A stretch of 64,000 bases of DNA from Tersicoccus sp. Bi-70 (lineage in GTDB: Bacteria; Actinomycetota; Actinomycetes; Actinomycetales; Micrococcaceae), in assembly GCF_001968825.1 (NCBI RefSeq), contig NZ_MIEU01000002.1, positions 496,001 to 560,000 on the forward strand. The letters run 5' to 3'. Every line of letters begins with the position of its first letter. The stretch's first letter is position 1. Made by a program: the position numbers and the translations under genes. The notes under the pieces are model-generated. The model worked only from the letters and a program-made list of their open reading frames with translations, was not told the origin of the DNA and did no database searches. Of this stretch, positions 1 to 64,000 are shown one piece after another.

Positions 1-196
1 TGGTGGCCAGCGCCAGGAACGCGAAGGCGGCGGTGGGGGAGATGGCCAGCCAGGCGGCGGCGAAGCCGATGACGATCAGCAGGAAGGGCAGGTTGAGTCG
101 GCGGGGGCTCGTGGCAGGTCGGTGGGCGCTCGGGCTCGAGTCGGAGCCCGGCGTGGGCGCGTGAGCGGGGGTGACGGTGCTGTGCGGGAAGGGCAC
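1..196 (-). CDS. membrane protein, N-terminal part, runs off left edge
   Basis: This is the first 65 codons of a protein whose remainder lies left of the window. I chose the GTG at 196-194 because GAAAGGA sits a few bases upstream. The first ~33 residues are polar and rich in Pro, Ser and Thr. They are followed by Arg-Arg and a hydrophobic helix containing LPFLLIVIGFAAAWL, and a second hydrophobic stretch begins as the sequence ends. That pattern fits a polytopic inner-membrane protein with a cytoplasmic N-terminus. Too little is visible to name a family; a permease is possible. Bases 197-422, between it and the tRNA gene, show no further gene. Confidence 0.6.
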   Translation of the reverse strand, partial: MPFPHSTVTPAHAPTPGSDSSPSAHRPATSPRRLNLPFLLIVIGFAAAWLAISPTAAFAFLALAT

Positions 197-422
197 GGCG
201 GCGTCCTTTCGTCGGCGTCGGAGGGGCGTCGGCGAGCTGGGGCTCCCACCCATTCGAACAGGCGCGAGGGGCGGGACGGAACCGCTTGTGAGAAGGGTCT
301 CGACACGGTGTTCTACGGCGTCACAGCGCGCCCCGACACGGCCCGACCGGTTCGGCGCGGTGCTGCGGGTGGGGTAGTCTGGAGCGGTTGCTTCGGCGGG
401 TACTGGTGACTCGTTGGAGCTA

Positions 423-496
<74 letters not shown>

Positions 497-521
497 CGTT
501 GTGATGTCGGAGGACATCGGC

Positions 522-555
522 AAGGCCCGGACCCACGTTTGTGGGTGCGGGCCTT
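522..555 (+). terminator. rho-independent terminator of tRNA-Pro
   Basis: An almost perfect hairpin begins 26 nt after the tRNA. AAGGCCCG (522-529) pairs with CGGGCCTT (548-555) and ACCCAC (531-536) pairs with GTGGGT (541-546). There is one G/G mismatch and the loop is GTTT. A modest T-rich tail follows. The left arm shares the 13-mer GCCCGGACCCACG with the hairpin at 6061-6095, at the far side of the island. Confidence 0.8.
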
Positions 556-569
556 TGTCATTTCCGGGT

Positions 570-792
570 CCGGGCGGTTGCCGGTGGGTTGGTGGCCCCG
601 GGTGGGGTCGACGGTCAGCTCGCGGAGGAGTTCGCCGGTGGCGGCGTTGACGACGCGGACGTGCAGGTCCTGAACGAATAGCAGGACTTGGGTTCGGTCG
701 ATGCCGATGTGGAGGAGCTTGCCGGCGACGCGCACGGTGACGGTGCCGGTGGCGCCAGTAACGTCCTCGCGGACTCGGTCGGGGTGTCGGCG
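570..792 (-). pseudogene. C-terminal remnant of an IS481-type transposase
   Basis: The minus-strand frame reads VRVAGKLLHIGIDRTQVLLF and then VQDLHVRVVNAATGELLREL, ending near DPTRGHQPTG. From memory this is the conserved tail of actinobacterial IS481-family integrase-like transposases (AGKLHHIG..., GELLREL..DPT.DYQPTG). The DDE catalytic core is absent: the frame is closed by a TGA at 795-793, just upstream of the recognisable part. No inverted repeat is visible. It is therefore a dead fragment between the tRNA-Pro terminator and the IS3 element, and evidence of repeated insertions at this tRNA. Confidence 0.7.
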
Positions 793-853
793 TCAGACAT
801 GGGGCCGGTGTGGCAGGAAGCGTTTAACCGGATGGTGTGGTTTTATCGCGTAA

Positions 854-879
854 TGAATCGCCCCGGGTCTGGTGGAGGG
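854..879 (+). repeat. IS3 element left inverted repeat
   Basis: Twenty-six bases beginning TGAATCGCCCCGGGT. It pairs with the right copy at 2151-2176 in inverted orientation; only bases 16-18 differ (CTG here, TCA there). Confidence 0.88.
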
Positions 880-905
880 TCTGATTCCCCGAGAGGATGA
901 TGATC

Positions 906-1232
906 ATGCCGGCACCGAGGAAGTATCCGCAGGAGTTGCGGGAACGGGCCATGCGGCTCGTGGTTGAGGCTCGTAGGGAGGACCCGGAGCTGTCGCTGAA
1001 CGCCGCGGTGATCCGGGTCGGGCAGCGTACCGGGGTGAACCCGGACACGCTGCGGGGCTGGTCCAAGCAGGCCGCGATCGACGCGGGCGAACGCCCGGGC
1101 ACCAGCACGAACGACGCGGCCCGGATCAAGTCGCTGGAGGCCGAGGTGCGTGAGCTCAAACGGGCGAACGAGATCTTGTTGGCGGCCTCCTCGTTCTTCG
1201 CGCGGGAGCTCGACCCGCGACTGCCGTGGTAG
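906..1232 (+). CDS. IS3-family transposase OrfA (HTH/leucine-zipper part)
   Basis: The 108-residue protein begins MPAPRKYPQELRERAMRLV. This is the typical start of IS3/IS911 OrfA, which binds the IS ends through a helix-turn-helix. A zipper-like segment, IKSLEAEVRELKRANEILL, lies at the C-terminal side and serves oligomerisation in this family. I chose the third of three in-frame ATGs (897, 900, 906) because GAGAGG at 891-896 is correctly spaced from it. OrfB starts in the -1 frame and overlaps the last codons by 7 nt, so the active fused transposase would arise by -1 frameshifting, or OrfB is made separately from its GTG. Confidence 0.88.
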   Translation: MPAPRKYPQELRERAMRLVVEARREDPELSLNAAVIRVGQRTGVNPDTLRGWSKQAAIDAGERPGTSTNDAARIKSLEAEVRELKRANEILLAASSFFARELDPRLPW

Positions 1233-2161
1233 TCCAGTTCATCGACGAGCACCGGGCCCGGTTCGGGGTCGAGCCGATCTGCCGGGTGCTCACCGAGCAC
1301 GGCGTGCCGATCGCCCCGTCCGGGTACTACGCCTTCAAGACCCGTCCCACTTCCGCACGAGCGATCGCCGACGCGGAGCTGGTCGTGCAGATCGAACGAG
1401 TCTTCTGGGACCGCAGCCTGGGGCGTGGGGTCAGCGGCGCCCGGAAGATCTGGCGGCTACTGGCCCGGGAGGGGATCACCGTGGCCCGCTGCACCGTTGA
1501 ACGGCTGATGCGCCAGCACGGGCTGCGCGGTGCCCGCCGGGGAAAGCAGTTCATCACCACCCGCCCGGACACATCATCGCCACGGCCTGAGGATCATGTG
1601 CAACGCGTGTTCACCGCGGACCGGCCGAACCGGCTGTGGGTGGTGGACTTCACCTACGTGGCGACGTGGTCGGGAATGGCGTTCACCGCGTTCGTCACCG
1701 ACGTGCACTCCCGCCGGATCGTGGGCTGGCGCACCATGGACCGGATGCCCACCGACCTGCCCCTGGACGCCCTGGAGATGGCGCTCTGGGTGCGGGACCG
1801 GGCCGGTCAGGACGTCACCGGGCTGATTCAACACTCCGATGCCGGGTCCCAGTACACTCCGCTGCGCTACGCCGAGCGGCTCGCCGAGGTCGCCTCGATC
1901 GGGACCGTCGGCGACTCGTACGACAACGCCCTGGCCGAATCGACGATCGGGCTCTACAAGACCGAGTGCGTGAGAATCGACGGCCCGTTCCGCACCGCCG
2001 ACCAGCTGGAGTTCGCCACGCTGTCCTGGGTGCACTGGTTCAACGAGAACCGGCTGCACTCCTCGATCGGGTACCGCACGCCCATCGAGGCGGAGAACGA
2101 CTACTACCGTCAGAACAACCCCCAGCACCACCCGGCGCTGGGGGAACCCGCCCTCCACTGA
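1226..2161 (+). CDS. IS3-family transposase OrfB (DDE integrase domain)
   Basis: This is the catalytic half of the transposase, about 311 residues. The N-terminal region around FIDEHRARFGVEPICRVL is the HTH_21-like segment. The rve core follows with the catalytic triad visible: first Asp in WVVDFTYV, second Asp in IQHSDAGSQYT, and Glu in NALAESTIGLYKTE. The length is complete for the family. A GTG at 1226 is available, but the biologically relevant product is more likely an OrfA-OrfB fusion made by -1 frameshifting before the OrfA stop at 1230-1232. The gene ends at the right inverted repeat. Confidence 0.92.
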   Translation: MVVQFIDEHRARFGVEPICRVLTEHGVPIAPSGYYAFKTRPTSARAIADAELVVQIERVFWDRSLGRGVSGARKIWRLLAREGITVARCTVERLMRQHGLRGARRGKQFITTRPDTSSPRPEDHVQRVFTADRPNRLWVVDFTYVATWSGMAFTAFVTDVHSRRIVGWRTMDRMPTDLPLDALEMALWVRDRAGQDVTGLIQHSDAGSQYTPLRYAERLAEVASIGTVGDSYDNALAESTIGLYKTECVRIDGPFRTADQLEFATLSWVHWFNENRLHSSIGYRTPIEAENDYYRQNNPQHHPALGEPALH

Positions 2162-2176
2162 ACCCGGGGCGATTCA
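2151..2176 (-). repeat. IS3 element right inverted repeat
   Basis: Inverted partner of 854-879, with 23 of 26 bases matching. The stop codon of OrfB (2159-2161) lies inside this repeat, a compact arrangement common in IS3 elements. Confidence 0.88.
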
Positions 2177-2623
2177 GAGTGGTCGTCCGCGGCTGGGACA
2201 CAACGAGTTGGGCGTCGTCATCATTGACCAGACCTGCAGACGCTACCAGAGTGTAAATTGTCGCTTGTGGGTAGGACAGGCGTTTAGACGTTCTTCCGTA
2301 CCATTCGTCGGTACACTATTCGGCAAACAGCGTGGCGCGTCTGAGCCCGTGATCAATCGCTGACGGGCTGGCACAGTCGGCTGGCGGCGCGCTGGGTGAG
2401 AGGCCCGGCGACACCCTAGCCCTGTGGCAGACTTGATCGTGGGTTTCGAGCGCCTCTGACGTGCCATAGGAGCACTCTGGGCGTGGCTGCATCGAGCGCG
2501 AGCGTCACATGCTTAGGGCTACGGACTTGAAGTCCACTCGGAGCTCTGTGGTCTGCAGGTGAAGTCTTCTCGTCGGTTGCATCACGCTCGGACTTTAGCG
2601 GGAGAAGTCTAAAAGGGGGAACC
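2177..2623. other. island leader, no gene supported
   Basis: This 447-bp stretch lies between the IS3 element and the first island gene. Base composition falls from very GC-rich to mixed across it. I see no reading frame with coding character on either strand: the open frames are short and overlap the next gene antisense. It must contain the promoter of the two rightward genes. A strong Shine-Dalgarno, AAGGGGG, lies just before the ATG at 2624. I could not identify convincing -35/-10 boxes or an operator. Confidence 0.5.
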
Positions 2624-3565
2624 ATGCCACACGCGCTCAAAGCCGCGAGTCTGGATGACTTGCTTCGGGAGTGCCTCACTCTGTTACAGCGAGAAGGGGA
2701 CCAGCTGACGTCGACCCGTGGCTCTAGCACTGAGATTCGCGGCGCCTCCCTGGAGCTCACGAATCCTCGTGCACGGCTCAGCCTCAGTTCCAATCGTGGC
2801 CGGCTGTTCAGTGCACTCGGTGAACTGACGTGGTATCTAGCTGGAACAAGCGATCCGAAGCACATACTTTATTACATCGCGGATTATGGAAGCAAAGTCG
2901 GAAACTATAGCGGTGGTTACGGCCCGCGACTTTTCGGCGCTGGCGATCAAGTTCCACGGGTCATCCGGCAGCTCAAACGCAAGCCGACAACTCGTCAGGC
3001 AGTTGTGCAATTGTTCGATCGAAACGACTTAGATGGCGATCCTAGAGACGTTCCCTGCACATGCTCGCTACAATTCTTTGTTCGAAACGAACGCGTGGAT
3101 TTGATAGTCCATATGAGATCAAATGACGTGATATATGGAATGCCTCACGATATATTTGTTTTCACCTTCTTGCAGGAAATCGTTGCACGCGCCGTGAACT
3201 GTGAAATCGGTACATACACGCATCTGGTCGGTAGCTTGCACATTTACGACTCGAACCAACAGCAAGCGTCAGCATTCCTTGAAGAGGGGGTGATGGACAA
3301 TAAAGCGATGCCTCCCATGCCATTCGGCGATCCGATGATCTCGGTTGCGCGTCTAGTCAAGATTGAGCAAGCACTCCGATTGGCCGAGCCAATTGAGTAT
3401 CACAGTGAACTGGCGTCGTACTGGATGCAACTCGCCGACGTACTGACTGGTTGGAGAGCTTTTAAGGAAAATGACCGCGCAAGTCTCGAACGTATTCGAA
3501 CTCGCCTAGCCGGTTCAATCTATGAGATCTACTTGTCCGACAAGCAGTTTCGATTGGAAAGTTGA
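2624..3565 (+). CDS. thymidylate-synthase-family (d)CMP/dUMP C5 (hydroxy)methyltransferase
   Basis: The 313-residue protein aligns by eye with E. coli ThyA. Visible are the folate/nucleotide Glu in ELTWYLAGT (E67), the catalytic Cys in DVPCTCSLQF (C145), the phosphate-binding Arg-Ser in MRSNDV (R165, S166) and the closing LHIY (H206, Y208). At the base-discriminating site ThyA has GLPFN, whereas this protein has GMPHD (D176). Asp at that position is the known hallmark of T4 dCMP hydroxymethylase and of dCMP-preferring TS mutants, so a cytosine nucleotide substrate is inferred. The usual ThyA C-terminus is replaced by a helical extension. RBS AAGGGGG. The next gene starts 3 nt after the stop, so the two are probably translationally coupled. 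Base composition is far lower in GC than the surroundings (the 60 bases from 3121 contain 21 G/C), indicating transfer. It is unlikely to be the housekeeping ThyA. Confidence 0.85.
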   Translation: MPHALKAASLDDLLRECLTLLQREGDQLTSTRGSSTEIRGASLELTNPRARLSLSSNRGRLFSALGELTWYLAGTSDPKHILYYIADYGSKVGNYSGGYGPRLFGAGDQVPRVIRQLKRKPTTRQAVVQLFDRNDLDGDPRDVPCTCSLQFFVRNERVDLIVHMRSNDVIYGMPHDIFVFTFLQEIVARAVNCEIGTYTHLVGSLHIYDSNQQQASAFLEEGVMDNKAMPPMPFGDPMISVARLVKIEQALRLAEPIEYHSELASYWMQLADVLTGWRAFKENDRASLERIRTRLAGSIYEIYLSDKQFRLES

Positions 3566-3568
3566 CAG

Positions 3569-4507
3569 ATGAGGAAGAACTACATTGCTGATGCGCAGCG
3601 AATTGGGTCGAGTATCGCAGCTTACGAATCGAAGAACAAAACTTTGCCTGGGATCTCGTCCTCCGGCGCTCGAGAGACTCTCATAGAGCAGATAATCGAC
3701 AGCGAGCAGCGGGTGAAATACACTGATCGACTTGACAATATGCAGCTTGATCCTAGTGCAGTTGATCCGACCTCCGACGGATTTCACCCGCTGAAAGCAT
3801 CGATCCTTCATCGGCGTTCCGGAAATTACGACGAAGCTGTTTGGTTGGTATACCTGTATGTTCATTTCGGTCGACACCGGCGCGCTGGATGGCGGTATGT
3901 CCGAGATACATATGGAGCTCTAGGATCTGATCGTTCCGATTGGTGGACGTGGGACCGTATATCTGAAGAGCCGTTTGCATTTAGACTTTGGCTCGACAAA
4001 AATAAAAATGAGTTTGGACGCGCCCCGGGGCAGCACGGATTTGGCAATCATCGAAAATACGAGAGCCTGGACGCCATGGGCGACCGAGGGACCGGAGCGG
4101 CTGTAACCAGTTACGTTGAGTGGGTCCTTTCGGCGGCAGACGGTCACAATGAGAGGTTTGCCGTCTTAAAAGAGCAGAGCCCCGAGGAGACCTTCCAAGC
4201 AATATACCGCTCGCTTCGCTCAGTAGTGCGCTTCGGCCGTATTGCGAAATTCGATTACACTACAATGATTGGAAGACTCAAATTGGTGGATGTCAAGCCG
4301 CCACACACATACTTGACGGGAGCGACCGGTCCGCGGTCAGGAGCTGCCTTGCTACTTCGCGGGAACCCTGACGCTGGAACTCCGACCGAACTCCAAGCGG
4401 AACTCAGCAGAATATGCACAGCCATTAACGTAGCTCCTGATGTTATGGAAGACGCAATTTGTAACTGGCAGAAAGACCCCGAAAACTACATCAGGTTTTC
4501 AGCGTAG
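3569..4507 (+). CDS. putative DNA base hypermodification protein (aGPT-pyrophosphorylase clade 3-like)
   Basis: A 312-residue, mostly helical, soluble protein. From memory it resembles the family called 'alpha-glutamyl/putrescinyl thymine pyrophosphorylase clade 3', DNA-glycosylase-fold proteins that Iyer, Aravind and colleagues linked to thymine hypermodification in phages. Landmarks are RRSGNYDEAVWLVYLYVHFG (82-101), a Trp-rich SDWWTWDRI (123-131), HGFGNHRKYESL (156-167) and RFGRIAKFDYTTMIGRL (221-237), followed by a GATGPRSGA loop. It starts 3 nt after the TS-like gene and shares its low GC, so the two form an operon and probably a pathway. Its last 17 bases overlap the 3' end of the convergent antitoxin gene. 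Family assignment rests on pattern memory, and the catalytic mechanism in this clade is unproven as far as I know. It could be a different helical DNA-binding protein. Confidence 0.55.
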   Translation: MRKNYIADAQRIGSSIAAYESKNKTLPGISSSGARETLIEQIIDSEQRVKYTDRLDNMQLDPSAVDPTSDGFHPLKASILHRRSGNYDEAVWLVYLYVHFGRHRRAGWRYVRDTYGALGSDRSDWWTWDRISEEPFAFRLWLDKNKNEFGRAPGQHGFGNHRKYESLDAMGDRGTGAAVTSYVEWVLSAADGHNERFAVLKEQSPEETFQAIYRSLRSVVRFGRIAKFDYTTMIGRLKLVDVKPPHTYLTGATGPRSGAALLLRGNPDAGTPTELQAELSRICTAINVAPDVMEDAICNWQKDPENYIRFSA

Positions 4508-5582
4508 AATCGTCCCAATGGTATCTCCTAATTAGCCGTCGCAATTGATTATATTGCAATATTCCTTCATGGTGAAGTTGACCAACGACCACGCCTGGGG
4601 CGACGCCCTCTGCTGCGGCAAAAGCTAAAACTCGCCGCATCGTCGGTCTTGTTTCGCGGAATCTTGTCAGGCCGGTCGGAATCAGTGCATTACGGGCAAA
4701 CGTGTTCGCCTCATCTTCGACATTCGACTCGCCCTCTCCTGGATCCAAGATGTCCAAGAACGAGTCCTCGTTGCTGTGCAACAGCAGGTGTGCTATCTCG
4801 TGGAATAAAGTAAACCACAAATGATCTTCCGCAAGGTGTCTACCAGTCAGACCTATGACCCTCTGTCCGCTCTCTAAAACGAAAGCTGCACCACTGAGTC
4901 TGTTTCCTGCTGGGGCCGGAAATAGCTGGAGGGCCACGCCGGAAGATGCGATTAAGGACTGGGCGACAGACAGAGACTTCGAAATATCACTAAGTTTGCT
5001 CAAGTGGCGCAATTCCGGCAGTAGGCTGCGGAGACGGCTAGGGTCCCACCGGCTGACGGATATTTGCGAGGCTCCGCGTTCGACTTGCCTCAACCAAGCG
5101 GCGACTGACAAGTCTTCCGACTTGAATGCCTTCGATGAGCGAAAGTGTGTCTCTGATAGGCGTGGCGCCCACTTAGCAGTCCATTCGGCCGCGTCCCTGA
5201 CGTCGTAAAAACTCAATAGTGCACGCGCTTGGCTTTTCCACCCGCTGGTTGCTTCGAGCCAACCTTTACCGACCATATCGGCAATTGGCGATCGTTGGAC
5301 AAGTGAATCTGCATCAAGCCAAGCAAGTGATTCACGGTACGAGGAATCGCGAACAAGCCAAAAGTTTGGCGTGGACCCCACGAACCTTGCCAATGCGACT
5401 GCAAGATCGCCCGTGATTTCAGTTTGTCCGTCGATCAGTTGCTGAGCTTCCACTAGGCGTATGCCGAGTCCATCCGCTAGTTGCTCTGAGCGCTGCCCGC
5501 GCGAGTCTAGGATCCGACGAATGGTGTCTCCTGGGGCCGATGCCCAGCGTGGATCGTCGTCAATTCTGTTTGGAGTAGTCAT
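4491..5582 (-). CDS. HigA-type antitoxin fused to ImmA/IrrE metallopeptidase
   Basis: A 363-residue two-domain protein. Residues ~15-75 form a HigA/VapI-like helix-turn-helix (SEQLADGLGI...QLIDGQTEITGDLAVALARF, then the family-typical GSTPNFWL). Residues ~205-300 form an ImmA/IrrE zinc-peptidase domain with HEIAH at 261-265 and a downstream acidic ligand region EDEAN. The stop of the toxin gene (5584-5582) and this ATG (5582-5580) share one base, so the pair is translationally coupled; GGAGG lies 11 nt upstream. A start at 5600 is possible but less likely. In known relatives the HTH autoregulates the operon and the peptidase may cleave repressor or antitoxin. That is inference here. Its 3' end overlaps the hypermodification gene by 17 nt. 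Confidence 0.85.
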   Translation of the reverse strand: MTTPNRIDDDPRWASAPGDTIRRILDSRGQRSEQLADGLGIRLVEAQQLIDGQTEITGDLAVALARFVGSTPNFWLVRDSSYRESLAWLDADSLVQRSPIADMVGKGWLEATSGWKSQARALLSFYDVRDAAEWTAKWAPRLSETHFRSSKAFKSEDLSVAAWLRQVERGASQISVSRWDPSRLRSLLPELRHLSKLSDISKSLSVAQSLIASSGVALQLFPAPAGNRLSGAAFVLESGQRVIGLTGRHLAEDHLWFTLFHEIAHLLLHSNEDSFLDILDPGEGESNVEDEANTFARNALIPTGLTRFRETRPTMRRVLAFAAAEGVAPGVVVGQLHHEGILQYNQLRRLIRRYHWDDSTLKT

Positions 5583-5902
5583 CAATTTACTTGCCTCCAT
5601 CCCATGACCTTAATTCGGTCCACTCTGGTCCACGCGATGGATCCATCGATTGCCGTGCGCAGAGGGACATGATCGACACGGCAATCGAGTATGGCCGTGC
5701 TGCCGGCCGCCAGACCGAACGAAGCGGGATTGATCTTGTTCATATCTGGTACTCCTAGTGGAACCTCAAGAAGTGAAGCGGCGGTCCTCAAGTCAGCTAT
5801 CAGCGATTGAATGTCCTCGAGCGTTCGTACGGAGGGCCACTCGAACGGATCTGGCTCTAAGATTGACTGACGCAACGCTTGGTTCTCGAAGCTGATCTGC
5901 AT
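5582..5902 (-). CDS. HigB/RelE-like toxin
   Basis: A 106-residue protein beginning MQISFENQALRQSI. It matches the layout of HigB-type killer proteins: MEISF..., a helical segment LIADLRTAASLLEVP, then a beta-rich half ending DGSIAWTRVDRIKVMGW. HigB toxins are ribosome-associated mRNA interferases in characterised cases. Several usual basic residues of the HigB core are replaced here, so activity is uncertain. The gene precedes the HigA/ImmA fusion with a one-base overlap, the standard toxin-first HigBA order. AAAGG is present upstream but rather far from the ATG. The gene is low in GC like the rest of the island. Confidence 0.7.
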   Translation of the reverse strand: MQISFENQALRQSILEPDPFEWPSVRTLEDIQSLIADLRTAASLLEVPLGVPDMNKINPASFGLAAGSTAILDCRVDHVPLRTAIDGSIAWTRVDRIKVMGWRQVN

Positions 5903-5968
5903 CTGTTTTCTGATACCTTTTGGGGTTCGCGCTCTCGCCGCCCGACCGGAACGGTGCGCCCGAGACTT

Positions 5969-5979
5969 TCATCCCGACG
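5969..5979 (+). repeat. 11-bp copy of the tRNA-Pro 3' end (candidate attachment remnant)
   Basis: TCATCCCGACG is identical to bases 488-498 at the 3' end of tRNA-Pro. It lies at the right edge of the low-GC cassette, 84 nt before a hairpin that shares a 13-mer with the tRNA terminator. Two shared blocks in the same order at both ends suggest an old tRNA integration, but 11 bp is short enough to be chance in GC-rich DNA. No integrase gene remains. Confidence 0.3.
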
Positions 5980-6060
5980 ACCCCATGGTAGTGCAAGCCT
6001 TTTCCAGGTCGGTTCAGTCTATCGTCGTGGGATCCACGTGTCGTAGCCTGTCACATACCA

Positions 6061-6095
6061 AGAGCCCGGACCCACGCAACGTGGATCCGGGCTCT
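6061..6095 (-). terminator. hairpin terminator at the island / AKR boundary
   Basis: AGAGCCCGGA (6061-6070) pairs perfectly with TCCGGGCTCT (6086-6095) and CCACG (6072-6076) pairs with CGTGG (6080-6084). There is one C/A mismatch and the loop is CAA. It lies 18 nt beyond the stop of the leftward aldo-keto reductase, which it probably terminates. The T tract is weak. Confidence 0.7.
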
Positions 6096-6113
6096 CGCCG
6101 TTGAAGCAGGGAG

Positions 6114-7049
6114 CTACGGAACCCGGTAGCCCGCCGCGCGGAACAGGTCGTACCACTCCGCCTTGGTCAGCGGCACGGCCGACCCCTGTGCGGCGCCCGA
6201 CACCCGCTCCGGCGTCGTCGTGCCCAGGACCACCTGCATCTGCGCCGGGTGGCGCGTGATCCACGCCGTCGCGATGCCCGTCGTCGGCACGTCGTACTTC
6301 GCCGCCAGCTTGTCGATCACCGTGTTCAGCTCGGCGTACTCGCTGTTGCCGAGGAACGGTCCGTTGAAGAAGCCAGCCTGGAACGGCGACCATGCCTGCA
6401 CGGTGATCTTGTGGATCCGGCAGTAGTCGAGGATGCCGCCCGCGTCCAGGGTCAGCGACTGGTCCTCACCCACCATGTTCGCCGCCACGCCCTGGGCGAT
6501 GATCGGCGCGTGCGTGATAGACAGCTGCAGCTGGTTGGCCACCAGCTCCTGCTTCACCGCCGTCTTGAGCAGGTCGATCTGCCGCGGCGTGTGGTTGGAG
6601 ACGCCGAACGAGCGCACCTTGCCCGCGGCCTCCAGCTCGTCGAATGCCTGCGCCACTTCCTCCGGCTCCACGAGCGCGTCCGGCCGGTGCAGCAGCAGGA
6701 TGTCGATGTAGTCGGTGTTCAGAGCCTTCAGCGAGCCCTCGACGCCCTCGATGATGTGGTCGTGGGAGAAGTCGAAGTACGGCCCCTCCGGCACGATGCC
6801 GACCTTGGTCTGCAGGGTGATGTCCGCGCGCTGCGACGGCGTCAGCTGCATCGCCTTGGCGAACCGCTCCTCGCAGTCGTGCACGTGGGCGCCATAGACG
6901 TCGGCGTGGTCGAAGAAGTCGATGCCGGCGTCACGCGCGGTCTTCACCAGCGTGCGGATCTCGTCGTCGCTCTTCTCCGAGATGCGCATCAGGCCGAGCA
7001 CCACGTTCGGGGCGGTCTGGCCGCCGGGGCCCAGGGGAACACTCTTCAC
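6114..7049 (-). CDS. aldo/keto reductase (YdhF-like)
   Basis: A 311-residue NADPH-dependent carbonyl reductase of the AKR barrel fold. The Asp-Tyr pair is in FFDHADVYG, the Lys in LQTKVGI and the His in LLHRPD, completing the catalytic tetrad. The middle of the protein (SITHAPIIAQG...LDYCRIHKITVQAWSPFQAG) resembles E. coli YdhF and related oxidoreductases of unknown substrate. The GTG start at 7049 is preceded by AGGAG. It lies 38 nt downstream of a second AKR on the same strand, so the two probably form an operon opposite a LysR regulator. Confidence 0.9.
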   Translation of the reverse strand: MKSVPLGPGGQTAPNVVLGLMRISEKSDDEIRTLVKTARDAGIDFFDHADVYGAHVHDCEERFAKAMQLTPSQRADITLQTKVGIVPEGPYFDFSHDHIIEGVEGSLKALNTDYIDILLLHRPDALVEPEEVAQAFDELEAAGKVRSFGVSNHTPRQIDLLKTAVKQELVANQLQLSITHAPIIAQGVAANMVGEDQSLTLDAGGILDYCRIHKITVQAWSPFQAGFFNGPFLGNSEYAELNTVIDKLAAKYDVPTTGIATAWITRHPAQMQVVLGTTTPERVSGAAQGSAVPLTKAEWYDLFRAAGYRVP

Positions 7050-7087
7050 GGTTGACTCCTGTCAGGAAGCAGTAGGGGAGGGAGGGG

Positions 7088-7948
7088 TCACGCGGCGTTG
7101 AGCGCGTCCAGCTCCTCGGCCGTGAGCGTGAGGTCGGCCGCCTTGACGGAGTCGGTGATGCTCTCGGGCCGCGACGCACCCGGGATCGGGACAACGATCG
7201 GCGCGAGCGCGAGCTCCCATGCCAGGGCGACCTGCTGCGGGCTGACGCCGTGTGCCTCGGCCACCTGGCCGAAGGCGTCGTGCTTGCTGCCGAGGTCCCC
7301 GGCCTTGCCGATCCCGCCGAGCGGCGACCACGGCAGGAACGCGACACCGATCGAGGCGCAGTGCTGCAGCTCCTCGAGGCTGGTGCGGAACGCGGGGGAG
7401 AACTGGTTCTGCACGGAGACCAGCCGGCCGCCGAGCACCTTGTTCGCCTCGTCGATCTGGGCGACCGTGGCGTTGGAGATGCCGGCCATCTGGATGACGC
7501 CCTCGTCGAGCAGCTCGACGAGCGCACCGATCGAGTCGGCGTAGGCGACGTCCGGGTCCGGGCGGTGGAACTGATACAGCCCGATGGCGTCGACGCCGAG
7601 CCGCTTGGCCGAGGCCTTCGCCGCCTCCTTGAGGTACTCGGGCCGGCCGTTCTGGGTCCACGAGCCGTCACCGGGGCGCAGGTGGCCGCCCTTGGTGGCA
7701 ACCAGCACGTCGTCGGTGCTGCCGCTGTAGCTGCGCAGCGCGTCGGCGATCAGCTGCTCGTTGTGGCCGACCTCGTTGCCGTCACGGTGGTAGGCGTCCG
7801 CGGTGTCGATGAGGGTGACGCCGGCGTCGAGCGCGGCGTGGATGGTCGTGACGGAGCGCTCCTGCTCGGGGCGGCCCTCGATGGACATGGGCATGCCGCC
7901 CAGGCCGATGGCCGAGACGGTGTGGGTTCCGATCTGACGCTGCTGCAC
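7088..7948 (-). CDS. aldo/keto reductase
   Basis: A 286-residue AKR beginning (V/M)QQRQIGTHTVSAIGLGGMPMS, the usual first strand of AKR5/AKR13-type enzymes. Catalytic Asp and Tyr are in LIDTADAYH, Lys in VATKGG and His in QFHRPD. I prefer the GTG at 7948-7946 because CTGGAGG lies seven bases upstream and the protein then starts exactly at the family's N-terminus. An in-frame ATG at 7981, with its own AGGAGG, would add 11 residues. First gene of the leftward pair, divergent from the LysR gene at 8074, which may control it. Confidence 0.9.
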   Translation of the reverse strand: MQQRQIGTHTVSAIGLGGMPMSIEGRPEQERSVTTIHAALDAGVTLIDTADAYHRDGNEVGHNEQLIADALRSYSGSTDDVLVATKGGHLRPGDGSWTQNGRPEYLKEAAKASAKRLGVDAIGLYQFHRPDPDVAYADSIGALVELLDEGVIQMAGISNATVAQIDEANKVLGGRLVSVQNQFSPAFRTSLEELQHCASIGVAFLPWSPLGGIGKAGDLGSKHDAFGQVAEAHGVSPQQVALAWELALAPIVVPIPGASRPESITDSVKAADLTLTAEELDALNAA

Positions 7949-8073
7949 AGGAAAACCTCCAGGTTGAGAGAGCTGGTGCATTTGCCTCCTACGCTACGAA
8001 CCGCGAGGCTAGAAGTCCAACAACTCATCATCATGCTGTGCATCAGTTCGAGTCATGAATCAGGGAGCGGTCC

Positions 8074-8958
8074 ATGGAACTGCGACAGATGGAGTACCTC
8101 GTCACCCTCGCCGACGAGCAGCAGTTCACGCGCGCCGCCGCGATCTGCGGCGTCTCCCAGTCCGGCCTCTCGGCGTCGATCCGCAGCCTCGAGGAGGAAC
8201 TCGGCGTCAGCCTTTTCCACCGCACCACCCGTCGTGTCGAGCCGACCGACGCCGGCCACGCCCTGCTGGCGCACGCCCGCACGATCCTCGCCCAGACGGC
8301 CGCCGCGCGCGACGCCGTCGAACGCACCTCGGACCAGCCCACCGGCACCCTGCGCATCGGCACCGAGCAGTGCCTCGGCGTCGTGGACATCAACGCGATG
8401 CTCGAACGCATCCACCACCGCCACCCGCTGGTCGAGCTGCACTATGTGCAGGCCGGCTCCCACGAGCTGACGGCACGGGTGCGGGACGACTCCCTCGACA
8501 TCGCCTTCGTCGCCACGGGGGAGCACCTCGGCACCCTCGACCGCACCGAGCTCGGCCAGCAGCCCCTCGTGCTGCTCGTCCATCCGGGCCACGACCTCGC
8601 CGGCGGCGACGCGGTCACGTGGTCCGAGCTGACCGACCAGGACTACATCGACTTCCACGACTCCTGGGCGATCCGCTCCCTGAACGACGACGCCTGTGGC
8701 GCCCACGGCGTCCGGCGCCGCATCCGCTGCACGGTCAACGACGTGCACACGCTGCTGGACCTCGTGCACCGCCGGCTCGGCGTCGCGATCGTGCCGCAGC
8801 ACGTGGCCGGCAAGCCGCAGGCCGCCGGGCTGATCTCGCGGGCGATGCCGGCGGACGCACCCCGCTGGACGGTCACGGCGATCACCCGCAGCGACAGTGA
8901 CGCCTCGACGCGGCGGCTGCTGGACCTGCTGCGCAGCGAGTCGCTCGCGGCCGCCTGA
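8074..8958 (+). CDS. LysR-family transcriptional regulator
   Basis: A 294-residue regulator with the N-terminal winged helix MELRQMEYLVTLADEQQFTRAAA...VSQSGLSASIRSLEEELG at residues 1-60, and a substrate-binding domain from about residue 90 (TGTLRIGTEQCLG...) that should bind a small effector. AGGGAG precedes the ATG. It is divergent from the two AKR genes with a 125-bp gap to the preferred AKR start, the classic LysR layout, so control of those reductases is likely. I found no clean T-N11-A palindrome to call as its operator. Confidence 0.93.
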   Translation: MELRQMEYLVTLADEQQFTRAAAICGVSQSGLSASIRSLEEELGVSLFHRTTRRVEPTDAGHALLAHARTILAQTAAARDAVERTSDQPTGTLRIGTEQCLGVVDINAMLERIHHRHPLVELHYVQAGSHELTARVRDDSLDIAFVATGEHLGTLDRTELGQQPLVLLVHPGHDLAGGDAVTWSELTDQDYIDFHDSWAIRSLNDDACGAHGVRRRIRCTVNDVHTLLDLVHRRLGVAIVPQHVAGKPQAAGLISRAMPADAPRWTVTAITRSDSDASTRRLLDLLRSESLAAA

Positions 8959-9095
8959 AACGTCGGGGTCTGAGTCGCTGCCCGAGCCCGACGCTCTCGC
9001 CAGAGGCGTCGTGCCACACTGCACTCACGCTCCACGACCCGCATACCACCACACCGCTGCACCCGCCGCGCCCGCGGCGCCAACGAAGGGACTCC

Positions 9096-9968
9096 ATGAC
9101 GCCCACCCAGTCCTCCCTCGTCTCGCCGAGCGACGGCACGATCCTCGCCACCTACCGGTGGCCGGCACCCGTCCAGACGCGCGGCGTCGTGCAGATCGCC
9201 CACGGGATGGCCGAGCACGGCCCGCGCTACGACCGCCTCGCCCGGGCGCTGACCGACGCCGGGTACCAGGTCGCCGCCAGCGATCACCGCGGTCACGGCA
9301 ACTCGGCTGCCCCCGAGAACCGGGGTGACTTCGGGGAGGCGGGCTTCCGCGGCCTCGCGGCCGACATCGCCGCCTTCGGCGAGCAGCTGCGCGCCGAGAA
9401 CCCGGACCTGCCGCTGTTCCTCGTCGCCCACTCGATGGGGTCGATGGCGGCCCAGGACGTGCTCCTGGACCACCCGGACCTGTACGACGGCGTCGTCCTC
9501 TCCGGCACCACGGCCGTCGACGTGCTCGGGCAGTCCATCGCGTCCGCGCCGCCCGGCGCTCCGGCGGGGCTGGAGGCGTTCAACGCCGGCTTCGAGCCGC
9601 GCACCGGTTTCGAGTGGCTCTCCCGCGACGAGGCCGAGGTGGACGCCTACGTCGCCGACCCGCTGTGCGGCTTCGCCATGAGCGAGGACGCCATGCCGCA
9701 GATCCTCGCCCGCGGCGCCCGGCTCGCCGACCCGCAGGAACTCGCGAAGCTCCGGGCGGACCTGCCCGTGCTGTTCGCCTCGGGGCAGAAGGACCCGCTC
9801 TCCGGCGACGGCGCACTGATCGAGCTGGCCGCGCAGCGGTACCGCGACGCGGGCGTGCAGGACGTCAGCGTCACCGTCTACCCGGGCGCGCGGCACGAGA
9901 TCTTCAACGAGACCAACCGCGACGAGATCACCGCCGACGTCATCGGGTGGCTCGACCGCCACGTCTAA
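9096..9968 (+). CDS. alpha/beta hydrolase, monoacylglycerol-lipase type
   Basis: A 290-residue serine hydrolase of the Hydrolase_4 family. The oxyanion strand is IAHGMAEHG. The nucleophile elbow is VAHSMGSMA (about residue 112), and the His is in PGARHEIFNE near the C-terminus, with the acid residue expected around GQKDPLSG. The family hydrolyses monoglycerides or lysophospholipids, usually at the membrane surface. No signal peptide is visible. RBS AAGGGA. Transcribed in the same direction as LysR but 137 nt away. Confidence 0.9.
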   Translation: MTPTQSSLVSPSDGTILATYRWPAPVQTRGVVQIAHGMAEHGPRYDRLARALTDAGYQVAASDHRGHGNSAAPENRGDFGEAGFRGLAADIAAFGEQLRAENPDLPLFLVAHSMGSMAAQDVLLDHPDLYDGVVLSGTTAVDVLGQSIASAPPGAPAGLEAFNAGFEPRTGFEWLSRDEAEVDAYVADPLCGFAMSEDAMPQILARGARLADPQELAKLRADLPVLFASGQKDPLSGDGALIELAAQRYRDAGVQDVSVTVYPGARHEIFNETNRDEITADVIGWLDRHV

Positions 9969-10054
9969 GTCGCGACATCGGCCGCCCTGTACGCGTAGAC
10001 CGGCGTCCACGAGGATGGCTCCTGTCCAACAGGCGCGCAGAAGGAGCCGACGCG

Positions 10055-10396
10055 ATGACCAAGTATTTGATCTCGTTCCCCAGCGGAGCCATGACCTTTC
10101 CCGAGGAGGAGCTGCCGGCGGTGGCGGACGCGTCGCACGCGGTGGTGCGCGAGGCCAGGGCCGCCGGCGTGTGGGTGTTCGGCGGGGGCATCGACGAGAG
10201 CGTCCCGCCCGTGAAGGTCGACGGGGACGGCACGGTCACCGAGGGCACCTACCCGGAGACGGCTCGGATCGAGGGCGGCTACACGGTGCTCGACGTGCCG
10301 ACCCGCGAGGAGGCGCTCGCGTGGGCGGCGAAGATCGCCACCGCCTGCCGGTGCGCGCAGGAGGTCCGCGCGTTCATAATCGACCCGGAGAGCTGA
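10055..10396 (+). CDS. YciI-family protein
   Basis: A 113-residue protein of the YCII-related ferredoxin-like fold, with MTKYLISFPSGAM at the start, YTVLDVPTREEALAWAAKIA in the middle and a closing EVRAFI strand. Members are small dimeric proteins of unclear, possibly dechlorinase-like activity and are often partners of ECF sigma factors. None is adjacent here; a second paralogue with such a partner is at 17426. AGAAGGAGC gives a strong RBS and fixes the ATG at 10055. Confidence 0.85.
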   Translation: MTKYLISFPSGAMTFPEEELPAVADASHAVVREARAAGVWVFGGGIDESVPPVKVDGDGTVTEGTYPETARIEGGYTVLDVPTREEALAWAAKIATACRCAQEVRAFIIDPES

Positions 10397-10475
10397 CCGT
10401 CCAGAACACCGCGCAGATGACGCCGCGTGGCTGGGACGGTGGACGGGCCCCCGCGACCGTCCGTAGCGTCGCAGC

Positions 10476-11333
10476 ATGACGACCTCATCTGCGGCACGCG
10501 CTACTGCGACGGCTGACGCGACCACCCAGGACGGCTTCGCGGCCGACTGGCAGCGCTGGCACGAGGGACACGAGGCACGACGCGCCGACGGGCACGGCTT
10601 CCTCGCCATCACCGGCCTCTACTGGCTGGACAAGACGCCCACGGAGGTCCCCGGCATTCCCGGCCGCTGGTCGACGGGGGAGAACGGGCCCGTCGTCGAC
10701 CTCGCCGAGGGCGAGAGCCTGCGCCGTGTCGGCCTCGATGAAGCGGACGGCGACGACGCCGAGGACCTGACCGGCACGGTGGCCCTCGGCGTCATCCCCG
10801 AGCGCGGCGGTGTCACCCTGCACGCCGGGGACGTCGCCATCGAGGTGGCCCGGCGCGGCGGCAACGACATCGTCCGCCCCCGCGACCCGGCCCACGCGAC
10901 GCGGGTCGAGTACCGCGGCACCCCGACCTTCGCGCCGGATCCCCGGTGGGCCGTCACCGGGACCTACCGGGCCTTCGCCAGCCCGCGCCCGACCACGGTC
11001 GGCGCCGTGGTCGAGGGCCTGGAGCACGTGTACGACGCGCCCGGCGAGGTGGTGTTCGACGTCGACGGCGGGCAGCACACGCTCACGGTGTTCGACGGGC
11101 ACGAGCCCGGCAGCCTGTTCGCCCTCTTCACGGACGCCACCAGCGGCGTCACGACCTACGCCGCCAACCGCAGCCTCGCGATCGCCGCGCCGGACGCCGA
11201 CGGCGCCGTGGTGCTCGACTTCAACCGCGCCACGAACCTGCCCTGCGCCTACACGACGTTCGCGACCTGCCCGCTGCCGCCCGCGGAGAACCGGCTGCCG
11301 GTGGCCGTCGAGGCGGGGGAGAAGAAGCCCTGA
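10476..11333 (+). CDS. DUF1684 protein
   Basis: A 285-residue cytosolic protein matching DUF1684. Its hallmarks are GFLAITGLYWLD near residue 47, YRAFASP in the middle and, near the C-terminus, LDFNRATNLPCAYTTFATC followed by PLPPAENRLPVAVEAGEK. The conserved Asn-Pro-Cys-Ala-Tyr/Phe and Cys-Pro-Leu-Pro-Pro-Asn motifs are complete. No biochemical role is established that I know of. It follows the YciI gene on the same strand by 79 nt. Confidence 0.9.
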   Translation: MTTSSAARATATADATTQDGFAADWQRWHEGHEARRADGHGFLAITGLYWLDKTPTEVPGIPGRWSTGENGPVVDLAEGESLRRVGLDEADGDDAEDLTGTVALGVIPERGGVTLHAGDVAIEVARRGGNDIVRPRDPAHATRVEYRGTPTFAPDPRWAVTGTYRAFASPRPTTVGAVVEGLEHVYDAPGEVVFDVDGGQHTLTVFDGHEPGSLFALFTDATSGVTTYAANRSLAIAAPDADGAVVLDFNRATNLPCAYTTFATCPLPPAENRLPVAVEAGEKKP

Positions 11334-11366
11334 TCGCCACGGCCGGGCGCTGAGCGCCGGCGACCG

Positions 11367-12356
11367 TCAGGCGCGCGAGAACGCGCCGGCGGTCGCGGCG
11401 GTGTCGCCCGTGTTGCCCGCGTCGCCCGCTTCCTCCGCGGCCAGCCCGCCCAGGAAGCGGGCGATGCTGCGCGGCCCGGACACGGGCGAGACCGCCTCGA
11501 CGTCCGGGTTGTAGTTGGTGTTCGTGTTGACGTCGTAGGTGACGGTGCGGCCGTCGACGGTCTCGATGAACTCGATGCCGGCGATCTCGATCCCGGCCTC
11601 GGCCAGCAGCGCCTCGTAGCGCCGGACCAGCGGGTGCTCGGCGTCGATCTCGGGACGCAGGGCGAATGGTTCGATCTCAGCACCCGGCACCGCGCAGGCG
11701 TCCGCCGGGCACAGCTCGAAGCTGCCCGCCGAGGTGTCCACCCGGACGGCGTAGACGAACCGGCCGCCGACGAACTCGGCGCGCGTGATGAACGGCTCCC
11801 GGGCGGTCAGATACTCCTGCACCAGGGTGATCCCGTCGACCGGCTCCTCGAAGTCCTCGCCCGCGACGTAGGCGTCGAAGTCGGCATGAGAGTCGAACCG
11901 GCGCACGCCCAGGCCCTTGCCGCCCTGGTTGTGCTTGGTGATGAACGGCGGCTCGAACGCGCGGGCCGCCTCGACCAGACCGCCCCGGCCGAACACCGCC
12001 GTCGTGCGCGGGACGTCGAAACCGTGGCTGCGGAGCAGCCCGTGCTGCGCCACCTTGCTGACCTCGAGTTCAAGGACGTCGCTGCCGTTGACGACACGCC
12101 GACCCCAGGACTCCAGCCAGCGCAACAGCGCTCGCGTGTGCTCCTTGGCGTGGACGTGACCGCGCGTGTGGGCCGAGGCACTCATCCGGGACCAGTAGAT
12201 GCCCGGCGCCGGCTCGGCGTCGAGGTCGATGGCGCTGAAGGACCCACCGCCGAGGTCGATCTCCTCCAGCGGCACGCCCTCGGCCTCGAAGGCGGCGCGG
12301 AACGGCGGCATCCACGCGTCGTTCTCGTGGATCACGTTCACGATCGGTGTCGTCAT
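11367..12356 (-). CDS. ATP-grasp ligase-like protein (RimK-type)
   Basis: A 329-residue protein with an ATP-grasp layout: an N-terminal Rossmann-like part (IVNVIHENDAWMPPFRAAF), a central ATP-binding Lys region FITKHNQGGKGLGVRRF, and a metal-binding Glu/Asn end, IEFIETVDGRTVTYDVNTNTNYN. RimK-like enzymes join an amino acid or amine to a carboxylate through an acylphosphate. The substrate here cannot be told. The C-terminal ~25 residues are a low-complexity Ala/Gly/Thr tail. It lies 53 nt downstream of the glutathione peroxidase gene on the same strand. Confidence 0.8.
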   Translation of the reverse strand: MTTPIVNVIHENDAWMPPFRAAFEAEGVPLEEIDLGGGSFSAIDLDAEPAPGIYWSRMSASAHTRGHVHAKEHTRALLRWLESWGRRVVNGSDVLELEVSKVAQHGLLRSHGFDVPRTTAVFGRGGLVEAARAFEPPFITKHNQGGKGLGVRRFDSHADFDAYVAGEDFEEPVDGITLVQEYLTAREPFITRAEFVGGRFVYAVRVDTSAGSFELCPADACAVPGAEIEPFALRPEIDAEHPLVRRYEALLAEAGIEIAGIEFIETVDGRTVTYDVNTNTNYNPDVEAVSPVSGPRSIARFLGGLAAEEAGDAGNTGDTAATAGAFSRA

Positions 12357-12409
12357 GTCTCGAGCCTAGGCCGGTCGGCCCGGCGCGCCACCGGGGACGA
12401 CGCCGGGCG

Positions 12410-12910
12410 TCACTCCGACGGCGTGTGCCCGGCGGTCCACTCCTCGATGGTGGCCACGATCTCCGGGGCGTCGGGCAGGGTGCTGGACCGGAACCGCTTG
12501 ATCCGCCCGTCCGGGTGAATGAGGAACTTCTCGAAGTTCCAGCTCACGCGGCCGGCCTTGCCGTTCTCGTCGGGCGCCCGGGTGATCTCCTTGTAGAGGG
12601 GATGGGCGTGCTCGCCGTTGACCCTGACCTTCTCCGTCATCGGGAACGTGACGCCCCAGGTGGTGGAGCAGTACTCGGCGATCGAGTCCGCACTGCCCAT
12701 CTCCTGGAGGAACTGGTTGCTCGGGAAGCCGAGCACGGTGAACCCGGCGTCGCCGTAGCGCTGCTGCAGTTCCTCCAGCTGCTCGTACTGCGGGGTGAAC
12801 CCGCAGTACGAGGCGACGTTCACGACGAGCGTGACCTTCCCGCCGGTGAGGTCGCCGTACGTACTGGGCCGGCCCCGCAGCGTCGTGATGTCGATCGAGG
12901 TCAGATCCAT
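12410..12910 (-). CDS. glutathione peroxidase-family thiol peroxidase
   Basis: A 166-residue protein with the GPx fold. The peroxidatic Cys is in VNVASYCGFTPQY, where Cys replaces the Sec of animal enzymes, Gln is in FPSNQF, and Trp is in SWNFEKFL. Bacterial Cys-GPx enzymes usually reduce lipid or alkyl hydroperoxides with thioredoxin rather than glutathione. It lies 16 nt after the VOC gene and before the ATP-grasp gene, so these three leftward genes are probably one operon. Confidence 0.93.
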   Translation of the reverse strand: MDLTSIDITTLRGRPSTYGDLTGGKVTLVVNVASYCGFTPQYEQLEELQQRYGDAGFTVLGFPSNQFLQEMGSADSIAEYCSTTWGVTFPMTEKVRVNGEHAHPLYKEITRAPDENGKAGRVSWNFEKFLIHPDGRIKRFRSSTLPDAPEIVATIEEWTAGHTPSE

Positions 12911-12926
12911 GGGGTCTCGGCGCCGA

Positions 12927-13358
12927 TCAGGAGAGTGGCGCGGTGAGTTCGACGTTGACGTCGTCGGGGTCCTGGAACGAGAGGATCGCGATGCCGGCGT
13001 CGGCCAGTTCGATCACCTCGCCGTGCTGGACCCCGGCGCCGTCGAGGGCGCGGACGGCGGCGTCGAGGTCCTCCCGGTTCTTCACGGCGAAGCTGACGTG
13101 GTCCAGTCCCGTGCGGTTCGGGTCGAAGTCGTCGCGGCCGACCGGTCGCAGGCCGAACAAAGTGCCCTCCGGCGTCTGGTAGACCGTGCCGCCGAAGTAG
13201 TCCTCGGCCGAGTCGATCACGCCGGGCTTGTTGACGTCGTCGGACTTGTCGACGGCGATCGGCCAGCCGAACACGAGGTCGTAGAACTTCTTGGAGCGCG
13301 CGATGTCCGTGACGGTGAGGCGGACGTGGGCGAAACCGCTGCTGTCGATGAGGGCCAT
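12927..13358 (-). CDS. VOC-family (glyoxalase/dioxygenase-like) protein
   Basis: A 143-residue vicinal-oxygen-chelate protein with two beta-alpha-beta-beta-beta modules. It starts GFAHVRLTVTDIARSKKFYD, carries a middle DHVSFAVKNREDL and ends with SFQDPDDVNVEL, where a metal ligand Glu is usual. Its reaction is unknown. I chose ATG 13358, preceded by GGTGGGG, over an in-frame start at 13382 that adds only a short basic stretch. It is divergent from the methyltransferase-like gene at 13416. Confidence 0.85.
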   Translation of the reverse strand: MALIDSSGFAHVRLTVTDIARSKKFYDLVFGWPIAVDKSDDVNKPGVIDSAEDYFGGTVYQTPEGTLFGLRPVGRDDFDPNRTGLDHVSFAVKNREDLDAAVRALDGAGVQHGEVIELADAGIAILSFQDPDDVNVELTAPLS

Positions 13359-13415
13359 GAGCCCCACCCTAGCCCGGGACACGCCAGACCGGTCCGGCCG
13401 GTCCTAGCATGAACC

Positions 13416-13877
13416 ATGGTCGATGCGCCGGCGTATCGGATCTGGCCCCCGGTGGCGCTCGGGGTGCCGCTGGCGGCGGGACTGGTCCTCTCCGCCACGG
13501 TCGGCGACCCCGTCACGCTGCCCGCCGCTCTGTCCCGTGCGGTGGCCGGCGTCCTGATCGTCGTCTTCGCGCTGTGGAACGGGTGGGCGCTGTGGCTGAT
13601 GGCTCGCTTCGAGACCGCACTGCTGCCCGGCGGTGCGACCCGCACGATCCTCGGCCGGGGCCCGTTCCGGGTCAGTCGGAACCCCCTCTACCTCGGCCTG
13701 ATCGCCCTCGTCGCGGCGCTGGCGCTGCTCGGGCCCTCGTTCTGGGGCCTGGTGGCCACGCCGGTGGGGATCGCCGCGCTGTGGTGGGGCGCGATCGCCC
13801 CCGAGGAGCGCTATCTCAGCGCGAAGTTCGGCGCCGAGTACGACGCCTACCGGGCCCGAGTGCGGCGCTGGCTGTAG
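13416..13877 (+). CDS. isoprenylcysteine-carboxyl-methyltransferase-like membrane protein
   Basis: A 153-residue membrane protein with about four hydrophobic segments and the ICMT/PEMT signature GRGPFRVSRNPLYLGLIAL, followed by a C-terminal EERYLSAKFGAEYDAYRARVRRWL containing the conserved Glu-Glu and Tyr-Arg residues. Family members methylate small lipophilic substrates or isoprenylated cysteines at the membrane; the bacterial substrate is unknown. The gene ends just before a 14-bp tandem repeat. Confidence 0.88.
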   Translation: MVDAPAYRIWPPVALGVPLAAGLVLSATVGDPVTLPAALSRAVAGVLIVVFALWNGWALWLMARFETALLPGGATRTILGRGPFRVSRNPLYLGLIALVAALALLGPSFWGLVATPVGIAALWWGAIAPEERYLSAKFGAEYDAYRARVRRWL

Positions 13878-13896
13878 GGCTCCACCGGTCAGCCCG

Positions 13897-13950
13897 GCCG
13901 GTCACGCTCAGCCGGTCACGCTCAGCCGGTCACGCTCGGCCGGTCACGCC
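13897..13950. repeat. 14-bp tandem repeat, 3.9 copies
   Basis: The unit GCCGGTCACGCTCA is repeated at 13897, 13911, 13925 (last base G) and, partially, 13939. The array lies between two convergent genes and runs across the stop codon (13944-13946) of the transglycosylase, so it forms the last coding bases of that gene. A related 13-bp array lies at 26001-26052. Confidence 0.9.
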
Positions 13951-14519
13951 GGGAGCTCGTAATTGGCGACCCGGCTCCGGATCGCCGCGACGTAGCGTTG
14001 CGTCTCAGGGAAGGGCGGGATGCCGTCGTACCGCTGGACCGCTCCGAACCCGGCGTTGTAGCCGGCGAGCGCCAGTTCCAGCGGGTCGCCGTCGATGTCC
14101 GAGGCCCTGGCGCGCTGGTGCAGGTCGGCCAGGAAACGGCCCTGCGCGTCGATGGCGTGCCGCGGATCGAACGGGTCGCCGCCGCGGCCCCAGGTCGCCC
14201 AGGTCTCGGGCATGAACTGGGCCAGGCCCTGCGCGCCCACCGGGGATCGGGCGTCCGGGCGCCAGTTCGACTCGACCTCGATCTGCGCCGCGAGCACCGG
14301 CGCCGGGATGCCCGTGTCGGCGGCCGCGGCCTCGATCAGCGGCGCCCAGCCGTTCGGGATGGCGGCGGCGTCGAGTCGGCCGACGCCGTCGGCGAACGAC
14401 GAGCGCCGGTCCGAACCGAGCGCCACCGTCAACCCGATCACCAGCGCCGAGACCGCGAGCACGACGAGCACGATGACGCGCGGCGACGCGACCCGGGTGC
14501 GGGTCGGCGACTCGCTCAT
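13944..14519 (-). CDS. membrane-anchored lytic transglycosylase
   Basis: A 191-residue protein. Residues 14-34 form one transmembrane or signal-anchor helix (VIVLVVLAVSALVIGLTVAL), and the rest is an extracellular SLT domain. The catalytic Glu is in QIEVESNWRPDA, followed by GAQGLAQFMPETW and ALAGYNAG, all core motifs of goose-lysozyme-like transglycosylases. It should cleave peptidoglycan glycan strands with 1,6-anhydro product formation. Its stop lies in a tandem repeat. Confidence 0.92.
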   Translation of the reverse strand: MSESPTRTRVASPRVIVLVVLAVSALVIGLTVALGSDRRSSFADGVGRLDAAAIPNGWAPLIEAAAADTGIPAPVLAAQIEVESNWRPDARSPVGAQGLAQFMPETWATWGRGGDPFDPRHAIDAQGRFLADLHQRARASDIDGDPLELALAGYNAGFGAVQRYDGIPPFPETQRYVAAIRSRVANYELPA

Positions 14520-14583
14520 GGTGCTCCTCTCGGCGTGGGCGGGCTCCGGCGGCCGGACATGCGAACGGCTCTCACCTGACGAA

Positions 14584-14634
14584 CGGTTCGGGGGGTGGCA
14601 GTGTTCCCGCCGCCCCCGGAACCGCCCCGAACCG
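14584..14634 (-). terminator. possible terminator hairpin after the VOC gene
   Basis: CGGTTCGGGG (14584-14593) and CCCCGAACCG (14625-14634) are perfect inverted repeats with a 31-nt loop, just beyond the stop of the leftward VOC gene at 14641. The loop is long and there is no T tract, so termination is only one reading. Confidence 0.35.
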
Positions 14635-14640
14635 CCCGCG

Positions 14641-15063
14641 TCAGCCCTGGGCCGCCTGGACGTCCATCACCCAGGTGATGCCGAACCGGTCGTCGAGCAT
14701 CCCGTACAGCGGTGAGCCCCACGGCGCCGGGCCGAGCGGGGTGCGGACGTGACCGCCGTCGGCGAGCACCTCGAAGCAGCGGGTGATCTCCTCCGGGTCG
14801 TCCCCGCGCACCGAGACGAAGACGGCGTCGGTGCCCCGCTCGAACGGGCGGCCCGGCGGCACGTCGAACGCCATCAGGCGCAGCCCGTTGGGGGAGTCGA
14901 AGCCGCCCCACATCAGCTGGTCCGCGACCGCGCCGTCGGCGTCGTTGTGGGCGTCGCCGTAGGTGAAGGCCTGGACCTGGCCCCCGAAGATCGAGGCGTA
15001 GGTCTCGAGCGCCTCGCGGGCCTGGCCGCGGAAGTTCAGGTGGGTGGTGGTGGTGACGGTCAT
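14641..15063 (-). CDS. VOC-family protein, PhnB/3-demethylubiquinone-methyltransferase-like
   Basis: A 140-residue protein of the PhnB-like VOC subgroup: MTVTTTTHLNFRGQAREALE at the start, FGGQVQAFTYGDA, LRLMAFDVPPG in the middle and WGSPLYGMLDDRFGITWVMD at the end. This last motif is typical of the 'glyoxalase superfamily PhnB' proteins found beside regulators and DGPF proteins. Function unknown. It is divergent from the WYL-type regulator at 15179, which may control it. Confidence 0.88.
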   Translation of the reverse strand: MTVTTTTHLNFRGQAREALETYASIFGGQVQAFTYGDAHNDADGAVADQLMWGGFDSPNGLRLMAFDVPPGRPFERGTDAVFVSVRGDDPEEITRCFEVLADGGHVRTPLGPAPWGSPLYGMLDDRFGITWVMDVQAAQG

Positions 15064-15178
15064 GGCGGTCTCCTTCGTCGGTCCTGCACGGTGGCGTCCG
15101 GGTCGGCCGCCGCGTCGAGATCCACGATCCTCGCAGTGGCGGTCAGATTCTGGCCGGGACTGGGACGAGAATCGAGGA

Positions 15179-16201
15179 ATGAGCGGAACTTCCGGACGGC
15201 TGCTGTCGTTGCTCTCCCTGCTGCAGGCTCGCCGGGACTGGCCGGGCCGGCTGCTGGCCGAGCGGCTGGAGGTCAGCGAGCGGACCGTGCGCCGCGACGT
15301 CGACCGGTTGCGGGATCTCGGCTACCCGGTGCGCGCGACGATGGGACCCGACGGCGGGTACCGGCTGGAGGCCGGGGCCGAGCTGCCGCCCCTGTTGTTC
15401 GACGACGACCAGGCCGTCGCCATCGCCCTGGCCCTGCACATCGCGGCGACCAGCGGAGCCGCTGACGCCGACGCCGCCTGGCGGGCGCTGACCACCGTGC
15501 GGCAGGTGATGCCCGCGCGGCTGCGCCGGCGCATCGACGCGGTCCAGGTGCTCGGTATGCCGCACGCGGACGCCCGACCCGGTCAGCACACCGACACGTC
15601 CGTCCTGCTCGCGGTGACCGATGCGGCGCACGCCCACGAGCAGCTGCGCTTCGACTACCGCACTGTCGACGACGGGACTGCCTCCGGCGAGACCGGTGAC
15701 GAATCTGCTGTCCCCGCGACGCGGCCCCCGCGCCGGGTCGAGCCGCACCACGTCCTGCACCGCGGCGGCCGGTGGTACCTCCTGGCGTGGGACGTCGACC
15801 GGGGGGACTGGCGCACCTTCCGCGTCGACCGGATGACCGGCCTGCGCACCCCCACCGGCCCGCGGTTCAGGCCCCGCGAGGTGCCCGGGGGCGACGTGGT
15901 GGCGTTCGTCGAGGCGCGCTTCCGGGGGCAGGCCGATCCCGCGGCCGGGTCGGCGTGGCCGTGCCGGGGCACCGTGATCGCCCGGCTGCCGGCCACCGAG
16001 GCGGCCCCGTACCTGCCCGACGGCGCGGTCGAGGCGCTCGACGCGCAGACCTGCCGGGTGCGGATGGGCGCATGGTCCTGGCCGGGGCTGGCGGCGTCGT
16101 TCGCCCAGCTGGACGCCGACGTCGAGGTCGTCGAACCGCCCGACCTGGTCGAGGCGTTCCGCGACCTCGCCCGCCGGGCGGCAACCGCCGGCCGGGCCTA
16201 G
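15179..16201 (+). CDS. HTH/WYL-domain transcriptional regulator
   Basis: A 340-residue regulator. Residues 1-57 form a DeoR-like winged helix (RLLSLLSLLQARRDWPGRLL, then SERTVRRDVDRLRDLGYPV). Residues ~125-220 form a WYL domain in which HHVLHRGGRWYLLAWD carries the Trp-Tyr-Leu signature, and a WCX-like C-terminal domain follows. WYL domains sense nucleic acids or nucleotides in studied cases. A low-complexity acidic insert lies at ~165-180. It is divergent from the PhnB-like gene, and its last 4 bases overlap the end of the convergent sigma-factor gene. Confidence 0.92.
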   Translation: MSGTSGRLLSLLSLLQARRDWPGRLLAERLEVSERTVRRDVDRLRDLGYPVRATMGPDGGYRLEAGAELPPLLFDDDQAVAIALALHIAATSGAADADAAWRALTTVRQVMPARLRRRIDAVQVLGMPHADARPGQHTDTSVLLAVTDAAHAHEQLRFDYRTVDDGTASGETGDESAVPATRPPRRVEPHHVLHRGGRWYLLAWDVDRGDWRTFRVDRMTGLRTPTGPRFRPREVPGGDVVAFVEARFRGQADPAAGSAWPCRGTVIARLPATEAAPYLPDGAVEALDAQTCRVRMGAWSWPGLAASFAQLDADVEVVEPPDLVEAFRDLARRAATAGRA

Positions 16202-17436
16202 CCCAGTGCGGCGCGGCGGCGCTCGAGGACCGCCTTCTCCGCCGGGTTGCCGGTCAATGCGATCGCGTGGCTGTAGGCCGCTCCCGCCTCCGCGTGGCGA
16301 CCGAGCCGGCGGAGCAGGTCGGCGCGCGTCGCGTGGAACGGGTGGTAGCCGGCCAGAGCGGCCCCGAGCCGGTCCGCGAGCGCCAGGCCGACCTCCGGGC
16401 CGTCCAGCTCGGCGACGGCGACGGCCCGGTTGAGCGCGACGACGGGCGAGGGGTCGAGGCGGATCAGCTGGTCGTAGAGAGCGACGATCTGCCCCCAGTC
16501 CGTGGCATCGAAGGTGGCCGCCGACATGTGGACGGCGTTGACGGCCGCGAGCAGCTGGTAACGGCCCGGGGCCGTGCCGGTCGCGGCGGCCGACGCCAGG
16601 CACGTGCGCACCAGCCGGTGACCCTCCTCGATCAGCCGCGCGTCCCACCGCGCGCGGTCCTGCTCCGGCAGGGTGACCAGCTCGCCGTCGTCGGTGACGC
16701 GCGCGTCCCGCCGTGCTTCGGTGAGCAGCATCAGCGCGAGCAGGCCGGCCGTCTCGGCGTCGTCGGGCAGCAGCGCGCGCACCAGGCGGGTGAGCCGGAT
16801 CGCCTCGGCGGTCAGCTCGCGGCGCACGGGCAGCGTGTCCGGGCCGGAGGCCAGATAGCCCTCGTTGAACACGAGGTACAGCACCGCGAGGACCCCGGCG
16901 ACCCGGTCGGGCAGGTCCTCGGCCGCGGGCACGCGCCAGGGGATGCGGGCCGCCGCGATCTTGGCCTTCGCCCGGGTGATCCGCCGGCCCATGGCCGACT
17001 CCTGCACCAGGAAGGCGTGAGCGATCTCGGGGACGGTCAGCCCGGCGACCATCCGCAGCGTCAGCGCCACCCGCGCCTCCACCGACAGGGCCGGGTGGGC
17101 GCACGTGAAGAGCAGGCGCAACCGGTCGTCGTCGACGGCGCCGAGCGGTGCCGACGGCCCTTCGTCCAGCATCCGGGCCTCCCGGTGTTTCTCGTCGCGC
17201 TTCTTCTCGCGCCGGATCCGGTCGATCGCCTTCCGACTGGCCGTGAGCGTCAACCAGGCGCCCGGACTGGCCGGGACGCCGTCGGACGGCCACCGCTCCA
17301 GGGCGGCGACGAACGCGTCGGCGGTGGCGTCCTCGGCGATCCCGAGGTCACCGAACCGGCGGGTCAGGGACGCGACCACCCGCGCCCACTCCTCGTGGTG
17401 GGCCCGGCTGATCGCCTCGCCGACGTCAGTCGTCAC
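16198..17436 (-). CDS. ECF-type RNA polymerase sigma factor, ECF42-like with TPR tail
   Basis: A 412-residue sigma factor. Region 2 is near residues 10-75 (ATADAFVAALERWP) and region 4 near 120-170 (LTLRMVAGLTVPEIAHAFLV...GRRITRAKAKI). A long C-terminal TPR-like extension follows (YQLLAAVNAVH, PSPVVALNRAVAVAEL, HATRADLLRRLGRHAEAGAAY). That C-terminal extension and the adjacent DGPF gene define the ECF42 group, which has no anti-sigma factor and is thought to be controlled through the extension. The GTG start overlaps the end of the DGPF gene by 11 nt, so the two are co-translated. Confidence 0.92.
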   Translation of the reverse strand: MTTDVGEAISRAHHEEWARVVASLTRRFGDLGIAEDATADAFVAALERWPSDGVPASPGAWLTLTASRKAIDRIRREKKRDEKHREARMLDEGPSAPLGAVDDDRLRLLFTCAHPALSVEARVALTLRMVAGLTVPEIAHAFLVQESAMGRRITRAKAKIAAARIPWRVPAAEDLPDRVAGVLAVLYLVFNEGYLASGPDTLPVRRELTAEAIRLTRLVRALLPDDAETAGLLALMLLTEARRDARVTDDGELVTLPEQDRARWDARLIEEGHRLVRTCLASAAATGTAPGRYQLLAAVNAVHMSAATFDATDWGQIVALYDQLIRLDPSPVVALNRAVAVAELDGPEVGLALADRLGAALAGYHPFHATRADLLRRLGRHAEAGAAYSHAIALTGNPAEKAVLERRRAALG

Positions 17437-17785
17437 CGGGTTCGGCCAGCGCGCGGACCTCGATCTTCCGATTGCACGCCGCGGACGCGTCGGTGGCCAG
17501 CGTCAGCGCCACGTCGAGGTCCGCGGCCTCCCACACCCAGAACCCGGCCAGGTACTCCTTGGACTCGGCGAACGGGCCGTCGGTGATCACCGGCGTGTCC
17601 CCGCGGTTGTCGATCACGGTCGCCGTGTCGGGCGCGGCGAGGCCTCCGGCGAACACGAAGTGGCCCTCGGCCTGCAGCCGCTCGTTGAAGGCGTCCACGG
17701 CCTTCATCTCGGCCGCGGTGGCGGAGTCGGTGCGGCCGGCGTCCGCAGCCTGCCCGTCGTCGATCACGGAGATCAGATACTGCAT
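17426..17785 (-). CDS. DGPF/YciI-family protein, ECF42 partner
   Basis: A 119-residue YciI-like protein beginning MQYLISVIDD and containing the signature DGPFAESKEYLAGFWVWE at about residues 68-85, which names the DGPF subgroup. Such proteins are conserved beside ECF42 sigma factors and are usually their regulatory targets. Their biochemistry is unknown. The overlap with the sigma gene shows co-expression. The promoter should lie in 17786-17899, which I could not resolve further. Confidence 0.92.
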   Translation of the reverse strand: MQYLISVIDDGQAADAGRTDSATAAEMKAVDAFNERLQAEGHFVFAGGLAAPDTATVIDNRGDTPVITDGPFAESKEYLAGFWVWEAADLDVALTLATDASAACNRKIEVRALAEPGDD

Positions 17786-17899
17786 GGCACGATCCTTCCC
17801 GGTGGTGAGGACGCCCCGGTGGGCGCCCCTCTACCCCTACGACGAACCACTCTGCCCGGATCGGACAGCGCGCGGGAACGAATTCTCAGCGGGTCATTC

Positions 17900-18298
17900 C
17901 TAACCCTCCAGGTCCTCGTCGCTCACGTGCTCCTTCCACACCGTGGTGGTGGCGGGATCGTCGCCGGACTCGAGCATCGCGAGGTGCTCCATGAAGCCGT
18001 CCCCGCCGGCGGCGTGCCAGTGGTCCTGCCCGGGCGGGATGTAGAGCGTCTGGCCGGCGTGGACCTCGATGACGTTGCCGTCCCGGTCGCCGAAGCGCGC
18101 GACGCCCTGCGTGACGCGCAGGTACTGCCCGCGGGCGTGGGAGTGCCACGCGGTGCGGGCACCCGGGGCGAAGCGGACGAGCGCCACCGTCATCCGCTGA
18201 TCGTCCTCGTGCGGGGCGGCGACCACGTCGAGCCACACGTCGCCGGCGAACTGCTCGGGCGGGTTCTTCACGGTGGGGGTGGTCGGTTCGATGTTCAT
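17900..18298 (-). CDS. cupin-domain protein
   Basis: A 132-residue single cupin barrel. Motif 1 is ARTAWHSHARGQYLRVTQG, with metal-type His residues and Gln in the Glu position. Motif 2 is LYIPPGQDHWHAAGGDGFM. These resemble the YhhW/'(R)-mandelonitrile lyase-like' small cupins often found beside oxidoreductases. The ATG at 18298 has GAGGAG upstream. It lies 25 nt after the MFS gene on the same strand, so it is probably co-transcribed. Confidence 0.88.
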   Translation of the reverse strand: MNIEPTTPTVKNPPEQFAGDVWLDVVAAPHEDDQRMTVALVRFAPGARTAWHSHARGQYLRVTQGVARFGDRDGNVIEVHAGQTLYIPPGQDHWHAAGGDGFMEHLAMLESGDDPATTTVWKEHVSDEDLEG

Positions 18299-18323
18299 GG
18301 CGTTCTCCTCGGGGGGGTGGGGG

Positions 18324-19553
18324 TCAGGATGCGGTGGCCGGCGCCGCGGCCGTACCGGGACGCCGGTGCCAGGCGAGCAGCGAACACGAGACGGCGGCCA
18401 GGATCACGGCGAGGACCGTGACGACGCCGAGCGGCAGGATGCTGGTGGACCCGGCGATGCCCACGAAGGGCGCGGCGACCGCGCCGAAGCCGAAGCGGAC
18501 GACGCCGAGCAGAGAGGAGGCCGTCCCGGCCATGCGCGGGTAGGCGGCCAGGGCCAGCGTCGTCGCCGGCGGGGTGCTGCCTGCGACCCCGCTGGCCAGG
18601 GCGAACAGGGAGACGATGACGACGACGAGCGGTACCGGAGTCAGACCCGCGGTCAGCAGGCCGGCGGCGCCGAGTGCGGTGATTCCGATGCCGACGGTGA
18701 GCGTGCGCATCGGCCCCCACCGTTCGGACGTGCGCCCGGACAGGAACCCGAACGTCATGAAGCCCGCGGAGTTGAGCCCGAACGCGGCCGCATAGGCCTG
18801 CGGGGAGAGCCCGTAGATGTGCTGCAGCACGAACGTCGCCCCGGCCAGGTAGGCGAACACCGCGGCGTTGAGGAAGCCGAGGCTGAGTACCGCGCCGACG
18901 AACACCCGATCGGCGAGCAGGGTCCGGAAGCCGGCCAGGGTGTGGCGGAGGCCGCCCGCGAGGCGGTGCTCGGTCGGGAGGGTCTCACGGAACACCAGCA
19001 GGGCGATGACCAGGATGCCCACCCCGATCACCGCGAGGAAGACGAACAGTCCGCGCCAGTCGGCGACGGTGGTGAGCACACCGCCCAGCAGCGGCCCGAT
19101 GATCGCCGCGAGCCCACCGGCGACGGTGAGCCGGCCATAGAACCGGATCAGCGCGGTGCCGGCGTAGACGTCGCGGCCGGCCGCCTGCGCGATCACGAGA
19201 CCGGCCCCGCCGGCGAGGCCCTGGACGAACCGGGCGACGATCAGCACCTCGACCGTGGGGCTGACCGCACACAGGGCCGACGTCACGATGTAGGCGACGA
19301 TCCCGGTGAGCAGGATGCCACGGCGGCCGAACCGGTCCGACGCCGGCCCGGCGATCAGCTGGCCACCGGCGAGGCCGAGCAGGCACGCGGTGATGGTCAC
19401 CTGGGCGACCGAGGTGGCGGCCTCGAGGTCGGCGGTCAGCGCGGGCAGCGCCGGCAGGTAGAGGTCCATGGAGATGGGACCGAACACCGTGAGCAGGAGC
19501 AGCAGCGCGGGCAGCAGGCGGCGGGAGGGGTCGTGGCCGGGGGTCTCGGGCAT
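18324..19553 (-). CDS. MFS drug exporter, Bcr/CflA-type
   Basis: A 409-residue, 12-helix major-facilitator protein. Helix 1 carries FGPISMDLYLPALPAL, the hallmark of the Bcr/CflA drug-resistance subfamily, and the helix 2-3 loop carries the MFS motif A-like GPASDRFGRRG. An exporter of small drugs or metabolites driven by protons is expected. I chose ATG 19553; longer in-frame starts add no membrane-compatible sequence. Divergent from the SDR at 19693. Confidence 0.92.
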   Translation of the reverse strand: MPETPGHDPSRRLLPALLLLLTVFGPISMDLYLPALPALTADLEAATSVAQVTITACLLGLAGGQLIAGPASDRFGRRGILLTGIVAYIVTSALCAVSPTVEVLIVARFVQGLAGGAGLVIAQAAGRDVYAGTALIRFYGRLTVAGGLAAIIGPLLGGVLTTVADWRGLFVFLAVIGVGILVIALLVFRETLPTEHRLAGGLRHTLAGFRTLLADRVFVGAVLSLGFLNAAVFAYLAGATFVLQHIYGLSPQAYAAAFGLNSAGFMTFGFLSGRTSERWGPMRTLTVGIGITALGAAGLLTAGLTPVPLVVVIVSLFALASGVAGSTPPATTLALAAYPRMAGTASSLLGVVRFGFGAVAAPFVGIAGSTSILPLGVVTVLAVILAAVSCSLLAWHRRPGTAAAPATAS

Positions 19554-19692
19554 GCCCTCCAGTCTCCGCGTTCCCGGGCACGCGTGGGAGTCTCTGATCA
19601 GCGGTGTACTGACAGGGCATGCCTGAACCGGTGCTCCGGCCGCGGATCTGCGCCACAGTGGAGCGCAGGAGACATCACGGAAGGAACACCTC

Positions 19693-20397
19693 ATGGCCCG
19701 GATATTCGTCACCGGGGCGGCCACCGGCCTCGGCCTGGACACCGCCACCGACCTCGCCGACCACGGGCACGATGTCGTCGTGCACGCCCGCGACGCGGAC
19801 CGCCTGCCTCCGGGCGACTGGGCCGGCACCGTGACCGGCGACCTGGCCGACCGGGAGCAGACGAACGCGGCCGCGCGGGCGGCGAACGAGTTCGGCCGGT
19901 TCGACGCCGTCATTCACAACGCCGGCGTGATGCAGCGCCCGTCCGCCGTGCCGGTCAACGTCATCGCACCGTACCTGCTCACCGCCCTGATGGACCGGCC
20001 CGGCCGGCTGATCCACCTCAGCAGCGGCATGCACCGCAGTGGGTCGACGGACCTGGCCGGCCTCGAGTCCGGTGACGGCTCGTACTCGGACAGCAAGCTC
20101 TGGGTCACCGCCCTGAGCGCGGCGCTCGCAGACCGATGGCCGGAGACGGCGACGCACGCGGTCGACCCCGGCTGGGTGCCCACCCGGATGGGCGGGGCGG
20201 GCGCGCCGGACGACCTCACCGAGGGGCACCTGACGCAGACCTGGCTCGCGACCGCGTCCGACGTCGACCCTGCTACCGGCGGCTACTGGCACCACCGCCG
20301 CACCCAGCAACCGCACCGGGCCGTCGGTGACGAGCGGTTCCGGGCACGGCTGCTCGAGACCCTCGAACGCATCACCGGGGTCGCCCTCGAGTCCTGA
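19693..20397 (+). CDS. short-chain dehydrogenase/reductase
   Basis: A 234-residue SDR. The cofactor loop ARIFVTGAATGLGLDTA is at the N-terminus, VIHNAGVM follows strand 4, and the active site has HLSSGM then YSDSKL (Tyr-x-x-x-Lys). The enzyme is short compared with classical SDRs and belongs with atypical members whose substrates are unknown. RBS GGAAGGA fixes the ATG. Followed after 81 nt by the antiporter gene. Confidence 0.9.
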   Translation: MARIFVTGAATGLGLDTATDLADHGHDVVVHARDADRLPPGDWAGTVTGDLADREQTNAAARAANEFGRFDAVIHNAGVMQRPSAVPVNVIAPYLLTALMDRPGRLIHLSSGMHRSGSTDLAGLESGDGSYSDSKLWVTALSAALADRWPETATHAVDPGWVPTRMGGAGAPDDLTEGHLTQTWLATASDVDPATGGYWHHRRTQQPHRAVGDERFRARLLETLERITGVALES

Positions 20398-20478
20398 CCG
20401 CCACCGGTCGGCTCGGATCCGTCGGTGCTCCTCCGTAGGCTGTGACCAGCACCGACCCGCCGACGAGGGGAGACCACC

Positions 20479-22221
20479 ATGACCGCCGCGCTCCTGCTGG
20501 CCGCCGCGGTGGTGGTGATCGTCGCGGTGCAGGGCTGGGCGCGGCGCACCGGGGTCGCCGCTCCACTGCTGCTCGTGGCCATCGGCGTCGCGGTCAGCTT
20601 CCTGCCGTTCGTCCCGGCCATCGTCATCGAGCCCGAGTGGATCCTCGCCGGCGTGCTGCCCCCGCTGCTCTACTCGTCCGCGGTCTCGATGCCGACGATG
20701 GACTTCCGCCGCGACTTCGGCTCGATCAGCAGCCTCTCCGTGCTCCTGGTCGTGGTGACCTCGGTGGCCCTGGGCTTCGTGTTCCACGCGCTGCTCGGCG
20801 TCGACCTCGCGTTCGGCATCGCGCTCGGGGCCGTCGTCAGCCCCACGGACGCCGTCGCCACCGGGATCGTCAAACGCCTGAACGCCCCGCGGCGGGTGGT
20901 CACGGTGCTCGAGGGGGAGAGCCTGCTCAACGACGCGTCCGCCCTCGTGCTGCTGCGCTCGGCGATCGCGGCGACGGGCGGCGCGGTGTCCCTCTGGGGC
21001 GTCGCTGGGGACTTCGTGTACGCGGTGCTCGTGGCGGTCGCCATCGGCGTCGTCGTGGGGCTGCTCAACCTGCGCGTCCGGGCGGCCACCCGCGACGCGG
21101 CGGCCAGCACCGCCATCTCGTTCATCGCCCCCTTCGTCGCCTCCGTCCCCGCGGAGCACCTCGGGGCCTCGGGACTGGTGGCCGCCGTCACGGCCGGCCT
21201 GATCACCGGCCAGGGGTCGGCCCGCTACCTCAAGGCCGCCGACCGGATCGCCGAGCGTTCCAACTGGGCGACCGTCGACCTGGTGCTCGAGGGCGGCATC
21301 TTCCTCGGCATGGGCCTGGAGCTGTTCGGCCTGGTCGAGGAGGTGATCGCCGAGGACGAGTCCCTCTGGCTCGCGCTCGGCACGGGTGCGCTGGCCGTCG
21401 CCCTGGCGCTGGTGATCCGCAGCCTCTACGTGGTACCGCTGCTCTGGCTCGTGCGCAAGCAGGCCGCGGACCCGGTGGAGACGCGGGAGCGGCTGGCCCG
21501 AGCCCAGCAGCGATTCGACGCCTCGGGCTTCGACCGGGAGGACCCCCGCGTGCAGCGGCGGGTGGCGACGTGGACGCAGCGGATGGGGCACCGGCTCGCC
21601 GACATCGACTACCTGGCGCGCACCCCGCTCGGTCGGCGTGAGGGAGCCCTGCTCGTGTGGGCGGGCATGCGCGGCGCGATCACGCTGGCCGCGGCCCAGA
21701 CCCTGCCGGAGGACACGCCACAGCGGTCGCTGCTCGTACTCATCGCGTTCGTCGCCGCCGCGGGCTCCCTGCTCGTGCAGGGAGGGACACTTGGCATCGT
21801 CGTGCGTGCGATCGGGCTGGAGGGCGACGGCGGCGTCGATCCCGACGAGCAGCGCACGGTGGCGACCGCGATGGGTCGGGCCGCCGTCCAGGTGCTCGAG
21901 GATCCCGGGCTACGGCGCCCCGACGGCTCGGTCTACGACGAGAAGGTCGTCGAACGCGCCCGGGCGCTGATGCGCAAGGTCGCCGCCGAGAAGCAGCGCG
22001 CCGTCGACGAGGACGAGGAGGAGGCGGGTCCCGGTGGACGCCCGGCGGCCCGGCAGACGACGGAACTGCGGCTGCGCATCATCGAGGCGCAGCGGGCGGT
22101 GCTGCTCGACGCCCGCGCGGCGGGCACGGTCAGTTCAGCCACGCTCAGCGCCGCGCTCGACCAGCTGGACGCGGACCAGATCAGCACCGAGCTGCGGGCC
22201 GGTGGCCCCTCGGACGGCTGA
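20479..22221 (+). CDS. Na+/H+ antiporter, NhaP/CPA1 type
   Basis: A 580-residue membrane protein with about 12 helices. It carries VVSPTDAVATGIVKRL and LEGESLLNDASALVLL, the ion-site and Asn-Asp motifs of CPA1 exchangers, and WAGMRGAITLAAAQTLP in a late helix. A cytosolic C-terminal tail of about 150 residues includes a charged EDEEEAGPGG linker and a helical end. It should exchange Na+ or K+ for H+ and serve pH and salt homeostasis. RBS GAGGGGAG. Its end is 17 nt from the convergent SDR. Confidence 0.93.
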   Translation: MTAALLLAAAVVVIVAVQGWARRTGVAAPLLLVAIGVAVSFLPFVPAIVIEPEWILAGVLPPLLYSSAVSMPTMDFRRDFGSISSLSVLLVVVTSVALGFVFHALLGVDLAFGIALGAVVSPTDAVATGIVKRLNAPRRVVTVLEGESLLNDASALVLLRSAIAATGGAVSLWGVAGDFVYAVLVAVAIGVVVGLLNLRVRAATRDAAASTAISFIAPFVASVPAEHLGASGLVAAVTAGLITGQGSARYLKAADRIAERSNWATVDLVLEGGIFLGMGLELFGLVEEVIAEDESLWLALGTGALAVALALVIRSLYVVPLLWLVRKQAADPVETRERLARAQQRFDASGFDREDPRVQRRVATWTQRMGHRLADIDYLARTPLGRREGALLVWAGMRGAITLAAAQTLPEDTPQRSLLVLIAFVAAAGSLLVQGGTLGIVVRAIGLEGDGGVDPDEQRTVATAMGRAAVQVLEDPGLRRPDGSVYDEKVVERARALMRKVAAEKQRAVDEDEEEAGPGGRPAARQTTELRLRIIEAQRAVLLDARAAGTVSSATLSAALDQLDADQISTELRAGGPSDG

Positions 22222-22238
22222 GGCGCAGGGCGTCCCGC

Positions 22239-22996
22239 TCAGGGGGCGTTGTAGCCGCCGTCGACCAGGTAGTAGCCGCCCGTCACGAACGACGCGTCGT
22301 CGCTGAGCAGGAAGCTGACCAGCTTGGCGACCTCCTCGGGTCGGCCGAGCCGGCCCATCGGATGCCGCGCGATCAGGCCCTGCCGCTGCGCGTCGTCGAT
22401 GTTCTTCAGCAGCGGCGTGTCGATGTAGCCCGGGGCGGCCGCGTTGACGCGGATCCCCGCGCGTCCGTACTCGACCGCCGCGTTCTTGGTCAGCCCGACG
22501 ACGCCGTGCTTGGCGGCGGTGTAGGCGGCCGACCCGGGCGCCGCCGTGTCGCCGTGGATCGAGGACATGTTCACGATCGAGGTGATCGCCGGGTCGTCCT
22601 GGGCGAGGAACTGGGCGATCTCGTAGCGCATCCCGTAAGCACGCCGCTCAGGTTCAGCCCGATCACCCGCTCCCAGTCCGCCAGATCGATCTCGCCGACC
22701 GGGGCCTGCTTTGGGCCGATGCCGGCGTTGTTGACCGCGTGGTGCAGCGCGCCAAACGTGTCGACGGCGAACCGCACGGCCGCCTCGGACTCCTCGGGCC
22801 TCGACGCGTCCTGCTGGAACGCCGCCGCCTCCCCGCCGGCACCCGTGATGCCGTCGACCATGCGCTGGGCCGCCCCCGGGTCGATGTCCGTCACCACGAC
22901 CTTCGCCCCCTTCGCCGCCAGGTCGGCGGCGATCGCGGCGCCGATGCCCGATCCGGCGCCCGTCACCAGGGCCACGCGTCCGTCGAACGTGCTCAT
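22239..22996 (-). pseudogene. SDR-family oxidoreductase with one frameshift
   Basis: The N-terminal half (MSTFDGRVALVTGAGSGIGAA, NNAGIGPKQ, up to LNLSGVL) is in one frame. The C-terminal half (YGMRYEIAQF, MSSIHG, the active site YTAAKHG, and PGYIDTPLL to the VDGGYNAP end) is in another. The two join exactly if one T is restored in GTGCTT(T)ACGGG at about 22636-22638, giving the expected LSGVLYGMRYEI. Everything else is intact, including the catalytic Ser-Tyr-Lys, so this is either a very recent mutation or a base-calling error beside a short T run. ATG 22996 has GGAGG upstream. An intact version would be a ~253-residue glucose/3-oxoacyl-ACP-reductase-like SDR. Confidence 0.88.
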
Positions 22997-23172
22997 GTCT
23001 CTGACCTCCATCGCGGGAAACGGCCGTGGTCCCGGCCCTCATCGGCAGGCTATACCCGGGCTCCCGGCGTCCCCGTGGCCTGCCTTCCCCCGGCTCGGCC
23101 CGCCGGTTGGTCTCGGCGACGACCCGTCAGCCGGACGACCCCCCACCCGTCGCCCACGACCCAGGAGCACCG

Positions 23173-23436
23173 ATGACCGTCTTCCGCACCGTCCTCGAAT
23201 CGACCGGCGGCAACAACGTGGGCATCGTGGTGCCCGAGGAGATCGTGCTCGGCTTCGAGCGCGGCAAGCGGGTGCCCGTGATCGTGACGATCGACGGCGA
23301 CTACCGGTACGCGACCACGATCGGCGTGATGGGCGGCCGATATCTCGTCTCCTTGAACGCCGAGACCCGGAAGCGGACGGATCGCGGGGCGGGCGACGAG
23401 GTGGGGGTCGACCTGGTGGTCGATCCCGATCGCTGA
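23173..23436 (+). CDS. DUF1905 protein
   Basis: An 87-residue beta-rich protein matching DUF1905: FRTVLESTGGNNVGIVVPEE, VPVIVTIDGDYRYATTIGVM, then GDEVGVDLVVD. In larger proteins this domain is fused to a YdeI-like domain. Here it stands alone, as in many actinobacteria. Function unknown. CAGGAG precedes the ATG at 23173. Divergent from the broken SDR. Confidence 0.88.
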   Translation: MTVFRTVLESTGGNNVGIVVPEEIVLGFERGKRVPVIVTIDGDYRYATTIGVMGGRYLVSLNAETRKRTDRGAGDEVGVDLVVDPDR

Positions 23437-23448
23437 GGCGCTCGTCCG

Positions 23449-23589
23449 TCAGCGGCAGACGTCCACGACACCGGGCTCGACGGTGGTCGGGGGCGCCGGG
23501 TCCGCGCCGGCGCGACGCCGAGCGGTCACCAGCAGCGAGAGCACGGCGGCGATCCCGCACAGGGCCGCCCCGCCCCACCGGGCTCGCAC
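23449..23589 (-). CDS. possible small single-helix membrane protein
   Basis: The minus strand reads a 46-residue peptide from a GTG at 23589: basic start (VRARWGG), hydrophobic helix AALCGIAAVLSLLVTA, then RRRAGADPAPP and a short tail. The composition is typical of real actinobacterial micro-membrane proteins, but the ribosome-binding site is weak and I cannot match it to a family. The open frame extends upstream to about 23640 without a better start. It could be a chance frame in the intergenic region. Confidence 0.3.
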   Translation of the reverse strand: MRARWGGAALCGIAAVLSLLVTARRRAGADPAPPTTVEPGVVDVCR

Positions 23590-23719
23590 ACCGCCTGTGA
23601 CGGCGCGCTCACCAGCCGTTTCGTTCGTGTGAACAGCGGCCTCCTAGACTGACTCGCTGTCTGTGTACGTATGGCGAACAGGGCGGTGGCCCGTGAGCCC
23701 CCGTCGAAATGAGTCCGGC

Positions 23720-25195
23720 ATGTCCGTCGACCGTCACGCCCACGACGGGGACCCCGTGTCGCCCGCCACCTCGGCCGGTGTGCCCGTGGTCCGAGCGCCG
23801 AAGAAGCTGCGTCCCCGTCACGTCATGATGATCACCCTGGGCGGGATCATCGGCTCCAGCCTGTTCGTGGGATCGGGCAACGTCATCCGGTCCGTCGGGC
23901 CGGCCGCGGTGCTCTCGTACCTGATCGGTGGCCTGCTCGTCTTCCTCGCGATGCGCATGCTCGGGGAGATGGCCGCCGCGCGCCCGACGGTCGGCTCGTT
24001 CATGGAGTACGCCCGCGAGGGCCTCGGCGACTGGGCCGGCTACTTCGTCGGCTGGCTCTACTGGTACTTCTGGGTGGGCGTCATCGCCTTCGAGGCCGTC
24101 GTCGGCGGCTCCATCCTGGCCGGCTGGTTCCCGTCGGTGCCGGACTGGGTGTTCTCGGTGATCCTCCTGCTCGTCTTCACCGCCACCAACCTCGTCTCCG
24201 TCCGCTCCTTCGGGGAGGTCGAGTTCTGGCTGGCCAGCATCAAGGTCGCCGCCATCCTCGTGTTCCTCGCCGTCGGTGCCCTCTTCGTCCTCGGCCTCTG
24301 GCCCAACGCGTCCTTCTCGGTGCCCCACCTGTGGAACGCCGGCGGCTTCGCGCCGAACGGCTGGTGGGCCGTCTTCGGCGGCGTGGCGATCGTCATCTTC
24401 TCCTACTTCGGCACCGAGATCGCCGTGATGGCCGCGGCCGAGTCCGAGGACCCGGCGAAGGGCATCCGCCAGGCGACCGTCACCGTCATCTGGCGCATCC
24501 TGTTCTTCTTCGTCGGCGCGGTGCTGGTCATCGTCATGGTCGTCCCGTGGAACCAGCTGCCCGACCCCAAGACCAAGGCCCCCTTCGCCTTCGTCTTCGG
24601 CGCCTTCGGCCTGCCCGGTGCCGACCTGGTGATGAGCGCCGTCATCCTCACCGCGGTGTGCTCGGTGCTCAACTCGGGCCTGTACTCCGCCGCCCGCATG
24701 TTCTCGGCGCTGGCGGAGAAGGGCCTCGCCCCGGCCGTCGTGGCCCGCAGGTCCCGCACCGGCGTGCCCACCGTGGCCGTGCTCGTCTCGACGCTCGGCG
24801 GTTACGCGGCGGTGCTGGTCAACTTCGTGGCGCCCGAGTCCGGCATCTTCGACTTCATCATGAACTCGGCCGGCCTGGTGGCCCTGTTCGTGTACGTGTT
24901 CATCGCCATCACGCAGATGCGGCTGCGGTCCCGGATGACGACGCAGCAGCAGGCCGACCTGAAGCTGAAGATGTGGCTGCACCCGTGGCTCGGCATCCTG
25001 GTGATCGTCGCCGTCGTCGGCATCGTCGTCGTCATGCTGATCTCGGGGGAGTCCGGGCAGACGCAGGTGTGGACCAGCCTGGTGGCGGTCGCCGCGCTGG
25101 CGGTGTTCTGGCCGCTGGTCGCGCGCAAGCTCGAGCGGCGCTCGGCTGCTGGGCTCGAGGACGCCCCCGAGGCGGAGGCCGGCGTCCTTCCCTGA
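23720..25195 (+). CDS. amino acid permease (APC superfamily, GABA-permease-like)
   Basis: A 491-residue transporter with 12 predicted helices. The first helix reads MITLGGIIGSSLFVGSG, the glycine-rich substrate motif of amino-acid permeases, and EMAAARPTVGSFMEYAREGLG follows helix 2, as in GabP/AnsP-type carriers. FSYFGTEIAVMAAAE lies in helix 6. It imports an amino acid with protons. The start is uncertain: the ATG at 23720 has a poor RBS, and an in-frame upstream start could add ~19 residues. Convergent with ogt across a hairpin. Confidence 0.9.
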   Translation: MSVDRHAHDGDPVSPATSAGVPVVRAPKKLRPRHVMMITLGGIIGSSLFVGSGNVIRSVGPAAVLSYLIGGLLVFLAMRMLGEMAAARPTVGSFMEYAREGLGDWAGYFVGWLYWYFWVGVIAFEAVVGGSILAGWFPSVPDWVFSVILLLVFTATNLVSVRSFGEVEFWLASIKVAAILVFLAVGALFVLGLWPNASFSVPHLWNAGGFAPNGWWAVFGGVAIVIFSYFGTEIAVMAAAESEDPAKGIRQATVTVIWRILFFFVGAVLVIVMVVPWNQLPDPKTKAPFAFVFGAFGLPGADLVMSAVILTAVCSVLNSGLYSAARMFSALAEKGLAPAVVARRSRTGVPTVAVLVSTLGGYAAVLVNFVAPESGIFDFIMNSAGLVALFVYVFIAITQMRLRSRMTTQQQADLKLKMWLHPWLGILVIVAVVGIVVVMLISGESGQTQVWTSLVAVAALAVFWPLVARKLERRSAAGLEDAPEAEAGVLP

Positions 25196-25237
25196 CCGGC
25201 TTCTTACTGCTCCGCCGGTGCGTCCGCTACGGCGAGT

Positions 25238-25283
25238 GTGACGGGAGTGGCGGTCGTGACGTCGAGATGGCCACTCCTGTCAC
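25238..25283. terminator. bidirectional terminator-like hairpin
   Basis: GTGACGGGAGTGGC (25238-25251) and GCCACTCCTGTCAC (25270-25283) pair with a single mismatch around an 18-nt loop. The hairpin lies between the convergent permease and methyltransferase genes. There is no clear T run on either side, so it may act by stem strength alone. Confidence 0.6.
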
Positions 25284-25345
25284 ATCCGTCCCACTCGGTG
25301 TAGCCAACGCTCCGCTGCGCGGCGGACGAACGCTCGGCGGCTGCA

Positions 25346-25885
25346 TCAGAACAGCCGGGACGCCTGGACGTCGGCGGGTTCCTCCAGCGCCAGGAGTGCG
25401 CGCTTGCGCTCCAGCCCGCCGGCGAACCCGGTGAGCGAGCCGTCGGACCCGACCACCCGGTGACAGGGGACGACGATGCTCAGCGGGTTGTGCCCCACGG
25501 CCTGGCCGACCCGCTGCGCGAGCGCCCGGTTGCCGAGCTCGGTCGCGATCGCCCCGTAGGTGGTGGTGGTGCCGTAGGGGATCTGCCGCAGCCGCGCCCA
25601 GACCTGCTCGGAGAAGGCGTCACCGCTCGTCCGCAGCGGCACATCGAAGGTGACCCGCTGCCCGGCGAGGTACTCGCGCACCTGGGCGGCCGTCGCGCTG
25701 ATCAGCTCGTCGTCGTCCTCCTCGACGCGCTCCCCGGTGTCCGCGGCGGCGGGCGGGTACCAGTGGCCCGGGAAGAAGTCGCCGACGACGGCGTCGTCCT
25801 CGGCGACGACCAGCAGATCGCCCAGGCTGGTCGGCACGAAGGCGTGACGGCGGGTGGTCTCGCGCACGGTGCTCGTGGTGCTCAC
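25346..25885 (-). CDS. ogt: methylated-DNA-[protein]-cysteine S-methyltransferase
   Basis: A 179-residue suicide repair protein that transfers O6-methyl from guanine to its own Cys. The active site VVPCHRVVGSDGSLTGFAGGL is complete, preceded by the DNA-binding helix region WARLRQIPYGTTTTYGAIA. The N-terminal ribonuclease-like domain is short. I chose GTG 25885 because GGAGAGGAG lies upstream and the protein then starts VSTTSTVRE. Repairs alkylation damage; no adaptive-response regulator is nearby. Confidence 0.93.
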   Translation of the reverse strand: MSTTSTVRETTRRHAFVPTSLGDLLVVAEDDAVVGDFFPGHWYPPAAADTGERVEEDDDELISATAAQVREYLAGQRVTFDVPLRTSGDAFSEQVWARLRQIPYGTTTTYGAIATELGNRALAQRVGQAVGHNPLSIVVPCHRVVGSDGSLTGFAGGLERKRALLALEEPADVQASRLF

Positions 25886-26000
25886 GGTCGGGCTCCTCTC
25901 CGTTCTCATTCTCCCGGTAGACGCGCGGGGTGAGCGGTTCGTGAGGTGCCCGTGTACTCGCGACGAGATCGCGCGGTTCTTCAGGCTCCGGCAGAGCTGA

Positions 26001-26052
26001 GCGGCTGGACCGAGCGGTTGGACCGAGCGGTTGGACCGAGGGGCCGGACTCA
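26001..26052. repeat. 13-bp tandem repeat, four copies
   Basis: GCGGTTGGACCGA is repeated at 26001 (one difference), 26014 and 26027, and degenerate at 26040-26052. The array ends exactly on the stop codon (26050-26052) of the leftward membrane-protein gene. It resembles the 14-bp array at 13897-13950 in size and position. Confidence 0.85.
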
Positions 26053-26559
26053 GCGGCGATCGCGTCCGGGCCGGCGCCGCATCACCGCGAGGCCGATGAG
26101 CAGGGCGAAGACGCCGACGACGGCGGGGTCACGGACGATCGTGCTCGCGTAGCCGACGGGGTTGACGAGAGCGTGGCTCAGTCCTGTTCCGAACCAGGGC
26201 CCGATCAACCAGCCGACGGCGAGGAAGACGACCAGACCGATGGCCACCCCGGGAAGGACAGCCGGCCGGTACCGGATCAGCGCGGCCATCGCCACGGCCA
26301 GCACCGCGGCGAGGGCGAACACCCAGAGCTGGGTGTCGCTCCGGCCCTGACCGGTGCGCAGCAGCCACTCGCCGAACGCGCCGGAATCAGGACTGGTGTC
26401 GAAGGGCGAGGCGCCCCCCGGAGGGAGGGCCAGCGGCAGGGTCACCAGTGCGCCGAACGCCCAGGCCCAGACGATGCCGATCGCGAAGCCGGCGGCGCGC
26501 GATCCGGTACGCCCGGTGGCGTGCGGCCGGGTGTCGCTGGTGGTCGGTGCGGTCGCCAT
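26050..26559 (-). CDS. four-helix membrane protein of unknown function
   Basis: A 169-residue protein with a ~20-residue polar N-terminus and four hydrophobic segments: FAIGIVWAWAFGALVTLPLAL, LWVFALAAVLAVAMAALI, VLPGVAIGLVVFLAVGWLI and VVGVFALLIGLAVM. It ends in a basic tail RRRPGRDRR. I do not recognise the family. ATG 26559 has AAGGGGG upstream. Its stop codon lies in the 13-bp repeat array. Lone gene between ogt and the MazG-like gene. Confidence 0.75.
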   Translation of the reverse strand: MATAPTTSDTRPHATGRTGSRAAGFAIGIVWAWAFGALVTLPLALPPGGASPFDTSPDSGAFGEWLLRTGQGRSDTQLWVFALAAVLAVAMAALIRYRPAVLPGVAIGLVVFLAVGWLIGPWFGTGLSHALVNPVGYASTIVRDPAVVGVFALLIGLAVMRRRPGRDRR

Positions 26560-26742
26560 CGCGTCCCCCTTCGACGTCCGGTCGCCCCATGCCGAGCTCG
26601 CCGGTGAGCGCAGCCTAGCGGCCGACGGCCGCCATGGCGAGGGGTCCCGTCGCATCGTGGGCGGTGGGTGGAGCGGCCACCTGCTGCGTCGGCACGAGGC
26701 GCTGCTTGATCCGCGGGAGGACGAGCCGGGGTTGAGCCGCCC

Positions 26743-27177
26743 TCAGAACAGTGGCAGCTGGTTGGCGAGCACTCTGGCGACGTCGGGCCGGGTGTAGGCG
26801 GCCGATTTGAGCACCTTGCCGTCCTCCCGCAGCAGCGGCGTGCCGTCCGCGTCGAGCTTGCTCATGTTCGACAGGTGGACCTCGCGCAGGACGGCGTCGA
26901 GGTCGATGCCGTAGGTGTGCGCGGTGCCGTGGACGACATAGGTGATGTCGGCGAGGGCGTCGGCGATCCCGATGATGTCGTTCGCCGCCACCGCGGCCCG
27001 CAGTTCCTCGCACTCCTCGTCGAGCAGCGCCATCCGCAGGGTCGCGAGGTCGGTGGGGACGTCCGCGTCCGGTGTCGCCCGGCGGGACAGGCCGAAGGCG
27101 TCATGGAACTCACCGACGAGGGTGCCGATCGACGGTGTGCCGATCGGCGTGGTCGACGGCGTGGGGGAGGCGGTCAT
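26743..27177 (-). CDS. MazG/PRA-PH-like nucleotide pyrophosphohydrolase
   Basis: A 144-residue all-alpha NTP pyrophosphohydrolase. The metal-binding motif is LLDEECEELRAAV followed by IADALADITYVVHGTA, the Glu-x-x-Glu ... Glu/Asp-x-x-Asp arrangement of MazG and phosphoribosyl-ATP pyrophosphohydrolases. The C-terminus, NMSKLDADGTPLLREDGKVL then RPDVARVL, is typical of the phage and actinobacterial subgroup. It should hydrolyse a (d)NTP or modified nucleotide to the monophosphate. Divergent from the GH2 gene by 35 bp. Confidence 0.88.
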   Translation of the reverse strand: MTASPTPSTTPIGTPSIGTLVGEFHDAFGLSRRATPDADVPTDLATLRMALLDEECEELRAAVAANDIIGIADALADITYVVHGTAHTYGIDLDAVLREVHLSNMSKLDADGTPLLREDGKVLKSAAYTRPDVARVLANQLPLF

Positions 27178-27212
27178 GTCGCCACGCTAGTGGGACCTGC
27201 GAGGATCGGGCC

Positions 27213-29027
27213 ATGAGTAACACCGAGTCGCCCCTCGGTCCGGCGGTGTCCGGCCGGCTGCACCCTCGCCCCCTGCTCACCCGCGATGCATGGCTGGACC
27301 TGGACGGCGACTGGGGGTTCCGCGCCGACGACGAGGACGCGGGCCTGGACGCCGGCTGGTGGCGGTTCTCGGCCGTGCACGACGTCCGCTTCGACCGCAC
27401 CATCCGCGTGCCGTACCCGCCCGAGTCCGAGCTCTCCGGCATCGGCGAGGACGGGCACGCGGTCGTCTGGTATCGCCGCGCCGCCGCGATCTCGGCGCCG
27501 CCGGCCGGGCACCGGGTGATCCTGCACCTCGGGGCCGTCGACCACCACGCCGACGTGTGGGTGAACGGGGTGCACGTGGGCGCGCACGACGGCGGTCACG
27601 TCGGCTTCGCCCTCGACATCACGCACGCGCTCGTGCCCGGCGACACGCAGCTGCTCGTCGTCCGCGCGGTCGACGACCCGCACGCCCTCGACCAGCCGCG
27701 CGGCAAGCAGGACTGGGAGCCGAGCCCGCACGTCATCTGGTATCGCCGCACCACGGGCATCTGGCGCCAGGTGTGGGCCGAGACCGTGGCCGCCCGCCAC
27801 CTCGACGCGCTGCGCTGGACGCCGGGCGCGCGGCCCGGCGAGGTGACCCTCGACGTCACGGTCACCGGGGCACGCTCGCGGGACGACCTCGAGCTCGAGA
27901 CCGTCTTCACGCTCGACGGCACCGTCCTGGCCCGCGCCCGGCACGCCGTCACCGACGAGACGCTGCACCTGCCGTTCGTGCTGCGCGACGCCCGGCTGGA
28001 CACCGAGCCGGACCGGCTGCTGTGGAGCCCGGACCGTCCGACGCTGATCGACGTCGAGCTGACCCTCTGGCACGGCGAGCAGGAGATCGACCGGGCCCGC
28101 TCCTCCGTCGGCCTGCGCACGGTGGCGGTCGAGGACGGCCGGTTCATGCTCAACGGGCATCCGGCGCCGCTGCGGCTGGTGCTCGAGCAGGCGTTCTGGC
28201 CGCAGTCCCACCTGGCCGCCCCGGACGACGACGCGCTGCGGCGGGAGGTGGAGCTGGTCAAGGCGCTCGGATTCACCGGCATCCGGATGCACCAGACGGT
28301 CGCCGATCCCCGCTTCCTGCACTGGTGCGACCGACTGGGCCTGCTCGTGTGGGCCGACGCTCCGGCCGCCTACCGGTTCTCGCCGCGGGCGCTGGAGCGG
28401 ACGACGCACGAGTGGCTGCAGGCCGTCGCCCGCGACGCCGGGCACCCGTCGATCATCGCGTGGGTCGCCTTCAACGAGAGCTGGGGCGTGCCGGACGTGG
28501 CCGTCGACGTGGCCCAGCAGCACGCCGTGCGGGGAATCACCGGGCTGCTCAAGGCGCTCGACCCGTCCCGGCCGGTGATCGGCAATGACGGCTGGGAGTG
28601 GGTGGCGGGCGACGTCGTCGGCGTCCACGACTACACGCACGACGGCGCCGTGCTGCGTGCCCGATACGGGAGCCGTGACGCGGTCACCGACACGGTCGCC
28701 CACGCGCGTCCGGGCGGTCGACGGCTGGTGCTGGACCCGACGGCCGCCGAGGGCCTGCCCGTCGTGCTCTCGGAGTTCGGCGGCATCGGCTTCCACACCT
28801 CGGCCGGTGACTGGGAGGGCTACGGCGCGGTGACCGACGAGGAAGCGTTCCTTGCCCGGTTGCGCGAGCTGGTGGGCGCCGTGCACGACTCGACCGGCCT
28901 CGCCGGCTTCTGCTGGACCCAGCTGACGGACACCCTGCAGGAGACCAACGGTCTGCTCGACGAGCACCGCCGGCCGAAGGCGGACATCGGGCTGATCCGG
29001 GCGATCATCGCCGGGGAGGACCGCTGA
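27213..29027 (+). CDS. glycoside hydrolase family 2 protein
   Basis: A 604-residue intracellular enzyme with the GH2 layout: a jelly-roll sugar-binding domain (~1-185, with GAVDHHADVWVNGVHVG), an Ig-like domain (~190-310) and a TIM barrel. The acid/base Glu is in IIAWVAFNESWGVPD and the nucleophile Glu in VLSEFGGIGF. No signal peptide. GH2 includes beta-galactosidases, beta-glucuronidases and beta-mannosidases; the sequence does not fix which. The ATG is supported by GAGG upstream. No transporter or regulator is adjacent. Confidence 0.93.
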   Translation: MSNTESPLGPAVSGRLHPRPLLTRDAWLDLDGDWGFRADDEDAGLDAGWWRFSAVHDVRFDRTIRVPYPPESELSGIGEDGHAVVWYRRAAAISAPPAGHRVILHLGAVDHHADVWVNGVHVGAHDGGHVGFALDITHALVPGDTQLLVVRAVDDPHALDQPRGKQDWEPSPHVIWYRRTTGIWRQVWAETVAARHLDALRWTPGARPGEVTLDVTVTGARSRDDLELETVFTLDGTVLARARHAVTDETLHLPFVLRDARLDTEPDRLLWSPDRPTLIDVELTLWHGEQEIDRARSSVGLRTVAVEDGRFMLNGHPAPLRLVLEQAFWPQSHLAAPDDDALRREVELVKALGFTGIRMHQTVADPRFLHWCDRLGLLVWADAPAAYRFSPRALERTTHEWLQAVARDAGHPSIIAWVAFNESWGVPDVAVDVAQQHAVRGITGLLKALDPSRPVIGNDGWEWVAGDVVGVHDYTHDGAVLRARYGSRDAVTDTVAHARPGGRRLVLDPTAAEGLPVVLSEFGGIGFHTSAGDWEGYGAVTDEEAFLARLRELVGAVHDSTGLAGFCWTQLTDTLQETNGLLDEHRRPKADIGLIRAIIAGEDR

Positions 29028-29118
29028 TTCCTCGACCCGGATCACCGTCCTGGCCCTGCCGGTCCCAGGACAACCGGACGCCTTCCTGTGCCCGGCGCGG
29101 CGGCCGAGGATGGGAGCC

Positions 29119-30060
29119 ATGACCACCTCGACGAACACCGACCCGGGCACCGTGCTGATCACCGGGCCCAGCGGCAGCCTCGGCGCCGCCACCACGCTCG
29201 CGATGGCGGAGCGCCCCGCGGATACGCGGCCCGACCTGATCCTCGTCGGCCGGCTGGGGGAAAGGATGTCCCGGGTCGCGGCGCAGGCCCGCGCGACCGG
29301 TGCCACCGTGCACGTCATCGACACCGACCTGTCCCGGCTCGCGGACGTCCGCGCCGCGTCGGACGAGGCGAAGCGCCTCGTCGACGAGGGCGCGGTCCGG
29401 CCCCTGCGGGCGATCATCGCCAACGCCGGCATGACGGCCGCCGACACCCGGGCCGCCTCCGCCGACGGTTACGAGCTGACCTTCGCCGTCAACCACCTCG
29501 CCCACGCCCAGCTGATCGGCGACCTGATCGGGTCGATGGCCACGCCGGGACGCATCGTCCTGCTCGGCTCCAACACGTACCACCAGAACCTGCCGCGCAA
29601 ACTGCTCGGCGTGCCGCCGGCCCGGTGGCGTGACCCGATCGAGCTGGCGATGCCGGCCCCCGCCGACCAGAAGCCGTCGGCGCAGACGTCGGGCGTCGCC
29701 TACTCCAACGCGAAGCTGGCGATCCTCTACTACGCGCACGAGCTGCAGCGACGGGCGCCGCAGGGCATCGGCGTCGTGGTCTACGAGCCGGGCTTCATGC
29801 CGGGTACCACCCTGTCCCGCGAGCAGCCCCCGGCGGTGCAGCGGATCGGCCGCGCCCTCGCGCGCGTGCCGGGCGTCTCCACGCCGAAGGTCTCCGGTCC
29901 CGGCCTGGCATCCCTCGCGCTCGACGCGCGGTGGGCCCATCTGCGCGGCGGCGCCTTCGTGGTCAAGGACGAGGAACGGGAGGTCAAGTCGTTCGCCGTC
30001 GACCGCGCACGGGAAGCTCACCTGTGGGAGGCGACGCGCGAGCTGCTCGACCGGGCGTGA
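29119..30060 (+). CDS. SDR-family oxidoreductase (protochlorophyllide-reductase-like)
   Basis: A 313-residue SDR. TVLITGPSGSLGAATTLAMA forms the cofactor loop, in which Pro-Ser-Gly replaces the classical Ala-x-Gly. IIANAGMTAADTR follows, and the active site is ILLGSNTY then VAYSNAKLAILYYAHEL (Tyr-x-x-x-Lys). The long C-terminal half resembles retinol-dehydrogenase/POR-like SDRs. I preferred ATG 29119 over 29110 because GGGAG lies just before it. Substrate unknown. Confidence 0.88.
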   Translation: MTTSTNTDPGTVLITGPSGSLGAATTLAMAERPADTRPDLILVGRLGERMSRVAAQARATGATVHVIDTDLSRLADVRAASDEAKRLVDEGAVRPLRAIIANAGMTAADTRAASADGYELTFAVNHLAHAQLIGDLIGSMATPGRIVLLGSNTYHQNLPRKLLGVPPARWRDPIELAMPAPADQKPSAQTSGVAYSNAKLAILYYAHELQRRAPQGIGVVVYEPGFMPGTTLSREQPPAVQRIGRALARVPGVSTPKVSGPGLASLALDARWAHLRGGAFVVKDEEREVKSFAVDRAREAHLWEATRELLDRA

Positions 30061-30169
30061 CTCGGTCGGCGATCGCGCGCCGACCGGCCACGAGCGCATG
30101 ACCGGCGAGCCGTGGGATGCGTCCTGGCGGGCAGTGGACTCACACGCCGGCGTGGCAGAGTGGCCGTCC

Positions 30170-31312
30170 ATGACGATCGACGTCTTTGCCGACGACCTGG
30201 CCGACCTGCGGAGCCGGCTCCGCGCGACCCGGTGGTCGGCCGCCTGGCCCGAGCCGGAGGCGGGCCAAGCCTGGGACGCAGGCGTGAACCAGCAGGAACT
30301 GCGCCGCCTCGTCGCCCACTGGGCCGACGGCTTCGACTGGGAGGCGCAGCAGCGGCGGATCGCCGCCCTGCCCTGGCACGAGGCGGACCTGGACGGCACC
30401 CCGCTGGCCTGGCTGCGTTTCGACGCCGAGCCATCCACCGACGCGGACCCGTTGCCCATCGTGCTGCTCAACGGCTGGCCGAGCACCGCTCTGGAGATGG
30501 TCGACGTCGCGCAGCGGCTCGCAACACCGTCGGCGCATGGCGGCGATCCCGCGGACGCCCGCACCGTCGTCGTCCCCGCCCTGCCGGGCTTCCCGTTCTC
30601 CCCGCAACGACCCCGCCACGCCGAACAGACCCACGACCTGGTGCACCGGCTGATGACCGAACACGTCGGTGCGGCCCGGTACGCCGCCCACGGGGGAGAC
30701 CTCGGCGCCGGCATCGCCTCCCGCCTCGCGGAGGCGTACCCGGAGGCCGTCGCCGGGCTGCACCTGCTCGCCGTCGCCGGTCCCGTCGACCTGGACCCGT
30801 CCACCCTGACGAACGCCGAGCGAGCGTACCTCGACGAGGTCGCGACCTGGAACGACGACGAGGGCGGCTACCAGCACGAGCAGGAGTCGCGCCCGCTCAC
30901 CCTTGCCGCCGGCCTGTCCGACTCGCCGGCCGGGCTGCTCGCCTGGCTGCTCGAGAAGTACCGGGCGTGGAGCGACGGCGACGTCGCGACCCGGTTCACC
31001 GACGACGAGATGCTCACCGTCGCCTCGCTCTACTGGTTCACCAACAGCATCGCCCCGTCGTTCCGGCCGTATTGGGAGTTCAACCACGGCTTCACCACCC
31101 GCGTGCGGCGGGTCGAGGTGCCGACGGCGGTCGCCCTCTTCCCGCACGACCTCGGCCACCCGCCCCGGGAGTGGGTCGAACGCCTCTACGCCCTCTCGCG
31201 ATACACCGTGATGCCCCGCGGCGGCCACTTCGCCCCGCACGAGGAACCGGACCTGCTCGCCGAGGACATCACGGCGTTCCTCCGGACGCTGCCTGCCGCC
31301 GGGTTACCGTAG
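30170..31312 (+). CDS. epoxide hydrolase (EHN-type alpha/beta hydrolase)
   Basis: A 380-residue protein beginning with the epoxide-hydrolase N-terminal segment (MTIDVFADDLADLRSRLRAT, then the Trp-rich WSAAWPEPE). The alpha/beta core follows with LLNGWPSTALEM as oxyanion region, the nucleophile Asp in YAAHGGDLGAGIASRLA, and His in MPRGGHFAPHEEPDLL. It should open an epoxide to a diol through an ester intermediate. An upstream ATG at 30098 is open in frame but lies outside the family's N-terminus. The deaminase gene starts 5 nt after its stop. Confidence 0.9.
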   Translation: MTIDVFADDLADLRSRLRATRWSAAWPEPEAGQAWDAGVNQQELRRLVAHWADGFDWEAQQRRIAALPWHEADLDGTPLAWLRFDAEPSTDADPLPIVLLNGWPSTALEMVDVAQRLATPSAHGGDPADARTVVVPALPGFPFSPQRPRHAEQTHDLVHRLMTEHVGAARYAAHGGDLGAGIASRLAEAYPEAVAGLHLLAVAGPVDLDPSTLTNAERAYLDEVATWNDDEGGYQHEQESRPLTLAAGLSDSPAGLLAWLLEKYRAWSDGDVATRFTDDEMLTVASLYWFTNSIAPSFRPYWEFNHGFTTRVRRVEVPTAVALFPHDLGHPPREWVERLYALSRYTVMPRGGHFAPHEEPDLLAEDITAFLRTLPAAGLP

Positions 31313-31317
31313 CGACC

Positions 31318-31770
31318 ATGGCCTTCGACTATTCCCTCGACCACTTCGCCCGCGCCCGTGAAGCGGCCGCCGCCTCGCTGGCCGAGGGCGGTGTTCCCAT
31401 CGGCGGCGCGCTCGTGCTCGGCGGCGAGCTGGTGGCCACCGGCCACAACCAGCGGGTGCAGCAGGGCGACCCGACCGCCCACGGCGAGATCGACTGCCTG
31501 CGTGCCGCCGGTCGGATCCGCTCCTACGCGGACGCCGTGCTCCACACGACGCTGGCTCCGTGCGCCATGTGCTCGGGCGCGATCGTCCAGTTCGGCATCC
31601 GCCGCGTCGTGGTGGGGGAGGCGACGACGTTCCCGGGCGAACTGGACTGGATGCGCTCGCGCGGCGTCGACGTCGTCGTGCTCGACGACCCGCAGTGCCA
31701 GGAGCTGATGCGGCGGTTCGCGACCGAGTACCCCGCGGTGTGGGCGGAGGACATCGGCGAGGTCGTCTGA
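31318..31770 (+). CDS. cytosine deaminase-like nucleoside/base deaminase (Fcy1 type)
   Basis: A 150-residue zinc deaminase. The zinc and proton-shuttle residues are in TAHGEIDC and LAPCAMCSGAI. The C-terminal pattern GIRRVVVGEATTFPGELDW, RGVDVVVLDDPQCQELMRRF and VWAEDIGEVV is, from memory, closer to yeast cytosine deaminase Fcy1 than to TadA. It would convert cytosine to uracil in pyrimidine salvage. Starts 5 nt after the epoxide hydrolase, so the two are co-transcribed although no functional link is apparent. Confidence 0.88.
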   Translation: MAFDYSLDHFARAREAAAASLAEGGVPIGGALVLGGELVATGHNQRVQQGDPTAHGEIDCLRAAGRIRSYADAVLHTTLAPCAMCSGAIVQFGIRRVVVGEATTFPGELDWMRSRGVDVVVLDDPQCQELMRRFATEYPAVWAEDIGEVV

Positions 31771-31828
31771 CCCGACTGGGTTCGTCCGAGTACGTCGGTT
31801 CCACCCTCGAGCCCCGGTCGAGAACAGC

Positions 31829-33052
31829 TCAGGCTGACGCGGGCTCCACTGAATCCTCGGTCTCCGTCTTCGCCGCGTTCGCGTATCGCACCGCGGCCTG
31901 GGCGGCCCGGCGTCCCGCGCGGGTGGCGCCCAGCGTCGATGCGGAGGCGCCGTAGCCGACCAGGAACAGGCCGGGCTGCTTTGCCACGGTGACGGCGTCG
32001 GTGCCCATCATGATGCCGCCGCCGGGTTCGCGCAGGTGCAGCCGGCTCAGGTGGCCGAGCGAGGCGCGGAAGCCGGTGGCCCACAGCACGACGTCGACCG
32101 GCACCTCCCACGCGTCCGCGTCGCCGTTCTCCGCCGCGTGCCCGGGCAGCACCCGCACCCGGGCATGCGCCGCGTCGTCGAGCAACCGATCCGCCTCGCC
32201 CTGCGCGGGCACGCCGCGCCCGTCCGGTCCGGGGCCGGCCAGCACCGCACCGGCCGGGGTGAGCCGCAGCAGGGGACCGCGGCTGACCAGAAGGCCGGAC
32301 CGGATGGCTCGCGCATACATCCCCGTCAACGGGAGCCCCGTCGCGGCGACGACGGAGTGCGGCGACAAGCCGCGGGTGGTGCGGGCGGAGACGGAGGCCT
32401 CGACGGCCCGGCCCCACTCCTGGTCGAAGGAACGGCTGGTCCAGCGCGGCGCGGTCCGGGCGGTCCACACCGTCTCGACGCCGGCGCGGTCCAGGTCCAG
32501 CACGAACTGCGCGGCGGAGGTGCCGCCGCCGACGACGAGCACGCGGCGGCCGCGGAAGTCGGTGGCGGCGGTGAAGTCGTGGGTGTGCAGCTGCCGGCCG
32601 CGGAAGGTCTCGATGCCGGGGTAGTGGGGTACCCAGGGGCTGTCCCAGGTGCCGGTGGCGTTGACGACCGCACGGGTGCGCCAGCTGCGGCCGTCACGGG
32701 CGGTGACGACGAAACCGTCGTGCTCCTCGAAGCGCTGCTCGACGGAGGCGACGGCCACCGGGCGCAGGACCGGCAGGTCGAAGGTGCTCTCGTAGGCGCC
32801 GTAGTACCGGGCGACCACCCGGCTGGCCGGCTCCGCGGGATCCGGGGTGCCGAGCGGGAGCCCGGGCAGGTCGTGGATGCCGTGGACGTCGCCGAGGGTG
32901 AGCGAGTCCCAGCGGTGACGCCAGGCGCCACCGGGCCCTTCGTTGGCATCGAGGACGACGACGTCGTCCCACGCCCGCAGCCCGCTGCGGAGCAGGTGGT
33001 GCGCCGCGCTCAACCCGGCCTGCCCGGCACCGATGACGACGACGTCGAGCAT
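31829..33052 (-). CDS. FAD/NAD(P)-dependent monooxygenase-like oxidoreductase
   Basis: A 407-residue flavoprotein. The FAD-binding GxGxxG is at the N-terminus (VVVIGAGQAGLSAAHHLL), followed by GPGGAWRHRWDSLTLGD, and a second dinucleotide motif, VLVVGGGTSAAQFVLDL, lies near residue 170, as in flavin monooxygenases and CzcO-like proteins. VVLWATGFRASLGHL marks the typical ATG motif. I chose ATG 33052, where the FAD motif begins. The RBS is weak, and a GTG at 33094 would add 14 residues. Substrate unknown. Confidence 0.88.
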   Translation of the reverse strand: MLDVVVIGAGQAGLSAAHHLLRSGLRAWDDVVVLDANEGPGGAWRHRWDSLTLGDVHGIHDLPGLPLGTPDPAEPASRVVARYYGAYESTFDLPVLRPVAVASVEQRFEEHDGFVVTARDGRSWRTRAVVNATGTWDSPWVPHYPGIETFRGRQLHTHDFTAATDFRGRRVLVVGGGTSAAQFVLDLDRAGVETVWTARTAPRWTSRSFDQEWGRAVEASVSARTTRGLSPHSVVAATGLPLTGMYARAIRSGLLVSRGPLLRLTPAGAVLAGPGPDGRGVPAQGEADRLLDDAAHARVRVLPGHAAENGDADAWEVPVDVVLWATGFRASLGHLSRLHLREPGGGIMMGTDAVTVAKQPGLFLVGYGASASTLGATRAGRRAAQAAVRYANAAKTETEDSVEPASA

Positions 33053-33155
33053 CCGGTCGTCGGATTCGGCAGTCGCGGGGTCGAGGTGGGTCACGCTCGA
33101 GGAAGCAGCGAGCGGCCGTCGGATATTCCGGCGGCCGCTCGCGGTGACGCGCGTT

Positions 33156-34631
33156 CTACCGGCGAACCGGCTCATGCTCGCGGGCCTCGTCCGCGTCCCG
33201 GTCCGCCCGGTACTGCGCGAAACGCGCCTGGTGCGTCGGGCGGCGGCGCAGCAGCAGCCACGCAACGGCAAGCACGACGAACCAGAGCGGCGTGATCGCC
33301 AGCGCCGTCAGGGTGTCCGGCTGCGTCGTCAGGGCCCACAGCACGAAGGCGAAGAACGCGAACACCACCCAGACCATCACGCGGCCGCCCGGCATCCGGA
33401 ACGCGGACTGCTCGTGCAGCTGGGCTCGACGGCGACGGAACACGAGGTAGGACGCCAGGATGACCGACCAGACGAACATGAAGCACACCGCCGAGACGGT
33501 GGTGACCAGATCGAACGCGGCGCCGATGTCCTTGCCGGCGTAGAGCAGCACGATGCCGCTGAGCAGCAGCACGCTCGTCAGGAACAGGGCGTTGCGGGGC
33601 ACCTGGCGGCGGGAGAGCGTGCCGAACGCCGCGGGGGCGTCGCCCTCCTGCGCGAGCCCGAACACCATGCGCGACGTCGAGTAGATGCCGGAGTTGGCCG
33701 AGGACATGGCCGAGGTCAGCACCACGAGGTTGACCACGGTCGCGGCGATGCCGAGGCCGGCCAGCGCGAAGGTGGCGATGAAGGGGCTGTGGCCGGCGCG
33801 GAACTCGGTCCACGGGGTCACCGACATGAGGATCACCAGGGCGCCGACGTAGAACAGCAGGACTCGGATCGGGATGGCGTTGATGGCCCGGGGAAGCGTC
33901 TTCTCGGGGTCCTTGGCCTCGGCCGCCGTCGTGCCGACCAGCTCGATCCCGACGAACGCGAACACGGCGATCTGGAAGCCGGCCACGAAGCCCATGAACT
34001 CGTGCGGGAAGAAGCCGCCGTGGCTCCACAGGTTCGTGAACGAGGCGGGGCCGGCGTCGGACTGGAAGCCCGTGAAGATGAGCACCAGCCCGGTGACGAT
34101 CAGCGCGACGATGGCGACGATCTTGATCAGCGCGAACCAGAACTCGGTCTCGCCGAAGGCCTTGACGGTCGGCAGGTTCAGCAGCAGCAGGATGGCGATG
34201 GTGGCCACGCCGGGGATCCACAGCGGGATACCGGGGATCAGTTCGCGGGCGTAACCGGCGATCGCGATGACGTCCGCGATGCCAGTGACCACCCAGCAGA
34301 ACCAGTAGGTCCAGCCGGTGAAGAAGCCGGCCCACGGCCCGAGCAGGTCGCCCGCGAAATCGCTGAACGACTTGTACCGCGTGTTCGAGAGCAGCAGCTC
34401 GCCCATCGCCCTCATGACGAAGAACAGCATGAAGCCGATGATCATGTAGACGAAGATGACGCTCGGCCCGGCGACGGAGATGGTCTTGCCCGAGCCCATG
34501 AACAGGCCGGTGCCGATGGCGCCGCCGATCGCGATGAGCTGGATGTGCCGGTTGGACAGCTGGCGGGCCAGGTGGGGCTCGTGGCCCCGGTCGGTGCGGG
34601 CGGATCGAGCGGCGTCGGTGGTGTCGACCAA
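33156..34631 (-). CDS. amino acid permease (CycA/AnsP-like)
   Basis: A 491-residue, 12-helix APC transporter. After a ~20-residue polar start comes ARQLSNRHIQLIAIGGAIGT and GLFMGSGKTI, then ELLLSNTRYKSFSDFAGDLLG, the signature of the D-serine/D-alanine/glycine transporter group. FAFVGIELVGTTAAEAKDP lies in helix 6. The start appears to be TTG 34631 (LVDTTDAARS), the first position consistent with family length. Imports amino acids with protons. Its tail is rich in Arg and Asp. Confidence 0.9.
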   Translation of the reverse strand: MVDTTDAARSARTDRGHEPHLARQLSNRHIQLIAIGGAIGTGLFMGSGKTISVAGPSVIFVYMIIGFMLFFVMRAMGELLLSNTRYKSFSDFAGDLLGPWAGFFTGWTYWFCWVVTGIADVIAIAGYARELIPGIPLWIPGVATIAILLLLNLPTVKAFGETEFWFALIKIVAIVALIVTGLVLIFTGFQSDAGPASFTNLWSHGGFFPHEFMGFVAGFQIAVFAFVGIELVGTTAAEAKDPEKTLPRAINAIPIRVLLFYVGALVILMSVTPWTEFRAGHSPFIATFALAGLGIAATVVNLVVLTSAMSSANSGIYSTSRMVFGLAQEGDAPAAFGTLSRRQVPRNALFLTSVLLLSGIVLLYAGKDIGAAFDLVTTVSAVCFMFVWSVILASYLVFRRRRAQLHEQSAFRMPGGRVMVWVVFAFFAFVLWALTTQPDTLTALAITPLWFVVLAVAWLLLRRRPTHQARFAQYRADRDADEAREHEPVRR

Positions 34632-34776
34632 GGGTCTTCTCTCTGATGTTCGACGTCGTTCCGCGGTACGACGACGCGCAGAAGACGGGGCATCACCGGG
34701 GCGGTGAGGCGGCCCACACGCTATCGAGGGGCGCCGGGAGCGGCCAAATCGAGGTCCGTTCCGGCAGGGCCAGGGA

Positions 34777-35070
34777 TCAGGCGGCGCCCGGCTCCGCGTG
34801 CAGGCTGATCGACGCCGCCAGCGCCGCGGCCACCGCCCGCGGCACGGGGCCGGACTCGGCGAAGCGGTCCACGGTGCCGAGCAGATCCAGTGCCTGCCGG
34901 TGGGCGACGACCTGTTCGGCCCAGTGGGCGGCGCAGACGTCGAAGACCTGCGTGCTCGCCTCCTGCAGGCCGCTGCCGTCGTCGGGGTCGAGCAGGGCGG
35001 AGACGACGACGGCGCGCTCCGTCGGAACGCCGCAGATCGCGCAGGGCGCGCTCGGGTCCAGTGCTTCCAT
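34777..35070 (-). CDS. small hypothetical protein with CxxC
   Basis: A 97-residue cytosolic protein, MEALDPSAPCAICGVPTERA at the start and a helical remainder with DVCAAHWAEQVVAHRQALDLL. The CAIC pair together with the later Cys and His residues suggests a small zinc-binding protein, but I do not recognise the family. GAGGAG sits just before the ATG, which supports a real gene. Lies 145 nt upstream of the permease start on the same strand. Confidence 0.65.
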   Translation of the reverse strand: MEALDPSAPCAICGVPTERAVVVSALLDPDDGSGLQEASTQVFDVCAAHWAEQVVAHRQALDLLGTVDRFAESGPVPRAVAAALAASISLHAEPGAA

Positions 35071-35262
35071 CGGTGCTCCTCGCGGTCGGTCATCGGGTGG
35101 TGAAGCGTCACGCTACGGGAGCCCTCCGACAGGACGGGTGACGCGCAGATGAACGTCCGGCGATCTCCGGGTGCGGTCGTGCGGTCATCCCGCCGTGGGC
35201 CCGAGGCGGGGTCCGCCGCGCACGCCGGAGGTGCGCGCAGACCTCCGGTCTACCCTGTGCTC

Positions 35263-36310
35263 ATGCTGGCCGTTCCGATCGCGTCCGCCGGGTGCGCCCG
35301 ACCTCGTCCGCCCCACGAACGGGCGTGACCGCGTGCCGCGTCCGGCGTCGGGACGGATCCGCGAGGGGCCCGGGGGCTGTTCCTGCTCCTCGCCCTCGGG
35401 CTGCTCGGCGTCATCTGGCTCCTGCCCGGTGTGCGACGTCGTCGCGCTCGGCGTGCCGCCGGATGCCGGCGGTGTGCCGGAACGGGCGGCTCGCCGCCGT
35501 CGCGATCCCAGGTGTCGCCCTGCTGCTGCTGGTCGGTGCCCTCGTGCGGGTCCAGGTCATCGTGTTCCCGCTGGTGCCGTGCGACGCGCACATCTACGCC
35601 AACGGCGCGGCCGTGCCCGAACCCCGGTGCGCCTGGACATCGACCCGACCTGGGACGTGACCCGGCGGGTGGTGCTGGCGGGCCCGAGCGGTCTCGCCCT
35701 GGCCGGTGGCCGGGTGGCGGGCATGGACGAGTGCCAGTCCACCCAGCCGATCCTGTTCTGGCGTCCACCCGTCACCAGCGCGGGCGGTTCCGTCGTCGGA
35801 GAGACCTTCGTCGCCTGGGACGTGGTGCAGGACGGCGGCCGGGCGTCCGAGCGGAACGGATTCGGCATCAGCCAGGAGGACGTCTACCTCCGGTTCGGCC
35901 CCAACATCGCCCGGGACCGGGCGGAGCTGGAGGCGCTGGCCGGGCACGAGTCCATGCACGTCTCGCAGGCGGCGGTCCTGACCTCCCTCGGCGGGCCGGC
36001 CCTGATGCCGATCCTCTACACGGTCGACGACGCCTTCTTCCCCCTCGGCCGCAACCACTTCGAGCGGGCGGCGGGTCTGGACGCCGGCGGGTACGTCGAA
36101 CCGCCGGACGACTACCCGCATCCGCAGGGCGACGTCGTCGGCGGTCTCGCGCTCGTGCTCCTCGTGCTCGGCTGGCGGCGGCTGCGCTGGGCCACGCGCA
36201 TCGTGACGCGGGGGCGCTCCGCCGTCCATGCGCACGAACCCGACCGCTGCCCGCGGCACTCCCGCGGCTGGTGGCGGCTGCGCGCGCCCGCGGGTCAGTC
36301 CACCTCGTAG
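35263..36310 (+). pseudogene. HExxH membrane metallopeptidase-like gene broken by several frameshifts
   Basis: Pieces of one protein appear in three frames. They are a first hydrophobic helix LFLLLALGLLGVIWLLPGV (from 35377), a second helix piece VALLLLVGALVRVQVIVFPL to CDAHIYANGAAVPEP, and a long C-terminal part DPTWDVTRRVVLAGP through GHESMHVSQAAVL to a final helix GDVVGGLALVLLVLGW. HESMH is a HExxH zinc motif, and GRNHFERAAGLDAGGY downstream may supply a further ligand. Restoring one G at CCCCGG(G)TGCGCC (about 35627) joins the last two parts. Further shifts are needed near the G run at 35372-35376 and around 35450. Either a decaying gene or a cluster of base-calling errors. Confidence 0.65.
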
Positions 36311-37251
36311 CCGGCGTCGCGCAGCTTCCGCAGCGACAGCTCCCAGAGCCGTTCCGCGGCGGCCGGGTCGAGCGCCCACTGCCGCACGCCGGCCGTCTCC
36401 GCCGCGACGTCGGCGTCGTCCGCGACGACGGGAGCCTCGCTGCCGTTCTCCAGGTACTTCCCGCCCACGCCGGCGAACTCGGGCGCGATCGCCGCGACCA
36501 TCGTCGTGGCCGCGCCCTGCTGCGGGGTCTTCATGGCCGGGCTGTCCTTCCAGCCTTCCTTGATCTCCTCCGGCACGAACCGCTGCAGGTTGGTCATGAT
36601 GCCGCCCGGCATCAGTGCGTTGGCGACGATGCCGTCCTCGCTCCAGCGCCGCGTGGCCTCCACCGCGAACAGCACGTTGGCGGTCTTGGCCTGGCCGTAG
36701 GCGCTCCAGGGGTCGTAGGGCCGGTGCTCGTAGTCCACGTCCTCGAACACCACGGGGGAGCCCCGGTGACCGCTCGAGGAGACGGAGACGATCCGCGCGC
36801 CACCGCCCGCGGCCGCGAGCGCGTCGTGCAGCCGGAGGGCGAGGGCGAAGTGCCCCAGGTGGTTGGTGGCGAACTGCAGCTCCCAGCCGTACGCCGTCCG
36901 CCGCAGCTCCGGCACGGCCATGACGCCGGCGTTGTTGATCAGCAGGTTCAGCGGCCCGTCCCAGGCGTCGACGAAGCCGGCGATGCTGCTCAGATCGGTG
37001 AGGTCGAGCGGCGCGACCCGGACGGCCCTGCCGGTGTCCGCCTCGATCTCGTCGGCGGCCTCCTGCCCGGCGTCGACGTCCCGGACGGCGATGGTGACGT
37101 CCGCGCCGGCGCGGGCGAGACTGCGGGCGGTCTCCCGTCCGATGCCGGAGGCGCCTCCGGTGACGACGGCGCGCAGGCCGGTCAGGTCACGTCCGGCGAC
37201 GACGTCGTCGGCGGTCGAGTCGAAGCCGAACGGTGTGGTGATCCTCGGCAT
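36295..37251 (-). CDS. SDR-family oxidoreductase (retinol-dehydrogenase-like)
   Basis: A 318-residue SDR starting MPRITTPFGFDSTADDVVAG. The cofactor loop is VVTGGASGIGRETARSLA, NLLINNAGVMA follows, and the catalytic residues are in IVSVSSSGHRG and WSAYGQAKTANVLFAVEA. Such enzymes are widespread in actinobacteria and act on lipophilic alcohols or ketones; the substrate is not predictable. ATG 37251 has GGAG upstream. Its 3' end overlaps the end of the broken HExxH gene by 16 nt. Confidence 0.92.
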   Translation of the reverse strand: MPRITTPFGFDSTADDVVAGRDLTGLRAVVTGGASGIGRETARSLARAGADVTIAVRDVDAGQEAADEIEADTGRAVRVAPLDLTDLSSIAGFVDAWDGPLNLLINNAGVMAVPELRRTAYGWELQFATNHLGHFALALRLHDALAAAGGGARIVSVSSSGHRGSPVVFEDVDYEHRPYDPWSAYGQAKTANVLFAVEATRRWSEDGIVANALMPGGIMTNLQRFVPEEIKEGWKDSPAMKTPQQGAATTMVAAIAPEFAGVGGKYLENGSEAPVVADDADVAAETAGVRQWALDPAAAERLWELSLRKLRDAGYEVD

Positions 37252-37396
37252 GGTGTGCTCCTCTCCGCGCATCCGTTCTGCGCGATCCGCTGCTGCTCGT
37301 AGCGTACGTCCGGCCACCGACAGTGCCGCCGGCGGGATCGGCCGGCTCGGTAGACTCGCGACCGACAACTTGCTCGCTCGACGGCGGAGGACGCCC

Positions 37397-38839
37397 GTGC
37401 GCACCACGCGCCTGCTGGGCTCTGCCGATGCGGAGACCGTGTTCACCCGGGTGTTCGCCGGCCATCACGAGGACGTCTACTGGCTCGACGGCGGCACCGA
37501 CACCCCGAGTTATCTCGGCTCCGGCACGCCCGTCCCGCTCCGCGCCGGCCACGTGCTGGAGGACCTCGACGCGGCGCTCCGTTCCTCGGCTGGCTCCTCG
37601 CCCGACTCGTTCGGCTCCGACGAGAGTTCCTTCCGGCTCGGGCTCGTCGGCTGGCTCGACTACGAGCTGCGGCACGAGACGGTGCGGCCCCACCCGGGCG
37701 CCCGCTCGACGCCGTCGTCTGCGCCCGCACCGACCTCCCGGCCCGCGTCGGCGTCCTTCCTGCGCACCGACCGCGCGGTCGCCGTCCATCCTGACGGCCG
37801 GCTCGAACTGCTCACCGGCGACGACGTCGATCCCGAGCCGTTCGCCCGTCTGGTGCTCGACCGGCTGGGCCGTGACGTCGCCGCTCCGCCCGCGCCCGCC
37901 GTCGTCGACGTCAGCCGTGCGGACAACGACGAGACGTATCTCGCGAACATCCGCGCCGCGCAGGAGGCGATCGCCGACGGGCTGGCCTACGTGCTGTGCC
38001 TGACGACCGAGTACCGGGTGCGGGGGGCGCTCGACCCGGTCGGGGCGTACCTGGCGCTGCGCCGCCGCAGCCCCACCCACCACGGCGGGTTCCTGCGGAT
38101 CGGCGGGATCAGCCTGGTCAGCGCGTCGCCGGAGCGGTTCCTCGAGGTCACCCCGGCCGGGCTGATCACGACCCGGCCGATCAAGGGCACGCGGCCGCGC
38201 GGGTCCGACCCCGAGGAGGACCGGCGGCTGGCGGCCGAGCTCGCGGCGGACGAGAAGGAGCGGGCCGAGAACGTCATGATCGTCGACCTCATGCGCAACG
38301 ATCTGCAACGGGTCTGCGCGGTCGGCTCGGTCGCGGTGCCGTCGCTGTGGGCGGTGGAGAGCTACGCGCAGGTCCATCAGCTGGTCTCGACGGTGCAGGG
38401 CCGGCTGCTGCCGGGTCTTGCGGCCGTGGACGCCATCCGGTCCTGCTTCCCGGCGGGTTCGATGACGGGGGCGCCGAAGCAGGCGGCGATGGAACTGTTG
38501 TCATCCCTGGAGCAGCGCCCGCGGGGTCGGTACGCCGGGGCGTTCGGTCACCTCGGCGCCGACGGGCGGGCGGACCTCGCCATGACCATCCGGAGCATGG
38601 TGATCGAGGGGGAGACGGCGACGATCGGGGTCGGCGGAGGCATCACGGCCCTCTCGGACCCGGCGCGGGAGCTGGCGGAGATGGAGCTGAAGGCGCGAGC
38701 GCTGCTGGCGGCGCTGGGGGTGTCGTCGGTGGCCGGGAACTTGTCGGGCGGCGGTAGGAGCGTGCCCGACGGCTGCGCTGTCGGCGAGGGCTCTGACACC
38801 GGTAGTGACGAGCGAGGACTGCGAGTCGCCGAGGGCTGA
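37397..38839 (+). CDS. pabB: aminodeoxychorismate/anthranilate synthase component I (PabB-like)
   Basis: A 480-residue chorismate-binding enzyme. The C-terminal catalytic domain carries the family motifs RADNDETYLANIRAAQEAIADG, ITTRPIKGTRPRG, RAENVMIVDLMRNDLQRV, CFPAGSMTGAPKQAAME and AGAFGHLG. The N-terminal domain is short and partly low-complexity. It aminates chorismate, with ammonia from a glutaminase partner, on the way to p-aminobenzoate and folate. No pabA or pabC is adjacent. GTG 37397 has GGAGG six bases upstream. The last ~35 residues are a non-conserved Ser/Gly-rich tail. Confidence 0.9.
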   Translation: MRTTRLLGSADAETVFTRVFAGHHEDVYWLDGGTDTPSYLGSGTPVPLRAGHVLEDLDAALRSSAGSSPDSFGSDESSFRLGLVGWLDYELRHETVRPHPGARSTPSSAPAPTSRPASASFLRTDRAVAVHPDGRLELLTGDDVDPEPFARLVLDRLGRDVAAPPAPAVVDVSRADNDETYLANIRAAQEAIADGLAYVLCLTTEYRVRGALDPVGAYLALRRRSPTHHGGFLRIGGISLVSASPERFLEVTPAGLITTRPIKGTRPRGSDPEEDRRLAAELAADEKERAENVMIVDLMRNDLQRVCAVGSVAVPSLWAVESYAQVHQLVSTVQGRLLPGLAAVDAIRSCFPAGSMTGAPKQAAMELLSSLEQRPRGRYAGAFGHLGADGRADLAMTIRSMVIEGETATIGVGGGITALSDPARELAEMELKARALLAALGVSSVAGNLSGGGRSVPDGCAVGEGSDTGSDERGLRVAEG

Positions 38840-38884
38840 CGATTCTTCGCGTCGTGCCGTATGCGGCTCGGGCGGTGCGGTCAT

Positions 38885-39223
38885 TCCCGGCAGCGCTGCC
38901 GGGGCTGGAGGGCGTTGCGTCGATCGCTTCGCCGTCGGTCGGCTCGTCGCGGGCGGTCTCCGTGACGGCACGCAGGTGCAGGAGCGCGGGGTCGGTGCCG
39001 GCCCGGGTTCTGTCGGTGGTGGCTGGTTGAGTGAGGTCATGGAGGACACCTCGACTCGCGAGCGGTCGGTCCCGGCAACGATGCCGGGGCTGGAGGGCGT
39101 CGTGCCGATCGCTTCACCGCGGCTCGGCGGAGCTTCGGACGGTCTCCGTGACGACCCGGATGCGCGGGACCCCGGGTCCGTGCCAGTGCGGGTTCTGTCG
39201 GTGGTGGCTGGTTGAGTGAGGTC
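38885..39223 (+). repeat. 185-bp imperfect tandem duplication upstream of the HNH gene
   Basis: Units begin with TCCCGGCA at 38885, 39070 and 39255, exactly 185 bp apart. The best-conserved 103 bp (39005-39107 against 39190-39292) are almost identical and contain GTGAGGTC, the ATG and the first codons of the HNH protein. The third unit runs into the intact gene. The 5' region and start of this gene have therefore been duplicated at least twice in place. Nothing else is visible in this 384-bp gap. Confidence 0.88.
39039..39215 (+). pseudogene. truncated duplicate of the HNH gene's 5' end
   Basis: A 58-residue frame starts MEDTSTRERSVPATMPGLEG, nearly identical to the N-terminus of the gene at 39224 (MEDTSTRERSVPATLPGLEG). 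It then diverges and stops where the next repeat unit begins. It carries the same upstream bases as the full gene, so it may be transcribed and translated as a short peptide, but no domain is encoded. Confidence 0.75.
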
Positions 39224-41056
39224 ATGGAGGACACCTCGACTCGCGAGCGGTCGGTCCCGGCAACGCTACCGGGGCTTGAGGGCGTCGTGCCGTCGGTGCT
39301 GCGGTCTGGTCGAGTTCCCGGCGATTCCGCCATACCCGTTGCGTCTGATGTCGTCGCTCCGATGGATCTCCTCGATCGTCTGGTGACCGTCCTTGTAGAG
39401 CACGGCACAGCGAAGACGACCCTCGATATGGCCGTCAGCGGGCTGGAGGACGTCCGTCGGCTCGAGGGCTGGTTGTCCGCGGCACGCCATCGGGCCGTCC
39501 TTCTGGCCCGGCGGGTGGCTGAGGAGAATCACGAACGGTGGATCGAGACGCACCCGTCGACGCTCGAGGATCCCGCGAGTGGCGGTGGTCTGACGAGACG
39601 GGAGCGCCTGGCTGTCGGAGAGAGGTCGGGCGTCGCCGAGATCGCCTGTGCTCTGCGGATCAGTGAGGACGCGGCGCACGCCCAGCTCCGCTGCGCCGAA
39701 CGCCTCACCGCGCTGCTGCCGACGACGTTGGCCGCCCTGGAGGCCGGGAGCATCACCGCGCGGGCGGCCGCGACGATCGCCGACGAGACCGCCGAGTACG
39801 CGGATGCGTTGCCGGATTGCTCGGACCCCGAGACGCAGGACCGGCTCGCCCACGCCATCGAGGTCACCGAAACGACCCTGCTCGAGGCAGCGCGAGATGG
39901 CCAGACCGTCCGCCAGCTGCGGGCGCGAGCCCGCCGCGTGCGGGAGCGGTGTCACCCGCAGACCTTCGCCCAGCGTCACGCGGCCGCCCTCGCCGACCGC
40001 TATGTGCGGGTCACGCCGGACGGCGACGGGATGGCGCGGTTGACCGCCCTGCTGCCGGCGGTGCTCGCCTGGAAGATCGACGCCCGACTCTCAGCCCTGG
40101 CCAGGCAGCTGGCCGCTCAGCAGAACGCCGTCGATCCTTTGCTGCGGCCTGGAACGGGCGACGCCTCGGCCGTGAGCGACGGGGCGGTTGTGACCCGAGA
40201 CGGTGATGATGACCGACGAACCGTCACCCAGATGCGAACCGATGTGCTGGCGGACCTGTTGGCCGGCCTGTCGGTAGCTGACGGGGGTCGGGGCGGCATT
40301 CAACGACAGCTCGAGGTCCCGGCCCCGCGTGTCCTGTTGACCGTGCCGGCCTCCACGCTGCTGGGTGGCGATGAGCCGGGATGGCTCGATTCCTTCGGCC
40401 CGGTACCGGCGGGCGATGCCCGGGACCTCGCTCGGCGAAGCCCGTCCTGCATGCTCGGGGTGATCGCCGATCCCAGCGGATGGTCCATGGCGCTGTCCGA
40501 CGACACCGACGGTCCGCCCGCTGCTGAAGGCGTGCGGCGCGTCGACCTGGATGATTCGCCACCTGACGGACTCGAACCGGCGCGCGTCGTACCGGTCATG
40601 CTCACCACCGGGGTGCAGTACCGGGTGCCGACGGCGCTGCGGCGAGCCCTTACCGTCCGCGACGGAACCTGCCGGTTCCCGGGGTGCCGTCGATCGGCGG
40701 TGGCCTGCGACGTCGACCACGTGACGGCGTGGGCGGACGGTGGCACGACCGTGGCCGAGAATCTCGCTCACCTGTGCCGCAAGCACCACGTGCTCAAGCA
40801 CCACTCGGGCTGGTCGGTCGTACGGGAATCGGTGCGCGCGGACGGCAGGGGAGGGTCGACCGGGGCAGGTGGCGCCGGCGACGGCGACTGCGACGCGAGC
40901 GAGACGGTCAACCCGACGGAAACCGGATTGATCGAACTGGCGGGGATCGGGAGCTTCGACCCGGCGGGGAGCGGGGGACCGTCAGCGAGTCGGCTGGCGT
41001 GGACGTCCCCCGCCGGCCGGGTCTACGTCACCGACCCCGAGCCTCCGCCGTTCTGA
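39224..41056 (+). CDS. DUF222 / HNH endonuclease-signature protein (13E12-like)
   Basis: A 610-residue protein of the actinobacterial 13E12 repeat family. The N-terminal two-thirds is the helical DUF222 domain (RHRAVLLARRVAEENHERW, ALRISEDAAHAQLRCAERL, ALEAGSITARAAATIADET). The C-terminal HNH nuclease motif is RFPGCRRSAVACDVDHVTAW, then NLAHLCRKHHVLKHH, with Cys pairs for zinc. The family is multicopy in many actinobacteria and its role is unsettled; mobile or recombination-prone behaviour is suspected. The final ~110 residues are low-complexity. The gene's own 5' end is tandemly duplicated just upstream. Confidence 0.92.
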   Translation: MEDTSTRERSVPATLPGLEGVVPSVLRSGRVPGDSAIPVASDVVAPMDLLDRLVTVLVEHGTAKTTLDMAVSGLEDVRRLEGWLSAARHRAVLLARRVAEENHERWIETHPSTLEDPASGGGLTRRERLAVGERSGVAEIACALRISEDAAHAQLRCAERLTALLPTTLAALEAGSITARAAATIADETAEYADALPDCSDPETQDRLAHAIEVTETTLLEAARDGQTVRQLRARARRVRERCHPQTFAQRHAAALADRYVRVTPDGDGMARLTALLPAVLAWKIDARLSALARQLAAQQNAVDPLLRPGTGDASAVSDGAVVTRDGDDDRRTVTQMRTDVLADLLAGLSVADGGRGGIQRQLEVPAPRVLLTVPASTLLGGDEPGWLDSFGPVPAGDARDLARRSPSCMLGVIADPSGWSMALSDDTDGPPAAEGVRRVDLDDSPPDGLEPARVVPVMLTTGVQYRVPTALRRALTVRDGTCRFPGCRRSAVACDVDHVTAWADGGTTVAENLAHLCRKHHVLKHHSGWSVVRESVRADGRGGSTGAGGAGDGDCDASETVNPTETGLIELAGIGSFDPAGSGGPSASRLAWTSPAGRVYVTDPEPPPF

Positions 41057-41320
41057 GCCGCTGGCCGGCCGGGCTTTCGTGCCGCGCGGCCAGGTGCGAG
41101 CAGAACACGCCGGCACCGCGCGTTTGCTTGCTACCGACGGACCGGTCGGCGACCTGTCCAGTTCCGCCTCTCGCCCCCGGCCCCACTCCATACGCCTCAC
41201 CCCACCGCCTTCGACTGGCCTGCCTCACCTCACCGGCCCCAGACGGGCCCGACGTGGCCTTCCCGACCACGTGATCGCGCGACCGCCCGACCGCCGCGCC
41301 CACGCCGCCCGAAGAGCCCC

Positions 41321-41376
41321 GTGTGACGGCACATGACCGGACGTGACACGGCGTGACCCGACGTGACGTGTCACGT
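41321..41376 (+). promoter_or_regulatory. 10-nt-phased TGAC heptamer array (candidate operator)
   Basis: Heptamers ending TGAC start every 10 nt: GTGTGAC 41321, ACATGAC 41331, ACGTGAC 41341, GCGTGAC 41351 and ACGTGAC 41361. They are followed by an inverted copy GTCACGT at 41370-41376, which with the fifth copy forms ACGTGAC-GT-GTCACGT. The array ends 96 nt before the GTG of the sulfhydrylase gene. Spacing near one helical turn suggests cooperative binding of a regulator on one DNA face. The rest of 41057-41472 shows no gene, and no SAM-riboswitch core was found. Confidence 0.55.
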
Positions 41377-41472
41377 CGTCGACCCGCGACGGGGGCGGCA
41401 CCGGGGCCGTAGTGTCCCCGGAAAGCCGCCCAGCCGGGGCCGTCCGTCCCGCACCGGTTCCAGGAGAGTCTC

Positions 41473-42888
41473 GTGTCCGTCCCCACCATCGGCGAACCCC
41501 CGCATCCCGCCCCTCGTCCCGGGTTCAGCACCCGGCAACTGCACGCCGGCCAGGAAGCCGCCGACCTCCACGCCGCCCGCGCCACCCCGATCTACCTCAC
41601 CGCAGGCTTCGTGTTCGACGACTTCGACCACGCCCACGCCCGCTTCGCCGGCGAGGACGACGGCTTCACCTACACCCGGCACGGCAACCCCACCTGCTCC
41701 GCCGTCGAACGCCGCCTCGCCGCCCTCGAGAGCGGCACCGAGGCCATCCTCGTCGCCAGCGGTCAGGCCGCCGTCGCCAGCACCCTGCTCGGCATCCTCA
41801 CCGCCGGCGACCACCTCGTCTGCTCCTCCAGCATCTACGAGGGCACCCGCGGCCTCCTGGTCGAACAGCTCGCCCGCTTCGGTGTCGGCGTCACCTTCGT
41901 GGCCGAGCCCGCCGACCCCGCCTCCTGGGCCGCCGCCGTCACCCCGGCCACCCGGGCCTTCTTCGCCGAGAGCATTCCCAACCCCAAGAACGACGTCCTC
42001 GACATCGCCGCGGTCGCCGCCGTCGCCCACGCCCACGGCGCCCCCCTCATCGTCGACAACACCCTCGCCACCCCGTACCTGGTCCGGCCACTCGAGCATG
42101 GCGCCGATATTGTCGTGCACTCCGCCAGCAAATTCCTCGCCGGGCACGGCGCCGTCCTCGGCGGCTTCATCGTCGCCGGCGACGCCTTCGACTGGGGGAA
42201 CGGCGCCTTCCCGCACCTGAGCACGGTCCGCGGAGCCGACGGGCGCACCCAGGTCGAGCGGCACGGCCCCTACCGCGCCCTGATCGGCTACCTGCGCGAC
42301 CTCGTCATTCCCCGTTTCGGCTCCGTGCCCTCCCCGCTGCACGCCTTCCTGATCGAGCAGGGCCTCGAGACCCTCTCGCTGCGCGTGCAGCGCCAGTCCG
42401 AGAACGCCCTCGCCATCGCCCGCTGGCTCCGCGCCCGGCCCGAGGTCCTCCAGGTCGACTACGCCGGCCTGCCGGACAGCCCCCACCACGTCACTGCCCG
42501 GCGCTACCTCGAGCACGGCTACGGCTCCGTCTTCGCCTTCACCCTCGCCGGGGGAGAGGCGGCCGCCCGCCGGTTCCACGACGCCGTCGCGGTCTTCACC
42601 CGGATGACCCACCTCGGCGACGTCCGCTCCCTGATCCTGCACCCCGCGACCACCACCCACGTCCTGCGGACCGCCGACGAGCTCGCCGAGAGCGGCATCT
42701 GGCCTGGACTGCTGCGCGTCTCCATCGGCATCGAGCACCTCGACGACCTGATCGAGGACCTGGCGCGAGGCCTCGCGGCGGTGCGCGACGGCGCTGCGCT
42801 CGATGTGGCGGTCCGCGATGAGGCGGTGTGCCACGGCGCGGGGCAGAGCGGCGCACTCCGCCGTCCTGTGATCGCCGAGGCGAGCTGA
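41473..42888 (+). CDS. O-acetylhomoserine/O-succinylhomoserine sulfhydrylase-like PLP enzyme
   Basis: A 471-residue Cys/Met-metabolism PLP enzyme. Family motifs are GFSTRQLHAGQEA, ATPIYLTAGFVFDDFDHAHARF, YTRHGNPTCSAVERRLAALE, APLIVDNTLATPYLVRPLEHGADI and the PLP Lys in VVHSASKFLAGHG. The residue pattern fits MetY-type O-acetylhomoserine aminocarboxypropyltransferase (sulfide + O-acetylhomoserine to homocysteine). The GTG has AGGAGAG upstream. The flavin monooxygenase gene starts 2 nt after its stop, indicating a sulfur-acquisition operon. The last ~35 residues are unconserved. Confidence 0.92.
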   Translation: MSVPTIGEPPHPAPRPGFSTRQLHAGQEAADLHAARATPIYLTAGFVFDDFDHAHARFAGEDDGFTYTRHGNPTCSAVERRLAALESGTEAILVASGQAAVASTLLGILTAGDHLVCSSSIYEGTRGLLVEQLARFGVGVTFVAEPADPASWAAAVTPATRAFFAESIPNPKNDVLDIAAVAAVAHAHGAPLIVDNTLATPYLVRPLEHGADIVVHSASKFLAGHGAVLGGFIVAGDAFDWGNGAFPHLSTVRGADGRTQVERHGPYRALIGYLRDLVIPRFGSVPSPLHAFLIEQGLETLSLRVQRQSENALAIARWLRARPEVLQVDYAGLPDSPHHVTARRYLEHGYGSVFAFTLAGGEAAARRFHDAVAVFTRMTHLGDVRSLILHPATTTHVLRTADELAESGIWPGLLRVSIGIEHLDDLIEDLARGLAAVRDGAALDVAVRDEAVCHGAGQSGALRRPVIAEAS

Positions 42889-42890
42889 CC

Positions 42891-44222
42891 GTGGCGAAGC
42901 AGCAGCACCTCGGCTGGTTCCTCTCCCGCGGCTTCGGCCCTCAGGGCTGGGGTCGCCCCGACTGGGACTGGGGCTACGACTGGCGACGCCCCGACCTGTA
43001 CCAGCAGTCGGTCCGGCAGCTCGAGCAGGCCGGCCTGGACCTGCTCATCATCGAGGACGCCCTCTCTGCCGGAAATCCCGCGACCCTCGACCTGCGCGTC
43101 CGTACCGCCTACGGCGCCCCCAAACACGACCCGGTGGTCCTGACCCCCTACCTGCTCGACGCCACCCGACACCTCGGCATCGTGCCCACCGTCAACGTCG
43201 GCTCGTACTTGCCCTACGTCGCCGCCCGCCAGTTCGCGAGCCTGCACCACCTCAGCGACCACCGCGTCGGCATCAACGTCGTCACCGACGTCGGCAGCGC
43301 CACCCACCTCGGCCAGGAGCGCCTGAGCCACGACGCCGCGTACGACCGGGCCGACGACTGGGTGACCGGCATCCGCGAGCTGTGGCACAGCTGGAGCGAC
43401 GGGGCCCTCGTCGCCGACCCCGCGACCGGCCGCTACGCCGACGCCTCCCAGATCGACGCGGTCCGGCACCGGGGGAGTCATTTCTCCTTCGACGGCCCGC
43501 TGAACGCCGTGCCCTTCGACGGTGCGGACCCGCTGATCGTCTCGCCCGGCGGCTCTCCGCGCGGCCTCGACTTCGCCGGCCGGCACTCCGACGTCCAGCT
43601 GGCCCTGACCAGCCTCGACGTCGACTCGATCCGGGCCTACCGGGAGCGCGTGCGGACCGCGTCCGCCGCCCACGGACGCGAGGACGCCCTCCGGACCCTG
43701 TTCGTCATGAAGCCGCGGATCGTCGCCAGCGCCGAGGAGGCCGACCGGGTCGTCGCGGCCTCGGCCCACCCGGGGGAGGAGCAGCTGAAGGCCATCGCGC
43801 TCGGCTGGTCCTCCGACGCCGAGACGGACCTGACGGTGCTCGACCTGGACCGGCCCCTGGACGACGTCGTCTTCGGCGAGCACGTCTCCCGCGGCACCGT
43901 CGCGGGCCTGCGCGGCCGGTACGCCGAGGAGCCGGACGCCCCGCTGCGCCGGATCCTCGCCCAGCACGCCCGGTTGTGCCGGGTCACGGACGGCACCGGG
44001 CGCCGGGGGACGGAGTTCGTCGGCACCGCCGAGGAGGTCGCCGACCTGATCGAGGAACTCGGCGACGACGCCGGCAACGACGGGCTGATCCTCTCCGGCG
44101 ACCTGCACCCCGTCACCGTGCACCGCATGCTCGACGAGCTGGTGCCCGTGCTGCGCCGCCGGGGCATCCTGCGCCGCGAGTACGGGGACGGCGGGGTGGC
44201 GGGCAACCTGCGCGACTTCTGA
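42891..44222 (+). CDS. LLM-class flavin monooxygenase (NtaA/SnaA/DszA family)
   Basis: A 443-residue FMNH2-dependent monooxygenase of the bacterial luciferase fold. It shows GWFLSRGFGPQGWGRPDWDW, LYQQSVRQLEQAGLDLLIIEDAL, the NtaA-family RVGINVVTDVGSATHLGQER (its usual NxVTS has become NVVTD), and PLIVSPGGSPRGLDFAG. Relatives release sulfite or cleave C-S/C-N bonds in organosulfur compounds. Its coupling to a sulfhydrylase (2-nt gap) suggests use of an organosulfur source to feed homocysteine synthesis. The substrate is inferred only. It needs a flavin reductase, none of which is adjacent. Confidence 0.9.
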   Translation: MAKQQHLGWFLSRGFGPQGWGRPDWDWGYDWRRPDLYQQSVRQLEQAGLDLLIIEDALSAGNPATLDLRVRTAYGAPKHDPVVLTPYLLDATRHLGIVPTVNVGSYLPYVAARQFASLHHLSDHRVGINVVTDVGSATHLGQERLSHDAAYDRADDWVTGIRELWHSWSDGALVADPATGRYADASQIDAVRHRGSHFSFDGPLNAVPFDGADPLIVSPGGSPRGLDFAGRHSDVQLALTSLDVDSIRAYRERVRTASAAHGREDALRTLFVMKPRIVASAEEADRVVAASAHPGEEQLKAIALGWSSDAETDLTVLDLDRPLDDVVFGEHVSRGTVAGLRGRYAEEPDAPLRRILAQHARLCRVTDGTGRRGTEFVGTAEEVADLIEELGDDAGNDGLILSGDLHPVTVHRMLDELVPVLRRRGILRREYGDGGVAGNLRDF

Positions 44223-44252
44223 GGAACCGCCGAGGAGGAGCAGGAGCCGCCG

Positions 44253-45116
44253 TCAGCCGCCGATGCCCTCCAGCTCGATCAGATCCTCCTCGGACAGCTG
44301 GAGGTCGACGGCGGCGACGTTGGCCCGCAGGTGCTCGACGGAGGATGTCCCTGGGATCAGCAGCACGTTGGGCGAGCGCTGCAGCAGCCAGGCCAGCGCC
44401 ACGGACATCGCCGGCGCCCCGAGCCGCTCGGCCACGCCGTCGAGCGTGCCGGACTGTAGCGGCGAGAACCCACCGAGCGGGAAGAACGGCGTGTAGGCGA
44501 TGCCGTCTCCGGCTAGCTGGTCGATGAGGGCATCGTCGTCCCGGTGGGCGAGATTGTAGAAGTTCTGCACGCAGACCACCGGCGCGATGCCCCGCGCCTC
44601 CGCGACCTGTTCCGCGGTGACGTTGCTGACCCCGAGGTGGCGGATCAGTCCCTGCTGCTGCAGCTCCGCGAGCACCGTGAACGATTCGGCCAGGGAACCC
44701 TCGCTCGGCGCGCTCACGCCACCGACCCGCAGGTTCACCACGTCCATCGCCTCCAGGCCGAGGCGGTCGAGGTTCTCGTGCACGGCCTGTCGCAGCTCGT
44801 CGGGCGCCAGCGCGGACGGCCAGCCGCCCTTCGCGTCCCGCCGCGCGCCGACCTTGGTGACGAGGTGCAGGTCGGCGGGGTACGGGTGCAGCGCCTCCCG
44901 GATGATCTCGTTCGTCACGTGCGGCCCGTAGTAGTCACTCGTGTCGATGTGGCGGATGCCGAGCTCGACCACCGTGCGCAGCACGGCGACGGCGCTCTCG
45001 CGGTCCGCGGGCGGCCCGAACACGCCGGGCCCGGCCAGCTGCATCGCCCCGTACCCCATCCGGGACACGGTCAGGTCGCCGAGCGTGAACGCTCCGCCGG
45101 GAAGGGTGTCGGTCAT
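44253..45116 (-). CDS. aldo/keto reductase
   Basis: A 287-residue AKR. It has LGDLTVSRMGYGAMQLAGPG, the catalytic Asp-Tyr in HIDTSDYYGPHV, Lys in LVTKVGARR and a modified His position in VVNLRVGG, where the usual LxHxxD has lost its His. This group (with E. coli YajO/YdbC-like proteins) includes pyridoxal reductases; YdbC relatives also have the NLR motif. ATG 45116 is preceded by GGAG. It follows the broken MetE-like gene by 47 nt on the same strand. Confidence 0.9.
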   Translation of the reverse strand: MTDTLPGGAFTLGDLTVSRMGYGAMQLAGPGVFGPPADRESAVAVLRTVVELGIRHIDTSDYYGPHVTNEIIREALHPYPADLHLVTKVGARRDAKGGWPSALAPDELRQAVHENLDRLGLEAMDVVNLRVGGVSAPSEGSLAESFTVLAELQQQGLIRHLGVSNVTAEQVAEARGIAPVVCVQNFYNLAHRDDDALIDQLAGDGIAYTPFFPLGGFSPLQSGTLDGVAERLGAPAMSVALAWLLQRSPNVLLIPGTSSVEHLRANVAAVDLQLSEEDLIELEGIGG

Positions 45117-45163
45117 CGGTGCTCCAGTCGTCGTCGAATCCTCAGTCATCGGGTCGTCGGCTC

Positions 45164-46224
45164 TCACCAGGCGGCGGTGACGTCGCGGTGGGTGGCCAGC
45201 AGGGGACCGACGGCGTCCTCCGGTGCGCGGCCCATGCCGCACTCGGTGGCGACGCCGAACACGGGAACGCACCGGCGCGCGGCCTCGATCCGGCGGGTCG
45301 CCCCCTCGACCCCGTCCTCGCGGTGGACCAGCCCCAGGTACAGCTCGGTGTTCTCCGGCAGGTGCAGCTGCTGCAGGGGAGCGGTGTAAGCGGCGTCGTC
45401 GCGGTCGATCGGCACGGGCAGGTGGAGCCACGTGATCGGCCGGGGTGCCCGCGCCAGCAGCTCGGTCGCGAAGCGGGCCAGGTTGGCCGTGTCGGTGGGT
45501 TCGATGAAGTGCTTCTCCCCGGCGTCGCCGTAGCAGAGGTGGTAGCCGAGCTCGACGTCGGCCGGCACCAGGGACGCCTGCCGGACGGCCCGCTCGATCA
45601 CGCCGGCCACACGTCTCCGAACCACGAGCGGAAAGCGCCCCCGTACCGGTCCTCGTACCCGCCGCTCTCGATCAGCCCGAACTCGACCGCGGTGTCCCAC
45701 TGGATCGCGAGACTCTCGTGCGGGATGGCGGCAAGGATCTGCTCCAGCTCGGCGGTCAGCGCGGACTCGTAGACCGGCTCGAACGCCGCGCGATCCTCGG
45801 GGACGACGAAGGCGCCGACGACGGCGGCCGGCGTCGGCAGCGACACCTGGAAACGGGTGCCCGCGGGGATCACGTCCTCGTCCTGCAGGCGGTGGAAAAC
45901 CTCCCACGAGTCCAGCGCGGCCTCGGCGTAGCCGAGCGGCGGCAGTCGCAGGGTGGCGGGGTCGACGCCGGGGGCGATGCGCAACGGCCGGACGTCCAGG
46001 TGCTTGACGCGCACCGGCGCGTCACCGACCCGTTCGAGGCCCGCGGCGGATCCGAGCCGGTCCGGCTGGAACGCGATCCAGTGGAAGCGGTCGCCGACCT
46101 CGCCGTCGGGGATGCGGCGCAGGCGGTCCCCGAGGTGCTCGACGGCGGCCCGGAACGTCGACTCCGCGTCGGGCAGGGTGATGCTGCCGACCAGGTGGGC
46201 GCCGCGGGGCTGGGAATCGCTCAT
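45164..46224 (-). pseudogene. MetE-like (cobalamin-independent methionine synthase fold) protein with one frameshift
   Basis: The N-terminal 208 codons (MSDSQPRGAHLVGSITLPDA to GAFRSWFGDVWP) and the C-terminal part (GVIERAVRQASLVPADVELG, YHLCYGDAGEKHF, VFGVATECGMGR) lie in different frames. Restoring one G in CCGG(G)CGTG near 45601-45606 gives WFGDVWPGVIERAV and one continuous ~353-residue protein. The His-x-Cys (YHLCYGD) and late Cys (TECGMG) fit the zinc ligands of the MetE C-terminal barrel family, but the protein is a stand-alone homologue of unknown reaction. A single indel in otherwise intact sequence suggests either recent inactivation or a base-calling error. Confidence 0.88.
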
Positions 46225-46312
46225 GCGCCAGTCTCCTCACCGGCGCGCCGGGGGATCAAGGGGATGAGGGGAGAATGACGTCGAACGACGGTCCAGGACT
46301 CCGGAGGTCGGC

Positions 46313-46705
46313 ATGCTCGTCATCGGTCTGGTGCTCGCGGCGATCGCGGCGCTGCTCCACGTCTACATCTTCGTGCTCGAGTCGCTCGCCTGGACGGGGG
46401 AGCGCGCCCGGGCCACCTTCGGCATCACCTCGGCCGAGGAGGCGGCCACGACGCGGCAACTGGCCTTCAACCAGGGCTTCTACAACCTGTTCCTGGCCGT
46501 CGTGACCCTGCTCGGCGTCCTGGTCACCGCGGTCGCATCGACGCCCGTGGGCACCACGCTGGTGCTCACGGGCGTCGGGTCGATGACCGCGGCCGCGCTG
46601 GTGCTACTGCTCTCCTCGCCGCAGCATCGCGCGGCTGCCATCAAGCAGGGCACTGTGCCGCTGCTGGCCGTGATCGCCGTCGTGCTCGGTCTCGCGACCG
46701 GCTGA
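46313..46705 (+). CDS. DUF1304 membrane protein
   Basis: A 130-residue four-helix membrane protein matching DUF1304. It has IAALLHVYIFVLESLAW with the conserved His and Glu, then the conserved NQGFYNLFLA, and two further hydrophobic helices. Function unknown. No strong RBS; the ATG follows GGAGGTCGGC. Divergent from the broken MetE-like gene. Confidence 0.9.
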   Translation: MLVIGLVLAAIAALLHVYIFVLESLAWTGERARATFGITSAEEAATTRQLAFNQGFYNLFLAVVTLLGVLVTAVASTPVGTTLVLTGVGSMTAAALVLLLSSPQHRAAAIKQGTVPLLAVIAVVLGLATG

Positions 46706-46742
46706 CCGGCGGGACCCGCGGTCAGCTCAGGCGCCGTCGAGC

Positions 46743-47231
46743 TCAGACGGCGACGAGCAGGTCGTCCATCTGGCCGACGGCCCCGCGCAGGCCCTCGTCC
46801 ATGCCCATCTCGATCAGCTGGTCCATCTGCTGGCGGTCCGCGAACCGCGAGGTCAGGGTCATCCGGGTGCCGCCGTCGCGCTCGGTCAGCTCGACGTGGC
46901 TCTCGGAGGTCGGCAGGTCGTCGTTCGGCTGCCCGTTCTCGTCGGCGAAGCCGTCCGTGAAGGTGAGCGAGGTCGGCGCCGTCACGGAGGTGACCGCCCA
47001 ATAGCCGTGGAACCGCTGCCCGTCCGGCCCGGTCATGTAGTAGGTGACGGTGCCGCCCGAGCGGAGATCGTGCTGCTCGAACGTGGCCGGGTACTCCGGC
47101 GGCCCCCACCAGCGCTCGAGCTGACGCGGGTCCGCCCACAGCTGCCACACCCGCTCCACGGGGGCGTCGAAGTCGGCGATCAGGGTGAGGGTGAGGGTGT
47201 CGAGGTCCTTCTCGACGCTGGTGACGCTCAT
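46743..47231 (-). CDS. SRPBCC/AHSA1-domain protein
   Basis: A 162-residue START-like (AHSA1) protein: LIADFDAPVERVWQLWADPR at the start, then RQLERWWGPPEYPATF, and a C-terminal QMDQLIEMGMDEGL helix. Such proteins bind hydrophobic ligands in a deep cavity. Its ATG overlaps the stop of the ArsR gene by 4 nt (ATGA-type), the standard operon pair of an ArsR regulator with an AHSA1 partner. Confidence 0.92.
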   Translation of the reverse strand: MSVTSVEKDLDTLTLTLIADFDAPVERVWQLWADPRQLERWWGPPEYPATFEQHDLRSGGTVTYYMTGPDGQRFHGYWAVTSVTAPTSLTFTDGFADENGQPNDDLPTSESHVELTERDGGTRMTLTSRFADRQQMDQLIEMGMDEGLRGAVGQMDDLLVAV

Positions 47232-47629
47232 CGTTCCTGTCCTTCCGGTCGTGCGGTGCGGGATGAGGCGGTGCGGGGTGAGGTGGCGTCCGGGGACTCC
47301 GTGTCGGCGAGCAGGTCGGTCATGCGGTCGATCCGGTCCTGCCAGGTCGTGGCCAGGTCGTCGAGCGCCCGGTGCGCCCGGGCGACGGCGTCGGGATCGG
47401 ATCGCACGAGCTGCTCCCGTCCGTGGCGTTCCTTGACGACCAGGCCGGCCCGTTCGAGCACGGCCACGTGTTTCTGCACCGCGGCGAAACTCATCGGGTA
47501 CAGCTGCGCCAGCCGCGACACGGACAACTCGCCGCGGTGGGAGCGGCGGACGATGTCGCGGCGGGTGACATCGGCCAGAGCGTGGAACAGCCCGTCCACG
47601 TCGGCGTCGGTGCTCGTTGATACAACCAT
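47228..47629 (-). CDS. ArsR-family transcriptional regulator
   Basis: A 133-residue winged-helix repressor: DGLFHALADVTRRDIVRRSH, ELSVSRLAQLYPMSFAAVQK (recognition helix), HVAVLERAGLVVKERHGREQ. No metal-binding Cys pair is visible, so it belongs with the non-metal ArsR proteins that pair with AHSA1 proteins. It is first in the two-gene operon. A perfect inverted repeat covers its own start codon, so autorepression is likely. Confidence 0.92.
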   Translation of the reverse strand: MVVSTSTDADVDGLFHALADVTRRDIVRRSHRGELSVSRLAQLYPMSFAAVQKHVAVLERAGLVVKERHGREQLVRSDPDAVARAHRALDDLATTWQDRIDRMTDLLADTESPDATSPRTASSRTARPEGQER

Positions 47630-47638
47630 CAGGTTGTA
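47621..47638 (-). promoter_or_regulatory. palindromic ArsR operator over the start codon
   Basis: TACAACC-ATCA-GGTTGTA is a perfect 7-bp inverted repeat with a 4-nt spacer. It includes the ATG (47629-47627) and the first two further codons of arsR. The AT-rich composition in a GC-rich context and the location fit an autoregulatory operator. Few other promoter signals are visible in the 33-bp gap to the sedolisin gene. Confidence 0.7.
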
Positions 47639-47662
47639 GGTTAGGCGCGGGTGCGGCCGCGG

Positions 47663-49279
47663 TCAAGAGTCGGTCGGCGCCCCGGAACCGAGGGCGTCGG
47701 CGAGGGCCTGACCGTCGGGGGTGCCGAGCCCCGTGCAGGGGTCCCAGCCCGGGCCGGCGGAGAAGCTGCCGTTGTTCCCGCTCGTGATGTCGTGGAAGGT
47801 GGCCGCCACCGTCGCCGCGTACAGGCGCGGTTGCAGCAGCCCGAGCGGCGCGCCGCCGAGCTGGCGCAGCCGGGCGACGAGTGCCGCCCACAGCGGCGCG
47901 ACCGCGCTGGTCCCGCCGATCACCAGATCCTGACCGTCCACCCGCACCCGGTACCCGGTCTGCGGGTCGGCCACCGCGCTGACGTCCGGCACGCCGCGCC
48001 CGGTGGCCGGCTGCGTCCCGCTGATCGCGGACTGCTGCCACGACGGCACCGGGAAGGCGTCGCTGAAGCCGCCGCCGGTGGCCGAGTTGGTGCCCTCGTT
48101 CCACACCGTCTCGGTGGTGATGGCCCCGGTCTGCGGGTCCGCCTCGAGCCGGGTGCCCCCGCACGCCAGGGCGTGCGGGCTGGAGGCCGGGAAGTCGGCG
48201 TGGTCCCGGCCGTCGGTGGCCGCGTCGGCGCTGCCGTTGTCCCCGGCCGCCGCGGTGACGGTGACGCCGAGCGCGGTGGCGTCGGCCAGCGCGTCGTCGA
48301 ACGCGGTGCGGGCCTGGGCGGTCCAGTCGTCCTCGTTCTGTCCCCAGCTGATGCTGATGGCCGCCGGCGCGGGGTCGGCGTGGGCCGCGGTGGTGAGGGC
48401 GTCGAGGAACCCTGCGTCGGTGTTGCGCGCGAAGTGGACGAGGATCCGGGCGCCGGGGGCGAGCCCGCCGACCACCTCGATGTCCAGCAGCACCTCGCCG
48501 TCGGCACCGTTCGGCGTGCCCTCCGGCGCGTTGGTCGCGCCGTCGACGGAGACGGCCTGCACGGTCGGCGTGGGCAACCCGAGGCCACGGAAGTAGGTGT
48601 CGATGTCGGCCTGCTGGTACCCGCCGCCGAGTTCGAGGATGGCGACGTCCGTGCCCGTGCCGTCGGCGCCCGCGGGGAACCGGTAGATGCGGCCGAGGTC
48701 GACGGGCGTGTAGGCGGTCCCCGCGGCGGCGGCGGCCGCGACCGCCTGGAAGTGCGCCCTGGCCTGCGGCCGGTCGTCGAGCCCGAGCACCGCGGTGACG
48801 ACGCCGTCGAGCTCGGCCGGCACGGTCAGGCCGCCCGTGCGGTGCCGGTGCTGGATCTCGCCGCCGTCCGGGGCGGTGCTGCTGACCGCCTCGAGGGCGG
48901 TGCCGAAGACGGCGCTGAGCGCCCCGACGGTCCCGGCCACACGCAACCGGCGGGACGCCGCGTCGGTGCCGACGACGGTCAGGCCGGCCTCCGTCAGCAC
49001 CCGGGTGGCCAGGTCGACGTCCTCGGGGGCGGCGCCGTGCCGGGCGGCCAGCTCGTCGCGGGTGAGTACACGCCCGTCGGCCAGGTCACCGTCGGACAGG
49101 GGAGCGCGGCGGCGCAGCACGACCGTGACCTCGGCCCGCTCCTGCGGATCGACCGGCCGCCCGGCGGTGACACCGGGCGCCGCGGGCCGCTCGGAGCCCG
49201 GGAGCGGGACACCGCGCGGCGGGTCGGTGGGCGTGGCGGGCGTGCCGGGAGTGGTCCGGGAGTCGTCGGCATGGGACAT
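47663..49279 (-). CDS. sedolisin (S53) family serine-carboxyl peptidase
   Basis: A 538-residue acid protease. A pro-domain occupies ~45-180 (EVTVVLRRRAPLSDGDLADG, TVGALSAVFGTALEAV). The catalytic domain has Glu and Asp in GEVLLDIEVVGG, the oxyanion Asp in TAAAGDNGSADAA, and Ser in VIGGTSAVAPLWAAL, the S53 triad in kumamolisin order. The C-terminal calcium site is HDITSGNNGSFSAGPGWDPC. It shows no signal peptide: the N-terminus is a polar, Pro/Thr-rich stretch. Secreted acid proteases of this family normally have one, so export is unclear. Confidence 0.92.
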   Translation of the reverse strand: MSHADDSRTTPGTPATPTDPPRGVPLPGSERPAAPGVTAGRPVDPQERAEVTVVLRRRAPLSDGDLADGRVLTRDELAARHGAAPEDVDLATRVLTEAGLTVVGTDAASRRLRVAGTVGALSAVFGTALEAVSSTAPDGGEIQHRHRTGGLTVPAELDGVVTAVLGLDDRPQARAHFQAVAAAAAAGTAYTPVDLGRIYRFPAGADGTGTDVAILELGGGYQQADIDTYFRGLGLPTPTVQAVSVDGATNAPEGTPNGADGEVLLDIEVVGGLAPGARILVHFARNTDAGFLDALTTAAHADPAPAAISISWGQNEDDWTAQARTAFDDALADATALGVTVTAAAGDNGSADAATDGRDHADFPASSPHALACGGTRLEADPQTGAITTETVWNEGTNSATGGGFSDAFPVPSWQQSAISGTQPATGRGVPDVSAVADPQTGYRVRVDGQDLVIGGTSAVAPLWAALVARLRQLGGAPLGLLQPRLYAATVAATFHDITSGNNGSFSAGPGWDPCTGLGTPDGQALADALGSGAPTDS

Positions 49280-49393
49280 GGTCTGCTCCGATCATCGGGT
49301 CCTCCCATCGTCGTCGCCCCGGCGGGGGGTGGCAACGGTGGGGGACGTCCGACGAGGAGCAGTCCCGCGCCGGCTTCTCAGCGAGCCGGTAGG

Positions 49394-51091
49394 TCAGCGA
49401 GCAGAGGCGGGGCGGGGGTCGGCCGGAGGCGTCGGCGCCGCCGGGATCGAGGGCGGATCCTGATCGAGGATGCTCGGCCGGTCCGCGGGGCACCCCTCGC
49501 GGGCGGTCGGCGCCGTGAGGACCGTCGTGATCACCTGCACCCGGGATCCGCCGAGGAGGACGGCGCCCTTCGTGCTGCCGGACGTCGTGTCGGACTTCTT
49601 CGCCGGCGGGGCCTTCTTGGTCGGCGACGGGGACGGTGACGGCGACGGCGCCTCCTTCGACGGGGAGGGCGACGGCGACGGCTTCTCGGACGGCTTCGCC
49701 GACGGCGAGGGCGACGGCTTCGACGACGGGGACGGTGACGGCGAGGGCTCGGGAGCCTCGCACCGTTGCACGGCGGCGTCGTAGTCGTCCTGCGCCTGCG
49801 CCTGGCGGGCCAGGAAGTCCTGACGGGCGGCGATCGCGCCCTGGTAGGTGGCCAGATCGGACCGGTACTGCGCCCACTGCCCGTCGATCACGGACCACGC
49901 GGCGTTGACCGCGTCCACCTTGTCCCGGTAGGCCAGGTACGCCGGGACGGCCTTCTCGTAGGACCCGTAGTCCTTCCAGTACCGGCTGACCTCCGTCTGC
50001 CACGTCCGGGCGTCGTTCTGCAGCTGGCCGCGCCCGGCGTCCTCGGCGCGGGTCCGGGCGGCCGCGATCGAGGCGGCGTCCGTGGCGGGGGCCTTCATCC
50101 CCGTGAAGGACCAGCCGCAGCCGGGCCCGGTCTCGTCGGCCGCGGGCACCCGCACGTCCTTCGCGGTCGGCGGGGACGCGGACGGCGCCTCGGGCAGCAC
50201 CGGTTCGCTCACGGGGGCGGGCATCGGCGGCCACACCGGGTAGTCGCGCGGGGCGGCGGGCGACGCGACGCGGTCGATCAGGCTCGGCGCCGGCAGCGTG
50301 GCGTTCCCGGTGCTCGGGCTGGGCGTGGAGGGGGCCGGGATCCTGACCGTGCTGGTGACGGTGTAGGGGAGGTACCCGGACCGGTACGGCGACCGGACCG
50401 CGTCCGCGGCGGTCGAGTCCTGGGCCGCGCACACGGCGCCCAGGCGCGACTCGAGCGCCCCGTCGAGGTCGCGGGCGTACCGGCTCAGGTCCTGGCCGGG
50501 GGTGCCGGAGAGGAAGATCAGCACGTCGCCGCGACGCCAGGAGACGACGGCGCTGTCCACTCCGCCGCGGGTGGCGGTCGCCCGCCGGGGGCTCTCGCCG
50601 GGCCCCTCGTCGCCCAGTTCCTGCTGGTCGGCGCCGCCTGCGCAGCTACCGGCGGCGGCAGCGAGGGTGTCCTGGACCTTGGCGCCCTGCCCGGCGGTGA
50701 AGGCCTGCGCCGTCACGGTCACCGGGGCGTTGTCCACCGTGAAGGCGGCGCTGACGGAGGTGGCCGGGGACGTGCCCTCGGCGGGGCACGAGTACGGCGC
50801 GGGTGCGCCGGCGCCGTGGCCGACGTCGCCGCTGCGGCTCCAGCCGGTGGGCGGGGAGGAGAGGGTCGCGGTGAGCACGTCGTCGGCCGGCGTCGGCGTC
50901 CAGGCGGCGGACCGCACCGTCGGGGTGGCCGTCGGTGCCGCGGCGGCGACGGGTGGTGCGGCGGGAGGGGAGACCAGGAAGCCGGCCAGCCCCACCAGGG
51001 CGGAGCCGATCACGCCGATCACCACGAGCACGGCGACGGCGACGATGACGGTGCGGCGCGGGTCGTTGCGCACCCGCTGGGAGATCAGCAC
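49394..51091 (-). CDS. membrane-anchored Ser/Pro-repeat protein coupled to PBP
   Basis: A 565-residue protein with one N-terminal transmembrane helix (VIVAVAVLVVIGVIGSALVG), an extracellular region with several Cys, a helical middle (~370-470, rich in Tyr, Gln and Ala) and a long low-complexity stretch of alternating Ser-Pro and Lys/Glu (~475-530). I do not recognise a domain. The GTG start lies 4 nt after the PBP stop, and its RBS AAGGAG is inside the PBP gene, so the two are translationally coupled. A role in the cell envelope beside the PBP is a reasonable inference. Confidence 0.8.
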   Translation of the reverse strand: MLISQRVRNDPRRTVIVAVAVLVVIGVIGSALVGLAGFLVSPPAAPPVAAAAPTATPTVRSAAWTPTPADDVLTATLSSPPTGWSRSGDVGHGAGAPAPYSCPAEGTSPATSVSAAFTVDNAPVTVTAQAFTAGQGAKVQDTLAAAAGSCAGGADQQELGDEGPGESPRRATATRGGVDSAVVSWRRGDVLIFLSGTPGQDLSRYARDLDGALESRLGAVCAAQDSTAADAVRSPYRSGYLPYTVTSTVRIPAPSTPSPSTGNATLPAPSLIDRVASPAAPRDYPVWPPMPAPVSEPVLPEAPSASPPTAKDVRVPAADETGPGCGWSFTGMKAPATDAASIAAARTRAEDAGRGQLQNDARTWQTEVSRYWKDYGSYEKAVPAYLAYRDKVDAVNAAWSVIDGQWAQYRSDLATYQGAIAARQDFLARQAQAQDDYDAAVQRCEAPEPSPSPSPSSKPSPSPSAKPSEKPSPSPSPSKEAPSPSPSPSPTKKAPPAKKSDTTSGSTKGAVLLGGSRVQVITTVLTAPTAREGCPADRPSILDQDPPSIPAAPTPPADPRPASAR

Positions 51092-51095
51092 GAGG

Positions 51096-53444
51096 TCACT
51101 GCTCCTTCTCGGGGGGCCGGATGCTGGTGTCGCTGCCGGCCGAGAGGGTCAGCCGGACCTCCTGGCGGTGGCCGGTCACGGCTCCCGCGACGGGGGTCTG
51201 GCCGATGACGACGCCGGGGCCGATGGGCGACTGCGCCGGTGCGGTCCGCTTCTCGAGCACCGGCTCCAGGTCGTTCGCGCGCAGCTGGGTCATCGCCGCG
51301 TCGACCGACAGGCCACGCACGTCCGGCACGTACCGGGAGGTCGAGGAGGACGTGGCGGCGTCGTTCGCCTTCGGCATGGGCACGCCCTTGACGCCCTGGA
51401 GCAGCCCCGTCATGGTCTCCTTCCACACGGGCGCGGCGACCTCGGCGCCCGTGAGGTCGTAGAACTTCCGGCCGTACGCGTCCAGCTCGGTCAGGGGATG
51501 GGCGGCACCGCCGCGCGGGTCACCGAGCCACACGGCGGTCGAGGCCTGAGGGGTCACGCCGACGACCCAGTTCGCCTGGTAGTCGTTCGTCGTGCCCGTC
51601 TTGGCGCCGGCCTCGCGTCCGGGCAGCCCGCCGGTGGGGCCGATCGTTCCGCCCGGCGTGAAGGTCTGCTTGAGGGCGTCGCCGACGGTGTTCGCGACGG
51701 CGGGGGCGATGGCCTGGTGGCAGTCGGCGTCGGGCACGGCCAGCTTCGTGCCGGTGTCCGAGCGCGCCGCCGAGACGATGGTGTGGGTGCGGCACTCGGT
51801 GCCGCCCGAGACGAAGGTCGCGTAGGCGTTCGCCATCTGCAGCGGGGAGATCTCGTACGCGCCGAGCGTCAGGTACGCCTCGTTGCCGGTCAGGGCGCGC
51901 GGGCCCGTGCGCGGGATCGAGGTGATGCCGAGTCGCGCCGCCATGTCGGCGACCGGGAGCACCCCGGTCTTCTCGATCAGCTGGATGAAGTAGGTGTTCG
52001 AGGAGACCTTGATGGCCCCGCGCGCGTCGATCACCCCGAAGTCCTGCAACCCGTAGTTCGAGTAGCCGCCCTCGGGTGCCGCGAGGCTCTCCGGTGTGTA
52101 GTAGGCCGACGCGTGGAATTTCGTGGTGGCCGGGATGCCCTGCTCCAGCGCGGTGGCCAGGGTGATCGGCTTCATCGTCGACCCCGGCTGGAACGTGCTG
52201 GTGGCGTACGTGATCTCCGTCTTGCCCGGTCCGCTGCCCCAGCCGCGGTTCTGGGCGACGGCGGTGACCTTCCCGGTGCCGGGGGTGACGACGGCGAGTC
52301 CGAGCGCCCCGCGGTTGGTGTCGTTCATCGCGCGGTGCACGGCGGTGTTCGCCGAGGTCATGGCCTTGTGGTCCAGCGCCGTGGTGATGGTCATGCCGCC
52401 GCGGGAGAGCCGGTCCTCGCGTTCCTCCGCCGTCGCGCCGAAGGCCGGGTCCGTGAGGATCTCGTCCCGGACCAGCGAGCAGTAGAACGGGAACGTCGAC
52501 CGGCCGCAGCCGTTGGTCAGCGACCCGCGGTGGATCGCCAGCGGCGCGGCGGTGGCCGTGGCGAGCTGATCGGTGCCCAGCCGGTTGACGGCGTGCATGC
52601 GACCGAGCACGACGTTGCGGCGCGCCTGGGAGGCGTCCGGGTGGGTGAAGGGGTCGTAGACCGTGGGACCGCGCAGCAGCCCCACCAGGGTCGCCGCCTG
52701 TGGGACGGTCAGGTTCTTCGCGCTGGTGCTGAAGTAGGTGCGGGCGGCCGCCTCCACGCCGTACGCGCCGTTGCCGAAGTAGACGGTGTTGGCGTAGCGG
52801 GTGAGGATCTCGTCCTTCGAGAGCTGCTTCTCGAGGTTGACCGCGTACTTGATCTCGCGGATCTTGTCGTTCGGCGTGTCGCCCTGGGCCACCCGCTGCT
52901 CGGTCTCGTCCCGCGCCGAGTTGATCAGGATGTTCTGCACCAGCTGCTGCGTGATGGTCGAGGCGCCCTGCCGGGAGGTGGAGCCGCTGTTGTGCAGGGC
53001 GGCGCGGACGATGCCCATCGGGTCGGCGCCGTGGTGGTCGTAGAAGCGGGCGTCCTCGGTGGCCACGAGCGCGTCGACGAAGGTCGCGGAGATGTCCTCG
53101 CGCTTCACGTCGATCCGGTTCTCGCTGTAGAGGCGCGCGAACTCCTTGCCGTCCGAGTCCAGCAGGACGGTGTGCTGCGGCAGCGACTTCTCCAGGGGGA
53201 GTTCCGAGGGCAGCGAGTCCCAGTAGCCGACGACGTCGTCCCCGGTGACCGCGGCGGCGACGCCGAGCGGTGCCGTCAGGGCGCCGACGCCGAGGCCGAT
53301 CGCCAGGGCCGCCCCGAGATAGCCGCGCAGCCGCGTGCGCCGTCGCTCGTCGGGGGCCTCGACCAGCGACGCCTCGACGGCGTTCAGGTCCAGACCCGCG
53401 GGATTCGTGTCGCGCCGAGTGGCGCGGAAGTGCTTCTGCTTCAT
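51096..53444 (-). CDS. class A penicillin-binding protein with C-terminal PASTA domain
   Basis: A 782-residue bifunctional peptidoglycan synthase. The N-terminal transmembrane helix is at ~27-50. The GT51 transglycosylase domain has the catalytic Glu in ATEDARFYDHHGAD and RQGASTITQQLVQN. The transpeptidase has SxxK in FQPGSTMKPITL, SxN in VSSNTYFIQL and KTG in AGAKTGTTNDYQ. A single PASTA-like repeat (YVPDVRGLSVDAAMTQLRAN) ends the protein. I chose ATG 53444 with GGGGACG upstream; an in-frame ATG at 53465 adds seven residues. It polymerises and cross-links peptidoglycan at the membrane. Confidence 0.95.
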   Translation of the reverse strand: MKQKHFRATRRDTNPAGLDLNAVEASLVEAPDERRRTRLRGYLGAALAIGLGVGALTAPLGVAAAVTGDDVVGYWDSLPSELPLEKSLPQHTVLLDSDGKEFARLYSENRIDVKREDISATFVDALVATEDARFYDHHGADPMGIVRAALHNSGSTSRQGASTITQQLVQNILINSARDETEQRVAQGDTPNDKIREIKYAVNLEKQLSKDEILTRYANTVYFGNGAYGVEAAARTYFSTSAKNLTVPQAATLVGLLRGPTVYDPFTHPDASQARRNVVLGRMHAVNRLGTDQLATATAAPLAIHRGSLTNGCGRSTFPFYCSLVRDEILTDPAFGATAEEREDRLSRGGMTITTALDHKAMTSANTAVHRAMNDTNRGALGLAVVTPGTGKVTAVAQNRGWGSGPGKTEITYATSTFQPGSTMKPITLATALEQGIPATTKFHASAYYTPESLAAPEGGYSNYGLQDFGVIDARGAIKVSSNTYFIQLIEKTGVLPVADMAARLGITSIPRTGPRALTGNEAYLTLGAYEISPLQMANAYATFVSGGTECRTHTIVSAARSDTGTKLAVPDADCHQAIAPAVANTVGDALKQTFTPGGTIGPTGGLPGREAGAKTGTTNDYQANWVVGVTPQASTAVWLGDPRGGAAHPLTELDAYGRKFYDLTGAEVAAPVWKETMTGLLQGVKGVPMPKANDAATSSSTSRYVPDVRGLSVDAAMTQLRANDLEPVLEKRTAPAQSPIGPGVVIGQTPVAGAVTGHRQEVRLTLSAGSDTSIRPPEKEQ

Positions 53445-53522
53445 AGGACGTCCCCATTTTCGCATGCGGCGGCGGAGCCGACGACACCGTGACCGGCGTC
53501 GTCATGCGGCCACGAACAGAAC

Positions 53523-53553
53523 GAGCCGCCCCCGGATGATCCAGGGGCGGCTC
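53523..53553 (-). terminator. terminator of the cold-shock gene
   Basis: GAGCCGCCCC (53523-53532) and GGGGCGGCTC (53544-53553) form a perfect 10-bp GC-rich stem with an 11-nt loop, 20 nt beyond the stop of the leftward cold-shock gene. On the minus strand a T-rich stretch (TCGTTCTGTTCG) follows. Confidence 0.8.
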
Positions 53554-53572
53554 GATCAGAGCGAAGTGAGGC

Positions 53573-53776
53573 TCAGAGGGCGCGGATGTTCTCGGCCTGC
53601 ATGCCCTTCGCGCCGCGCGTCGTCTCGAACTCGACCTTCTGGTTCTCCTCGAGGTTGCGGTAGCCGTCGCCCGCGATCGCGCTGAAGTGCGCGAACACGT
53701 CGGCGGAGCCGTCATCGGGAGCGATGAAGCCGAAGCCCTTTTCGGAGTTGAACCACTTGACGGTGCCTGTAGCCAT
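53573..53776 (-). CDS. cold-shock protein
   Basis: A 67-residue single-domain OB-fold RNA chaperone. [20 protein letters not shown] contains RNP1 (KGFGFI), [10 protein letters not shown] contains RNP2, and the end is [13 protein letters not shown]. It binds single-stranded RNA and DNA and melts secondary structure at low temperature or during growth. Upstream on the minus strand lies an unusually A-rich leader (AAAGAAAAAAAGGAAAAAGC) containing the RBS, and before that a GGCCGCC/GGCGGCC hairpin at 53806-53825. Confidence 0.97.
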
Positions 53777-53867
53777 GATGCTTTTTCCTTTTTTTCTTTG
53801 TTGCTGGCCGCCGAGTTGGGCGGCCTGCCCTCGCCGGAGGCAAGGACATCTTTCGGTATTCGGGAAC

Positions 53868-54971
53868 TCAGGACCGCCGCAGTTGGGCGATCACCGGGCA
53901 CTCGAACGGATCCCTGGCCGCCAGTCCCACCGTGTTCAGGTAGGAAATGACGATGCCGTAGGACCGGAACAGGGAGGTCTCCGTGTAGGGGACCTGGTGG
54001 GTCTGGCAGTACTCGCGGACGATGCGTCGCGCTCGTGCCAGGTGGGGGCGCGGCATGTTGGGGAACAGGTGGTGCTCGACCTGGTGGTTGAGCCCGCCCA
54101 TCAGCGTCGACGCCCACCAGCCGCCCTCGATGTTGCGGGAGGTGCGGACCTGCTTGCTGAAGAAGTCCAGCTTCACGTCGCGGGGCACCACCGGCATGCC
54201 CTTGTGGTTGGGGGCGAACGACGCCCCCATGTAGACGCCGAACACGGCCATCTGCACACCGAGGAAGGCGAAGGCCATCCCGAGCGGCAGGAACGCGAAC
54301 AGCACGCCGAGGTACAGCGCGAACCGGGCGACGATGGACCCGATCTCGATCCAGCGGCCCTTCACCTCGCCGCGCGAGGCGAGAGCGGCGAAGGAGCGGT
54401 AGTGGAGGTTGAAACCCTCCAGCGTCAGCAGCGGGAAGAAGAAGTACCCCTGACGCTGCGTCAGCCGCGCCAGCAGCCCGCGTCGCTTCGCCGCGTCCTC
54501 GGGGATGAACGAGATGGTGTCCACCTCGATGTCCGGGTCCTTGCCGATCTTGTTCGGATTGGCGTGGTGCCGGTTGTGCTTGTTCATCCACCACGCGTAG
54601 CTCATCCCGACGCCCGCGGTGGCCAGCAGTCGACCGAGACGGTCGTTCGCTGGGCCGGAGCTGAGGATCTGGCGGTGGGACGCCTCGTGAGCGACGAAGG
54701 CGATCTGCGTGAAGATGACGCCGAGAGCCGCCGCGATGAGCAGCTGGAACCAGCTCTCACCCAGGAGTATCGAGCCCGTGACGGCCCCGGCCAGCGCCAC
54801 CGCGAGGACGATGCCGACGGCGAGGTAGAATCCGCGCGCACGCTCCAGGAGACCCTGGGCACGAATGGTGGCAGCCACCGTCGTGTAGTGCTGCGGGAGA
54901 GGTGAAGGACGTTCAGCGGTGCCGGTCGTCGAGGACGTGGCACCCTTCCGCCGTTCGGCGGGGAAGGTCAC
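53868..54971 (-). CDS. fatty acid/acyl-CoA desaturase (DesA3-like)
   Basis: A 367-residue integral membrane di-iron desaturase. The three histidine boxes are complete: [22 protein letters not shown] and [12 protein letters not shown]. Four transmembrane helices surround them. This layout matches actinobacterial stearoyl-CoA delta-9 desaturases that adjust membrane fluidity. An electron-donating reductase is needed and is not adjacent. The start is uncertain: I chose GTG 54971 ([10 protein letters not shown]), but the frame is open to a TTG at 55070, and neither has a good RBS. The cold-shock gene follows on the same strand, a suggestive low-temperature pairing. Confidence 0.9.
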
Positions 54972-55235
54972 TGAGGAGATGGAAGTTCCGCTCGTCAACA
55001 GCCTGCTGACGGATGGAACCGCCGTGACTGCACTGGAGCAACAAGCAGATCGCTTGTCGCTTCTCCTCAACAGTACCCGTCAGGGGCCGGAAACAACAGC
55101 AGGCTGAGGGATTCCTCACACTTCCGACCTGCAGTTCTCCTCCGTTCCCTCTTCCGTCGGCGTCGCCCGTGGTTGCGCACGGTCCTGCCGCCCACGAGGA
55201 TGAGCGCACCATGACCGTCCGCCCAGGAGGCTGCC

Positions 55236-55640
55236 GTGCCCGCTCGTGAGGAGATGCCCTCGACCGTTGCGCGGTCGCCGAAGCACGCGCAGGAGGTGTG
55301 GTCCGCCGCGCACGACTCCGCGGTCGAGTCGTACGGCGAAGGCGAGCGGGCGCACCGGACGGCGTTCGCGGCCCTCAAGCATCAGTACGAGAAGGTCGGG
55401 GACCGCTGGGAGGAGAAGGCGGAGTCCGGGCCGTCGGACGAGAAGGCCGAGGGCACGGTCGGCTCGCCCGGGAAGACCGCCGGCGGGGTGGACGCCAACG
55501 CCACGAAGACGCACCTGTTGGACGTCGCGAGGCGGTTGGACGTGCGCGGCCGTTCCTCCATGACGAAGGACGAGCTGGTCGCCGCCATCCAGAAGGCCAA
55601 CGACCGCGCGACCGCGAAGGCGCGGGAGAAGGAGTCCTGA
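55236..55640 (+). CDS. ChaB-family protein with Rho-N-like C-terminus
   Basis: A 134-residue soluble protein. Residues ~5-60 match ChaB (EMPSTVARSPKHAQEVWSAA...GERAHRTAFAALKHQYEKVGDRW). Residues ~92-126 resemble the Rho termination factor N-terminal/SAP-like fold (KTHLLDVARRLDVRGRSSMT, KDELVAAIQKAN). Function unknown; the fusion is common in actinobacteria. AGGAGG at 55225-55230 supports the GTG start. The 264 bp upstream hold nothing else that I can support. Confidence 0.88.
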   Translation: MPAREEMPSTVARSPKHAQEVWSAAHDSAVESYGEGERAHRTAFAALKHQYEKVGDRWEEKAESGPSDEKAEGTVGSPGKTAGGVDANATKTHLLDVARRLDVRGRSSMTKDELVAAIQKANDRATAKAREKES

Positions 55641-55650
55641 CCCGGCCGGT

Positions 55651-56379
55651 TCAGGTCGAGGGCAGGGGTGGCAGCGCCTCGACCAGACGCCGTGCGGCGT
55701 CCTGCGGATCGGAGGCCTCGGTGATCGCGCGCACGACGACGACCCGGCGGGCTCCCGCGGCCACGACCTCGCCGATCGTGTGGTGGTCGATGCCGCCGAT
55801 CGCGAACCACGGCGTGCCGCCGTCGGCAGTGCCCGTCGCGGTACCGCTCGCGGCGTCCGCCGCCGCTGCGAGCCGCACCAGGTCCAGGCCGACCGCGGCG
55901 CGGCCGGGCTTCGTGGGGGTGGCCCAGACCGGGCCGACGCAGTAGTAGTCGACGTCCGGGTTCTGCCGGGCGGCGGCCAGCTGGTCCGGGTCGTGCGTGG
56001 ACAGCCCGATCCGGCATCCGGCCGGCAGCAGCGTGCGCGCCTGGGCCGGGGTCAGATCCCGCTGGCCGAGGTGCAGGACGTCGGCCGAGGCCAGCCGGGC
56101 GATGTCGGCGCGGTCGTTGACGGCGAACGCCCGGCCCGCGCGCTCCGCCTCCTCCCGGAGGACGGCGAGGGCCCCGAGCTCGTCCGCGCCCTCGATGTCC
56201 TTGTCCCGCAGCTGGACGATGTCGACGCCTCCGGCGTAGGCGGCGCGGACGAGGTCGCGCAGGTCGCCCTGCTCGCGGCGGGCGTCGACGCACAGGTAGA
56301 GCCGGGCCGTGGCCAGAGCAGGAGCCGCACGGCCGGGGTCGGTTCCGGCCGTGGCCGGTGGTGTCGGGGGGACGGACAT
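55651..56379 (-). CDS. thiE: thiamin-phosphate synthase
   Basis: A 242-residue TIM-barrel enzyme that joins HMP-pyrophosphate with the thiazole phosphate to give thiamin phosphate. Motifs are [45 protein letters not shown] (each shorter part visible), [29 protein letters not shown] and PWFAIGGI. It is transcribed divergently from thiO, with its start 23 nt from the riboswitch, which lies on the other strand and does not precede it. Confidence 0.95.
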
Positions 56380-56401
56380 GGTGACTACAGTAGGGGCCAG
56401 A

Positions 56402-56500
56402 TCACGGGAGCCACGACGCGAGCACGCTCGTCTGACGGGTGGCTGAGAGGGTGTTCGACACCGACCGTCCGAACCTGATGCGGATCATGCCGCCGAAGGG
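56402..56500 (+). promoter_or_regulatory. TPP (THI-box) riboswitch
   Basis: The conserved core is present: GGGAGCC near 56406, GGTGGCTGAGAGGGT (56439-56453), GAACCTGATGCGGATCATGCC (two parts around 56471-56491) and CGAAGGGAG at the 3' end. It senses thiamin pyrophosphate and lies directly before thiO. The 3' GAAGGGAG doubles as the Shine-Dalgarno of the TTG start at 56507, so ligand binding should hide the RBS and block translation. No separate terminator hairpin fits between them. Confidence 0.93.
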
Positions 56501-56506
56501 AGCGCC

Positions 56507-57700
56507 TTGTCAGGCAACCAGTCGGGCGATGTCCTCGTCCTCGGTGCCGGGGTCGTCGGCCTGGGGATCGCCTTCACCCTGGCCCGCGCGGGTCACCCGG
56601 TCACGGTGGTCGACCCCGCACCCGCGTCCGGCGCCACCCACGCGGCCGCCGGGATGATCGCCCCCGTCGCCGAACTGGCCCACCAGGAGGAAGCGCTCCT
56701 GCCGCTGACGCTGGACTCCGCCCGCCGGTACCGCGGCTTCGTCGACGACGTCGCCGCGGTCAGCGGCCGGGACGCCGGCTACGCGACGACGCCCACCCTG
56801 GTGTGCGGGTTCGACGCCGCCGACCGGGACGCCCTGGCCGCCCTGTACAGGGTTCAGCTCCGGCTGGGACTGGACGTCGAGCAGCTGACCACGCGTGAGG
56901 CCCGGCGGCGCGAGCCGCTGCTCGGCCCCCACCTGACGGCCGCGTACCTGCTGCCGCACGATCACCAGGTCGACCCGCGGGTGCTCAGCCGGGCGCTGTT
57001 GGCCGCCCTCGAGGCGCTCGGCGTGCGGGTGATCGCGCAGCGGGCCGAGGCCCTGCTGAGCACGCCCGCGGGGTCCGGGACATCCGGGTCCTCTGGTGGT
57101 CGCGTGGCCGGGGCGCGCCTGGCGGACGGCTCGACCGTCGAGGCCGACGAGACGATCGTGGCGACGGGTGTCGCTGCCGATCTGCCCGGACTGCCGGCCC
57201 CGCTGCCGCTGCGTCCGGTGCACGGGGACGTCCTGCGGCTGCGGCCGCCGGCCGGATTCCCCGCCCTGACCCACACGGTCCGCGCGATCGTGCGGGGCGT
57301 GCCCGTCTACGTGGTTCCCCGGTTCGACGGCACACTCGTGCTCGGCGCCACCGCCCGTGAGGACGGCGGGTCCGGGCTGCAGGCCGGCGGGGTCCACACC
57401 CTGCTGCGCGACGGGATCACCCTGCTGCCGGCGCTGGCCGAGGCCACCATCACCGACGCCGTGGCCCGGGCACGCCCCGGCACCCCGGACAACATGCCGC
57501 TGCTCGGCCGGATGCGCGACGCCGACGGTGCCGCCGTCGCCGGACTCGTCCTCGCCACTGGTTTCTTCCGGCACGGCGTGCTCCTCACCCCGCTCGCCGG
57601 GGCCGCCGTGCGGGGACTGCTGGTGGGCGACCCGCTGCCGGTGGCCGAGCCCTGCGACCCCGACCGATTCGCCCTGATCCCTCGAGCCACGGCGCCCTGA
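56507..57700 (+). CDS. thiO: glycine oxidase ThiO
   Basis: A 397-residue FAD-dependent amine oxidase that oxidises glycine to the imine used in thiazole formation. The FAD motif DVLVLGAGVVGLGIAFTLA begins the protein. ATHAAAGMIAP follows, PVYVVPRFDGTLVLGATARED lies in the substrate domain, and the end has RPGTPDNMPLLGR and ATGFFRHGVLLTPLAG, all typical of ThiO. The start is a TTG directly behind the riboswitch, supported by GAAGGGAG. First gene of thiO-thiS-thiG-thiF. Confidence 0.93.
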   Translation: MSGNQSGDVLVLGAGVVGLGIAFTLARAGHPVTVVDPAPASGATHAAAGMIAPVAELAHQEEALLPLTLDSARRYRGFVDDVAAVSGRDAGYATTPTLVCGFDAADRDALAALYRVQLRLGLDVEQLTTREARRREPLLGPHLTAAYLLPHDHQVDPRVLSRALLAALEALGVRVIAQRAEALLSTPAGSGTSGSSGGRVAGARLADGSTVEADETIVATGVAADLPGLPAPLPLRPVHGDVLRLRPPAGFPALTHTVRAIVRGVPVYVVPRFDGTLVLGATAREDGGSGLQAGGVHTLLRDGITLLPALAEATITDAVARARPGTPDNMPLLGRMRDADGAAVAGLVLATGFFRHGVLLTPLAGAAVRGLLVGDPLPVAEPCDPDRFALIPRATAP

Positions 57701-57755
57701 CCCGACGCCCTCATGTTCACCCCCGTCCTGACCGAGCCCCACCCCAGGAGACACC

Positions 57756-60083
<2,328 letters not shown>

Positions 60084-60106
60084 GCCGGCTCGAGCGTTCC
60101 CGACCC

Positions 60107-60592
60107 TCAGCGGACCATCCGGACCGCGGGCACGGGGTGGCCCGCGAGGCGGTGCTTCATGGTGCGGCCGTCCCGGACGAATCCGTTGCGTCGGTAGAAG
60201 GTTTCCGCGCGCGGGTTGCCGTCGGCCACCCACAGGAAGGCCGGCGCGTCACCGATCGCCGCGTCCAGCAGGGCCTGACCGGTACCGGTGCCGTGGTGCT
60301 CGGCCAGGACGTAGAGACCCTCGAGCTCCCGGTCCCGGGGCAGGTGCTCGCCGCGGCCCGCGCTGGCGGTGGCCCAGCCGATGACGACGTCGTCGACGGT
60401 CGCCACCAGCACGTCGGACTGCTCACCGGTGATGATCGTGTGCCAGTGCGGCGCCCGGTCCGCCGGCTCGAGGGCGTCCAGCGCCCCCGGCGGCACCAGC
60501 GGGGCGTAGGTCTGCTGCCAGGCCCGGACGTGCACGACGGCGATGCCGTCGGCGTCGTCGGCGGTGGCACGGCGGATCACCGGGGTGTTCAT
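60107..60592 (-). CDS. GNAT-family N-acetyltransferase
   Basis: A 161-residue acetyltransferase: MNTPVIRRATADDADGIAVV, LEGLYVLAEHHGTGTGQALL (the acetyl-CoA loop, with Gly-x-Gly-x-Gly replaced by HHGTGTG), and the end ADGNPRAETFYRRNGF. Substrate unknown. I chose ATG 60592; an ATG three codons earlier is possible. Its stop lies 24 nt from the end of convergent thiF. Confidence 0.9.
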   Translation of the reverse strand: MNTPVIRRATADDADGIAVVHVRAWQQTYAPLVPPGALDALEPADRAPHWHTIITGEQSDVLVATVDDVVIGWATASAGRGEHLPRDRELEGLYVLAEHHGTGTGQALLDAAIGDAPAFLWVADGNPRAETFYRRNGFVRDGRTMKHRLAGHPVPAVRMVR

Positions 60593-60729
60593 GATCGCCA
60601 TCCTGCCCGATGACGCTCGCAGGAGCGCCGGTGACAGCGGGCCGGTGAAAGCGCGCCGGGGAACACCGCGGCGCGCGCGACGGTTGCCTCGAGAAGCCGC
60701 GCGAAGAGACGACCAGCAGGAGGCATTCC

Positions 60730-61539
60730 ATGAACATCGACCTGACCGGGCGTACGGCACTCGTCACCGGCTCCACCCAGGGCATCGGCTACGCCATCGC
60801 CCGCGGCCTCGCCGCCGCGGGCGCCACGGTCGCGATCAACGGCCGCAGCGAGGGCTCGGTGGACCGCGCGATCGCCGCGTTGACCACGGACCTGCAGCAG
60901 GAGGGCACGGACGCGCCCGAGCTGATCGGCATCGCCGCGGACCTGGCCGACGAGGAGCAGGCGTCCGCGCTGATCGACAAGCTGCCCGATGTCGACATCC
61001 TGATCAACAACCTGGGCATCTTCGGCGCTCAGCCGGCGCTGGAGATCACCGATGATCAGTGGCGGCGCTACTTCGAGGTCAACGTGCTCACGGCGGTCCG
61101 GTTGATCCGGGCCTACCTGCCGGGTATGACGGCGCGCGGCTGGGGCCGGGTGCAGAACATCGCCAGCGACTCCGCCGTCGTCACGCCCGCGGAGATGATC
61201 CACTACGGCACGACCAAGACGGCGCTGCTGGCCGTCTCCCGCGGCTTCGCCAAGGAGGCCGCCGGCACCGGGGTGACGGTCAACTCCGTGATCGCCGGCC
61301 CGACGCACACGGGCGGCGTCGAGGACTTCGTGCGGTCCCTCGTGGGCGACGAGGCGCCCTGGGACGAGGCGCAGCGGACCTTCATGCGCGAGCACCGGCC
61401 GCAGTCGTTGCTGCAGCGCCTGATCGAGCCTGAGGAGATCGCCAACCTCGTGGTCTACCTCGCGTCCCCGTACGCCTCCGCGACGACCGGCGGCGCGGTG
61501 CGGGTGGACGGCGGGTACGTGGACGCCATCCTGCCCTGA
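60730..61539 (+). CDS. SDR-family oxidoreductase (3-oxoacyl-ACP-reductase-like)
   Basis: A 269-residue classical SDR. ALVTGSTQGIGYAIARGLA forms the cofactor loop, DILINNLGIFGAQPA shows NNLG for the usual NNAG, the catalytic residues are in NIASDSAV and MIHYGTTKTALLAVSRGFA, and the end is GGAVRVDGGYVDAI. It reduces an unknown keto substrate with NAD(P)H. CAGGAGG gives a strong RBS. Convergent with nagA. Confidence 0.93.
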   Translation: MNIDLTGRTALVTGSTQGIGYAIARGLAAAGATVAINGRSEGSVDRAIAALTTDLQQEGTDAPELIGIAADLADEEQASALIDKLPDVDILINNLGIFGAQPALEITDDQWRRYFEVNVLTAVRLIRAYLPGMTARGWGRVQNIASDSAVVTPAEMIHYGTTKTALLAVSRGFAKEAAGTGVTVNSVIAGPTHTGGVEDFVRSLVGDEAPWDEAQRTFMREHRPQSLLQRLIEPEEIANLVVYLASPYASATTGGAVRVDGGYVDAILP

Positions 61540-61549
61540 CGGGCGCTGC

Positions 61550-62701
61550 TCAGACCCACGCCCCGCCGCGCAGCACGCGGGTGACGGCGAGGTCGGCGTC
61601 GAGTACCACCAGATCGGCGCGGGCACCGGGTGCCAGACGGCCGAGGTCGGGGCGGCCGAGGACATCCGCCGGGGCGGTCGACGCCGCGCGCAGGGCGACC
61701 TCGAGCTCGATCCCGGCCTCCCGCACGGCGAAGGCGACGGCCCGGTCCAGGGTCAGCGTGCTGCCCGCGATGGTGTCCGTCCCGGCCACCCGGGCGACGC
61801 CGCCGGCCACCTCGACGTCCAGCGGCCCCAGCCGGTACGGCCCGTCCGGTGCGCCCGCTGCGGCCATCGCGTCGGTCACGAGGGCGAAGCCGCCCGCCGC
61901 GGAGGACGCCGCATGGGCGATCATGGCGGGGTGCACGTGCACGCCGTCGGCGATCAGTTCCACGACCACCTCGGGCCGTTGCAGCAGTGCCAGAATGACG
62001 CCGGGCTCGCGGTGGTGCAGCGGCCGCTCGGCGTTGAACAGGTGGGTGCCGACCCGGGCGCCGGCGTCCACCGCCGCGTGGCCTCGGTCCAGCGAGGCGT
62101 CGGTGTGCCCGACGGCGGCCACGACGCCCGCCGCGGTCAGCGCCGCGACAGCCTCGACGCCGCCGTCCAGCTCGGGCGCGAGGGTGACCATCCGCACGGC
62201 GCCGGGAACGGCGGTGACCAGCCGGTGCACGTCCGTGGCGTTCGGGGCGGTCAGCAGCCCTGGATCGTGAGCGCCCCGGTGCGCGGGGGAGAGCCACGGG
62301 CCCTCCAGGTGCACCCCGAGCAGGTCGCCGGACTCGACCAGCGGCGCCAGCGCCCGCACCTGCGCCTCGAGCCGGTCCGGCCCGTCCGTGACCAGGCTCG
62401 CCAGCATCGACGTCGTGCCGTGCCGGCGGTGGGCCGCAACGACCGTGCGCGCCGCGTCCGGTCCGTCGGTGTAGGCGGCGCCCCCGCCACCGTGCTGGTG
62501 CAGGTCGACGAAGCCGGGGGCCACCGTCACGTCGCCGAGCGCGAGCACGCGCTCGAGGGCGCCGCCCCGTGCCGGTCCCTCGCCCACGCCGGTGATGGAC
62601 CCGCGCCCGGCGGCACCCTCGATCCGCACCCAGCCGGGCGCGAGCACGCCCGCGCCGGTGACGACGCGGGCGGCGGTGAGGACGAGCGGGGTACCGGTCA
62701 C
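61550..62701 (-). CDS. nagA: N-acetylglucosamine-6-phosphate deacetylase
   Basis: A 383-residue amidohydrolase that removes acetate from GlcNAc-6-P. VAPGFVDLHQHGGGGAAYTD carries the first His-x-His metal motif, LLGVHLEGPWLSPAHRGAHD the Glu, VAAVGHTDAS and VGTHLFNAERPLHHREPG the next His residues, and ALVTDAMAAAG the catalytic Asp. The GTG (62701) overlaps the nagB stop (GTGA), so the two are co-translated. With NagB it feeds amino sugars into glycolysis. Confidence 0.94.
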   Translation of the reverse strand: MTGTPLVLTAARVVTGAGVLAPGWVRIEGAAGRGSITGVGEGPARGGALERVLALGDVTVAPGFVDLHQHGGGGAAYTDGPDAARTVVAAHRRHGTTSMLASLVTDGPDRLEAQVRALAPLVESGDLLGVHLEGPWLSPAHRGAHDPGLLTAPNATDVHRLVTAVPGAVRMVTLAPELDGGVEAVAALTAAGVVAAVGHTDASLDRGHAAVDAGARVGTHLFNAERPLHHREPGVILALLQRPEVVVELIADGVHVHPAMIAHAASSAAGGFALVTDAMAAAGAPDGPYRLGPLDVEVAGGVARVAGTDTIAGSTLTLDRAVAFAVREAGIELEVALRAASTAPADVLGRPDLGRLAPGARADLVVLDADLAVTRVLRGGAWV

Positions 62702-63480
62702 TGCTGCCAGGCGGGACGGCCGGCACGGGTCTGGCGGTAGTACTCGGCCAGTTGCAGGCGGGAGGCGGAGGCGGCATCGAGGATCACGGTCACGGCCGGG
62801 TGCATCTGCAGGACGGTCGCGGGCCACAGGGCCGAGATCGAGCCCTCGACGAGGTGGTGGACCGCCTCGGCCTTGCCCTGCCCGACGGCGACGAGCACGA
62901 TCCGGCGCGCTTCCATGATGGTGGCGATGCCCTGCGTGAGGCAGTGGGCGGGCACGGCGTCGATGTCGCCGTCGAAGAACCGGGCGTTGTCCTCGCGGGT
63001 CTGCCGGGTCAGGGTCTTGATCCGGGTGCGCGAGCCGAGGGAGGAGCCGGGTTCGTTGAAGCCGATGTGCCCGTCGGCACCGATGCCGAGGATCTGCAGG
63101 TCGACCCCGCCGGCGTCGTGGATGGCGTCCTCGTAGGCGGCGCAGGCGGCGGGAATGTCCGCGGCCAGCCCGTCCGGACCCTGCACGAGCGCAGGATCCA
63201 GATCGGTGCGGGAGACGAGGTCGCGGTCGATGACGTTGCGGTATCGCTCGGGGTGGTCGGCGGGCAGGCCGACGTACTCGTCGAGCATGAAGCCCCGCAC
63301 GCGGGCCAGGCTGAGGGTGCCGGCGGCGACCCGGTCGGCGAGGTCCGCGTAGATGCTCAGCGGGCTGGACCCGGTGGCCAGCCCGAGGACGGCATCCGGC
63401 TGCCGGTCGACGAGACGCGCGATCGCGTCCGCGGCGATGCTGCCGGGGTTCTCGTGCTCGCTGGTGATGATGACGTCCAT
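62698..63480 (-). CDS. nagB: glucosamine-6-phosphate deaminase
   Basis: A 260-residue isomerase/deaminase giving fructose-6-P and ammonia. AVLGLATGSSPLSIYADLAD is the phosphate loop, RGFMLDEYVGLPADHPERYR carries the catalytic Asp-Glu, LGIGADGHIGFNEPGSSLGS the His, and LVAVGQGKAEAVHHLVEG closes the site. Complete length. Middle gene of nanE-nagB-nagA, 57 nt downstream of nanE. Confidence 0.96.
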   Translation of the reverse strand: MDVIITSEHENPGSIAADAIARLVDRQPDAVLGLATGSSPLSIYADLADRVAAGTLSLARVRGFMLDEYVGLPADHPERYRNVIDRDLVSRTDLDPALVQGPDGLAADIPAACAAYEDAIHDAGGVDLQILGIGADGHIGFNEPGSSLGSRTRIKTLTRQTREDNARFFDGDIDAVPAHCLTQGIATIMEARRIVLVAVGQGKAEAVHHLVEGSISALWPATVLQMHPAVTVILDAASASRLQLAEYYRQTRAGRPAWQQ

Positions 63481-63537
63481 GGCCTGCCTCGGGTCGGGTC
63501 GTGACTGATCGTAGTGGTCCGCGCTCGGCGGATGGGG

Positions 63538-64000
63538 TCAGAGCGCGGACGCGAACCAGCCGGTGATGGTGGTCGGGTGGGTGATGGCGGTGCCGACGAC
63601 GACCGCCAGGGCGCCCGCGTCCCGGGCCGCCGCGGCGTGGGCGGGCGTGTGGATGCGGCCCTCGGCGATGAGGGGGACGTCGTCGATCCGGTCGGCGATG
63701 GCGGCGATCAGGTCCAGGTCCGGCCCGTCGGTCCGCGGCCGCTCGCCGGTGTACCCGGCAAGGGTGGTGCCGATCAGGTCGGCTCCGGCGTCGCGGGCCG
63801 CAAGCGCGTCGTCGAGGCTGCCGCAGTCGGCCATCACGAGCGTCGGCGTGGTTCCGGTACCGCTGTCCGTGCCCGTGCCGGGGGCTCCTTCGTCGTCCGT
63901 GTGCAGGGCGTCGACGGTCGCGGCCAGGCTCAGCCCGTCCGGTCGGGGCCGCCGGGTGCCGTCGATCGCGACGATGCCCGCGCCGGCGTCGCGGACGGCC
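63538..64000 (-). CDS. nanE: N-acetylmannosamine-6-phosphate 2-epimerase, N-terminus beyond right edge
   Basis: The last 154 codons of a TIM-barrel epimerase converting ManNAc-6-P to GlcNAc-6-P, which then enters NagA and NagB. It shows AGIVAIDGTRRPRPDGLSL, TLVMADCGSLDDALAARDAG, ADLIGTTLAGYTGERP, VPLIAEGRIHTPAHAAAARD and VVVGTAITHP, all NanE landmarks. A Gly/Thr-rich insert of ~18 residues precedes VMADCGS. The gene is first, or at least upstream, in the leftward amino-sugar operon, suggesting sialic acid or ManNAc use upstream of the window. Confidence 0.92.
   Translation of the reverse strand, partial: AVRDAGAGIVAIDGTRRPRPDGLSLAATVDALHTDDEGAPGTGTDSGTGTTPTLVMADCGSLDDALAARDAGADLIGTTLAGYTGERPRTDGPDLDLIAAIADRIDDVPLIAEGRIHTPAHAAAARDAGALAVVVGTAITHPTTITGWFASAL

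Follow-up and report, generated by a model that had tools for sequence, protein, structure and literature searches.

A mobile four-gene cassette joining a MilA-like enzyme, an aGPT-Pplase3/ADDT-family protein and a HigB/HigA-protease pair, with a possible role in anti-phage defence

Gene layout and candidate island borders

The window, by which we mean the whole 64,000-nt stretch analysed (Tersicoccus sp. Bi-70, NZ_MIEU01000002.1, positions 496,001 to 560,000, forward strand), carries a cassette of four genes spanning 3.3 kb. Two enzyme genes lie on the plus strand, separated by 3 nt: P0001 (2624–3565, 313 aa), a MilA/dCMP-hydroxymethylase-like member of the thymidylate synthase (TS) superfamily, and P0002 (3569–4507, 312 aa), an aGPT-Pplase3/ADDT-family protein with a predicted fold like that of HhH DNA glycosylases. 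Convergent with them is a minus-strand operon whose first gene encodes P0004 (5582–5902, 106 aa), a small protein of HigB/RelE fold, and whose second gene, overlapping it by 19 nt, encodes P0003 (4491–5600, 369 aa), a PD-Lambda-2_B-like fusion of a HigA-like HTH to an ImmA/IrrE (M78) metalloprotease with an HExxH motif. The GC contents of the P0001 and P0002 genes (0.520 and 0.522) are far below that of window positions 8000–64000 (0.728), and those of the minus-strand genes are likewise low (0.538 for 4491–5600 and 0.542 for 5582–5902). An earlier, sequence-only reading of this DNA had described two low-GC genes 3 nt apart at 2624–4507, and its coordinates, spacing and GC contrast (0.52 versus 0.73) all hold. 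Its conclusion that these form a two-gene module does not. It missed the regulatory, toxin–antitoxin-like half at 4491–5600 and 5582–5902, two genes of equally low GC that are themselves conserved partners of the first two; the unit comprises four genes in two convergent operons, to which 41 of the 116 loci described below add a fifth.

The probable integration site of the island is a tRNA-Pro(GGG) gene (423–497, plus strand). An 11-bp repeat, TCATCCCGACG, at its 3′ end (488–498, plus strand) is the candidate left border, and a second copy past the cassette (5969–5979, plus strand) is the candidate right border, with three plus-strand copies occurring in the whole window. Between the tRNA gene and the cassette lies an insertion sequence (854–2176, plus strand) with 15-bp terminal inverted repeats and ORFs at 897–1232 and 1226–2161, which we take to be of the IS3 type. 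On the other side, 211 nt separate the end of P0004 (5902) from a reductase gene at 6114, and the sole ORF listed in this gap (6019–6393) overlaps the reductase gene. In two congeners we observe other cargo at the same tRNA-Pro site, six proteins of which gave no PADLOC match at 0.01.

The encoded proteins

The assignment of the first gene to the TS family, already made in the sequence-only reading, is borne out by a Pfam profile search, in which residues 63–221 of P0001 match PF00303 (E = 8.7e-24), and can be narrowed to the hydroxymethylase type: when a profile of the P0001 family (A3) is searched against solved structures, MilA is matched best (5.3e-71, spanning 264 of 323 profile positions), while the best TS reaches 1.2e-26. 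The predicted catalytic residues are C145, E67, H206 and Y208, and the catalytic cysteine is present in all 114 aligned TS-family sequences. The specificity positions of P0001 are occupied by R124, S166 and D176. Across the family, the equivalent of MilA Asp186, which is the position of Asn177 in E. coli TS, is aspartate in 113/114 sequences; that of MilA Ala176 is serine in 114/114, and that of MilA Lys133 is arginine in 109/114 (4 K, 1 gap). According to PMC8670742 and PMC5175136, an aspartate at the Asn177 position marks cytosine, and the latter ties the Asp/Ser/Arg pattern to cytosine with deoxyribose. Because these diagnostic residues are of the deoxycytidylate-enzyme type, the likely product of P0001 and its family is 5-hydroxymethyl-dCMP and not a thymine derivative.

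Thymidylate supply is provided for elsewhere in most carriers. The genome of the window encodes a separate ThyA of its own; typical ThyA is found in 12 of the 20 other carriers and ThyX in seven of the remaining eight, with one carrier (G313) matching neither. This distribution argues against a part of P0001 in thymidylate supply, and a housekeeping TS role is rejected on account of the genome's own ThyA together with the nearly invariant aspartate (113/114). We also looked for the 5-hmdU kinase (PF18723), which in phages is the activating step for 5hmU. As the sequence-only reading had supposed, it was not found in the window's genome (G000), nor in 19 of the 20 other carriers searched. With the kinase absent in 20 of 21 carriers and the cytosine residue conserved, thymine hypermodification of the phage type is made less probable. 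The earlier proposal of a modified-pyrimidine cassette thus stands insofar as a hydroxymethylase-type TS is paired with a hypermodification-family protein, and needs amending insofar as the residues single out dCMP as substrate, where that reading had left the pyrimidine unspecified, and do not point to thymine.

P0002, which the sequence-only reading had named as aGPT-pyrophosphorylase clade 3, indeed matches PF18746 (aGPT-Pplase3) with an E-value of 1.6e-86 (290.7 bits, cut-off 25) and also PF18724 (ADDT; E = 1.3e-55, 189.1 bits, cut-off 26.2), and contains the motifs FGRxxxFD and EDxxCNWQK. Its predicted model has a pLDDT of 94.0. Among solved folds, the best match to this model is gp46, a 5-PmdU glycinyltransferase (8z2n; Z 10.3, 4.2 Å, 218 aligned), followed by 18 rows titled DNA glycosylase, MutY homologue or endonuclease III (Z 5.2–8.9); the model is all-helical, and Z values of 5–10 fall in the range where the comparison tool warns of chance matches. 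The nearest viral structural matches are phage ADDT and hypermodification proteins, so that the relation to hypermodification families expected earlier is suggested by the model as well. A Foldseek search of the model in the PDB gave no match at 0.001 or better. At the level of sequence, hhalign of the P0002-family profile (A6) to the gp46 family (8 rows) gives a weak match with 122 columns in register (probability 8%, E = 0.0043), and to gp46 alone a probability of 2.5%; FGxxxxF and E[DT]xxCxW motifs are common to both families and in register. Sequence searches of solved structures with profiles A1 and A6 returned only matches with E above 0.2, and tblastn for phage relatives of P0002 found none in 50,697 records. 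Neither P0001 nor P0002 matched a PADLOC model.

The minus-strand pair resembles a known defence module. P0003 matches M78 peptidase and HigA profiles as well as the PADLOC model PD-Lambda-2_B (E = 1.1e-35), and the H, E and H of its HExxH motif are each present in 112 of 113 aligned sequences, with one gap. The assignment of P0004 to HigB is by fold only (Foldseek top match 9chn_B, E = 3.7e-3; VIA Z 7.4); neither Pfam nor PADLOC yielded a RelE/HigB match. Likewise, none of 41 small proteins matched the PD-Lambda-2 models at E 0.1, and a sequence search of solved structures with the small-protein profile (A4) gave only E-values above 0.8.

Distribution, mobility and neighbours

We examined 116 loci, collected by similarity to P0002, which cover 10 phyla and include plasmids and viral contigs. 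The genome scan took the best 80 of 218 relatives and was seeded with the EDxxCNW and FxNHRxY motifs, so the conservation of these two motifs is partly selected, while the TS, protease, HigB-like and FGRxxxFD features played no part in locus selection. In 114 of the 116 loci, the window included, a TS gene lies upstream of the P0002 homologue on the same strand and within 2.2 kb; since the loci were found through P0002 similarity, this pairing is not chance, and homologues of the two genes clearly occur together elsewhere, as the sequence-only reading required. One locus (L057) has no TS gene and no convincing remnant of one. The convergent protease is present in 112/116 loci, a HigB-like gene beside it in 108/116 (counted with a profile built from 39 sequences of the set, as opposed to 7–8 for the TS, aGPT3 and protease profiles), and all four genes in 106/116. 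These counts exclude L001–L003, which are own-genome copies and the genome's own ThyA region. In the alignments, from which sequences below 180 bits were dropped, 114 TS, 115 aGPT3 and 113 protease sequences were kept. Between loci, sequence identity in one of the three large proteins goes along with identity in the others (rho 0.53–0.64; at most 0.18 after shuffling; n = 102), which speaks for co-inheritance.

By profile count, 41 of the 116 loci add a possible uracil-DNA-glycosylase (UDG)-superfamily gene, which the window's copy lacks. TIGR04274 matches 2 of 25 of these UDG-like sequences (best 8.3e-4), the match of the family to E. coli Mug is weak (probability 0.3%), Pfam gave no UDG family for four members, and a PDB sequence search with profile A5 returned no UDG, with all E-values above 0.1. 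On a tree of 108 rows, in which the gene was labelled by a length rule (32 rows), parsimony gives 13 gains and losses, of which at least 3 are forced; these numbers are provisional because the length rule labels 32 rows and the profile count is 41/116.

The cassette occurs in 8 plasmid records and at 26 loci on viral contigs, for which prophages, satellites and plasmids are all possible sources. Many defence models are matched by the ORFs nearest to it. The 134 nearest flanking ORFs match 235 PADLOC models at 1e-10, a figure that counts matched models and not flank proteins with a defence match; the 25 of these models listed include type I and III RM, SIR2, AbiEii, SduA, MzaA and mad2/mad3/mad8. 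In comparison, 134 control ORFs match six models (mad2, mad3, DndA, SspA and two ZorB). The flank ORFs were the nearest on each side among 217 candidates from greedy ORF calls of 150–700 aa at genome loci only, and the controls were 134 of 199 ORFs from 20 stretches at hand-chosen positions, one for each of 20 carrier genomes. No single PADLOC model matched more than two of the 134 flank ORFs. Other mobile cargo is surrounded by defence genes too.

Possible roles and relation to known systems

The reading we tentatively prefer, at somewhat less than even chances, is that of an anti-phage (inter-genome conflict) cassette that spreads horizontally, makes a 5-modified cytosine and elaborates or excises it under the control of a PD-lambda-2-like HigB/HigA-protease pair. 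P0001 would hydroxymethylate dCMP to 5-hydroxymethyl-dCMP, and P0002 would then act on 5-hydroxymethylcytosine, be it as nucleotide or within DNA. Its most likely reaction is a swap of the 5-oxygen function for another group; cleavage of the glycosidic bond is less likely. The possible UDG-superfamily protein would join both enzymes in roughly one locus out of three. P0004 and P0003, as a pair of the PD-lambda-2AB kind, would restrain the system until its release on infection or DNA stress. A different course of events, which we consider quite unlikely, would have the protease switch open on infection and 5-hydroxymethyl-dCTP flood the phage or cell, with the cassette's own glycosylase-fold proteins (aGPT3, and the UDG-like protein where present) excising or cross-substituting the base and so shredding new DNA. 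If true, this would turn Brig-type immunity around: there the target is a base that the phage has made, whereas here the defence would first produce the base and then turn on it.

The same genes could instead hypermodify cytosine in their own DNA, whether of cell, island, plasmid or prophage, as a protective or epigenetic mark; nothing in the cassette would then kill, and the HigB/HigA-protease pair would do no more than regulate it. Phage ADDT and hypermodification proteins serve DNA protection, and their standing as the nearest viral structural matches of P0002 favours such a mark, as does travel on plasmids and viral contigs. We nevertheless hold it to be unlikely: no constant restriction partner emerges when the 134 nearest flank ORFs are compared with the PADLOC models, 20 of 21 carriers lack the 5-hmdU kinase, and a route through the dCMP pool would be expected to place the modification in any DNA synthesised in the cell, that of invaders included. 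Also unlikely is a nucleoside antimetabolite: the product would be a cytosine modified at position 5, as nucleotide or as free base, and in phage or cell it would poison the polymerases or the metabolism of nucleotides and leave no mark in DNA. MilA, by far the nearest solved relative of P0001, feeds a nucleoside antibiotic, mildiomycin, according to PMC5175136, but the deoxyribose-type Ser/Arg pair is conserved here, unlike in MilA, and with its small, fixed complement of four or five genes the cassette does not resemble an antibiotic cluster.

We find it rather improbable that the HigB-fold/HigA-protease pair is primary, stabilising plasmids or islands as a maintenance or addiction module with the enzymes as toxin arm or passenger. 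Its HigBA-like architecture and presence on plasmids are consistent with such a module, as is the toxicity of the PD-lambda-2 HigA-peptidase alone and its rescue by the HigB-like protein, as reported in PMC9519451. The enzyme operon, however, matches the pair in conservation and is co-inherited with the protease, and is therefore hardly a passenger. Least probable by far, to the point of being barely tenable, is a redundant thymidylate synthase, an ordinary duplicate within nucleotide metabolism that happens to lie beside an unrelated gene. PF00303 membership speaks for it; the genome's own ThyA elsewhere, the aspartate at the Asn177 position and the constant gene partnership all argue against it.

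Were the preferred reading of an anti-phage cassette to hold, hypermodified cytosine chemistry would be used beyond phages by bacteria themselves, probably in defence. The four genes offer a small, concrete target in which a predicted modified base, a predicted transferase reaction and a predicted protease-controlled switch are each separately testable, and the cassette hints at where close relatives of MilA, an enzyme of a nucleoside antibiotic pathway, may be found.

Iyer 2013 and Burroughs 2015 are probably the first descriptions of the families treated here, and in our literature search we came upon no account of this combination of genes. Compared to MilA, the CMP 5-hydroxymethylase of the mildiomycin pathway (PDB 5b6d, 5jnh), P0001 likewise has the catalytic Cys, Glu, His and Tyr and the cytosine Asp, whereas Ala176 and Lys133 are replaced by the deoxyribose-type Ser and Arg, and its gene sits in a mobile cassette instead of a nucleoside antibiotic pathway. 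The likeness to T4 dCMP hydroxymethylase is drawn through residues reported in PMC5175136 and not through an alignment. For P0002, the nearest solved fold is gp46/PUGT of PaMx11, to which the sequence-profile match is weak. The gp46 pathway has a 5-hmdU kinase as partner, which 20 of 21 cassette carriers lack, and the substrate of P0002 would be 5hmC and not the 5-PmdU of gp46, since the paired enzyme is predicted to act on dCMP. The minus-strand pair follows PD-lambda-2 (HigB-like A, HigA-peptidase B, P4-antitoxin-like C) in that P0004 lies upstream of, and overlaps, the HigA-HTH/M78 fusion; it differs in having no third gene C beside it and in being coupled to an enzyme operon instead.

Among systems tied to defence, those of DefensePredictor (PMC13092281, 2026) include an aGPT-Pplase system listed as predicted and unvalidated, so that "apparently undescribed", as the sequence-only reading put it, was too strong. 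Domains of thymidylate synthase and of 5-hmdU kinase occur among the units that this paper names as validated, and HTH and UDG are likewise spelled out in the legend of its Fig. 6F; the likeness consists of the domain name and of a link between phage defence and base chemistry of the TS type. Finally, besides Brig1, the cassette can be compared with Brig3, which PMC13160076 presents as a UDG-superfamily defence enzyme, a 5hmC DNA glycosylase, and a UDG-like gene is likewise present in the 41 cassette loci noted above. Brig3, however, attacks 5hmC made by the phage, whereas the cassette would make 5hmC itself, in the window's copy with no UDG-like gene beside it.

A four-gene cassette beside tRNA-Pro

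Two plus-strand genes spaced 3 nt apart encode a 313-aa protein of the thymidylate synthase (TS) superfamily (2624-3565; Pfam, 8.7e-24) and a 312-aa aGPT-Pplase3/ADDT protein, here aGPT3 (3569-4507; PF18746, 1.6e-86; PF18724, 1.3e-55). Their GC content is 0.52 as compared to 0.728 in 8000-64000. The position, spacing, composition and family assignments of the sequence-only reading are borne out. Directly behind them, a minus-strand gene (4491-5600) encodes an ImmA/IrrE M78 protease to which a HigA-like HTH is fused, and shares 17 nt with the 3' end of the aGPT3 gene. Beside it lies a minus-strand gene for a 106-aa protein with no family match by sequence (5582-5902). Both minus-strand genes have a GC content of 0.54.

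The cassette has tRNA-Pro (423-497) on one side and an aldo/keto reductase gene on the other. The same interval holds an insertion sequence (IS) whose inverted repeats, 15 bp long, are at 854 and 2162, and 11 bp of the tRNA 3' end are repeated at 5969. The reductase region is kept in both congeners of our collection (L131 and L132), and the neighbouring genes differ. The interval is variable: in the window (423-6060), it consists of the IS and the cassette; in L131, where the stretch ends before any tRNA, it contains a gene for a 679-aa protein that matches NACHT weakly (0.0057, below the cut-off), along with a related IS (79% identity across 679 columns) and two further ORFs; and in L132, where it is bordered by tRNA-Pro, it contains a DUF2891 gene and others.

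Distribution and co-inheritance

When genomes were scanned for proteins similar to aGPT3, 218 relatives were found and the best 80 retained; a viral-contig scan yielded 26 loci. Eight plasmid records also match; the order TS, aGPT3, facing ImmA/IrrE gene is found in all 7 inspected (match figures are identical for the seventh and eighth records), including L011, where the protease gene is annotated as hypothetical and was detected by profile. In a Leptospira plasmid (L009:5977-6910), the aGPT3 frame is broken into two ORFs, and this copy may be inactive given the split.

Of 116 loci (the window and L004-L118, with the genome share taken from the best 80 of 218 relatives), 114 have the TS gene, 112 have the facing protease and 110 have both. 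The HigB-like gene for the 106-aa protein adjoins the protease in 108 loci, and the complete set of four genes is found in 106. The two-gene module of the sequence-only reading therefore holds as a pairing, its size being too small. Among the ten short loci, the stretch stops at the aGPT3 gene or shortly after it in L020, L065 and L098, starts within that gene in L118, and ends at the protease gene in L040, L097 and L105. In L025, the protease pair is on the opposite strand, and in L011, an ORF at the HigB-like position, resembling that of L012, was missed by the profile. Only L057 (Chryseolinea serpens; 6900-8000) truly lacks a TS gene, with no convincing remnant found; its UDG-like, aGPT3 and HigB/HigA-protease genes are present, and a typical ThyA is encoded elsewhere in the genome. 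The TS step may, from this locus, be dispensable or otherwise supplied.

The carriers belong to the Actinomycetota, Pseudomonadota, Acidobacteriota, Chloroflexota, Gemmatimonadota, Myxococcota, Verrucomicrobiota, Bacteroidota and Planctomycetota and, on a plasmid, the Spirochaetota. For the three large proteins, pairwise identities are correlated (rho of 0.53, 0.57 and 0.64; 102 non-redundant loci) above all of 200 shuffles each (maxima of 0.14, 0.16 and 0.18), and the proteins thus travel together. PF18746 is rare, occurring in 3/297 genomes of the order, own genome included, and in 7/396 of the phylum (two strong matches, own included, and five weak, partial ones of one family). The weak matches (22.9-29.9 bits; G414, G435, G582, G680 and G688, five genera) are perhaps a distant HhH paralogue outside the cassette.

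An optional gene of ~265 aa, absent from the window's cassette, is found in 41/116 loci (genome loci again from the best 80 of 218), upstream of aGPT3 in 40 of the 41; in L032 (9378-10160), it follows aGPT3 and precedes the protease gene rather than lying between the enzymes. Its motifs GLNPSNREF and GxNHNxQSSFG presumably resemble those of the UDG superfamily. TIGR04274 (DNA-deoxyinosine glycosylase) matches 2/25 members (best 8.3e-4), and comparisons with Pfam, the PDB and E. coli Mug gave no match. According to a quickly built aGPT3 tree, this gene was gained or lost several times. A small DUF4031 gene (PF13223, 1.3e-25) lies between the TS and UDG-like genes in L060 (2781-3089), an ORF of like appearance occupies that position in L067 (6848-7150), and L082 has a gap of similar length.

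At 1e-10, the 134 nearest flanking ORFs of the genome loci are matched by 235 PADLOC models; among the 25 listed are type I specificity, type III methylase, SIR2, AbiEii, SduA, MzaA and mad2/mad3/mad8. A control set of 134 ORFs from 20 carrier genomes matches six models (mad2, mad3, DndA, SspA and two ZorB), which we read as housekeeping look-alikes.

Predicted chemistry of the two enzymes

A profile of eight cassette TS proteins best matches MilA, a CMP 5-hydroxymethylase (5.3e-71), with the best thymidylate synthase at 1.2e-26. PMC5175136 links MilA Asp186 with cytosine and Ala176/Lys133 with ribose, deoxyribose enzymes having Ser/Arg instead; the Asn/Asp rule for dCMP also appears in PMC8670742. 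When MilA positions are mapped onto the cassette enzymes by counting along their alignment with MilA, Cys155 is kept in 114/114 cassette sequences and the cytosine-associated Asp186 in 113/114, whereas Ala176 is replaced by Ser in 114/114 and Lys133 by Arg in 109 (Lys in 4, gap in 1). With this signature of cytosine plus deoxyribose, the first enzyme is predicted from sequence to be of the dCMP 5-hydroxymethylase type. The proteins of L010, L072, L112 and L113, which have Lys like MilA and keep Ser and Asp, may tolerate CMP. A role as the cell's thymidylate synthase is ruled out by ThyA elsewhere in the window's genome. Typical ThyA is found in 12/20 other carriers and ThyX in 7 of the remaining 8; neither was found in the last (G313).

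For the second protein, an AlphaFold2 model (76 sequences, pLDDT 94.0) gave no significant Foldseek match in the PDB (best 0.78, an 8-oxoguanine DNA glycosylase) and two below 0.001 in BFVD, led by an ADDT-domain protein from a phage (2.7e-5). The top VIA-align match is phage PaMx11 gp46, a 5-phosphomethyl-deoxyuridine glycinyltransferase (Z 10.3, 218 aligned, 4.2 Å), followed by Mag1 (8.9), MutY (8.5), and AGOG and OGG1 (about 6-8), Z values that a common helix arrangement can give to helical models. Of the top 21 rows, 20 carry gp46, DNA glycosylase, MutY homologue or endonuclease III in their titles and one is a hypothetical archaeal protein; at row 22, Z drops to 2.9. The model comparison thus speaks for a real relation. 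The hhalign match to eight rows of the gp46 family, weak at 8%, stays in register across FGxxxxF and E[DT]xxCxW. E294, D295, C298, N299, W300 and K302 are kept in 114/115 aGPT3 sequences (one gap), a conservation partly selected since part of the motif served as scan seed.

In phages, a kinase activates 5hmU before the transferase acts. The 5-hmdU kinase model PF18723 found no match in the window's genome, in line with the kinase-free cassette of the sequence-only reading, or in 19/20 other carriers, and thus the second step probably differs from the phage pathway. Larkinella rosea has a strong match (G306:C13:101050-101871, 1.7e-96) ~755 kb from its cassette on the same contig, perhaps a second base-modification locus.

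The protease/HigB-like pair and known systems

The HTH of the protease fusion matches HigA structures, and HExxH is present in 112/113 fusions. The model of the 106-aa protein (pLDDT 93.9) matches HigB and RelE-type toxins (VIA Z 7.4; top Foldseek match 3.7e-3, probability 1.00, none at 0.001 or better). Its toxin activity may be lost, as sequence searches gave no toxin match and only F5, R11, D37 and R96 are near-invariant.

Precedents exist for the domain families, for the HigA-protease kind and for the idea that base chemistry can serve in defence. In PMC13092281, an aGPT-Pplase system is listed as a predicted, non-validated defence, and thymidylate synthase and 5-hmdU kinase domains occur in validated units. 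Our literature search, with Iyer 2013 and Burroughs 2015 outside its scope, found no description of a gene set combining the dCMP signature, the gp46-like fold and the HigB/HigA-protease pair.

Among known systems, the pair is like PD-lambda-2: residues 101-359 of the fusion match PADLOC PD-Lambda-2_B (1.1e-35), next to a neighbour with a HigB fold by model. In PD-lambda-2, the HigA-peptidase alone is toxic and the HigB-like protein rescues, according to PMC9519451. In Makarova 2009 (PMC2701414), a three-component system is predicted, with Xre-COG2856 fusions working together with RelE or PIN toxins or within a wider regulatory cascade; in the cassette, the enzyme operon would be the component regulated by the HigB/HigA-protease pair.
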